DNA of 40,384 nucleotides from Succinatimonas hippei YIT 12066 (GTDB lineage Bacteria; Pseudomonadota; Gammaproteobacteria; Enterobacterales; Succinivibrionaceae), in assembly GCF_000188195.1 (NCBI RefSeq), contig NZ_GL830971.1, forward strand, positions 1 through 40,384, given 5' to 3'. Shown in pieces: positions 1 to 40,384 of the stretch; the first letter of the stretch is position 1, and each line of letters opens with the position of its first letter. The translations under genes and the position numbers were made by a program. The notes under the pieces were generated by a model. That model worked only from the letters and a program-made list of their open reading frames with translations, did not search any database and was not told where the DNA came from.

Positions 1-160
1 TGTGAACTCCATCAGTTTGATCGTTTTGCCATATATTAATGACTTAAAAAAGATTTTTTTGCATTGATTTTTATATGTTTCTTTATCTCTCTATACTAAA
101 ATAAAGATGTTTTTATCAATCTTTCGGAGATAATCACAGAAGCTTAGTTTTCCTTTACTT
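1..160. other. Left-end spacer downstream of yihY
   Basis: AT-rich, no reading frame or terminator that I can support. Confidence 0.3.
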
Positions 161-994
161 TTAATTTTTTCGGCTGCACGTTATTTGTTGAGAGATCCGG
201 TGTTTTTCCTCACGCAACTCACTAAGACACACCGTAAATTCAGCTCCGAATAAAACTATAACCCAATTAATATTAATCCAAATCATTAAAACCGGAATAG
301 CGGCTAAAGCGCCGTAAATTGCCTCATAGTCGGAAAAATTCAAAATAAAAGCACTGAAAATACGCTTACAAATTTCAAACAGCACCATAACAAAAAGGGC
401 CCCGCGTACGGCATCACGGATCTTTACAACCGCCACCGGTACTGTAATAAATAAAGCGGATACCAAGATTAATTCAACAACAACCGGAACAAGAAAATAG
501 GCAAGTCCCGTAGCAAAAGATAAAGGTGTATCCAGGAAAGAATAAGCAATAACTTTTGAAGTGAACCAAATAAGAATACCGGTTGCCAAAGGACCTAAAG
601 TTAACAGCATCCAGTACACCGCAAAGGTCATTGTCATTTTACGCTTTCCGCCGCGCCAAATTCTGTTTAAAGCTTTATCTACCGCCCTTACCAGAAAGAA
701 AGACACAATAAATAAAATCACCGTACCGGTAACCGTCATCTGTCCGGCATGAGCAATAAAAATTCCTATATAGTCCCCGATAGCCTCAGAAAAAACCGGC
801 ATGAAATTATTCTGCACAAAATTTTGCAATGCCTGTTTTATCGGTGTAAAAGCAGGGACCATGGCAAAAATTGAGATAACAACCGTAAGAGCCGGAACCA
901 AGGCCAGAATAGTTGTATAAGACAATGCTGCCGCTTCAATGAACAAATCATCAGCCCGCACTCTTATCAATAATTTTTTAAACAACTCTTTCAA
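161..994 (-). CDS. yihY: YihY/BrkB-family inner membrane protein
   Basis: Integral membrane protein of the YihY (BrkB, formerly 'RNase BN') family; its molecular role is not settled in any organism. It has 277 residues, slightly shorter than E. coli YihY (about 290). About six hydrophobic stretches are visible, with family-typical segments AVYWMLLTLGP near residue 127 and a tryptophan-rich IWININW near residue 240. No ATG is in frame at the 5' end; the first usable start is TTG at 992-994, with only a weak TGGTG upstream. This start lies directly behind the glnA terminator, so expression may depend on read-through. Proximity to glnA and typA resembles the enterobacterial neighbourhood. The family call is secure; the exact start is not. 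Confidence 0.88.
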   Translation of the reverse strand: MKELFKKLLIRVRADDLFIEAAALSYTTILALVPALTVVISIFAMVPAFTPIKQALQNFVQNNFMPVFSEAIGDYIGIFIAHAGQMTVTGTVILFIVSFFLVRAVDKALNRIWRGGKRKMTMTFAVYWMLLTLGPLATGILIWFTSKVIAYSFLDTPLSFATGLAYFLVPVVVELILVSALFITVPVAVVKIRDAVRGALFVMVLFEICKRIFSAFILNFSDYEAIYGALAAIPVLMIWININWVIVLFGAEFTVCLSELREEKHRISQQITCSRKN

Positions 995-1002
995 AATCAG
1001 AC

Positions 1003-1051
1003 ACCAAAAAATAAAAAACCCTGCACAGATTATTTTATCTTCAGCAGGGTT
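1003..1051 (-). terminator. Rho-independent terminator of glnA
   Basis: On the minus strand, AACCCTGC (1044-1051) pairs with GCAGGGTT (1017-1024), followed by a T-rich run to about 1003. It lies about 35 bases after the glnA stop and ends only a few bases before the TTG start of yihY. Confidence 0.85.
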
Positions 1052-1085
1052 CTAAAACAGCTAACTATCTCTAATTACTAAAAAA

Positions 1086-2498
1086 TTAGAGGCTGTAGTA
1101 CATCTCGAATTCAATCGGATGCGGAGCGGTCTGCAAACGTGAAACTTCACCGCGCTTTAATTCAATGTAGGACTTAATCATGTCCTCAGTGAAAACTCCA
1201 CCTTCGGTTAAGAATTCATGATCTTTCTCCAATGCATCCAAAGCTTCAGCTAAAGTTGCGCACACTGACGGAATTGAATCAGCTTCTTCAGGAGGCAAAT
1301 CATAAAGATTCTTGTCCATCGGATCGCCCGGCTCAATGTGATTAAGAATTCCGTCAAGTCCGGCCATAAGCATAGCGGCAAAAGCTAAATACGGATTTGC
1401 CATGCAGTCCGGGAAGCGGACCTCAATATGAGCAGTTTTAGGATTTTGAGCTACCGGAATGCGAATTGAAGCAGAACGGTTGGAAGCTGAGTAAGCAAGC
1501 ATTACTGGGGCCTCAAAGTGCGGAACCAGACGCTTGTAAGAATTGGTAGAAGGATTGGTGAAAGCATTTAACGCTTTAGCGTGCTTAATAATACCGCCTA
1601 TGTACCACAAAGCTTCCTGTGACAATCCGCCGTACATATTTCCGGCAAAAATATTCTCGCCGTCACGGCCGATTGACTGATGGCAATGCATACCCGATCC
1701 GTTGTCACCGAAAATAGGCTTAGGCATGAAGGTAGCACTCTTGCCGTACTGATTGGCTACATTCTGTACGATATATTTATAGACCTGAACTTCGTCGGCT
1801 TTCTTGGTGAGGGTGTTGAATTTGGTGGCAATTTCGTTCTGTCCGCATGTTGCAACTTCATGATGATGAGCCTCAACCTCAAGGCCGAACTCTTCCATGA
1901 TAAGGCACATTGCTGAACGGATATCCTGGGAAGGATCGACCGGCGGAACCGGGAAATAACCGCCCTTTACCATAGTGCGGTGACCTAAATTTCCACCTTC
2001 ATAGTCAGTAGCTGAATTCCAAGCGGCCTCATAATCATCTACCTTATACATGCAGCCGCCCATCTCATTTGAGAACTTAACATCATCAAATAAGAAAAAT
2101 TCAGGCTCAGGACCGAAATAGGCTTCATCACCGATACCGGTTGAGCGCAAATATTCTTCTGCACGCTTGGCTACAGAACGCGGATCACGGTCATAACCGG
2201 TCATTGTATCGGCTTCAAGAACATCACATCTTACAATGATAGTAGGATCGGCATAAAAAGGATCCAAGTGCACGCTGTCGGCATCCGGCATCAAAATCAT
2301 GTCGGATTTATCAACGCCTTTCCATCCGGCCATTGATGAACCGTCAAACATCTTACCTTCAGAGAAGAAATCTTCCGTCACAAGTTTTGCAGGAATTGAA
2401 ACATGCTGCTCTTTTCCCTTAGTATCGGTAAAGCGCAAATCAGCAAACTTAACGCCGTTTTCTTCAATAAGCTTTAATACATCAGCAACGGTTGTCAT
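1086..2498 (-). CDS. glnA: Type I glutamine synthetase
   Basis: Glutamine synthetase (GS-I beta) joins ammonia to glutamate using ATP; it is a cytoplasmic dodecamer and the entry point of nitrogen assimilation. The protein from the ATG at 2496-2498 has 470 residues, matching E. coli (469). An in-frame codon further upstream (2567) is rejected because AAGGAGAT at 2507-2514 sits correctly before the chosen ATG and the family N terminus begins with [16 protein letters not shown]. The beta-grasp domain is followed by the catalytic domain with GSGMHCHQS and [17 protein letters not shown] near residue 398 is the adenylylation loop with its tyrosine, so GlnE-type modification is expected. Unlike in enterobacteria, glnA is not adjacent to glnLG; typA lies between them. 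Confidence 0.98.
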
Positions 2499-2603
2499 AA
2501 ACCGAAATCTCCTTAAAAAAGGCAAACTTAACGCAAATAGCGTGCTCACAGTGAAAACCGATTGCAAACATACCTCTAAAATTATTTAGAGCCTACCTGT
2601 TGC

Positions 2604-2670
2604 ATCATAATCTTATAAGTGTACCATTTTGGGATTTTTATCGCATTTAATTTTGCACTAAAAATAAAAC
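2604..2670 (-). promoter_or_regulatory. glnA promoter region with NtrC-like half-sites
   Basis: Read toward glnA, CCCAAAATGGTACA (2620-2633) resembles half of the NtrC consensus TGCAC-N7-GTGCA, and TGCACTAAAA (2654-2663, plus strand) is the same ten bases found twice upstream of glnL. A GTGCAA at 2686-2691 mirrors the TTGCAC at 2653-2658. AT-rich -10-like sequence (TATAAG, ATTATG) lies at about 2604-2618 on the minus strand. I found no GG-N10-GC (sigma54 -24/-12) pair between here and the glnA start. Assignment to NtrC is inference from motif and context. Confidence 0.45.
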
Positions 2671-2691
2671 ATCTGCCCAGTATATGTGCAA

Positions 2692-3195
2692 TTAATAACA
2701 ATAACGGCGGTGAACAGCTTATGCATTTGCTAGTTTCAAATCTGCCGCAATTATCTATCTTGGAGCCTGTCTTTAGACTTGAGGGCACATTCTCCATGCT
2801 CATCCGTAAGCGTAATTATCCTACCGTTAGAACAAAGCTGTGGAATAATGCATCCAGGTCACTATCTTTTTTGCTTCCGCATGCAGCGGTACTCCGATAT
2901 CTATTATCAAACAATATATTTTCCGGCAGAAACCTCCGGCTTAAAAAATGAGATTTTTCTCGCGATGATCTCCGCCCTAAAGTACGGGGTTTTAGCCGCT
3001 GATCTTTTTTGATAAATCTATCTTGAAAGCACTCTTTAATTTGGCAAAAAATTAAAATCAAAAGTTAAAATACCGTTACAAGTGTGAACAATATCTGATT
3101 TTAAAGCTCACAGCGCTTTTTTAAGGTAAAATATCGCAAATTTTATAAATTACGTTAAAGACACCATCCTTTTTTATTTATACAGGTTTGCATAT
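2692..3195. other. Intergenic region between glnA and typA, no supported gene
   Basis: About 500 bases between the glnA control region and typA. Short overlapping open frames exist on both strands, including one from an ATG at 2730 to a stop near 2951, but none has a convincing family signature. AT-rich -10-like elements (TAAAAT near 3126, TATAAAT near 3141) just upstream of typA suggest its promoter. The middle part (about 2700-3000) is visibly less AT-rich than normal spacer here and could be a decayed gene. Confidence 0.35.
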
Positions 3196-5034
3196 ATGGA
3201 CGTACAAAAGATCCGTAATATTGCCATTATCGCCCACGTTGACCATGGCAAGACCACCTTAGTCGATAAGTTATTGCGCCAATCAGGAACCTTAGATCGT
3301 ACCGAGCTCGGACAAGAGCGCGTTATGGATTCAAATGCTATTGAAAAAGAACGCGGAATCACCATATTATCCAAAAACACAGCAATTAATTGGAACGGTT
3401 ATCGCATCAATATCGTTGACACCCCAGGACATGCTGACTTCGGCGGTGAAGTAGAACGCGTTATGTCAATGGTAGATTCAGTATTACTTCTGGTTGATGC
3501 CGTTGACGGACCTATGCCGCAAACTCGCTTCGTTACCCAAAAAGCTTTTGCTCGCGGCTTAAAACCTATTGTCGTAATCAATAAATGCGATCGTCCCGGA
3601 GCTCGCCCCGATTGGGTTATCGATCAGGTCTTTGACTTATTCGATAATTTAGGAGCAACCGATGAACAGCTCGACTTCCCGGTAGTTTACGCATCAGCTC
3701 TGGCAGGATGGGCCTCCCTTGATGAAAGTTCACACGGCGACACTATGGAACCTTTATTTGAGACCATTATCGAAAAAGTTTCCCCGCCGCAAGCCGATAT
3801 CAACGGTCCGTTCCAGATGCAGATTTCCTCTCTTGATTTCACCTCATATGTAGGTGTTATCGGTGTAGGCCGCATTACCCGCGGTCGCGTACGTTCCAAT
3901 CAGCAAGTAACTATTGTCAATGCTGACGGATCTACCCGCCAGGGACGCGTCGGTCAAGTTTTAGGCTATTTAGGACTGCACCGCAACGAAGTAGAAGAAG
4001 CTGAAGCCGGCGATATTATTGCCGTAACCGGTCTTGGCGAACTCAAGATTTCAGATACAATCTGCGACAATTCCAAGGTTGAAGCATTGCCGGCCTTAAC
4101 CGTCGATGAGCCTACCGTATCTATGAACTTCTGCGTCAACACTTCTCCTTTTGCCGGCAAAGAAGGTAAATTCATCACTTCACGCAATATTGAAGAACGT
4201 CTGCGTCAGGAGCTTGTGCATAACGTAGCATTACGTGTTGAAAACACCAAAGATCCTGATCGCTTTAAAGTTTCAGGACGTGGTGAATTGCACTTATCGG
4301 TTTTAATTGAGCAAATGCGCCGCGAAGGTTACGAGCTCGGTGTTTCCCGTCCTGAAGTAATTCTTCACAAAGATGAATCCGGCAAAGTATTAGAGCCGTA
4401 TGAAGTCTTAACCTTAGATCTTAACGAAGAAAACCAAGGCCCCGTCATGGAAGAATTAGGCCGCCGCAAAGGTGAGCTTAAAAATATGAATCCGGACGGA
4501 AAAGGACGCGTTCGCCTTGACTACCGAATTCCGGCCCGCGGACTTATCGGCTTCCAAACTTTATATATGACCTTAACTTCAGGAACCGGTCTTATGTACC
4601 ATACCTTTGACAGCTATGATGCATTTGCCGGAGGTTCCATCGGTGAAAGACAAAACGGCGTGCTTATTTCTAATGATACCGGTAAAGCGGTACCGTACGC
4701 CTTATGGTTCTTGCAGGAGCGCGGACGTTTATTCGTTGATGCCGGTGAAGAAGTCTATGAAGGACAAATTATCGGTCTGCATAACCGCAGCAATGACTTA
4801 ACCGTCAACTGCCTTAAGACCAAAAAATTAACCAATGTCCGTGCCGCAGGATCGGATGATAATATCATCCTGACCCCAGCAGTTCATATGTCGCTGGAAC
4901 AAGCCCTTGAATTTATTAACGAAGACGAACTTGTCGAAGTTACTCCCAAGAGTATTCGTCTGCGTAAGAAATTCCTTTCGGATTTGGAGCGTGTTCGTGC
5001 CTTCCGTGCTGCAGGCGGAAAAAAAGCAGAATAA
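3196..5034 (+). CDS. typA: Ribosome-associated GTPase BipA/TypA
   Basis: BipA is a translational GTPase related to EF-G and LepA that binds the ribosome and helps assembly of the 50S subunit and growth under stress. It has 612 residues (E. coli 607). The G domain is at the N terminus: [10 protein letters not shown] (G1, about residues 13-22), RGITILSKN (switch I), [15 protein letters not shown] (G3, about 74-88) and [10 protein letters not shown] (G4). Domains II, III and V follow, then the BipA-specific C-terminal domain with RGLIGFQT near 450. It is followed by a strong terminator, so it is probably transcribed separately from glnLG. It lies divergently from glnA, which separates glnA from its regulators. 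Confidence 0.97.
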
Positions 5035-5060
5035 TCAAATGCTCTAAAATTGATCTTAAA

Positions 5061-5100
5061 AAAGGCTCTGTTTGCAACAAAACAGGGCCTTTAATTTATT
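5061..5100 (+). terminator. Rho-independent terminator of typA
   Basis: Stem AAAGGCTCTGTTT (5061-5073) pairs with AAACAGGGCCTTT (5080-5092), with one T-G pair and loop GCAACA, followed by TTAATTTATT. Confidence 0.85.
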
Positions 5101-5147
5101 AATAAATTGAAAAATATAAAAATATCTTCTAAAACCACTCATTAAAA

Positions 5148-5164
5148 CAATGCACTAAAATTGC
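5148..5164 (+). promoter_or_regulatory. NtrC-like box 1 upstream of glnLG
   Basis: CAATGCACTAAAATTGC, an imperfect dyad around a TGCAC half-site, identical over 17 bases to a second copy exactly 60 bp downstream. The same TGCACTAAAA decamer occurs upstream of glnA. It overlaps a possible -35 (TTGCCC, 5161-5166), so the bound protein would be placed to control the glnL promoter. Confidence 0.55.
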
Positions 5165-5191
5165 CCGTTAGATTCTTTTTTTTCATACAAT
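5161..5191 (+). promoter_or_regulatory. Possible sigma70 promoter of glnLG
   Basis: TTGCCC (5161-5166) and TACAAT (5186-5191) with a 19-base spacer. It sits between the two NtrC-like boxes. The spacer is longer than ideal, so this is tentative. Confidence 0.4.
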
Positions 5192-5204
5192 AGACAGATA
5201 AAAA

Positions 5205-5226
5205 GAGCAATGCACTAAAATTGCTC
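5205..5226 (+). promoter_or_regulatory. NtrC-like box 2 upstream of glnLG
   Basis: Perfect 7-bp inverted repeat GAGCAAT-N8-ATTGCTC enclosing TGCACTAAAA. It lies about 35 bases before the glnL start, just downstream of the predicted promoter, a position suited to autorepression as at E. coli glnLp. Confidence 0.6.
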
Positions 5227-5261
5227 ATGTAATGTATTTGTGAACAGGTGCAGGTTTTTAT

Positions 5262-6350
5262 ATGCCAACAGATGCGAAGACTATCCTTGAAAGTTTAGCG
5301 ACAGCTATCATGCTTACGGACGGGCAATATAAGATCATATATGCCAATACGTCCGCCGAGCAGCTATTCGGCATGTCGCGTTCTAAACTGCGTTCACTAA
5401 AACTTACCGATCTTATTAATCGACACGAAAAGAATTTAATGGAAAATCTTTCTCGTGCCTTAAAAGCCAATTTTCAGGGTTTTTCTGCCTCCGATATAGC
5501 TGTAGGAATCGATCCGTCTCATACCATAAGCGTTGATATGAGCATCAGCCAATACTCAGGAAAAAATAAAGGTCTTATCGTCGAAATAAAATCAATTAAT
5601 TACCAACAAAAACTTAGTTATGAACGCCAGAGACGTACCCAGCATCTGGCAGCCCGCGATCTAATCCGCAATCTTGCCCATGAAATCAAAAATCCTTTGG
5701 GAGGAATACGCGGAGCGGCCCAACTGCTTGAAATGACCTTCGGTAAAGCCGCGGACATTACCGATTACACTAAAGTCATTATTGAACAGTCCGATCGCCT
5801 TAAAACCTTAGTGGATAATTTATTAGGTCCGCAGCGTCCCAACCCGATGAGCCTTGCCAATATCCACTATGTAGTAGAAAAGGTTCTGTCGCTTGAAGCC
5901 ATGGCAACGAAAGATAAAATCCGTTTTGAAAAGGACTACGATCCTTCGCTGCCGGAATTGATGCTTGACGTTGATGCCATGCAGCAGACCTTCATCAATA
6001 TCATCAGTAATGCCATTCAAGCGCTCACAGAATCCAATACTGAAAGACCGCTCATTAAAATCCAAACTCGAGCTGTCAACGGTATGGTGATAAACGGTTT
6101 TAAATATCCGACTTCTATTTGCGTATCTATAACGGATAACGGACCGGGTATTCCGGAAAGCATCATGCCTAAAATTTTCTACCCGATGGTAACTTCAAGA
6201 TCCAAAGGGAACGGACTAGGCTTATCCATTGCTCAAAGCATTGTCGAACGCCATAACGGCACTATCGAATGTGAAAGCCACAAAGGAAAAACGACTTTTT
6301 CCGTAATTTTACCCATAAAAAAAGATGTGTTTAAAAGCGAGGAAATTTAA
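5262..6350 (+). CDS. glnL: Nitrogen regulation sensor kinase NtrB
   Basis: NtrB (GlnL) phosphorylates or dephosphorylates NtrC depending on PII/nitrogen status. It is a soluble 362-residue protein (E. coli 349). An N-terminal PAS-like sensor covers about residues 10-110. The H-box LAHEIKNPLGG carries the phosphorylated His140. The kinase domain has an N-box (NIISNAIQAL), a G1-box (DNGPGIP) and a G2-box (GNGLGLSIAQ), so it looks active. ATG follows weak Shine-Dalgarno material (ACAGGTGCAGG). The stop is two bases before the glnG ATG, so the two are translationally coupled. Two NtrC-like boxes precede the gene. Confidence 0.95.
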   Translation: MPTDAKTILESLATAIMLTDGQYKIIYANTSAEQLFGMSRSKLRSLKLTDLINRHEKNLMENLSRALKANFQGFSASDIAVGIDPSHTISVDMSISQYSGKNKGLIVEIKSINYQQKLSYERQRRTQHLAARDLIRNLAHEIKNPLGGIRGAAQLLEMTFGKAADITDYTKVIIEQSDRLKTLVDNLLGPQRPNPMSLANIHYVVEKVLSLEAMATKDKIRFEKDYDPSLPELMLDVDAMQQTFINIISNAIQALTESNTERPLIKIQTRAVNGMVINGFKYPTSICVSITDNGPGIPESIMPKIFYPMVTSRSKGNGLGLSIAQSIVERHNGTIECESHKGKTTFSVILPIKKDVFKSEEI

Positions 6351-6352
6351 CT

Positions 6353-7783
6353 ATGGATCCCATGATTTGGGTTATTGATGACGATGCCAGCATTCGTTTC
6401 GTGTTTGATAAAGCGCTTGATGTCAACAGTATTTCCCATCGCTTATTTGAAACCGGAGATGAAGCTCTCGCCTACTTAAAAACAGAGATCCCTGATGTTA
6501 TAGTCTCTGATATCAACATGCCGGGAACCGACGGTCTTTCCCTTATAAAAAAAGTACATGAGGTTGACTGTAATATTCCGTTTATTATCATAACCGCCCA
6601 TAGCGACTTAACCGCCGCAATTGATTCTTATGAGCACGGAACTTTTGAATATCTGCCCAAACCTTTTGATATCGAGCAGGCTGTAAGTCTTATCCGTCGT
6701 GCGGCACTGCACCGCTTTAACCTAACCCGTAAAAAGGAAATGGTTTTAGCAAGCGATGCCGTAGCTGACAGTAAAGAAGCCGAAATAATCGGCAAATCTC
6801 CGGCCATGCAGGAAGTATTTAAATTCATAGGACGCGTATCGCGTACTGAGGTTCCGGTTCTTATCCACGGTGAAACAGGAACAGGGCGTGAACTTGTTGC
6901 CATGGCTTTGCATAACCACTCCGATCGCAAAGAGCAGCCGTTTATTTCAGTAAATGTTTCTTCAATGCCCAAAGAAACGGTTGAACATGAAATTTTCGGC
7001 GGTATCGGCAAAGGTGATAAAGAAGAAGCGGCTATCGTAAAAGCACAAAACGGCACTTTGTTTATTAATGAAATCTGCGAAATGCCGATGGAAGCCCAAA
7101 CTCGTTTGCTGCAGGTTTTACAAAAAGGCGAGTTTTTGCCAGTAGGAGAACAAAAACCGCATAAAGTGAATGTAAGAATTATTGCTGCGACAAGCCGCGT
7201 ACTTGAAAATCTGGTAAAAGAAGGAACTTTTATTTCTGATCTCTACTACAGATTAAATATTATTCACATCAATATGCCGCCGCTGCGCGATCGCAACAAC
7301 GACATCCCGATGCTGGCTAAGCACTTCCTAAATCAAAGTGCGATTGAAAATAATACCGAGCCTAAAAAACTGACTTCTGAGGTTCTGGTTTTCTTGTGCC
7401 GTCAGCAATGGCCCGGTAATGTACGTCAACTGAAAAACCTCTGTAAATACTTAACCATCATGGTTACCGGCAGAGACATTCAACTAAGCGATTTACCGGC
7501 CGAGTTTTTACAAGCGAGAAACACCCAGGTTAAAACCACAACTTCAATCTCAGGAACCTCTAAAGAGCCGGTTTCATGGCAGGAACAGCTGCGTAATTGG
7601 GTTGACGGAAGATTAAAAGCAGGAGAAAGAGACATTCTTTCAGAAGCAACTCCCGAATTTGAGCGCGTCATGCTTGAAGCGGCACTTGCCTATACGGGCA
7701 ATCATAAGCAGGAATCGGCCAAGCTCTTAGGATGGGGTAGAAATACTCTTACACGAAAGATAAAAGAATTAAATCTCCAGTAA
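6353..7783 (+). CDS. glnG: NtrC response regulator lacking the sigma54 activation loop
   Basis: NtrC homologue of 476 residues (E. coli 469). The receiver domain (1-120) is intact: acidic pair D10/D11, phosphorylated Asp53 in SDINMPGTDG, and K103. The C-terminal Fis-type DNA-binding domain is nearly identical to enterobacterial NtrC (LLGWGRNTLTRKIKEL). The central AAA+ domain is recognisable but altered at its key positions: Walker A reads GETGTGRE, with Arg179 for Lys; the segment after EIFG (215-232) is about five residues shorter than normal and has no GAFTGA; Walker B reads LFINE, with Asn239 for Asp; the first Arg of the Arg-finger region is replaced (FISDLYYRL). GAFTGA is what contacts sigma54, so this protein is predicted to bind DNA when phosphorylated but not to open sigma54 promoters. 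Rhodobacter capsulatus NtrC is a known GAFTGA-less, sigma70-dependent precedent. The gene assignment is certain; the functional change is inference. Confidence 0.95.
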   Translation: MDPMIWVIDDDASIRFVFDKALDVNSISHRLFETGDEALAYLKTEIPDVIVSDINMPGTDGLSLIKKVHEVDCNIPFIIITAHSDLTAAIDSYEHGTFEYLPKPFDIEQAVSLIRRAALHRFNLTRKKEMVLASDAVADSKEAEIIGKSPAMQEVFKFIGRVSRTEVPVLIHGETGTGRELVAMALHNHSDRKEQPFISVNVSSMPKETVEHEIFGGIGKGDKEEAAIVKAQNGTLFINEICEMPMEAQTRLLQVLQKGEFLPVGEQKPHKVNVRIIAATSRVLENLVKEGTFISDLYYRLNIIHINMPPLRDRNNDIPMLAKHFLNQSAIENNTEPKKLTSEVLVFLCRQQWPGNVRQLKNLCKYLTIMVTGRDIQLSDLPAEFLQARNTQVKTTTSISGTSKEPVSWQEQLRNWVDGRLKAGERDILSEATPEFERVMLEAALAYTGNHKQESAKLLGWGRNTLTRKIKELNLQ

Positions 7784-7787
7784 TTTT

Positions 7788-7815
7788 AAGCCGGCTTTGC
7801 CGGCTTTTCTTTTTC
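7788..7815 (+). terminator. Rho-independent terminator of glnLG
   Basis: AAGCCGGC (7788-7795), loop TTT, GCCGGCTT (7799-7806), followed by TTCTTTTTCTT. Confidence 0.92.
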
Positions 7816-7819
7816 TTCC

Positions 7820-7850
7820 TGACTTTCATATACAAGGCGCATGATATAAT
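7820..7850 (+). promoter_or_regulatory. Possible sigma70 promoter of engB
   Basis: Consensus -10 TATAAT at 7845-7850 with an upstream TGA; TGACTT at 7820-7825 could be the -35 with a 19-base spacer. It lies just after the glnG terminator, about 120 bases before engB. Confidence 0.5.
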
Positions 7851-7967
7851 TTACAAAAATTTTACATAAACCCCTTGAAATGCGGAGCTCAATATCTTAA
7901 AGTCCGCCGCTTAAATTCTTATTACATTAATAACCGAATTTCACAAAGCCGTTAAAAAGAGGATCAC

Positions 7968-8615
7968 ATGGAACAGGCCCCTGCCGTACCTATTTTGGAT
8001 TTTCGCCAAACCAAATTCGTCACTTCAGCTCCTGATATCCGCCAAATGCCGCCGGATAACGGTATCGAAATCGCCTTTGCCGGACGTTCAAACTCCGGAA
8101 AATCTTCATCCATTAACGCAATCTGCGATCAAAAACATTTAGCCAAAACCAGCAGCACACCGGGGCGTACCCGCCTGATTAATCTCTTTGCCGTACAAGC
8201 AAATAAATTTTTAGTTGATCTTCCGGGTTACGGCTATGCGGCAGTTCCTGAGGCCATGAAAAAACAATGGCAAAAATCCATGAGCGAATATCTGCAAAAA
8301 CGTAAAGCATTACGCGGAATCGTCATAACCATGGATATTCGCCATCCTTTAAAAGATCATGACCGTTTGATTTTAGATTGGTCAACTGCGGCAAATCTTC
8401 CGGCAATTATTCTTTTAACCAAAGCGGATAAATTAGGAGTAAACGCCCGCAGTAAAGCACTTAAGGAAGTGAAACTTTTGCTCTCGGAATTTGACGGAAG
8501 TTTTACCGTTATTCCGTTTTCAGCATGGCGCGGCATCGGTGTTGATGAAACACGTAAACTTTTATCCATGTGGTATTCAAGCTTTCAACCTATAGAAGAA
8601 AACGCAAATGTCTAA
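7968..8615 (+). CDS. engB: Ribosome biogenesis GTPase EngB/YihA
   Basis: Essential GTPase (YsxC/EngB/YihA) needed for late assembly of the 50S ribosomal subunit. It has 215 residues (E. coli 210). Motifs: G1 GRSNSGKSS (about residues 44-52), switch region STPGRT, G3 DLPGYG (about 85-90) and G4 LTKADK (about 145-150). AGAGGATCAC precedes the ATG. The stop overlaps the gmk start by 8 bases, so it heads a gmk-containing operon. Confidence 0.96.
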   Translation: MEQAPAVPILDFRQTKFVTSAPDIRQMPPDNGIEIAFAGRSNSGKSSSINAICDQKHLAKTSSTPGRTRLINLFAVQANKFLVDLPGYGYAAVPEAMKKQWQKSMSEYLQKRKALRGIVITMDIRHPLKDHDRLILDWSTAANLPAIILLTKADKLGVNARSKALKEVKLLLSEFDGSFTVIPFSAWRGIGVDETRKLLSMWYSSFQPIEENANV

Positions 8616-9249
8616 AGAAAAAGGAACCTTATTTATCGTATCCGCACCAAGCGGCGCAGGAAAATCATCACTTATTGCAGCTTTAATGCAGCGTTTTAAT
8701 TTAGATGACTCGCTAAGACTTTCCGTATCTCATACTACTCGTGAGCCGCGTCCCGGTGAAACTAATCACGTAAGCTACCACTTTGTCAGCAATGAAGAAT
8801 TTGAAGCTTTAATTGCTCGTAATGCTTTTTACGAATACGCCAAAGTATTTGATCACTATTACGGGACTTCAAAAGAGATTGTTGAAGAATGGATAAATGA
8901 CGGTAAAGACGTTTTTCTTGATATCGACTGGCAGGGTGCACGACTGATTCGTGAACAATCCCCGTATGCAAAAAGTATTTTTATTCTGCCGCCGTCGCTT
9001 GAAGAATTACAAAACCGACTTAAAAAACGCGGTCAAGATAGTGACGAAGTTATAAAAAAACGCATGGAAAAAGCTAAAAGAGAAATTTCTCATTACAATG
9101 AATATGACTATCTTATCGTCAACGATGTATTTGATGAAAGTGTTTTAGCTTTAAGATCCATTGTTCTTGCCCATCGTTTTGAGCTTAAGCGTCAAAGCAA
9201 TAAGCATAAGCAGCTTTTGGATGCTATGCTTGAAGGATACAGCAAATAA
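8608..9249 (+). CDS. gmk: Guanylate kinase
   Basis: Converts GMP and ATP to GDP and ADP. It has 213 residues (E. coli 207). The P-loop is SAPSGAGKSS (about residues 10-19); the GMP-binding segment includes SHTTREPRPGE and GVHYHF-like NHVSYHF; the lid has RMEKAKREISHYNEYDY. The ATG overlaps the end of engB by 8 bases, so the two are coupled. It is followed by rpoZ and spoT, as in E. coli, linking guanine nucleotide supply with (p)ppGpp metabolism. Confidence 0.97.
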   Translation: MSKEKGTLFIVSAPSGAGKSSLIAALMQRFNLDDSLRLSVSHTTREPRPGETNHVSYHFVSNEEFEALIARNAFYEYAKVFDHYYGTSKEIVEEWINDGKDVFLDIDWQGARLIREQSPYAKSIFILPPSLEELQNRLKKRGQDSDEVIKKRMEKAKREISHYNEYDYLIVNDVFDESVLALRSIVLAHRFELKRQSNKHKQLLDAMLEGYSK

Positions 9250-9259
9250 GGATCCAAAA

Positions 9260-9300
9260 AACGCTAAGAAGCGTTAAATGTACCGATAATCGGTTATAAT
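9260..9300 (+). promoter_or_regulatory. rpoZ upstream region: hairpin and -10 element
   Basis: AACGC (9260-9264) and GCGTT (9271-9275) form a small hairpin after gmk. A perfect TATAAT (9295-9300) about 45 bases before rpoZ suggests an internal promoter for rpoZ-spoT; no good -35 is evident. Confidence 0.4.
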
Positions 9301-9345
9301 AAATATTCAGCTTTTTATTTTTTGTTTTTTTGAGGTAGTGATTAA

Positions 9346-9633
9346 ATGGCTAGAGTTACTGTGGAAGACGCCGTTGCTCGCGTCGGCAACCGCTTTGATC
9401 TAGTTCTTCTTGCAGCACGTCGTGCCCGTCAGATTTCCAATAACGGCAGCAAACCTTTAGTTGATGAAGAAAACGATAAACCTACCGTAATCGCTTTACG
9501 CGAAATTGAAGAAGGTTTAATTTCCGAAGAGTTCTTAGATAAGCAAGATCGTAAAGATCATTTACGCGATGCTTCTTTACGTACAGGAAATAATGAGTTC
9601 GCTCCTATTGACGGAGCCGAAATGTTCAGCTAA
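9346..9633 (+). CDS. rpoZ: RNA polymerase omega subunit
   Basis: Omega stabilises beta-prime folding in RNA polymerase and, in gammaproteobacteria, forms part of a ppGpp binding site. It has 95 residues (E. coli 91). It begins [10 protein letters not shown] and contains [17 protein letters not shown] (about residues 13-29) and [13 protein letters not shown] (about 45-57), the two conserved blocks. GAGGTAG precedes the ATG. It is followed after 17 bases by spoT. Confidence 0.97.
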
Positions 9634-9650
9634 TCACAAAGGTAAACACT

Positions 9651-11858
9651 ATGGCCGGAGAAAACAAGCAGGATACTTTAAATTTAGACATTCCGGTGCA
9701 AGAAATCTCTGCTCCTCCGGCTTTATCCCGTGATGTTTTAAACGCTCCCAACCTTGAATTTTACTGGTCGCTGCGCGATCTGGTCTGTTCTTATTTACCT
9801 GCTGAAAAAATACACTATATCGATAAAGCCTTTGAGCTTGCCGACCGTGCTCACGACGGACAAAAAAGAGCATCAGGCGAACCATATATCACTCATCCTC
9901 TGGCCGTAGCAACCATTGTTGCGCAAATGCACCTTGACGTTGAGACGATTCAGGCAGCATTGCTTCATGATACGGTTGAAGACACATTTATTAATGAAAA
10001 AGATATAGAAAAAAATTTCGGTCCTACAGTACAGAAAATCGTAAACGGCGTTACCAAGCTTGATAAACTGCGTTTTCACGATTATCGCGAAGCACAAACG
10101 GAAAACTTCCGAAAAATGATCTTAGCTATGACGCAGGACATCCGCGTCATTCTCATCAAGCTTGCCGATCGAACTCACAACATGCGCACCATCGGATCAC
10201 TGCGTCCTGACAAACGCATCCGTATTGCCAAAGAAACCCTTGACGTTTTCGTACCTATAGCCAACCGTCTCGGTATTTCAGAGATAAAATCCGAACTTGA
10301 AGAACTCGGAATGGCGGCAATGCATCCGATGCGTTATCGCGTACTGAAATCAGCTGTTATAAAGGCACGTAAAAACCGTAAAGAAATAGTAAACAACATC
10401 CTTGAAAATATTCGCGGACGCTTAAATGAAGTAGGGATCGAAGCTCGTGTTTTGGGCCGCGAAAAGCGCGTTTACTCCATTTACCAGAAAATGGTGCACA
10501 AAGAGCTGCAGTTCCGTGAAATCATGGATGTTTACGGCTTTAGAATCATCGTTAATGACGTCGATACATGCTATCGCGTGTTAGGTCAAATGCATAATCT
10601 CTTTAAACCGCGCCCTGACGGATTTAAAGATTATATTGCCATTCCTAAGATTAACGGTTATCAGTCACTGCATACTTCACTTATAGGACCGCACGGAGTC
10701 CCTATTGAAATTCAGATCCGTACCGAGTTTATGGATCAGATGTCAGCCCGCGGCGTTGCAGCCCACTGGTCTTATAAAGAGAAAGGATCAGAGCCTACTT
10801 CTACAACAGCTCAAAAGAACGCACAGCGCTGGATCAACAATATTCTGGATTTACAGCAGAGCTCAGCCAGTTCTCGTGAGTTCATCGAAGGCGTTAAGAA
10901 CGATCTCTATCCTGATACAATTTTCGTATTCTCGCCTGAAGGTAAGATTTATGATTTGCCGTCAGGAGCAACACCGGTGGATTTTGCTTTTGCCGTCCAC
11001 ACCGACATAGGGCAACACTGTATCGGTGCTCGCGTCAATCACCGCATGTTCCCTTTAAGTCATGCCCTTGAATCAGGACAAACAGTCGAAATCATCACTT
11101 CTCCAAGCGCTCAGCCTAATGCCATCTGGCTATCATCAGTAGTTACTCCTCGGGCCCGTTCCAAGATAAGACAGTATCTAAAGAGCTTAAAAGCCCAGGA
11201 ATGCGTGCTTATCGGTCGTCGTCTGCTGCAAACTTCATTAAAAGGCGTACATCTTGATGAAATCAAGCCTGAGCACTTAAGCGCAGTCCTTAAAGAGTTT
11301 AAAGAGCCTGATCTTAATGCTCTTTTAATTGATATCGCCCTCGGCAACATCCTTACCGTAATTGTTGCCAAACGCCTATCTAAAGAAATCGGCAAAAAGA
11401 TTGCCGATGAAAAGACCCTGCCGATTACCGGAACCGGAGGTTTGCCTTATTCTTTTGCTCAATGCTGCATGCCGATCCCCGGCGATCATATTATTGCGCA
11501 TATTTCTCCCGGAAAAGGCCTTGTTATCCATAATTTCAACTGCTCTAATATTCGTGATATGGCAAAAGATCCGAATAAATTCCTTGATGTCAGCTGGGAC
11601 AGAGAAGTTGCAGCCAGCATGGATTTTCAAACCGGCCTTAGAATTGAACTGGAAAACCGTCAAGGTATTTTGTCCGAAATCTCCAACGCCGTTGATATAG
11701 CCGGATCGCAAATTGATTCCATTAATTCGGAAATCAAAGAAGGCAAAGTGTATATCATTAATCTTACGGTTACCGTACGCGATCGACTGCACCTTGCCGG
11801 CATTATCCGCCGTATAAAAACCATCCCTAATGTAATTAAAATCTTTAGAAAGCGCTAA
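9651..11858 (+). CDS. spoT: Bifunctional (p)ppGpp synthetase/hydrolase SpoT
   Basis: Controls the stringent response alarmone (p)ppGpp. It has 735 residues (E. coli 702). Order: HD hydrolase domain with H106/D107 (ALLHDTVEDT) and ADRTHNMRT (172-180); synthetase domain around DVYGFRIIV (293-301) and NGYQSLHT; TGS domain near 410-470; C-terminal zinc-finger-like region with CCMPIPGD; ACT domain at the end (LRIELENRQGILSEI). Hydrolase residues look intact. In the synthetase, the charge motif that reads RxKD in bifunctional enzymes (E. coli SpoT RVKD) reads GFKD (324-327), so the arginine is missing. AAAGGTAA precedes the ATG. It is probably transcribed with rpoZ. No trmH or recG follows, unlike in E. 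coli. Confidence 0.96.
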   Translation: MAGENKQDTLNLDIPVQEISAPPALSRDVLNAPNLEFYWSLRDLVCSYLPAEKIHYIDKAFELADRAHDGQKRASGEPYITHPLAVATIVAQMHLDVETIQAALLHDTVEDTFINEKDIEKNFGPTVQKIVNGVTKLDKLRFHDYREAQTENFRKMILAMTQDIRVILIKLADRTHNMRTIGSLRPDKRIRIAKETLDVFVPIANRLGISEIKSELEELGMAAMHPMRYRVLKSAVIKARKNRKEIVNNILENIRGRLNEVGIEARVLGREKRVYSIYQKMVHKELQFREIMDVYGFRIIVNDVDTCYRVLGQMHNLFKPRPDGFKDYIAIPKINGYQSLHTSLIGPHGVPIEIQIRTEFMDQMSARGVAAHWSYKEKGSEPTSTTAQKNAQRWINNILDLQQSSASSREFIEGVKNDLYPDTIFVFSPEGKIYDLPSGATPVDFAFAVHTDIGQHCIGARVNHRMFPLSHALESGQTVEIITSPSAQPNAIWLSSVVTPRARSKIRQYLKSLKAQECVLIGRRLLQTSLKGVHLDEIKPEHLSAVLKEFKEPDLNALLIDIALGNILTVIVAKRLSKEIGKKIADEKTLPITGTGGLPYSFAQCCMPIPGDHIIAHISPGKGLVIHNFNCSNIRDMAKDPNKFLDVSWDREVAASMDFQTGLRIELENRQGILSEISNAVDIAGSQIDSINSEIKEGKVYIINLTVTVRDRLHLAGIIRRIKTIPNVIKIFRKR

Positions 11859-11870
11859 TTTTTATTAGCG
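11853..11870 (+). terminator. Small hairpin at end of spoT
   Basis: CGCTAAT (11853-11859) and ATTAGCG (11864-11870) with loop TTTT, overlapping the spoT stop. There is no U-tract after it, so termination is uncertain. Confidence 0.35.
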
Positions 11871-11896
11871 TCACAGACAGTGTAGTTAGCCGTGCT

Positions 11897-11918
11897 AAAC
11901 TAGAATGTGTACTAGTTT
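11897..11918 (+). promoter_or_regulatory. Dyad AAACTAG-N8-CTAGTTT upstream of the hydrolase gene
   Basis: A perfect 7-bp inverted repeat 12 bases before the ATG of the PldB-like gene, overlapping a -10-like TAGAAT (11901-11906). Its position fits an operator, or a 5' hairpin close to the ribosome binding site. The binding protein is unknown. Confidence 0.4.
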
Positions 11919-11930
11919 GCAGGACTTATT

Positions 11931-12905
11931 ATGAATGATCTTCCTTTTCTCACCACTGTATCTGACTATATGCGCCAACTTGCGCATATAGAGGATTTTT
12001 ATAAGCACAAAATCATTAAGCACTCTATAAAAGTTTCCGATGAAGTCACATTAAGTGCGATTGAACTTACAAGCGCAACCCCCAAACATACTTTAGTAAT
12101 CGTCCCGGGTAGAGCTGAATGCGAACATAAATACGCTGAACTTTTATATTCATTACGTCAGCAGAATCTGCAGGTTTTTGTAATTTTTGTTCGGGGCCAA
12201 GGCATGTCTTCTAAAGTCATCAAAGGCAGTTTTAAATGTCATATTGATGATTTCAATGTTTATAGAAAAGATCTTGCTTTTGCACTTGATGCTCTTAATG
12301 TCAAAAGTCCGTATCTGTTAATGGCCTTTTCTATGGGCGGGCTCATCTCCTTGGATTTTTTGCTTCATGAAAAAAACAAACCGCAGCGCGTCGCTCTTCT
12401 GGCTCCATATTTATGGCCTGCCTTTAAACTGCCTGAGCCCGTATTAAAACTATTGGTCAACACGGTAGGCAATATACCGCTGCTAAAATATTTGTATACT
12501 CCGCACGGAGCTGAGTACAAAAGGATTGAGTTTAAAAAGAATATCCACAGCCACTGTTTTGATCGCTATGAGACTTATCATGACTATTACGGATTACATC
12601 CTGATTTAGCTTTGGGAGGCCCCTCTTTTGCTTTTGTTAAAGAAGCCTTAAAAAAGCAGCTTGAAATCATGAACAGCAACGTTGATTTCACCATCCCGAT
12701 GCTGACCGTAACGGCAGGAGAAGATCATGTCGTATCAACTCCTCACACAATAAATTTTATGAGAAAGCATTTAAACGATCTTAGCAGACCAAAATACTTC
12801 AATTTGTCAGGCGCTTATCATGATCTGCTAAATGAATCTGACGAATACCGCAATTTAGCGTTAACATATGCTTTTCATTTTTTATTAAACGGTGAAATAA
12901 AGTGA
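11931..12905 (+). CDS. PldB-like alpha/beta hydrolase (lysophospholipase family)
   Basis: Serine hydrolase of the lysophospholipase L2/monoacylglycerol lipase group, 324 residues (E. coli PldB 340). The oxyanion-side segment is VIVPGRAE (about 57-64); the nucleophile is Ser134 in FSMGG; acid and histidine candidates are the Asp in AGEDHVV and the His in AYHDLLNE near the C terminus. It has no signal peptide, so it is predicted to be cytoplasmic or peripheral. Weak AGGAC precedes the ATG. Its stop overlaps the GTG start of the next gene (GTGA). The substrate cannot be read from sequence; lysophospholipid is the family expectation. Confidence 0.85.
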   Translation: MNDLPFLTTVSDYMRQLAHIEDFYKHKIIKHSIKVSDEVTLSAIELTSATPKHTLVIVPGRAECEHKYAELLYSLRQQNLQVFVIFVRGQGMSSKVIKGSFKCHIDDFNVYRKDLAFALDALNVKSPYLLMAFSMGGLISLDFLLHEKNKPQRVALLAPYLWPAFKLPEPVLKLLVNTVGNIPLLKYLYTPHGAEYKRIEFKKNIHSHCFDRYETYHDYYGLHPDLALGGPSFAFVKEALKKQLEIMNSNVDFTIPMLTVTAGEDHVVSTPHTINFMRKHLNDLSRPKYFNLSGAYHDLLNESDEYRNLALTYAFHFLLNGEIK

Positions 12906-14035
12906 CAGAAGTTATTGAAGAAGAGGATTTTCAAATCCCCGTAAATATCATTACCGGCTTTTTGGGCTCGGGAAAGACCACGTTGCTTAATAAATGGGTA
13001 AATACCGAAGAGTTTAAAGATACCTTGGTATTAATCAATGAATTCGGTGACGTGGGACTTGATCATGAATTAGTCCAAGCGGTTGATGATACTGTCGTAT
13101 TACTTGGATCGGGCTGCATCTGCTGTTCTTTGCAGGGCGAGCTTATCGACTCGTTAACCACCAACTTTATTCGTGCCAAAAAAGGACTTATTCCGAACTT
13201 TAAGCGTGTTTTAATCGAAACTACCGGTCTTGCCGATCCTTCAGGCGTAATTTCAACTCTTGCCGGTGATGAGTTTGTTATGACTTATTATCGTTATGAC
13301 GGTACGGTAACCGTTCTTGACGGACAATTTGTCAGAGAGCAACTTAAAAACCAATATGAAGCCGTAAAACAAATCGCTCTTGCCGATATCATTCTTATAA
13401 GCAAAACCGATTTAATCGATTCTGACGAAATTGACGCAATTACTGAAGTTGCATCAAAAATCAATCCGTCAGCTCGTATCTATCCGATGTTAAAAGGCAA
13501 TATCACCCCTAAAATCATTGAGGAAATAGGACCATATAAAAATTCCGATCACCAAAATCCGGATAAAGTTGCAGCTTGGCTTAACATTAAAGACAAAACT
13601 GTTGCCTCACCGTTTAAACCGGCATCAGTTTCCAATACTATCGGTGTTGCCAAACCAAGAATCATTGCCCACTCCAATATCGAAAGCTTCTGCGTTTCAG
13701 TATCGGATCCTTTAGATCCTTTGGTTTTGTTATCTGCAATTTCTCTAGTTCAGGAGCAATACGGTGATTCGATCCTGCGCATCAAGGGCATCGTCAATAT
13801 TAAAGATCAGGAAAAACCGGTAGTCATTCACGGAGTCCAGGGAAATCTGTATCCGTTAACCGAGCTTGACAGCTGGCCTGATGATGATCATGACAGCAAG
13901 CTCGTGTTTATCGTAAGGGCTACGGTACTGGAGCAGATAAAGTATATTTTCGAGCAAGCACTTAAAAATCCTGATGAATCAGCGATTAGGTATTATCAGG
14001 AAGTAATAAGCAACGCCGAACAAATCAATCAATAA
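12902..14035 (+). CDS. CobW/COG0523-family GTPase (putative metal chaperone)
   Basis: P-loop GTPase of the CobW/YjiA/ZigA group, 377 residues. The P-loop is GFLGSGKTTLLN (about 19-30); the metal-binding CxCC motif is GCICCSL (about 77-83); ETTGLADP is the Walker B-like segment and SKTDLI the base-recognition motif. A C-terminal CobW domain starts near 260. It starts at GTG in a 4-base overlap with the preceding hydrolase stop, so the pair is translationally coupled. There is no histidine-rich tail, so the metal (zinc, cobalt or other) cannot be assigned. No Zur-like site was recognised. Confidence 0.9.
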   Translation: MTEVIEEEDFQIPVNIITGFLGSGKTTLLNKWVNTEEFKDTLVLINEFGDVGLDHELVQAVDDTVVLLGSGCICCSLQGELIDSLTTNFIRAKKGLIPNFKRVLIETTGLADPSGVISTLAGDEFVMTYYRYDGTVTVLDGQFVREQLKNQYEAVKQIALADIILISKTDLIDSDEIDAITEVASKINPSARIYPMLKGNITPKIIEEIGPYKNSDHQNPDKVAAWLNIKDKTVASPFKPASVSNTIGVAKPRIIAHSNIESFCVSVSDPLDPLVLLSAISLVQEQYGDSILRIKGIVNIKDQEKPVVIHGVQGNLYPLTELDSWPDDDHDSKLVFIVRATVLEQIKYIFEQALKNPDESAIRYYQEVISNAEQINQ

Positions 14036-14058
14036 AATTTACTAAAGCTCATTACAAC

Positions 14059-14098
14059 GAAACCCCGAAATTTTCATCTCGGGGTTTCTTTTAATTTA
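14059..14098 (+). terminator. Rho-independent terminator after the CobW gene
   Basis: GAAACCCCGA (14059-14068) pairs with TCGGGGTTTC (14079-14088), followed by TTTTAATTT. It lies between convergent genes; an adjoining AT-rich hairpin (ATTTAACTA 14094-14102 / TAGTTAAAT 14111-14119) may serve ompA on the other strand. Confidence 0.9.
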
Positions 14099-14122
14099 AC
14101 TAGAAAATCTTAGTTAAATAAA

Positions 14123-15112
14123 TTATTCAGCTTCAGTAACTTCACCTGTAACTGAGAGCTCAACACGGCGATCCGGAGCTAAGCAGTCAACGAGTTTGTT
14201 GCCGCGTAAGCCTTCACAACCGGTTGAAACAGGATCGGCTTCGCCCATGCCGGTAACGGTAAGCTGTTCAGGAGCAACACCTGCAGCCTGGAGCTGGTCA
14301 GCAACGGCCTGAGCGCGCTTCTCTGACAAGGTCTGGTTGTAAGCCTCAGAACCGATACGATCTGTATAGCCCTTGACATCATAAGCAGCATTCTGGATGT
14401 TCTTAGCGTTAACTGAATCAACAACATCGTTTACAGCCTTTACACCTTCTTCACAAAGTGAAGAGCCGTCAAACGGGAAGAGGGTAGAGGCATCTAAAGT
14501 GAAGTTCTCGGTAACGGTCTGCGGAGCATGAGCAGGAGCCGGTGCAGGCTCTGAACCGCCGAAGGTGAACTGCAAACCGGCATAGAGCAGGCCGATATCA
14601 GTTTCAGGAGCGTCTTTGTCATCAATTACATCAAAGTAGTAATCATAGCCTACGCGAACACCAAAATTCTTGGTGACAGCATACTGAACACCGGCACCGA
14701 CGAACGGAGCAATCTCATGGTTGGATATACCATGTTCAACCTTAGTAGTTGCCCAGAAAGCACCACCGCGAACATAGATATCAGAACCGTCCGGGCCTAA
14801 CGGGAAGGCTAAGCGCAATGCAGCCTCAGGACCGTGAACATCAAAATCATGAGATCCTTCAACATCTTTAGCAGAGAAACCGTCAAAGTAGTTGTAACCT
14901 GCTTCAATTGCGGCCCAAGAGGTTAGGTTATAACCGGCATAAATACCGTAGCCTACAGCATCTTTGTCATCAGCAGATGCCCAGTCAACGTTATCCATAT
15001 GTGCCCAACCGCCGCGAACACCGACGTATGCAGTTTCAGGGACTGCAGCTTGTGCAGCAACGGCAAAACCTAATGCTGCAATAACTGATAATGATAAAAT
15101 TTTAGCTTTCAT
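14123..15112 (-). CDS. ompA: OmpA-like outer membrane porin
   Basis: Outer membrane protein with an N-terminal eight-strand beta-barrel and a C-terminal OmpA peptidoglycan-binding domain; 329 residues (E. coli OmpA 346). The signal peptide is MKAKILSLSVIAALGFAVAAQA, about 22 residues. The barrel begins at AVPETAYVGVRGGW. A proline/alanine hinge lies at about residues 192-200. The C-terminal domain has GYTDRIGSEAYNQTLSEKRA and PDRRVEL, the diaminopimelate-binding signature. GGAAG precedes the ATG. It has a long AT-rich upstream region and is convergent with the CobW gene. Confidence 0.95.
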   Translation of the reverse strand: MKAKILSLSVIAALGFAVAAQAAVPETAYVGVRGGWAHMDNVDWASADDKDAVGYGIYAGYNLTSWAAIEAGYNYFDGFSAKDVEGSHDFDVHGPEAALRLAFPLGPDGSDIYVRGGAFWATTKVEHGISNHEIAPFVGAGVQYAVTKNFGVRVGYDYYFDVIDDKDAPETDIGLLYAGLQFTFGGSEPAPAPAHAPQTVTENFTLDASTLFPFDGSSLCEEGVKAVNDVVDSVNAKNIQNAAYDVKGYTDRIGSEAYNQTLSEKRAQAVADQLQAAGVAPEQLTVTGMGEADPVSTGCEGLRGNKLVDCLAPDRRVELSVTGEVTEAE

Positions 15113-15200
15113 TTTTAACTTCCGCTTTTATCTAAAAATCTCGCAAGAAAAATATCTAAACCAAGAATGAACCTTGATTAGAGATAGAATTCCACTTTCA

Positions 15201-15206
15201 ATCATA
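15201..15206 (-). promoter_or_regulatory. Possible -10 element of the ompA promoter
   Basis: TATGAT on the minus strand, about 90 bases before the ompA start, implying a 5' UTR of roughly 80 bases. A -35 is not obvious. The rest of 15113-15432 is AT-rich spacer apart from this and the plus-strand promoter-like pair noted separately. Confidence 0.35.
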
Positions 15207-15335
15207 TCACTAAAAAGCGCTTAAATATCAGTTTTATAAAATATAAAGTAATATTTTTATACCTTTTCAGATCAATTTTAACCGTTTTGTATCAAAAAAT
15301 ATCTTTATATTAAACAATCTAATATTAATGAAAAC

Positions 15336-15364
15336 TTGACAGATCAACGCTTGCGCAATACAGT
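15336..15364 (+). promoter_or_regulatory. Promoter-like TTGACA / TACAGT pair
   Basis: Consensus -35 TTGACA (15336-15341) and TACAGT (15359-15364) with the ideal 17-base spacer. A transcript would run antisense through tRNA-Thr toward tusA. It could be the tusA promoter or a chance match. Confidence 0.35.
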
Positions 15365-15432
15365 CATATACACGCTTTTTCTCTTTGTTTCAAAAATGAT
15401 AATTTTTATTAAGAGGAGAAAAACCAGGAAGG

Positions 15433-15508
15433 TGGTGCTGGCTGCAGGTCTCGAACCCGCGACCCCCTGTTTACAAAACAGGCGCTCTACCAACTGAGCT
15501 AAGCCAGC
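15433..15508 (-). tRNA. tRNA-Thr (anticodon UGU)
   Basis: 76-base cloverleaf on the minus strand with encoded CCA. Acceptor stem GCTGGCT/AGCCAGC; D-arm GCTC..GAGC; anticodon stem CCTGT/ACAGG with loop TTTGTAA, giving anticodon TGT; T-arm with TTCGAGA loop. Reads ACA threonine codons. Confidence 0.97.
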
Positions 15509-15520
15509 AAAAGTGTGGTA

Positions 15521-15548
15521 ATTATATCAAGAGACTTGTTTAATTCAA
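15521..15548 (-). promoter_or_regulatory. Promoter of tRNA-Thr
   Basis: On the minus strand, -35 TTGAAT (15543-15548), 16-base spacer, -10 TATAAT (15521-15526). Predicted transcription starts a few bases before the tRNA 5' end at 15508. Confidence 0.7.
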
Positions 15549-15586
15549 GATCTCTTTAAAATTTTTCCTTAATAAATACGATTTTT

Positions 15587-15823
15587 ATGTCTAAAAATGA
15601 AAATAAAACTTTAGATTGCCGCGGTCTTTCATGTCCCGAACCGCTGACCCTGCTGCGTAATCTGGTAAGAAAAGCAGAGCCCGGTCAAGAAATAACTTTA
15701 CTGTCGGACGATCCTGTCTCACTGCGCGATGTTCCTGCTTTTTGCAATTTTATGGGACATAAGCTTGTCTCTTTGCCTGATGACCAACATCCCCATCGCT
15801 TTATCATTAAAAAGAAAGAATAG
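15587..15823 (+). CDS. tusA: Sulfur carrier protein TusA
   Basis: Small sulfurtransferase of the TusA/SirA family that passes persulfide sulfur from IscS toward tRNA 2-thiouridine synthesis and other acceptors. It has 78 residues (E. coli 81). DCRGLSCPEP places the persulfide cysteine at residue 16. The segment LSDDPVSLRDVPAFCNFMGH closely follows E. coli TusA, favouring TusA over YedF. It is monocistronic by appearance, between tRNA-Thr and glyQ. Confidence 0.93.
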   Translation: MSKNENKTLDCRGLSCPEPLTLLRNLVRKAEPGQEITLLSDDPVSLRDVPAFCNFMGHKLVSLPDDQHPHRFIIKKKE

Positions 15824-15928
15824 GCATGTAAAGTCGCATGTTCCGCGATAGTTCTCTCTTATGCTTTTGCCGTAGATATCAGGCTTATAAAGTGCTAGAC
15901 TTATTCGTTTAAGGAAAAGCTCTTGTAC

Positions 15929-16090
15929 ATGGAGTCAAAGCTATATATTTTGATTCCGTTTATTTTTGCAGAGACTTTTCTCATTACTTTCTTACTTATA
16001 AAACCGGAAAATCCGGAAAAACATCAACGTCGTACCACGGATAAAATAAAATGCCAAATAAATACGACCTTCAAACTTTCCAAGGTTTGA
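15929..16090 (+). CDS. Possible small single-span membrane protein overlapping the glyQ start
   Basis: An open frame of 53 codons beginning [17 protein letters not shown]: one hydrophobic span (about residues 5-24), then a basic, proline-containing tail. AAGGAAAA at 15911-15918 lies 10 bases before the ATG. The frame runs 40 bases into glyQ in another frame. It would fill the gap between tusA and glyQ, but it could equally be a leader region of glyQ. I do not recognise a family. Confidence 0.3.
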
Positions 16091-16974
16091 TTTTCACTTT
16101 GCAGGATTACTGGATGCGCCAAGGCTGCATGATTGCACAGCCGTTTGATATGGAAGTCGGCGCAGGTACTTCCCATCCGATGACTTTTTTACGTTCTTTA
16201 GGACCTGAGCCGATTTGCTGCGCATACGTTCAGCCGTCTCGCCGTCCTACTGACGGCCGCTACGGTGAAAACCCTAATCGCTTACAACACTATTATCAGT
16301 TCCAAGTTATTTTAAAACCGTCTCCTGACAATATTCAGGATCTATATCTGGGATCGCTTAAAGAGCTCGGCTTTGATCCTACGGTAAATGATATTCGCTT
16401 TGTTGAGGACAACTGGGAAAACCCGACTTTAGGAGCATGGGGCCTTGGCTGGGAAGTTTGGCTTAACGGCATGGAAGTGTCACAGTTCACTTACTTCCAA
16501 CAGGTAGGCGGATTAGAGTGCTATCCGGTAACCGGCGAGCTTACTTACGGTCTTGAGCGTCTTGCCATGTATATCCAAGGTAAAAACTCCATCTACGACC
16601 TAGTATGGGCACACACCAAAACCGGTGTTGTAACCTATGGGGATATTTACCATCAAAATGAAGTTGAGCAATCTGCATACAACTTTGAATATGCCGATAC
16701 TGAATTCCTGTTTAACATGTTTGACAAGATGGAAAAAGAAAGCAGCGCATTACTTAATCTTGAAAAGCCGCTTCCTTTACCGGCTTACGAGCGTATTTTA
16801 AAAGCTGCACATTGCTTCAACCTTCTAGATGCACGTCATGCCATTTCAGTAACTGAAAGACAGCGTTATATTTTAAGGATCAGAACCTTATCCAAAGCTG
16901 TAGCTGAAGCTTATTACAAATCTCGTGAAGCTCTCGGTTTCCCGATGTGCAAAAATAACGACGCTGCAAAATAG
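16051..16974 (+). CDS. glyQ: Glycyl-tRNA synthetase alpha subunit
   Basis: Catalytic alpha chain of the bacterial alpha2-beta2 glycyl-tRNA synthetase, which charges tRNA-Gly. It has 307 residues (E. coli 303). The class II core is visible: [12 protein letters not shown] at the N terminus, [12 protein letters not shown] (motif 2 region, about 33-44), [25 protein letters not shown] and [10 protein letters not shown] (motif 3, about 168-177). No strong Shine-Dalgarno is seen directly upstream (GGATAAAATAAA). glyS follows after 9 bases. Confidence 0.98.
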
Positions 16975-16983
16975 GAATTAATC

Positions 16984-19050
16984 ATGACCACTGAAAATCT
17001 TTTATTAGAGCTTGGCACTGAAGAATTACCGCCTAAAGCATTACGTAAACTTGCTCAAGCTTTACATGACGATTTTGTAAAACACCTAAATCAAGCCGGT
17101 CTTAAATTCTCATCAGCACAATGGTACGCAACTCCGCGCCGTTTAGCTTTAATCATAAAAGATCTTGAGACCAAACAAGCCGACCGTGAAATTGAAATTA
17201 AAGGACCTGCAGTCAAAGCCGCTTTTGATGCAAACGGAAATCCTACTAAAGCTGCTATAGGTTGGGCTACTGCCAACGGTATTACCGTTGATCAAGCTGA
17301 TCGTCTTAAGACCGACAAGGGAGAGTGGCTTTATATTAAATCCGTAAAACACGGATCTGATACCGCGACTTTAATTCCGCAGATGTTTAAAGAAGCATTA
17401 AGTGCACTGCCTATTCCTAAATTAATGCACTGGGGTGATAAAAAAGAAGAATTTGTCCGTCCGGTACATACCTTGTGCATGCTTTTTGGCAACAAACTTA
17501 TCGAAGGTAATATTTTAGGGGTCAGCTCATCAAAGACAATTAAAGGTCACCGTTTTATGGGACAGCAGACCTTAACCGTCGATAGCGCCGATTCTTATTT
17601 ATCTCAATTAAAAGATGAAGGTGCAGTTATCGCCAACTACGATGAGCGTAAAGCTTCAATTAGATCTCAAGTTGAAAAGTTGGCTTCTTCCATAAACGGG
17701 GTAGCTGATTTAGATGATGCATTGCTTGAAGAAGTAACCTCTCTGGTAGAAAACCCTCACGTTTTCCTGGCATCTTTTGAAGATCGCTTCTTAAAAGTAC
17801 CGTCTGAAGCTCTCGTTTACACCATGAAAGGAGATCAGAAGTATTTCCCGATTTATGATGGTCAGGGAAAACTTTTGCCTAAATTTGCTTTTGTCAGCAA
17901 CATTAATCCTTCTGACACAACTGCATTAATTTCAGGAAATGAGCGTGTAGTAAGACCGCGCTTATCAGATGCTGAATTTTTCTTCAACACTGATCGTAAA
18001 CAATCTTTAGAATCATTCTTCCCACGCCTTGAGACCATCGTCTATCAAAAAGACATCGGTACTATTGCGTATCGTTCAGAGATAGTAGGAAAACTGGCAG
18101 CTTATATAGCTTCTCTCATTAATGCCGATCCGCAGCTTTGTGAAAGAGCTGCCCACTTGGCTAAATGCGATTTAGCTACCACACTGGTAACCGAATTCAC
18201 CGACACCCAAGGTATTATGGGTATGCATTACGCAGAGCTTGACGGTGAAGATCAAAATGTCGCTGAAGCTATTTTTGAACAATATTTACCGCGTTTTGCC
18301 GGAGATAAAATTCCTACAAAGCCGGTTCAAATAGCTGTAAGCCTGGCAGAAAAGCTCACTACTTTAATCGGTATTTTCGGTATCAACTTACTTCCTAAGG
18401 GAGATAAAGATCCGTACGGTTTAAGAAGAGCTGCAATTGGTCTTATCCGTATTGTTATCGAAAACAAACTTGATTTTGATTTAGTTGATGTCATCAATCA
18501 AGGTTGTGAATTATTAAAAGATAAATTCAAAGCCGATAACACCGGAAAGAATGTAGCAGACTATATCTTCGGTCGTTTGAAAGCGTATTATCAAGATCAA
18601 AATATCGGCGGAGAAATTTTTGCAGCGGTGCTTTCAACACATCCTACAAATCTTCTTGATTTTGATAAACGCATTAAAGCAGTAGTAAAGTTTAAAGAAC
18701 TTCCTGAAGCTACTGACCTTGCTTCTGCTTACAAGCGTGTCGCAAATATTCTTTCTAAGAACGAAAAACACGATGGCGAGATAATGACCAATCTTCTTAA
18801 AGAGGATGCCGAGATTAAACTCGTTGATCACTTAAATCATTTATTGCCGGTTATTGATGAACTTTATAATCACGGTGATTATGAAAGAGCACTGACTACG
18901 CTTGCAGAGCTCAAAGAAGATGTTGACGGTTTCTTCGAACATGTTATGGTAAATGTTGAAGATCCTCAGGTAAAAGCTAATCGAATTGCGATTTTGCAAA
19001 AGCTTAATGCTGTCTTCTCCAAGACTGCTGATATTTCAGTTCTTTATTAA
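16984..19050 (+). CDS. glyS: Glycyl-tRNA synthetase beta subunit
   Basis: Beta chain of glycyl-tRNA synthetase, required for tRNA recognition and activity with GlyQ. It has 688 residues (E. coli 689). The N terminus LLLELGTEELPPKALRKLA and the conserved blocks KGHRFMG (about 187-193), GLYTMKGDQKYFP-like VYTMKGDQKYFP, LSDAEFFFNTDR and DPYGLRRAAIG are present; the C-terminal anticodon-binding-like helical region ends VNVEDPQVKANRIAIL. AGGAATTAATC precedes the ATG. A strong terminator follows. Confidence 0.98.
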   Translation: MTTENLLLELGTEELPPKALRKLAQALHDDFVKHLNQAGLKFSSAQWYATPRRLALIIKDLETKQADREIEIKGPAVKAAFDANGNPTKAAIGWATANGITVDQADRLKTDKGEWLYIKSVKHGSDTATLIPQMFKEALSALPIPKLMHWGDKKEEFVRPVHTLCMLFGNKLIEGNILGVSSSKTIKGHRFMGQQTLTVDSADSYLSQLKDEGAVIANYDERKASIRSQVEKLASSINGVADLDDALLEEVTSLVENPHVFLASFEDRFLKVPSEALVYTMKGDQKYFPIYDGQGKLLPKFAFVSNINPSDTTALISGNERVVRPRLSDAEFFFNTDRKQSLESFFPRLETIVYQKDIGTIAYRSEIVGKLAAYIASLINADPQLCERAAHLAKCDLATTLVTEFTDTQGIMGMHYAELDGEDQNVAEAIFEQYLPRFAGDKIPTKPVQIAVSLAEKLTTLIGIFGINLLPKGDKDPYGLRRAAIGLIRIVIENKLDFDLVDVINQGCELLKDKFKADNTGKNVADYIFGRLKAYYQDQNIGGEIFAAVLSTHPTNLLDFDKRIKAVVKFKELPEATDLASAYKRVANILSKNEKHDGEIMTNLLKEDAEIKLVDHLNHLLPVIDELYNHGDYERALTTLAELKEDVDGFFEHVMVNVEDPQVKANRIAILQKLNAVFSKTADISVLY

Positions 19051-19067
19051 GTTTATTTGATTAATTA

Positions 19068-19091
19068 AGCCAGCCGCGTGCTGGCTTTTTT
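19068..19091 (+). terminator. Rho-independent terminator of glyQS
   Basis: AGCCAGC (19068-19074), loop CGCGT, GCTGGCT (19080-19086), then TTTTT. It abuts the first parS site. Confidence 0.93.
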
Positions 19092-19106
19092 GTTCCACGT
19101 GGAACA
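19091..19106. other. parS centromere-like site 1
   Basis: Perfect 16-bp palindrome TGTTCCACGTGGAACA, matching the ParB (Spo0J) binding consensus known from Pseudomonas and other bacteria. First of three identical copies within 1.15 kb, near the dnaA cluster. Confidence 0.9.
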
Positions 19107-19230
19107 ATTCAAAATTTATAAATTACATTTAAAACTCTTTCAATAAAGTCATTTATTCGTATTGATACATAAATTAACAACAGTAAAAATCACTGATGAG
19201 AAAGTTATTTAAATAAAAACAATTGTAAAA

Positions 19231-19246
19231 TGTTCCACGTGGAACA
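19231..19246. other. parS centromere-like site 2
   Basis: Second perfect copy of TGTTCCACGTGGAACA, exactly 140 bp after site 1, immediately beyond the 3' end of the exported orphan gene. Confidence 0.9.
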
Positions 19247-19249
19247 TAA

Positions 19250-20110
19250 TCATCTAATTATGCTCTGCAGAATTTGAATACGATTAATGTCAGCATAAGC
19301 TCCATCCATACCGATAACAATTTCTAAAAATGTTTTTGCTGCATGACATTGATCGCGATAAGAATAGGCTGAGGGATTACTCAGCACTAAAACAAAATTT
19401 TGTATCTCTTCTTTAGATGCAGTAGCAGCCCAATTTTCTAATGCCGAGGACATTGCTTGATCGGCCAAATATAAATCATTTGAAGTAATAATTTTCGGCA
19501 TAGGATATTTATCAAGTTCCGCAAATACTGCTTTTCTGACTAAGGCTAATTTATGACGTACTTCTGCATCTGATAATGAATTGTAGTAATCAATTAAAAC
19601 TTCTCTGATCTTAAGAGGATCAATAAAATCATTTCCAAATTGAAAAGCAGCGCAGGTCCTGTCATCCATAAAATTTGTAATTTCGTAAGTCTGCATAAAA
19701 TATTCTTTTCTTTCATTTGCAGATAATCTAAGCATTCCTTTAGTAGATAGATTTTCGACATATGACATAGCTACTAGAGCTGAATTTTTTACTATTAGAT
19801 TTATGTCATTAGGATTATTTGTAATAGGTCTTCCTAAAAGGGACTTTAATTCAAGCCAAAATTCATCAACCAATGCATCATTACTAAATAACAATTTTAG
19901 GTGTTCTTTTAAGAGTTGTCGCTTTACTTCACTTTTAAAATGAAAACTATTTAATGCTCCATCATATACTTCATCTGAATTGATGCTGCTCTTAAATTCT
20001 TTATATACCTGATCTTCAAATGTTCCTGCCGCATAAGAATTATATGTTGTAAAAACTATAAATAATAAAGCGACTAACAGATGCTTTACGTCTGCACTGC
20101 AAATACTCAT
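19250..20110 (-). CDS. Orphan exported protein, function unknown
   Basis: I do not recognise this 286-residue protein. The N terminus has a clear Sec signal peptide: hydrophobic LLVALLFIVF (11-20), probable cleavage after SYA (about residue 27). The mature part is predicted mostly helical, with no enzyme motif; it contains two cysteines (DRTCAAF and RDQCHAA) that could form a disulfide in the periplasm. The ATG at 20108-20110 has only a weak GGAAT upstream. The gene is AT-rich compared with glyQS and lies between parS sites 2 and 3, divergent from the next orphan gene. It looks like an accessory insertion beside the conserved gyrB block. Confidence 0.7.
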   Translation of the reverse strand: MSICSADVKHLLVALLFIVFTTYNSYAAGTFEDQVYKEFKSSINSDEVYDGALNSFHFKSEVKRQLLKEHLKLLFSNDALVDEFWLELKSLLGRPITNNPNDINLIVKNSALVAMSYVENLSTKGMLRLSANERKEYFMQTYEITNFMDDRTCAAFQFGNDFIDPLKIREVLIDYYNSLSDAEVRHKLALVRKAVFAELDKYPMPKIITSNDLYLADQAMSSALENWAATASKEEIQNFVLVLSNPSAYSYRDQCHAAKTFLEIVIGMDGAYADINRIQILQSIIR

Positions 20111-20224
20111 AATGGATTCCTAAATAATCTTCCCCAAACAGATTATCAAGAAAGTATTAACAAAGATGAGGCTAACATAACACATTACATATCAACATCA
20201 GGATAAAGTATAAATTAAATGTAA

Positions 20225-20240
20225 TGTTCCACGTGGAACA
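20225..20240. other. parS centromere-like site 3
   Basis: Third perfect copy of TGTTCCACGTGGAACA, in the divergent intergenic region between the two orphan genes, 994 bp after site 2. Confidence 0.9.
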
Positions 20241-20301
20241 ATTTTGTATTGTTAAAATTAAAAATTAAAATATAAATATAGAAAACGAAATAAGGAGAAG
20301 A

Positions 20302-21339
20302 ATGATGCATAAAAAAGTTTTAGCACAATTAAATAAGTGTTATTCAATAGCTCCCCTACACTACATGAATGAAGACTATTTTCTAGTAGCATCTGAAAAA
20401 AACGACCCGTGCTTATTGTTTGATCTTGACGGTAATATTATTGCTAACATTTGGGATGGTCCGGGCGGCACAATGTCCATGGCACAAATTCCTGATAGCA
20501 ATGGAATCTTTTTAGCTACACAAAAATTTTATTCTCCTGACGACTCAATATACAGTGAAATAGACATAGTCTACCCGACTGAACTGTTTAAATGGCAAAC
20601 CAAAAAACTTTGCCATTTACCATTTGTTCATCGTTTTGGTATCTTAAAAACACCGCATGAAAATTATTTAGTTGCATGCACAATCAAATCATCACACACT
20701 TTCATGGGTGATTTTTCAACCGGTGGAAAAATTTACGCAGCACCTCTTCCTAAAGAAATACAAAACTTAAAAGAACCTTTCCGCTTTGACGTAATTAAAG
20801 ACGAACTTTATAGAAACCACGGTTTTTACATAATGCATGAAGCAGACGGTGACTTTGTAATAACTTGCAGCGATGAAGGTGTTTTCAAAGTTGAACCTCC
20901 CAAAGAAAATGGTGGTCCGTGGAACATAAAACAATTAATAGCAGAGCCGACAAGCGATGCTGCATTATGCGATTTAAATAATGACGGAAAATACGAACTG
21001 ATTACCTTATCTCCGTTCCACGGCAATAAACTGAAAGTATATGAACTGGATAATAACGGTGTCTACAGACTTAAATATGAACATCTCCAAAACATGCCGT
21101 TTTTACACGCTATATGGGCAGATAAAATTGATAATCGTCCATGCGTTGTTATAGGGTACAGAGAAGGAGAACAAGAGTTATTTAAGTTAATGTTTAACGA
21201 AGACAAAAACTATACCTGTGAAATTATAGATAAACATTGCGGCCCGGCAAATGCATACATATACCATCACAAAGGTAAAGATATTATAGTAAGCGCTAAT
21301 AGAGAAATAGACGAAGTGACAATATATACGACAGATTAA
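20302..21339 (+). CDS. Orphan FG-GAP/VCBS-like beta-propeller protein
   Basis: 345 residues, no signal peptide, so predicted to be cytoplasmic. The sequence is rich in short beta-strand blocks repeating roughly every 45-60 residues (for example ENYLVACTIKSS, DFVITCSDEGVFKV, RPCVVIGYREG, DIIVSANREIDEV), as in a beta-propeller. DLNNDGKYELITL (about 229-241) is a calcium-loop/FG-GAP signature. AAGGAGAAG precedes two adjacent ATG codons; the first is taken. No catalytic motif is seen and I do not assign a function. It is divergent from the exported orphan gene, with parS site 3 between them, and convergent with gyrB. Confidence 0.75.
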   Translation: MMHKKVLAQLNKCYSIAPLHYMNEDYFLVASEKNDPCLLFDLDGNIIANIWDGPGGTMSMAQIPDSNGIFLATQKFYSPDDSIYSEIDIVYPTELFKWQTKKLCHLPFVHRFGILKTPHENYLVACTIKSSHTFMGDFSTGGKIYAAPLPKEIQNLKEPFRFDVIKDELYRNHGFYIMHEADGDFVITCSDEGVFKVEPPKENGGPWNIKQLIAEPTSDAALCDLNNDGKYELITLSPFHGNKLKVYELDNNGVYRLKYEHLQNMPFLHAIWADKIDNRPCVVIGYREGEQELFKLMFNEDKNYTCEIIDKHCGPANAYIYHHKGKDIIVSANREIDEVTIYTTD

Positions 21340-21351
21340 GTCAAAAAGAAT

Positions 21352-21385
21352 TGATAGCTCAGTGTCAATCTGAGCTATCTTTAGG
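21352..21385. terminator. Shared terminator between orphan gene and gyrB
   Basis: GATAGCTCA (21353-21361) and TGAGCTATC (21371-21379) form a perfect 9-bp stem between convergent stops. The minus-strand side has the better tail (AATTCTTTTT), so it mainly serves gyrB. Confidence 0.8.
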
Positions 21386-21392
21386 ACAGGAT

Positions 21393-24906
<3,514 letters not shown>

Positions 24907-24940
24907 ATTTAATTAGCACCGTAAAAGGCGCTAAGTTAAA

Positions 24941-26071
24941 TCAAACTACGACACGAGAAATAATATAACGGGTACGCACACCATACTCATAATCATTCGA
25001 ACAAGGCTCAATGAGCGTACTTACTATCGGATTTGCAAAACAAAAACGCACATTCTCAGTGGAAATAGCATTTAAAACTTCCATGACATAACCTGCGTTT
25101 AAAGACATATCAATAGGATGTAAGTTGTAGCTTATATTTAAAGACTCAGTTGCAACTTCGTGCTCTGAATTTTCTGTTTTTAAATTCAGTCTGTCATCAG
25201 CAAATACTAAATTAACAGCATTAACGCGTTTAGATGACAAAACGTTAACACGTGAAATAGCATTTTTAAGCTCAGCTCTGGGAACTTCAACCGAAACATC
25301 TATGCTCTTAGGAATAACCGCACGAACATTAGGATATCCGCAAATCAAAAGCTTTGACGTTAAAGTATATCCGTTACAAGAAGTCGATATTGAATTCTTG
25401 GTAAAAGCAAGTTCAACAGGCTCATCACTGTCCTTTAAAATCTTGGTAAGTTCTGCTGCACAACGACGAGTAAGATTTGAGCCTAAAGGCTGAGCAAGCG
25501 GCACATCCAACGTAGTCTCAATAACTGCCATACGATGACCGTCTGAGGTAAACACCGACACATTTTCTCCGTCAACCTCAAATCGCATGCCTTTTAAATA
25601 CTCACGAAAATCCTCGTTTGAAATGCAGAAAATAGACTTATCAATGATTGCTTTTAACTGGTTTTGCTTTAAAACAATTCTCTGCTCAACATCTTCATGT
25701 TCAAAAGTAGGAAATTCAAGCACGTTACGAGTACGAATTTGGAACTGCGCAGTACCGGAACTAACTAACAAAACTTCGTTACTCTCATCATAATCAAAAG
25801 TTACTAAAGCAGATTGATCAAGATTTTTACAAGAATCTCTTAACTTTGCCGCGTTTACAGTTGTGGCACCTTCAGATTCGACATCAGCAACCCCCGGAAT
25901 GACCACAGACATTTCAATGCTGTAAACAGTACATTTAAAAGTAAGCTCATTATTTTTAATACTGATTAAAACATTCTGAGTAATGTCGTCTTTTCCGCCA
26001 GGAGCCCCGGCGACGCCGGAAACCTGCGACAGATGTTTTATAAAAGAAACTAAAGGCAATGTAAACTTCAT
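24941..26071 (-). CDS. dnaN: DNA polymerase III beta sliding clamp
   Basis: Ring-shaped processivity clamp for DNA polymerase III. It has 376 residues, about ten more than E. coli (366). Three clamp folds are expected; recognisable blocks include NVLISIKNNELTF near residue 36, EYLKGMRFEVDGENVSVFTSDGHRMA (in two parts near 159-185) and NAGYVMEVLNAI near 321. The C terminus ends in RYIISRVVV rather than the common MPMRL. CAGGAT precedes the ATG. It lies 28 bases after dnaA. Confidence 0.97.
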   Translation of the reverse strand: MKFTLPLVSFIKHLSQVSGVAGAPGGKDDITQNVLISIKNNELTFKCTVYSIEMSVVIPGVADVESEGATTVNAAKLRDSCKNLDQSALVTFDYDESNEVLLVSSGTAQFQIRTRNVLEFPTFEHEDVEQRIVLKQNQLKAIIDKSIFCISNEDFREYLKGMRFEVDGENVSVFTSDGHRMAVIETTLDVPLAQPLGSNLTRRCAAELTKILKDSDEPVELAFTKNSISTSCNGYTLTSKLLICGYPNVRAVIPKSIDVSVEVPRAELKNAISRVNVLSSKRVNAVNLVFADDRLNLKTENSEHEVATESLNISYNLHPIDMSLNAGYVMEVLNAISTENVRFCFANPIVSTLIEPCSNDYEYGVRTRYIISRVVV

Positions 26072-26099
26072 AAATATAATCCTGACTTCTTAAGTTTGT

Positions 26100-27584
26100 T
26101 TATTCTTTCTTTAATGACAATAATAAATGGCGATAACGTGAAGCATACTCAGGATCTTCTTCTATACGTGTCCTGGTACGTTTAATAGCTTCATGAACAG
26201 AAGAATGATCTTTATTAAAATTTCTGCCGATATCAGATAGAGACAAAGCCGGAATTAAGTCACGCCCTAAGCACATGGCAGTAGCTCTGGCAATTGACAC
26301 CATTTTCTTTTTCTCAGCCGACTCCATTGATGGAACAGGAACACCGAATTCTTTTGAAACTCTTTCCTTAATCATATCAATGGTACAGATCTGATTAGAG
26401 GCATTTACAAGGTTGCCTAAAATCTTAACCGCATCTTCGGTCGTAATAGTTCCGAAAGCCTGTTTATGCGTATTAAGAGTTTTTATCGCACCTTCAATTT
26501 CTCGAACATTCGAGCGAATATGAAGAGCAATATATTGAATAATATCATCAGGCAAATCAGCATTGAGTTCTTTACACTTTTTAAGCGTAATTGCGGCTCT
26601 GGTTTCAGGACTTGGGGGAACAACCTCGCAACAAACACCTGAGCCGAAACGGGAAGTAAGACGCGGATTGAAATTTTTCAGATTTCCCGGCGGAACATCG
26701 GATGCCAAAATCAGCTGGCGATTGGGCTGATCAATAAAATCCGCGATGATATCAAAGAAAGTATCACGGGTTTTATCAGCCTTTATGAAGTTTTGAATAT
26801 CATCCACGATAAACACATCGTAAGATGTGTATAAATCCTGAAAATGCATTCTTTCATCATCATACGGATTCTTTTTAATACGTGCCATTGATTCAACGTA
26901 ATGACGAATAAATTCTTCGGCACGGGTATATATAAGAGAAACCTCCGGATGAGTTTCTCGGATACGATTGGCTATAGCAAAAAGCAAATGTGTTTTACCA
27001 AGCCCTGAAGCTCCGTAAATATAAAAAGGATTGTAATTCGAGGTTCCGGGATTTGCAGCAACGGCTACGGCCGTTGCATACAAAAGTTTATTTTCAGGAT
27101 CGGTAACATAATTTTCAAAAGTTTTATTCGGATTGATGTTACCGCTGCGCGTGTTTTTATTATGAAAATTCTTTGTTCCGTAAGTGCTTTGCGCCTGAAC
27201 CTGGGGAACTGCAGTTTCACGATTTAACTTAAAATCATAAGCAGAATTTTGACTTGAAACACCATCGTTATGAACGGCTGACGTCTGAGAAACATTTTGT
27301 GAAACCGGCTGTGAAAACGAAGGAGAAACCGATGCGCCGACTTCCACGGACAAACCTAAATCTTCCCTTCCGAGTAAAGACTTTGCGGCATCATAAAAAG
27401 TCGTACTGAATTTTAAAAATAAGCTATAAACCACCGGTGAATTGCATAAAAAACGGATTTTATTGTCTTGGACATCCATTTGCACCTGAGTGGCAAACAG
27501 CTGCACGATGGCTTTGTCTTTTTCATTATCCATAGACCTGACGACTGCAGCGACAGAGTCCAGCCAAACTTGCATATAATTCAT
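26100..27584 (-). CDS. dnaA: Chromosomal replication initiator DnaA
   Basis: AAA+ initiator that binds DnaA boxes at oriC and loads DnaB. It has 494 residues (E. coli 467), the excess being in the serine/glutamine-rich linker (about 80-140). Domain I is at the N terminus; the AAA+ domain has Walker A GASGLGKTH and Walker B VFIVDDIQ. Domain IV is divergent: where most DnaA proteins read FGGRDHTTV, this one reads FNKDHSSV (about 456-463), one residue shorter and with both threonines replaced by serine. Two ATGs are possible (27582-27584 and 27573-27575); the first is kept because of a weak ACGG upstream. It is divergent from rpmH, the usual gammaproteobacterial arrangement. Confidence 0.96.
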   Translation of the reverse strand: MNYMQVWLDSVAAVVRSMDNEKDKAIVQLFATQVQMDVQDNKIRFLCNSPVVYSLFLKFSTTFYDAAKSLLGREDLGLSVEVGASVSPSFSQPVSQNVSQTSAVHNDGVSSQNSAYDFKLNRETAVPQVQAQSTYGTKNFHNKNTRSGNINPNKTFENYVTDPENKLLYATAVAVAANPGTSNYNPFYIYGASGLGKTHLLFAIANRIRETHPEVSLIYTRAEEFIRHYVESMARIKKNPYDDERMHFQDLYTSYDVFIVDDIQNFIKADKTRDTFFDIIADFIDQPNRQLILASDVPPGNLKNFNPRLTSRFGSGVCCEVVPPSPETRAAITLKKCKELNADLPDDIIQYIALHIRSNVREIEGAIKTLNTHKQAFGTITTEDAVKILGNLVNASNQICTIDMIKERVSKEFGVPVPSMESAEKKKMVSIARATAMCLGRDLIPALSLSDIGRNFNKDHSSVHEAIKRTRTRIEEDPEYASRYRHLLLSLKKE

Positions 27585-27644
27585 GAATTTATAACCGTAA
27601 AAGAATGTGAAATACAGTTATGAGATCATATCATAGTTTGGGTG

Positions 27645-27674
27645 TTGACCTAAACTCTAATATAAGAGTAAAAT
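27645..27674 (+). promoter_or_regulatory. Promoter of rpmH-rnpA
   Basis: -35 TTGACC (27645-27650), 18-base spacer, -10 TAAAAT (27669-27674). A short hairpin AGACG/CGTCT (27725-27729, 27737-27741) lies in the leader before the ribosome binding site. No DnaA-box cluster was seen in this dnaA-rpmH spacer. Confidence 0.65.
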
Positions 27675-27757
27675 GTCGTGTTCAAAAGCGATCTGAAGTA
27701 TTGATCGCATTAACCTTAGTAAAAAGACGTTAAAACCGTCTCTTGGAGTATTTTTAA

Positions 27758-27901
27758 ATGAAACGTACTTTCCAGCCTAACGTTTTAAAACGCAAGCGCA
27801 CCCACGGTTTCCGCGTACGTATGCGTACTGCTGACGGCCGCAAAGTCCTGGCTCGTCGTCGTGCCAAGGGTCGTAAGCGTTTGACAACCGTTAATGACTA
27901 A
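27758..27901 (+). CDS. rpmH: 50S ribosomal protein L34
   Basis: 47-residue ribosomal protein bL34 of the large subunit, beginning [20 protein letters not shown] and containing [13 protein letters not shown], the family signature. TTGGAG at 27743-27748 precedes the ATG. It is one residue longer than E. coli L34 at the C terminus; the last codons overlap the rnpA start by 8 bases. First gene of the rpmH-rnpA-yidD-yidC-mnmE run. Confidence 0.97.
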
Positions 27902-28259
27902 TAATACCTTTCCTCGAGAATTAAGATTATTAAATTCTCGGGATTTTGATCAGGTATTTAAAAACCCTGTCCGCGCCAGTGCTCAGGGAATGCTTGTTCT
28001 TGCTAAAAACAACAATCTCGACAAGCCCAGGCTCGGACTGGTAATATCAAAGAAAGTCTTAAAACGTGCCGTTTGGCGTAATCGCATAAAACGCATTGTT
28101 AGAGAGACTTTCAGGAATTCACAAGACAACCTTCCCAAAGCTGATCTGGTTTTTATTGCCAGACCAAAGATAGGGGATATCAGCAACAGCGAACTGAGTT
28201 CAACACTTCAAAGATTATGGAACCACGTCTCTCGCCGCTTGGACAATCCGCAATCTTAA
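27894..28259 (+). CDS. rnpA: Ribonuclease P protein component
   Basis: Protein subunit of RNase P, which matures the 5' ends of tRNAs with the rnpB RNA. It has 121 residues (E. coli 119). The start [17 protein letters not shown] and the RNA-binding RNR motif [14 protein letters not shown] (about residues 62-75) are clear. It overlaps rpmH by 8 bases and yidD by 43 bases. Confidence 0.97.
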
Positions 28260-28468
28260 TGATAAGAACCTATCAAAAGCTCATCAGTCCGTTACTCGGA
28301 CAACATTGCCGCTTTTATCCAAGCTGTTCTCAATATACCCTTGAAGCAATTAAAGAATGGGGTCTTATTCGCGGCTCCTATTTAGGAGCCAAACGGATTT
28401 GCCGTTGCCATCCGCTAAATCCGGGAGGCATCGATCCGGTTCCTAAGAAAAATATAAACCCAAAATAA
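28217..28468 (+). CDS. yidD: Membrane protein insertion efficiency factor YidD
   Basis: Small membrane-associated protein that assists YidC-dependent insertion. It has 83 residues (E. coli 85). The conserved core is [20 protein letters not shown] (about 22-41) and [18 protein letters not shown]. The ATG at 28217 is preferred over the one at 28259 because the preceding residues ([10 protein letters not shown]) align with the E. coli N terminus; this gives a 43-base overlap with rnpA. Confidence 0.94.
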
Positions 28469-28486
28469 CCGCTAAAGGGTTAAAAA

Positions 28487-30133
28487 ATGGAACAACAAAG
28501 AAACATACTGCTAATTTTGTTTTTAATTTTTTCTCTTTTCCTGTTCTGGACATGGGAAAGTGATAAATATCATGCAGCTGTCTCTGCCGAACAAGCAGCG
28601 CAGGCTGAAATATTCAATAACAGCATTGCCGCAAGCGAAGGTGCCGGCAAATTAATAAAAATTAAAAGCGATGCTCTTGAATTAACCGTTGATCTTAAAG
28701 GCGGTGATATCGTTGATGCCAAGCTTTGCAAAGTTAAGCAAGAATTAGGCAAGGACGATCCGTTCCATTTACTCATGAGCGAGCCGAATTTCGTATATCT
28801 GGCTCAAAGCGGTTTAACAGGAAAAGACGGTCCTGATTCAAAGGTCCGCCCTACCTTTACCACCGATGCTAATGAATATGTTTTAGCTGACGGGGAAGAT
28901 ACACTCTCCGTAAACCTTACCTTCGAGCAGGACGGAGTAACTTACGTTAAAACATACACCTTAAACCGTGATTCTTATGTTGTTGACGTATCTTATAAGG
29001 TTGTAAACAACAGCGGCAAAGATCTTTCCATGGCTTTCTACGGCCAGTTAAAACAGACAGTTGATGTTTCGCAGCAGCAAAACAGCGGAGCTTTCGGTAT
29101 GGTTGCCGGAGCATATCGCGGTTCAGCATATTCAACAGATTCAACCCGCTACGAAAAAGAAACATTTGATGATTTAGTCGACCTGTCAAAAGAAAAACAA
29201 AACCTTAATGTTCAGACCAAAGGCGGATGGGTTGCCATGATTCAACACTATTTCGTTGCTTCATGGATAGGTGATACCGATGAAAACGTGGAAAACGTTA
29301 TTTACTCAAACTCAAGCAATGCAGATCGAGATGCTATCATCGGTATTCGTACTGAGCCTACCGTTATACAAAACGGATCTGAGCATGACTTCAAATCAAA
29401 AATGTGGATCGGTCCTAAGAACCAGGACAATATGGAATTAGTTGCTCCGAACCTTGATTTAACCGTAGATTACGGCTGGTTATGGTTCATCTCAATTCCT
29501 CTATTCAAGATCCTTGAATTCATCCACAGCTATATCGGCAACTGGGGTTTCTCAATTATCGTTCTGACTTTAGTAGTCCGTTCAGTATTATTCCCTTTAA
29601 CCAAAGCGCAATACACTTCAATGGCCAAAATGCGTCTTCTTACACCAAAGATGCAGGAACTGCGCGAACGTTATAAAGACGATCGCCAGAAACTCGGTCA
29701 GGAAACAATGCGTTTATACAAGACGGAAAAAGTTAATCCTTTAGGCGGATGCTTCCCGTTACTTATTCAGATGCCTATCTTCATCGCTCTATACTGGACA
29801 TTGATGGAGTCAACTGAATTACGTCACGCTCCGTTTATCGGATGGATTGCCGACTTGTCAGTACACGATCCTTACTTTGTAACTCCGCTCCTTTACGGTG
29901 TAACTATGTACTTCATTCAGAAGATGTCACCTACACCGATAACTGATCCGATGCAGCGTAAAGTAATGATGGCTATGCCTTTCGTGTTTACTTTCATGTT
30001 CTGTACTTTCCCGGCCGGTTTAACTTTATACTGGTTGGTATCAAACTGCTTTACAATTTTCCAGCAGATTATTATTTACAAATCTCTTGAAAAGAAAGGT
30101 CTTCAAATAAAGGCTGAAAAAGTCAAAAAGTAA
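28487..30133 (+). CDS. yidC: Membrane protein insertase YidC
   Basis: Inner membrane insertase acting alone or with SecYEG; 548 residues, like E. coli (548). An N-terminal anchor (about 6-22) is followed by the large periplasmic P1 domain (about 50-330). The conserved insertase core is in the C-terminal third: WGFSIIVLTLVVRSVLFPLTKAQYTSMAKM includes the groove arginine, then NPLGGCFPLLIQMPIFIALYW and later spans. AAAGGGTT precedes the ATG. It is followed after 2 bases by mnmE. Confidence 0.98.
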   Translation: MEQQRNILLILFLIFSLFLFWTWESDKYHAAVSAEQAAQAEIFNNSIAASEGAGKLIKIKSDALELTVDLKGGDIVDAKLCKVKQELGKDDPFHLLMSEPNFVYLAQSGLTGKDGPDSKVRPTFTTDANEYVLADGEDTLSVNLTFEQDGVTYVKTYTLNRDSYVVDVSYKVVNNSGKDLSMAFYGQLKQTVDVSQQQNSGAFGMVAGAYRGSAYSTDSTRYEKETFDDLVDLSKEKQNLNVQTKGGWVAMIQHYFVASWIGDTDENVENVIYSNSSNADRDAIIGIRTEPTVIQNGSEHDFKSKMWIGPKNQDNMELVAPNLDLTVDYGWLWFISIPLFKILEFIHSYIGNWGFSIIVLTLVVRSVLFPLTKAQYTSMAKMRLLTPKMQELRERYKDDRQKLGQETMRLYKTEKVNPLGGCFPLLIQMPIFIALYWTLMESTELRHAPFIGWIADLSVHDPYFVTPLLYGVTMYFIQKMSPTPITDPMQRKVMMAMPFVFTFMFCTFPAGLTLYWLVSNCFTIFQQIIIYKSLEKKGLQIKAEKVKK

Positions 30134-30135
30134 TT

Positions 30136-31506
30136 ATGTCTTGTGAAGATACAATTGCTGCAATTGCCACTGCGCCAGGGCGCGGTGGCATTGCCATTAT
30201 TAGGGTCTCAGGTTCTAAAGCTTTGGACGTTGCAAAAAACGTCTGTCATATTATTCCTGAAGCAAGAAAAGCTTATTTTCGCAAATTTTACGACGGACAA
30301 AGCATCGTTGACGAAGGTGTTTTACTTTACTTTCCTGGGCCTAATTCCTATACCGGTGAAGACACCGTAGAATTACAAGGACACGGTGGTAACGTCGCAC
30401 CGCAGCGAGTATTAAGCTCAGTGCTGAAAATTGCAGGAGTAAGACAAGCAGAGCCTGGTGAATTCACCCGTCGTGCTTTTTTAAACGGAAAAATGGATCT
30501 TACTGCAGCAGAAGCGGTTGAAGATCTGATTTCCGCCGGATCAGAAAGTGCGGCAAAAGCAGCATTATCTTCTCTTGAAGGTGAGTTTGCAGCAAAACTC
30601 AATACTCTTACCGATAAGCTTACCACCTTCAGAATGCGCCTTGAAGGATGTCTTGATTTTCCTGAAGAGCATGAGGATTTCTTTGATTCAGGAAAAGCAG
30701 CCGATGATTTGCATGATTTGATTGCAATAGCCGATGAATCGTTAACAACTGCAAAACAAGGAGTCAAATTAAACGAAGGTGCCAGAATAGTGCTTGCAGG
30801 ATCGCCTAACGCCGGTAAATCCAGTCTCCTAAACGCTTTAGCAGGAGAAGAAAGAGCTATCGTCACCAATATTCCCGGAACTACCCGCGACATATTGTCG
30901 ATTAATATCGAAATAGGCGGAATCCCCGTAACAATAACCGATACTGCCGGTATTCGCGATACTCCAAGCGATGAAATCGAGGCTATCGGAATAAAAAGAG
31001 CAATAGAGATGCTAAAAAAAGCAGATCTGGTTCTTTTAATGGTTGATGCTTCATCTCCGGCACCTGAAGCAGAACATACTTTAAAGCGCCTTAAAGAAAT
31101 TTTCGGGGATAATACTAATTTACTTTTAATAAAATCAAAAAGTGATTTACCTGAAAATAAGGAAACCGCTAAGCTTCTTAACAACCCTGACTTTTCTCAA
31201 TATAAACAAATCAGCAGCTCGACCAAAAACCCTACAGGACTTGATAATTTAAGAGCTGAACTTAAAAAAGCTTTAGGTGAAATTCCGGCAGAAGGTGTTT
31301 TTTCAGCCCGCCGTCGCCATGTAAATGCTATAAAAGAAACAATAGATGCATTACATAGATCTATTGAAATGTTAGATCTCGGTGATTTAGTACTCTGTGC
31401 AAGAGAAATAGCCATTGCACAAGATCACCTCGGCACCATTACAGGAAAAGTAACCTCTGACGATATTTTAGGCAAAATTTTCAGTACTTTTTGTATTGGA
31501 AAATAA
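30136..31506 (+). CDS. mnmE: tRNA modification GTPase MnmE
   Basis: With MnmG it installs the cmnm5 group on wobble uridine 34 of several tRNAs. It has 456 residues (E. coli 454). The N-terminal tetrahydrofolate-binding domain has APGRGGIAIIRVSG (about 13-26); the inserted G domain has GSPNAGKSSLLNAL (about 222-235), TTRD and DTAGIR; the protein ends in FCIGK, with the catalytic cysteine. mnmG does not follow; a convergent pqi operon ends 9 bases beyond the stop. Confidence 0.98.
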   Translation: MSCEDTIAAIATAPGRGGIAIIRVSGSKALDVAKNVCHIIPEARKAYFRKFYDGQSIVDEGVLLYFPGPNSYTGEDTVELQGHGGNVAPQRVLSSVLKIAGVRQAEPGEFTRRAFLNGKMDLTAAEAVEDLISAGSESAAKAALSSLEGEFAAKLNTLTDKLTTFRMRLEGCLDFPEEHEDFFDSGKAADDLHDLIAIADESLTTAKQGVKLNEGARIVLAGSPNAGKSSLLNALAGEERAIVTNIPGTTRDILSINIEIGGIPVTITDTAGIRDTPSDEIEAIGIKRAIEMLKKADLVLLMVDASSPAPEAEHTLKRLKEIFGDNTNLLLIKSKSDLPENKETAKLLNNPDFSQYKQISSSTKNPTGLDNLRAELKKALGEIPAEGVFSARRRHVNAIKETIDALHRSIEMLDLGDLVLCAREIAIAQDHLGTITGKVTSDDILGKIFSTFCIGK

Positions 31507-31511
31507 TATGC

Positions 31512-31545
31512 ACTCTTAAGGCAAAGAATCTATTGCCTTAAGAGT
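31512..31545. terminator. Perfect stem-loop between mnmE and pqiC
   Basis: ACTCTTAAGGCAA (31512-31524) pairs with TTGCCTTAAGAGT (31533-31545), 13 bp with an 8-base loop. The stem covers the pqiC stop and its last codons. Tails are only moderately U-rich; it probably acts on both convergent operons. Confidence 0.7.
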
Positions 31546-32028
31546 TATATCCTGCCAAGCTTCTTTTAATTTTAAAACCAGCTCTGCATATCCGTCTTTA
31601 GTCAAATCTTTTACCGCCGTAAAATCCTTATTTAAAATTATTTTGTCATTTTTATTTTTTACGACAAAAAGTGCCGCAGCTTGTGCTTCACCTAAATAAG
31701 ATCCTTGAAAACGATATACTAAAACATCAAAAGAATAATCAGTTGATACTTTGTTTTTATATAAAGCATCCTTTAATAAAACGGTAAGCTGATCTCCTAA
31801 ATCAAAACTCCAGCGATTAGATAAAGCTTCGTTAACTGTAACTTCGGATGTCTGTAATATGATCCCACCGCTATCGCTTACACCGCTTATATTTAAATTA
31901 ACTTTATACAAATTCTCCGAAACGGCAGAAATACTTAAATCCTCAACTAAAGAATAACGCTGTTCATTTGAAGATGTACAGCCAAAAGTTAGAATTGCAC
32001 AAATTAAAGTTATATAAAATTTAATCAT
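31516..32028 (-). CDS. pqiC: PqiC-type outer membrane lipoprotein
   Basis: Lipoprotein partner of the PqiABC intermembrane lipid-transport system, expected to sit in the outer membrane and cap the PqiB tunnel. It has 170 residues (E. coli 187). The signal peptide MIKFYITLICAILTFGC ends in a lipobox with Cys17 as the lipidated residue. The rest is an ABC-type auxiliary lipoprotein fold (DUF330-like): RYSLVEDLSISAV and RWSFDLGDQLTVLL. Position after pqiB supports the call more than sequence identity does. Confidence 0.85.
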   Translation of the reverse strand: MIKFYITLICAILTFGCTSSNEQRYSLVEDLSISAVSENLYKVNLNISGVSDSGGIILQTSEVTVNEALSNRWSFDLGDQLTVLLKDALYKNKVSTDYSFDVLVYRFQGSYLGEAQAAALFVVKNKNDKIILNKDFTAVKDLTKDGYAELVLKLKEAWQDITLKAIDSLP

Positions 32029-32037
32029 AAAAAACTC

Positions 32038-33663
32038 TTATTGCTTTTTAAGCGGAATAGGATCTTTATTATCAGATCCGAAAATTAAAGAATTAGGTTT
32101 ATTTCCAATCTTTGTCGCAGTTAAAGATAACTCTGAAACAATCCTATCCAAATCTTTTAAAGTAGCATTTAATTTCTTATAAGTATCAGAATCAGGACCG
32201 TAAGATTTAACCGTTTCATTAAAATTTGTAAAAGCAACGGTTAACCTTTGAATAAGTTCAGATTTATTAACATCAAGATTGCTTTTTTCAAAGGCTTTCA
32301 TAGCATCCGTTACAGAAGCCAAAGCTGTTTTTACATTATTCGATATTCCTTCAACATCAAATTGTTCTAAACGATTTATGAAAGAAGAGATCTCATTTTG
32401 TAAGGATCCTGCTTTAAGATAAGGAATAACATTTACATTTCTATAAACTTTATTATCGGCAAAAACAGCTTTTTCACTATCTGATAAATATCTAAGCTCT
32501 ATTTGATTATTTCCGCTTATAAAGCTTGATGCTACTGCAGATGCGCATAATTTACCCTGTTTAAGCTTATTATCTAAAGACTCCCTTATCTTATTAAGAT
32601 TCGAGCTGTCATAAGCATTAATTGCTATCAATATAGGTATTTGCTTGTAATCGGTAAAAATAGTGTCAATATTTTCAAGCCATGGAGCGGTAATTACTTC
32701 ACCGACTTTTATACCTTGAAAAACAACATCAGCTCCCTGCTTGATTTTATGTAATCCGTTTTCCACCATTACTGCATATAAAATACCGGATGAAGCAGAA
32801 TCAATACGAGCCTCATTCTGATTTTTAAACAGGTTATGTTCACTCAAAGGAGCTAACATTTCTCCTTTCTTTGAAGAGAAGGAGTCAAATGCAATTCCGC
32901 CACGTAAAATATTGTTAATAGATTCGGTATTAAAATTAACTCCTTCAGTCCCGATAGAAACATCAATACCGCTTGAAATCCAAAACCTAGTATTACTGTC
33001 TACAAGCTTTGTATAAGGATCTGCAATAAAAATCACGTAGCGGATGCGTTTATTGTCAAGATCTAGCGAGCTTGATAAAACATTGCCTACATTAAACCCC
33101 CGATATGTTACAAAATCTCCGGGATTTAAACGTTTATTGCCGTCAGAATATAAGATAAGCTCAATACCTTTGGTGTTGTTTATATCCGTAGGCGGATCTA
33201 AAAGCATGGAAAAAGTTGCGGACATTTTATCTGATTTTCCGCGTCTCATTTCTATGTAAGAACCGGAAATAAGAGTATCAAGACCTGAAATGCTTGTTGT
33301 TTCCACACGCGGCTTTACCACCCAAAACAAAGAATCTTCATTTAGCAGATCTTCTGTATCCTTTGCCATCTGTACAGTTAACACGGCACTGTCATAATCA
33401 TCATCAAGCTTGATTTCAGTTACTCTTCCTACAGTTACAGAATGAAGCTTTACTAAGGTTTTTCCTTCTTCTACAGACTCTGCACTAGGCATTTTAATCG
33501 TAATTTGCGGACCTTTATTTAAAGAATTATTCCATAAAAGGATCACAAAAACGATAAAAGCGATGATAGGGATAACCCACACTAGGGAAAAACGATGTGC
33601 CTTACTTTCTTTAGCTTTACTTAAATCAACTTCATCGCTATCTTGCTTTTTTTCTTCTTTCAT
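32038..33663 (-). CDS. pqiB: Intermembrane transport protein PqiB (MCE family)
   Basis: Periplasm-spanning MCE protein that forms a hexameric tube for lipid movement between membranes. It has 541 residues (E. coli 546). One N-terminal transmembrane helix (about 26-47) is followed by three MCE domains, each starting with a phrase such as GKTLVKLHSVTVGRVTEI, NPGDFVTYRGFNVGNV and KQGADVVFQGIKVGEV; the C-terminal part (about 425-540) is helical. ATG at 33661-33663 is taken; a TTG one codon earlier is less likely. It overlaps pqiA by 26 bases. Confidence 0.93.
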   Translation of the reverse strand: MKEEKKQDSDEVDLSKAKESKAHRFSLVWVIPIIAFIVFVILLWNNSLNKGPQITIKMPSAESVEEGKTLVKLHSVTVGRVTEIKLDDDYDSAVLTVQMAKDTEDLLNEDSLFWVVKPRVETTSISGLDTLISGSYIEMRRGKSDKMSATFSMLLDPPTDINNTKGIELILYSDGNKRLNPGDFVTYRGFNVGNVLSSSLDLDNKRIRYVIFIADPYTKLVDSNTRFWISSGIDVSIGTEGVNFNTESINNILRGGIAFDSFSSKKGEMLAPLSEHNLFKNQNEARIDSASSGILYAVMVENGLHKIKQGADVVFQGIKVGEVITAPWLENIDTIFTDYKQIPILIAINAYDSSNLNKIRESLDNKLKQGKLCASAVASSFISGNNQIELRYLSDSEKAVFADNKVYRNVNVIPYLKAGSLQNEISSFINRLEQFDVEGISNNVKTALASVTDAMKAFEKSNLDVNKSELIQRLTVAFTNFNETVKSYGPDSDTYKKLNATLKDLDRIVSELSLTATKIGNKPNSLIFGSDNKDPIPLKKQ

Positions 33664-34873
33664 CAATTGAATCCCATATCAATCTTTCATCAAATTCTTC
33701 AGCTGCAAATATTGTGATAATAACTACAAGACAAAATGTGATAATGGCAAATCCGGGATCGATTGTCATCAAGCCGCTGAATCTGACCACTGATGTCATT
33801 ATAATCACAACAAAAACGTCAATCATTGACCACTTGCCGATAAAAGAAACAATTCTGTAACATTTTGATAGTAATTGAGGCTTTTGCGAACGACGATATT
33901 TAACGATAAACATTAAAACAAGCAATGCAATAATTTTCAAAACCGGAATACAGATACTGGCTAAAAAAATTACACACGCAACAAAATAGGAATCCATTTG
34001 CCACAAAGTAACAACACCTTCTAAGATGTTAGATCCTGTTTCATTTCCAAGATATGATGTGAACATGATCGGATATAAATTTGAAGGCAAATATAAAATT
34101 ATTGCAGATAACAGTAATGCCGCAGCTTTTTGATAACAATCGTAATTTCTTACTCGTCCTATATGACCGCAACGCGGACATCTTTTATAGAAACGCGCAT
34201 TATAAACAAAAGAACAATGCCTACATAACAATAAATCTTGTTTTTTGCCTGAAATTCCGGGAACAATATCAATATTTGCAGATTTTACTTTATTCCAAAT
34301 ATCTTGAGGTTTTACTTTGGTATAAAGCCAAATCATCATGACGGAAAAAATACCGGATAAAATAAAACCGCTATGGAATTCGACCTCAACTAAAGCGGTT
34401 AACTTGATAAGACTTACTAAAACTCCCAAAATAAACACATCAATCATACAAAAACGATGACTGAAGGCATATATCTCACCGATTATCGGCGTAACTTTTA
34501 AATTAAAAAGACCGGTACCGATAATCGTAAATAACATGAACAAAGGAAACAAAAAAGTAAACAGAACACAAACGTAGAGCAGCAAAATCCAATTAGTATG
34601 CAGAACGGTAAAAATGGAAATCAGCCGCATTTCCTGATTAATTCCGAGGATAGATAAGGAAAGAAAAGGCTCAAAAATAGACAATATAAAAAAGATAAGT
34701 GCCGCAATCGAAATTACAGCACAATGATGCAATGAATAAATTCGGCCGCTTCTTAAAGTAGCTCCGCAGCGCGGGCAAGAACACTTTATTCCTTTCTTAT
34801 AAGGAGGCAGTGTAACGGCCCAATCACAGGAAGGGCAAAGTTTAACCTGTGATTTATCTGCAATATTATTAAT
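33638..34873 (-). CDS. pqiA: Intermembrane transport protein PqiA with a non-standard start codon
   Basis: Inner membrane partner of PqiB. The first standard start (TTG at 34730-34732) would give 364 residues and lose the conserved N-terminal zinc-binding domain. In the same frame upstream the translation continues with CPSCDWAVTLPPYKKG and CPRCGATLRS, as in E. coli PqiA, back to a stop at 34877-34879. Between that stop and the first CxxC there is no ATG, GTG or TTG. The only plausible starts are ATA 34874-34876 or ATT 34871-34873, within 6-9 bases after GAAGG at the end of nrdG. Using ATT gives 411 residues (E. coli 417). A second CxxC pair (CRHCSF..CPRCG) follows the first group of membrane spans. 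The start overlaps the nrdG stop. Confidence 0.85.
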   Translation of the reverse strand: MNNIADKSQVKLCPSCDWAVTLPPYKKGIKCSCPRCGATLRSGRIYSLHHCAVISIAALIFFILSIFEPFLSLSILGINQEMRLISIFTVLHTNWILLLYVCVLFTFLFPLFMLFTIIGTGLFNLKVTPIIGEIYAFSHRFCMIDVFILGVLVSLIKLTALVEVEFHSGFILSGIFSVMMIWLYTKVKPQDIWNKVKSANIDIVPGISGKKQDLLLCRHCSFVYNARFYKRCPRCGHIGRVRNYDCYQKAAALLLSAIILYLPSNLYPIMFTSYLGNETGSNILEGVVTLWQMDSYFVACVIFLASICIPVLKIIALLVLMFIVKYRRSQKPQLLSKCYRIVSFIGKWSMIDVFVVIIMTSVVRFSGLMTIDPGFAIITFCLVVIITIFAAEEFDERLIWDSIDERRKKAR

Positions 34874-35394
34874 TATTTAAAACCTTCAGCCAAAACTACT
34901 TTACCTAAAGATAATGATTTTTGCACATCAATAATGCGCTGATTGCTTGAACCTCTAAAATCTAAATCAAGAGATTTTAAAGATTGAACAAAAGGACCGT
35001 CAACCACTACATCCAAAAGATCTAAAAGCTCATGGCGCATAAAATCATCACTTAACTTATCAAAAGTATATCCCGAATAAGACCACAGAGAATAACCTTC
35101 TTCTTTAAGGATCTTTGATAAAGTAATTAAAGGACGGGTTTGAATAAACGGCTCACCGCCAGAATATGTAACGCCGGTAATTAAGGGATTTGCTTTAATT
35201 TCATCATACAAAACCCTTAATTTTACTTCCATACCGCCGTTTAAAGGCTGAGCCTGAGGATTATGACAGCCATGGCAATGGAAAGGACATCCTTGGGTAA
35301 AAATCGTATAACGAATACCGGGGCCGTCAACGATGGACTCGGGAACTACTCCGGCAATACGAATATAAGTATCATCAAGAACCCGAAGATCCAT
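34873..35394 (-). CDS. nrdG: Anaerobic ribonucleotide reductase activase (radical SAM)
   Basis: Uses a 4Fe-4S cluster and S-adenosylmethionine to create the glycyl radical of NrdD. It has 173 residues (E. coli 154). The radical SAM motif CxxxCxxC is CPFHCHGCHNP (about residues 36-46); TYSGGEPF is the SAM-binding GGE motif. ATG at 35392-35394, preceded by GAGGTAAAAGTT. It lies 14 bases after the separate glycyl-radical ORF. Its end overlaps the predicted pqiA start. Confidence 0.96.
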   Translation of the reverse strand: MDLRVLDDTYIRIAGVVPESIVDGPGIRYTIFTQGCPFHCHGCHNPQAQPLNGGMEVKLRVLYDEIKANPLITGVTYSGGEPFIQTRPLITLSKILKEEGYSLWSYSGYTFDKLSDDFMRHELLDLLDVVVDGPFVQSLKSLDLDFRGSSNQRIIDVQKSLSLGKVVLAEGFK

Positions 35395-35408
35395 AACTTT
35401 TACCTCAA

Positions 35409-35567
35409 TTAGACATGCATATGCTTAACGCGATCTTTTTCTTCAGCGCGCTTTGCATTATTAAAACGATCTAAAGTTCCGACCAAATAACCGGTTACTC
35501 TTCTGATACGCTCGAATTTAACGCCTTCACCAACAACACCGTTACGGGCATTTAATCTTGTTACCAT
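35409..35567 (-). CDS. Separately encoded glycyl-radical domain of class III ribonucleotide reductase
   Basis: 52-residue protein that is essentially only the C-terminal glycyl-radical segment of NrdD: RIRRVTGYLVGTLDRFNNAK (21-40), with radical Gly26 in RVTGY, then AEEKDRVKHMHV; compare the E. coli NrdD end RRVCGYLG...VKRRVKHL. It has its own ATG (35565-35567) with an excellent AAAGGAGA five to six bases upstream, 25 bases after the stop of the large chain and in a different frame. The upstream in-frame extension (to 35621) does not resemble NrdD and covers the Shine-Dalgarno, so a simple frameshift does not explain the split. Predicted role: radical-bearing second chain that completes the large subunit and is activated by NrdG. 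Confidence 0.85.
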   Translation of the reverse strand: MVTRLNARNGVVGEGVKFERIRRVTGYLVGTLDRFNNAKRAEEKDRVKHMHV

Positions 35568-35592
35568 TTTTTTCTCCTTTAAAAACAAACCA

Positions 35593-37860
35593 TTATCCGC
35601 GACAAATACAATCAACGCCAAGTTTGCTTAGTCTTTCTATTGTAACACCTTCACCGTCATGACGACCGCATTTAGGGCATACGTCGTTAATAACACCGAC
35701 ATAACCGCAAACCGGGCAGCGATCTACAGGATGATTTACCGATCCGTAGCTGATGCCGCATTCTTTCATATATAAAATAACTTTTTCAAAAGCATCGACA
35801 TTGCGAGTCAAATCTCCGTCCATTTCCACATAAGAAATAGCACCGGCATTGCACAGCTCATGGAACGGAGCCTCAAGTCTTATCTTATCTGCTGCGCTTA
35901 TATTGTAATAAACAGGAATATGGAAGCTGTTGGTGTAATACTCCCTGTCGGTTATACCTTTAATAGATCCGTAAATTTGACGGTCAATCTTAACGAATCT
36001 TCCGGATAATCCTTCGGCTGGGGTTGAGAACAGCGAGAAATTAAGTCCGGTCTTAACCATTTGCTCATCGGTCAAGGCACGCATGTGCTTAATAATCTCA
36101 TAACCTAACTTATAAGATTCTTCACTTTCACCATGATGTTTACCGGTTAAAGCGACAAGGGTTTCTGCAAGACCGATAAAGCCAACTGAAAGAGAGCCGT
36201 GCTTAATAACATCCTCAATCTTGTCATCCATGTTAAGGCGCTCTGAATCAATCCACACGCCTTGTCCCATGAGGAAAGGATAGTTATAAACGTGCTTATT
36301 GGCAATAATCTCAAAACGATCTAAAAGCTGATTAAAAATAAGGTGAACGACAGAATCCAATGATTCATAGAACTTGCTTATAGAACCATGAGCTTCGATA
36401 CCTAAACGCGGCAAGTTAACTGTGGTAAAAGATAAATTACCGCGACCAGGAATAATTTCTCTGGTTTTATCATAGTAATTTCCGAAAACTCTGGTACGGC
36501 ATCCCATAACAGCCAGCTCGGTTTCAGGATGTCCGGGCTTATAGTACTGCAAATTAAAAGGAGCATCCAAAAATGAAAAGTTCGGGAACAGACGTTTTGC
36601 TGAAACTTTGCAGGCAAGACGGAACAAATCATAATTAGGATCGCCTTCTTTAGTATTGATACCGTCTTTTACCTTGAAAATTTGAACCGGGAAAATAGGA
36701 GTTTCACCTCCGCCCAAACCGGCATCAGTGGCAAGCAGCACGTTTTTCATAATCATACGCTGCTCAGGAGTAGTTCCTGTTCCGTAATTAATTGATGAAA
36801 AAGGAACTTGTGCTCCGGCACGGCTTTGCATGGAATTTAAGTTATGAATAACGGCTTCCATAGCCTGATAAGTTTCACGCTCAGTAAGCTTATAAGCTTC
36901 AGTCATGATATAAGAACCGTCTTTTTGCAAAGCTTCATCGTCTTTGTAGAACGGTTTGATTATATCCATAACCTTTGCTTTGATTTTTACTGCCGCCTCA
37001 TCACTTAAAACAGTCTCAAACTCCTTGTAAACTTCACGACAAAAATCTTTAAGCAAAGACAAATCAATAGAGTCATCGCGCAAAGTTATCTGAATTACCT
37101 TGCACAAATGCTTAATATAAGAAGTAACTACATAAGGGGCCAAATCATACTCAAACATAGGAATAGATTGACCGCCGTGCATATCGTTCTGATTAGACTG
37201 AATGGCGATACAGCACAAAGCAGATGCTGACTGAATAGACTGCGGCTCACGTAAAAAACCGTGTCCGGTCGAAAAACCGCGTTTAAATAAACTCTTTAGA
37301 CTGATTTGGCAGCAATTAATAGTTAAAAGATAAAAATCCAAATCGTGAATATGGATAGAGCCGTTGCTGTGAGCCAATGCATGCTCTGGTTTTAAGACAT
37401 AACGCTTAACGAAATCTTTTGATCCCTCAGAACCAAAGCGCAGCATGAGGCCCATCGGTGCATTGGCATCAATATTGGCGTTCTCACGCTTTAAATCCAT
37501 ATCATCAGTGGATTTAGAGGTTAAATCACGATAAATTTGGGTAAGTTCGGCATTGTAGGTACGCACATTAGTACGCTGCTGACGATACAAAATAAAATTT
37601 TTAGCCTCATCAGCAAGATCGTGCTTAATTAAAATCCTTTCAATTAAGTCCTGAGTATGTTCAACAGTAGGAACCTTGGTAACTTCACTTTCAATAGCAT
37701 TTATAACTTCTTCGGTTAACTGAACGACAAGTTCCTCATCTTGAGGTGTTACATCATCGTCAGGATGAACTGAAACCAAGGCCTTTTTAATGGCATTTGC
37801 AATTTTCTGTTGGTTAAAAGAAACCTTACGTCCGTCTCTTTTAACAATAAATCTAATCAT
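35593..37860 (-). CDS. nrdD: Class III ribonucleotide reductase large chain lacking the glycyl-radical tail
   Basis: Oxygen-sensitive reductase making dNTPs from NTPs. The chosen ATG (37858-37860) has AAAGGCAAAG upstream and gives 755 residues; the longer in-frame extension to 37929 is rejected because the ATP-cone begins at IRFIVKRDGRKV. Order: ATP-cone (2-95), ten-strand barrel with NCCQISLKSL and QSNQNDMHGGQS, GCRTRVFGN, and a zinc ribbon CPVCG...CPKCG (about 715-735). The style is closer to Firmicute NrdD than to E. coli NrdD. The chain ends about 20 residues after the zinc ribbon with DCICRG and has no RVxGY motif; that motif is in the next small ORF. It may have been acquired by transfer. 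Confidence 0.95.
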   Translation of the reverse strand: MIRFIVKRDGRKVSFNQQKIANAIKKALVSVHPDDDVTPQDEELVVQLTEEVINAIESEVTKVPTVEHTQDLIERILIKHDLADEAKNFILYRQQRTNVRTYNAELTQIYRDLTSKSTDDMDLKRENANIDANAPMGLMLRFGSEGSKDFVKRYVLKPEHALAHSNGSIHIHDLDFYLLTINCCQISLKSLFKRGFSTGHGFLREPQSIQSASALCCIAIQSNQNDMHGGQSIPMFEYDLAPYVVTSYIKHLCKVIQITLRDDSIDLSLLKDFCREVYKEFETVLSDEAAVKIKAKVMDIIKPFYKDDEALQKDGSYIMTEAYKLTERETYQAMEAVIHNLNSMQSRAGAQVPFSSINYGTGTTPEQRMIMKNVLLATDAGLGGGETPIFPVQIFKVKDGINTKEGDPNYDLFRLACKVSAKRLFPNFSFLDAPFNLQYYKPGHPETELAVMGCRTRVFGNYYDKTREIIPGRGNLSFTTVNLPRLGIEAHGSISKFYESLDSVVHLIFNQLLDRFEIIANKHVYNYPFLMGQGVWIDSERLNMDDKIEDVIKHGSLSVGFIGLAETLVALTGKHHGESEESYKLGYEIIKHMRALTDEQMVKTGLNFSLFSTPAEGLSGRFVKIDRQIYGSIKGITDREYYTNSFHIPVYYNISAADKIRLEAPFHELCNAGAISYVEMDGDLTRNVDAFEKVILYMKECGISYGSVNHPVDRCPVCGYVGVINDVCPKCGRHDGEGVTIERLSKLGVDCICRG

Positions 37861-37938
37861 GGACTTTGCCTTTTTTGTATGTTCAAAGATAATCGCGGCA
37901 ATTTTACTAATGCAGCGCAGATATATCAATACAGCCTT

Positions 37939-37994
37939 AAATCAAAAACAATATTTTGATTTATATATAAAAAAAAATATATTTTATATATAAA
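37939..37994. promoter_or_regulatory. Palindrome cluster upstream of nrdD
   Basis: AAATCAAAA (37939-37947) and TTTTGATTT (37954-37962) are a perfect 9-bp inverted repeat; two copies of the self-complementary TTTATATATAAA follow (37960-37971 and 37983-37994), 23 bp centre to centre. It lies 80-135 bases before the nrdD start. The arrangement recalls paired boxes for a dimeric repressor such as NrdR, but the sequence is not a good NrdR or FNR consensus. Confidence 0.4.
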
Positions 37995-38326
37995 CGCATT
38001 ATTAAAAATCCCGCTCAACACGGTATGGATTAGGCTTTAAAGAGTTTTCTTTGGCATTAAATAAAGTTAAAAAATTTTATCAGAAGATAAATTTTATACT
38101 TTATAAAACAGAAAGCACAAAGCAATAAAAACTCAGATTTAATTAAATTAAAATGTTTATATTAGAATAATTTAAATATTAAACACCTATAATATTAACC
38201 ATATCAATATAATAATTATATATACAAAAAATAAACTCATCTCTACAAAAAAAAGATAATGAGTTTTAGCGGTTAAAATTGTTTATGCTCCTATTTAACG
38301 ATTTTTTTTTAAACAAATTTAAGCTC
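37995..38326. other. AT-rich divergent spacer between nrdD and earP
   Basis: Very AT-rich, no gene. An inverted repeat AAACTCAT (38233-38240) / ATGAGTTT (38259-38266) with an 18-base loop lies just before earP and may be a leader hairpin or terminator. Promoters are likely here but cannot be told apart in such AT-rich sequence. Confidence 0.4.
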
Positions 38327-39412
38327 ATGATTACAAAAATAGAAAATAGTTTTGATATTTTTTGTACAGTTCTTGATAACTACGGGGATGCGGGAGTGTG
38401 TCTTCGTTTGGCAAGAGATTTAAGTCTTAAGAATTTCAACGTTTTTCTATATTGTGACGACCTTAAAACTCTTAATACTATAAAAGATAAAAATGATGAG
38501 GAAAACCCGAATCTTCACATAAAAAAATGGGATAGCGCACTTGATGACTATAATCCAAGCAAATATGTTATCCAGGCTTTTTCCTGCCGTCTTTGTCAAA
38601 ACGCTATAGAAAAAATCAAAAAAAATAAAGTAAAAGTAGTCAATTTAGAATACTTAAGTGCTGAAAAATGGATTGAGGATTGTCATAAACGTCCGTCTTT
38701 TGGTGACGGCTTTACAAGCTATTTCTTTTTCCCGGGATTTACAAAAAAAACCGGAGGAATTATTACCGAAGAAAAATTTATAAAAAAATTAATTGAAAAT
38801 AAAAAATATAATCACAAAAACAATGAAATAAGAAAAGTAACATTATTTTCTTATGAAAATTCTCATATAAAAGACATATTATCTTTACTTGCAAAGTCCG
38901 CCAAAAAAAGTGAGATCACCGTTTTTGAAGGTAAAGCGCTAAACAATCTTAATCAGCAATTAAAAATTAATATACTTCCGGGACAACATTTTGACTTAAA
39001 TGAAAAAATATCTATAAAAGCAGTAAAAATGGTTTCACAAGATGAATATGACGATTATCTGCTGTCATCTGAGTTAAATCTGGTTCGTGGAGAAGATTCG
39101 ATTGTCCGTGCAATGTTAAGCGGAAAACCTTTTTTATGGCAAATATACGTTCAGGAAGACAATGCACACATTTTAAAGTTGATGTCTTTCTTTGACCGAC
39201 TTGAAGAAGTAGTTAAACCGTCTGAAACATTTTTAACTCTTAAAGATTTAATGCTTGCATATAACGATGCTCACGAAGTTCCTTTAATTGATTCATACGA
39301 TGAGTTTGAGCAAAACATCAATGAAATATTTAAACTTTGGTCTATACACTTACAAAATCTAGGCTCGCTTAGCGATAATCTTTGCGATTTTTTACTAAGT
39401 CTTAACTCATAA
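38327..39412 (+). CDS. earP: EF-P arginine 32 rhamnosyltransferase EarP
   Basis: Transfers rhamnose from dTDP-rhamnose to Arg32 of elongation factor P. From ATG 38327 the protein has 361 residues; longer in-frame starts (38285, or TTG 38279) are possible but family members begin about ten residues before the DIFC..DNYGD motif, which this start matches. The N-terminal DNYGDAGVCLRLARDL holds the catalytic aspartates; NLEYLSAEKW and FFPGFTKKTGG follow; the nucleotide-sugar site is RGEDSIVRAMLSGKPFLWQIY. It is adjacent to its substrate gene efp. No clear Shine-Dalgarno. Confidence 0.93.
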   Translation: MITKIENSFDIFCTVLDNYGDAGVCLRLARDLSLKNFNVFLYCDDLKTLNTIKDKNDEENPNLHIKKWDSALDDYNPSKYVIQAFSCRLCQNAIEKIKKNKVKVVNLEYLSAEKWIEDCHKRPSFGDGFTSYFFFPGFTKKTGGIITEEKFIKKLIENKKYNHKNNEIRKVTLFSYENSHIKDILSLLAKSAKKSEITVFEGKALNNLNQQLKINILPGQHFDLNEKISIKAVKMVSQDEYDDYLLSSELNLVRGEDSIVRAMLSGKPFLWQIYVQEDNAHILKLMSFFDRLEEVVKPSETFLTLKDLMLAYNDAHEVPLIDSYDEFEQNINEIFKLWSIHLQNLGSLSDNLCDFLLSLNS

Positions 39413-39524
39413 GCTGCGATTTTTACAGGCTTTACTATGCTAAAATAGCAAAGTTTAGGGCATGAATAGCCCGGTTAACCTAAAGAATATTTCTTAAATC
39501 AAGGTAAATTTTAAAGGTAAACTC

Positions 39525-40088
39525 ATGAAATTAGCTCAAGAAATCCGTGCCGGCAACGTTATCATGCTTAACGGCAACCCGATGGTAGTTCAAAAAACCG
39601 AGTACAACAAATCAGGCCGTAATGCAGCTGTTGTCAAAATGAAGTTAAAGAGCTTATTGTCTGATGCCGGTACTGAAACCGTATTCCGCGCTGATGATCG
39701 TCTTGAAGATGTCATCTTAGAGCACAAAGATTGCACCTATTCTTACTTCAATGATCCTCTTTATGTCTTTATGGACGAAGAGTTCAACCAGTATGACGTA
39801 GAGAAAGACAACTTAGGTGATGTTCTTAACTACTTAGTCGACGGTATGGAAGATGTTTGCCAGGTAACCTTCTACAACGGCAAAGCAATCAGTGTTGAAC
39901 TTCCTATCAGCATTGTTCGTGAAGTTGAGTATACCGAGCCTGCAGTTCGCGGCGACACTTCAGGCAAAGTAACCAAACCTGCACGTCTTGCCGGTACCGG
40001 TTTTGAAATTCAGGTTCCTGATTTCGTAAACATCGGCGATAAGATTGAAATCGACACTCGCACCAACGAGTTCAAAAAGCGCGTTTAA
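39525..40088 (+). CDS. efp: Elongation factor P (Arg32 type)
   Basis: Relieves ribosome stalling at polyproline stretches. It has 187 residues (E. coli 188). The loop at the tip of domain I reads NKSGRNAA with Arg32, the EarP-modified form, instead of the lysine used by EpmA/B organisms. The C-terminal domain ends with [25 protein letters not shown] precedes the ATG. The neighbouring earP upstream and Arg32 support each other. A strong terminator follows. Confidence 0.98.
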
Positions 40089-40104
40089 TTAAGCGATTTT
40101 TCCC

Positions 40105-40133
40105 AAAAAGCAGGATTTATTCCTGCTTTTTTT
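40105..40133 (+). terminator. Rho-independent terminator of efp
   Basis: AGCAGGA (40109-40115), loop TTTAT, TCCTGCT (40121-40127), then TTTTTTTA. Confidence 0.93.
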
Positions 40134-40384
40134 ATATCTGCAAAAAACAGATCTGTTGGAAAACCTGTTGAAAAGTATCAAAAATACTTTAATAAAAACT
40201 TTTGGTAAAATCACTATAAAAACTATACTGTTGAAAAACAGCCCATTTTTAACACAAAAATATAAGTGCTAAAACAATTTTTCCAAAGACTTAATCTTAA
40301 ATAAGATCTTAAAATAAAAGAAATTTTTTAAGATCCCACAAATTTTCGTTTACTAATAACAAAAATAATAAAGAAATATATAAA
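40134..40384. other. AT-rich right end, no gene
   Basis: No supported reading frame. TGGTAAAAT near 40203 resembles an extended -10 and may be a promoter for a gene beyond the window. Confidence 0.3.

Follow-up and report, generated by a model that had tools for sequence, protein, structure and literature searches.

In every class III ribonucleotide reductase (RNR) known to us, the glycyl radical is carried on the catalytic chain, and the NrdD proteins of S. thermophilus and phage T4 are built in this way. The only validated free radical domains that we are aware of are those that repair pyruvate formate-lyase (PFL). A further system, NrdJa/NrdJb, belongs to the B12-dependent class II. The P. 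copri NrdD carries its radical glycine, Gly711, on the same chain as the rest of the enzyme, in a buried loop that follows the zinc site (PMC11226230). The small proteins GrcA/YfiD and T4 Y06I replace the oxygen-destroyed domain of PFL, and the 2021 paper on such spare parts asks whether other glycyl-radical enzymes have spares, treating this only as a possibility (PMC8683613). An RNR encoded in two chains is found in split NrdJa/NrdJb (PMC9669993), and phage nrdD occurs in pieces, with introns, inteins and broken coding regions; a free glycyl-radical domain is not described in section 9 of that paper (PMC3653736).

The locus described here comes from Succinatimonas hippei YIT 12066, and the window is the whole stretch of 40,384 nucleotides that was analysed (contig NZ_GL830971.1). 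It shares the encoding of an RNR in two chains with NrdJa/NrdJb, and its features point to a class III enzyme whose radical glycine lies on a separate 52-amino acid chain, unlike that of P. copri NrdD. The relevant features are as follows.

35593 to 37860, minus strand: nrdD core gene, 755 amino acids, with an ATP-cone (PF03477), the catalytic barrel and a zinc ribbon, without the radical glycine motif
35668 to 35718, minus strand: zinc ribbon CPVCGYVGVINDVCPKC, the last usual NrdD part still in the core
35596 to 35655, minus strand: core tail GEGVTIERLSKLGVDCICRG, which resembles the first half of the free domain (GEGVKFERIRRVTGY) and is without the Gly-Tyr
35574 to 35580, minus strand: Shine-Dalgarno-like AAAGGAG ahead of the ATG of the small gene
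35409 to 35567, minus strand: gene for the free glycyl-radical domain, 52 amino acids, matching positions 532-562 of the 562 in PF13597
35490 to 35492, minus strand: codon for Gly26 (in RVTGY), which in alignment falls on the radical glycine of P. copri NrdD
34873 to 35394, minus strand: nrdG, a radical-SAM activase (TIGR02491, 147.3 bits against a cut-off of 126.1)

The gene order on the minus strand is nrdD core, 52-amino acid gene and nrdG. The core begins with an ATG at 37860 and ends at a TAA (35595-35593) with the C-terminus CPKCGRHDGEGVTIERLSKLGVDCICRG, and RVxGY is absent from it. An earlier note made from the DNA letters alone had read the architecture in the same way, and its reading holds. 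The core stops shortly past the zinc ribbon, with the last ribbon cysteine 24 residues from the end, and the motif and conserved tail reside on a gene with its own ATG and AAAGGAG, 25 bases after the TAA and in another frame. The nrdG gene follows directly, starting 14 bases after the 52-amino acid gene. The likeness observed between GEGVTIERLSK in the core tail and GEGVKFERIRR at the beginning of the small protein is also real, and is common among relatives. Elsewhere in the window, positions 38279-39412 are predicted to encode a 377-amino acid protein, which we take to resemble the EF-P rhamnosyltransferase EarP.

The Pfam family NRDD (PF13597, 562 positions) is divided at position 532, such that the core covers 1-532 and the 52-amino acid protein covers 532-562. 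The latter matches PF13597 alone among Pfam families (E 0.001 or better), and PF01228 is unmatched. The core is an NrdD according to the models PRK07111 (1032 bits) and TIGR02487, both of which score above their cut-offs. Models for B12-dependent RNRs touch only core residues 1-103, which correspond to the ATP-cone, and a class II core is not matched. Like the class III enzymes of P. copri (8p23), S. thermophilus (9d3x) and T4 (1h78), the locus has an ATP-cone, barrel, zinc ribbon, conserved cysteines and an adjoining operon NrdG. RVxGY is missing from the catalytic chain, and it is encoded by the next gene. Residues C183, C454, C718, C728 and C731 are invariant in an alignment of 60 fused and split sequences.

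Comparison with the structure of P. copri NrdD places the core on chain positions 5-254 and 284-706 of 8p23. Residues 19-50 of the 52-amino acid chain fall on positions 708-739, a match that is weak alone (E 0.0027) and whose order is consistent with that of the core. Gly26 aligns with chain position 715, which is the published Gly711 if the chain carries four extra N-terminal residues. AlphaFold was given a single-chain read-through of both genes, and a second model was made on an alignment of 43 fused relatives; in the alignment used for the first model, the fused sequences had aligned to the tail of the core and not to the small chain. The second model has a pTM of 0.79, and residues 130-798 of the read-through model match T4 NrdD (1h7b, Z 40.4, rmsd 2.1, 522 aligned). 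Because the alignment comes from fused relatives, the model speaks for compatibility of the two chains rather than for their assembly. The radical loop has a pLDDT below 50 in both read-through models, and so the docking of the chains stays a prediction.

The earlier note had named GrcA as the nearest functional analogy. The comparison is apt anatomically, as the window's sequence fits a small free chain with the radical glycine beside a larger enzyme without one, and GrcA/YfiD and Y06I are likewise small free domains that are also phage-borne. It goes no further than analogy, given that GrcA belongs to PF01228 and serves PFL, whereas the small protein is a member of PF13597, the NrdD family, and would serve a class III RNR. 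Furthermore, unlike in the GrcA system, the core in split lineages has no domain of its own.

The genome of the window (2.3 Mb, 98% complete) contains one NrdD match and one free domain, and a search of it with the 52-amino acid protein finds a single place (E 1.2e-30). A second match for an RNR large chain adjoins an NrdB-like frame and, by reading, is probably class I. One other gene, a 762-amino acid frame, passes the PF01228 cut-off. An intact second nrdD was rejected on the single NrdD match in this 98%-complete genome.

The small protein is matched in 42 of 97 genomes (the window's included), and 36 of these have the core. Three match only inside an ordinary long NrdD frame (G005, G010 and G020), and two that are 88-89% complete (G048 and G049) have free domains, with the core not found. 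In all 36 core-bearing genomes of the family, with gene ends read in each, the core is without the motif and a free domain adjoins it on the same strand. Spacers between the two vary and reach 323 nucleotides, the split cores have similar tails, and the core of one genome (G017) is spread over two contigs. Free-domain matches number two to four in 29 of the 36 genomes and one in the other seven, which include the window's; one of the four in G019 contains a stop. A second NrdD-like match occurs in G001 only, and it is partial, with 36% identity. The split is conserved among relatives. The earlier note had named two outcomes as fatal to its reading, namely an indel artefact and a second nrdD that is intact, and the search for them turned up neither. 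Beyond that first reading, the analysis revealed extra unlinked copies, viral and conjugation-linked copies, and repeated origins.

The remaining genome of the 42 (G034) has a split nrdD on a contig that by reading is phage-like. Positions 2323-6761 of this contig (contig 57, L081) hold a split NrdD without an ATP-cone, a lysin-like gene, an 86-amino acid free radical domain and an NrdG-like frame. The family also has two distant types of NrdD, one Clostridia-like and accompanied by free domains, the other fused and E. coli-like, and horizontal transfer likely lies behind them. The 13 family members with E. coli-like NrdD have no free match, a weak contrast because the search saw their own fused domain in only three of the 13 and would miss free domains of that type.

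Outside the family, a scan of 84,980 species genomes with a core profile returned at least 590 relatives, and the best 80 were classified by script, after which each whole genome was searched for free domains. Among these 80, the core lacks the domain in 31 and is fused in 48, and one (L134) is cut by a contig end. The 31 split cases comprise seven Succinivibrionaceae and ten of Clostridia type with an adjacent free domain, and 14 with none adjacent. A free domain is encoded in 30 of the 31 genomes and a fused one was found in none of them. Of the 14 split Clostridia with none adjacent, 13 carry the free domain at another place in the genome, and the whole-genome search found none in L139, a metagenome-assembled genome. 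Free NrdD radical chains can be multi-copy and unlinked, in contrast to the same-chain radical glycine of the class III NrdD proteins known to us. Split representatives include Succinivibrio dextrinosolvens DSM 3072 (L096), Succinivibrio faecicola AGMB01872 (L097), Anaerotruncus colihominis JM4-15 (L133) and, with the domain unlinked, Ruminococcus sp. FC2018 (L145), and Subdoligranulum variabile (L082) has a core, a free domain and an NrdG-like frame. There are also 13 fused-NrdD genomes among the 48 that carry one to two free domains (all 13 read), such as Ructibacterium gallinarum DSM 107454 (L116).

An even draw of 147 genomes from the class of Ruminococcus sp. FC2018 (the centre included) yielded 48 that match, and only six have a free domain, which makes this state a minority in the class. 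The shorter-frame matches G238 and G253 from this draw are ends of fused NrdD and were rejected as free domains. The unlinked Clostridial free domain is about 90 amino acids long, with an extra conserved N-terminal half; L183, L194, L222 and similar domains have this half, of about 45 residues, in common. For two such domains and a relative, neither NCBIfam nor PHROG gave a match in the N-terminal half. No model for free NrdD radical domains surfaced in these two collections, only the ends of NrdD models.

Extra copies inside the window's family are single genes amid unrelated genes. Among 19 loci (L062-L080), 18 contain 19 free frames and L070 has a decayed match only. Four of these copies (L062-L065) sit at a common chromosomal site, next to a transporter of branched-chain amino acids (the neighbour identified in L062, the rest placed by cluster), and four more (L067, L075, L076 and L079) share one other place, also by cluster. 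Two copies adjoin a phage integrase (L068 identified, L069 by cluster), and L066 and L074 have one within about 2.5 kb.

A viral scan with the domain profile gave 506 relatives, of which the best 80 were examined, a biased set in that the query was itself a free domain. The frames are short in all 80 (44-163 codons from stop to stop) and hence free, and in two of them (L281 and L283) the motif is not preceded by a usual start codon. Among eight neighbouring proteins from six contigs, five from three contigs match phage families, either structural (baseplate, tail, tail fibre, tape measure) or integrase. The viral sequence L230 and the locus L074, which belongs to a genome of the window's family, have identical domains. 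Three Clostridial copies have relaxase or conjugation genes around them, identified for L210 and L212 and assigned for L214 because it resembles L212. The L214 domain (2341-2619) has a shortened tail after the glycine, with DRVKH missing, and is possibly decaying. In Eggerthella phage EL753P1 (L084, 650-4078), an NrdD without a radical domain carries what reads as an intein-like insert, and further downstream a separate frame for the radical domain is disrupted immediately ahead of its TGY.

These extra unlinked and phage copies might do other work, acting as decoys that occupy NrdG, inhibiting or modulating the reductase of the host, or donating radicals to another enzyme. Such roles would suit the variable N-termini of these copies and the absence of an NrdD match from 39 of 42 viral contigs longer than 20 kb that were searched whole, which may be fragments. 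However, these copies show the same conservation of the radical loop and tail as those in the operon, and T4 carries a GrcA-type spare for the PFL of its host (PMC8683613). We regard a different function for these copies as unlikely.

The free domains are under purifying selection. Over 35-codon cores, and with most pairs left out because dS was saturated, the median dN/dS is 0.04 for operon copies, 0.09 for extra copies, 0.09 for viral copies and 0.08 for a mostly Clostridial set. The glycine is kept in 156 of 156 distinct free frames, a count that the search patterns favour. The claim of the earlier note that the separate domain is obliged to assemble with the core finds support in conservation, co-occurrence and purifying selection, and on this sequence evidence assembly is probable.

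A more restrictive possibility is that the free domain is a mere spare for oxygen-cleaved NrdD, as in strict GrcA-like repair, and not an obligatory subunit. The 13 fused-NrdD genomes that keep free copies are in line with this proposal, and so is the presence of a gene of oxygen-defence type near the spare in two of them. Flavodiiron proteins reduce oxygen, and in L206 and L217 the spare gene is near an ODP-flavodoxin protein of this type and a Crp-type regulator, a single arrangement in two genomes that hints at a link between the spare domain and oxygen defence. However, the window's genome and 35 other split family genomes were found to have no covalent domain to repair, and thus the free domain must serve fresh enzyme too. 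We therefore judge the strict spare-part proposal to be improbable for the split state, and it may apply to fused-plus-spare genomes. FNR-like boxes were sought ahead of 21 extra free copies and 10 nrdD genes, and none beat shuffled sequences at p <0.05 (the lowest values, 0.065 and 0.125, belong to two prophage copies with the same site), and consequently oxygen-linked control is unsupported in the window's family. In one fused-plus-spare clade, the free domain and an S-adenosylmethionine synthetase gene recur together (L208, L219, L220 and L221; one of the four identified), accompanied by a third gene that is presumably PemK/MazF-like.

Two other proposals have very little in their favour. 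A decaying nrdD locus with the domain as the leftover of a broken gene would account for a core tail that looks like a degenerate copy of the first strand of the domain, yet no second NrdD was found in the window's genome, and the purifying selection and the retained glycine (subject to the search patterns noted above) speak against decay. It is just as hard to credit that the chains are joined by programmed frameshifting, readthrough or protein splicing: the 25-nucleotide spacer and an overlapping open frame in the window would permit joining, but spacer lengths differ between relatives and the domain is elsewhere in 13 of the 14 split Clostridia that have none adjacent. Finally, a sequencing or assembly indel that separated the frames of an ordinary nrdD, to which one might attribute the overlap of the small frame (from its first possible start) with the end of the core in the next frame, is refuted by relatives and has a negligible chance of being correct, since the arrangement is constant in 36 of 36 family genomes with spacers of up to 323 nucleotides, recurs in the named strain S. 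dextrinosolvens DSM 3072, has the domain located on a separate contig in genomes of Ruminococcus type, and comes with cores that have a conserved tail of their own.

Thus, we favour the interpretation that this is a class III reductase in two chains, with a radical domain that works in trans and that evolved through a GrcA-like spare-part stage, and we assign it a probability of roughly 0.86. A tree of 81 cores with the domain left out bears on how the two-chain state arose, although it was made by a quick method with SH-aLRT support only and 27 of its 78 inner branches are unsupported. The fused or split state needs eight changes on the tree found, and placing all 33 split rows in one clade is rejected (best such tree found, p-AU 0.003). 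A fused core (L140) and a split core (L154) are sisters at 100, and in L154 the sequence ERIRRITGY has become ERIPRIKV followed by a stop, with valine at the place of the glycine and the stop at that of the tyrosine. Two other cores (L139 and L163) end in ERIRRITCSC and a stop. A genome with fused NrdD and a spare (L109) is sister to the split S. variabile (L082) at 99. One operon (L307, 2012-5445), from a genome of the class of Ruminococcus sp. FC2018, consists of a full NrdD, a 97-amino acid free domain and an NrdG-like frame, and is possibly the clearest intermediate.

The states of L154 and L140, L109 and L082, and L307 are best fitted by a history in which the spare copy came first and the built-in domain was lost later, with refusion possible at each node. 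The suggestion in the earlier note of a partial duplication followed by splitting is likewise supported by the 13 fused genomes with free domains, the L307 operon and the L154/L140 pair. Oxygen cleaves PFL at the radical glycine (PMC8683613), and NrdD is likewise cleaved by oxygen (PMC2795772, PMC12288474).

Under the two-chain interpretation, the core and the 52-amino acid domain would be translated separately from an nrdD-domain-nrdG operon, and Gly26 of the small chain would receive its radical from NrdG. Most likely, a duplicate of the radical domain would first have been freed as a spare while NrdD was still intact, and the built-in version would have disappeared from the core afterwards. 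At least one recent loss would have fallen on the radical glycine itself, the site at which glycyl-radical enzymes are cut by oxygen. A likely advantage is that, once the radical domain has been destroyed by oxygen, the cell would need to replace just a cheap chain of 6 kDa, supplied by the operon copy or by extras located on the chromosome, in prophages or on conjugative elements. What the analysis shows is the anatomy, conservation, co-occurrence, repeated change, intermediates, selection and mobile copies. That the radical is installed in trans, that the chains dock and that the domain is exchanged after damage by oxygen is what we infer, and an advantage from exchange or repair is plausible, as is a role for phages.

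More tentatively, and at slightly less than even odds, NrdD-type radical domains could be interchangeable cartridges that circulate as a mobile pool among gut and rumen anaerobes. In this scenario, hosts would time and again have dispensed with the built-in domain and come to rely on free ones. Phages, prophages and conjugative elements, for their part, would carry copies of their own with which to recharge or control the anaerobic RNR of the host whenever they require DNA precursors, above all following exposure to oxygen.

We found no description of a separately encoded NrdD radical domain in open papers, a scope that leaves out preprints and most subscription journals, and novelty in print is not assured. 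Sequences under 400 residues were removed by a size filter in one study (PMC9531940), and with filters of that kind small radical chains would stay hidden. The locus and its relatives provide a large natural set for an enzyme of DNA-precursor synthesis, with fused, fused-plus-spare and obligatory two-chain states in addition to phage copies. These organisms would allow direct tests of whether radicals pass from one chain to another, whether the domain is exchanged once oxygen has damaged it and whether phages influence DNA synthesis under anaerobic conditions, and the split lineages would offer a clear case of a spare part that has turned indispensable.
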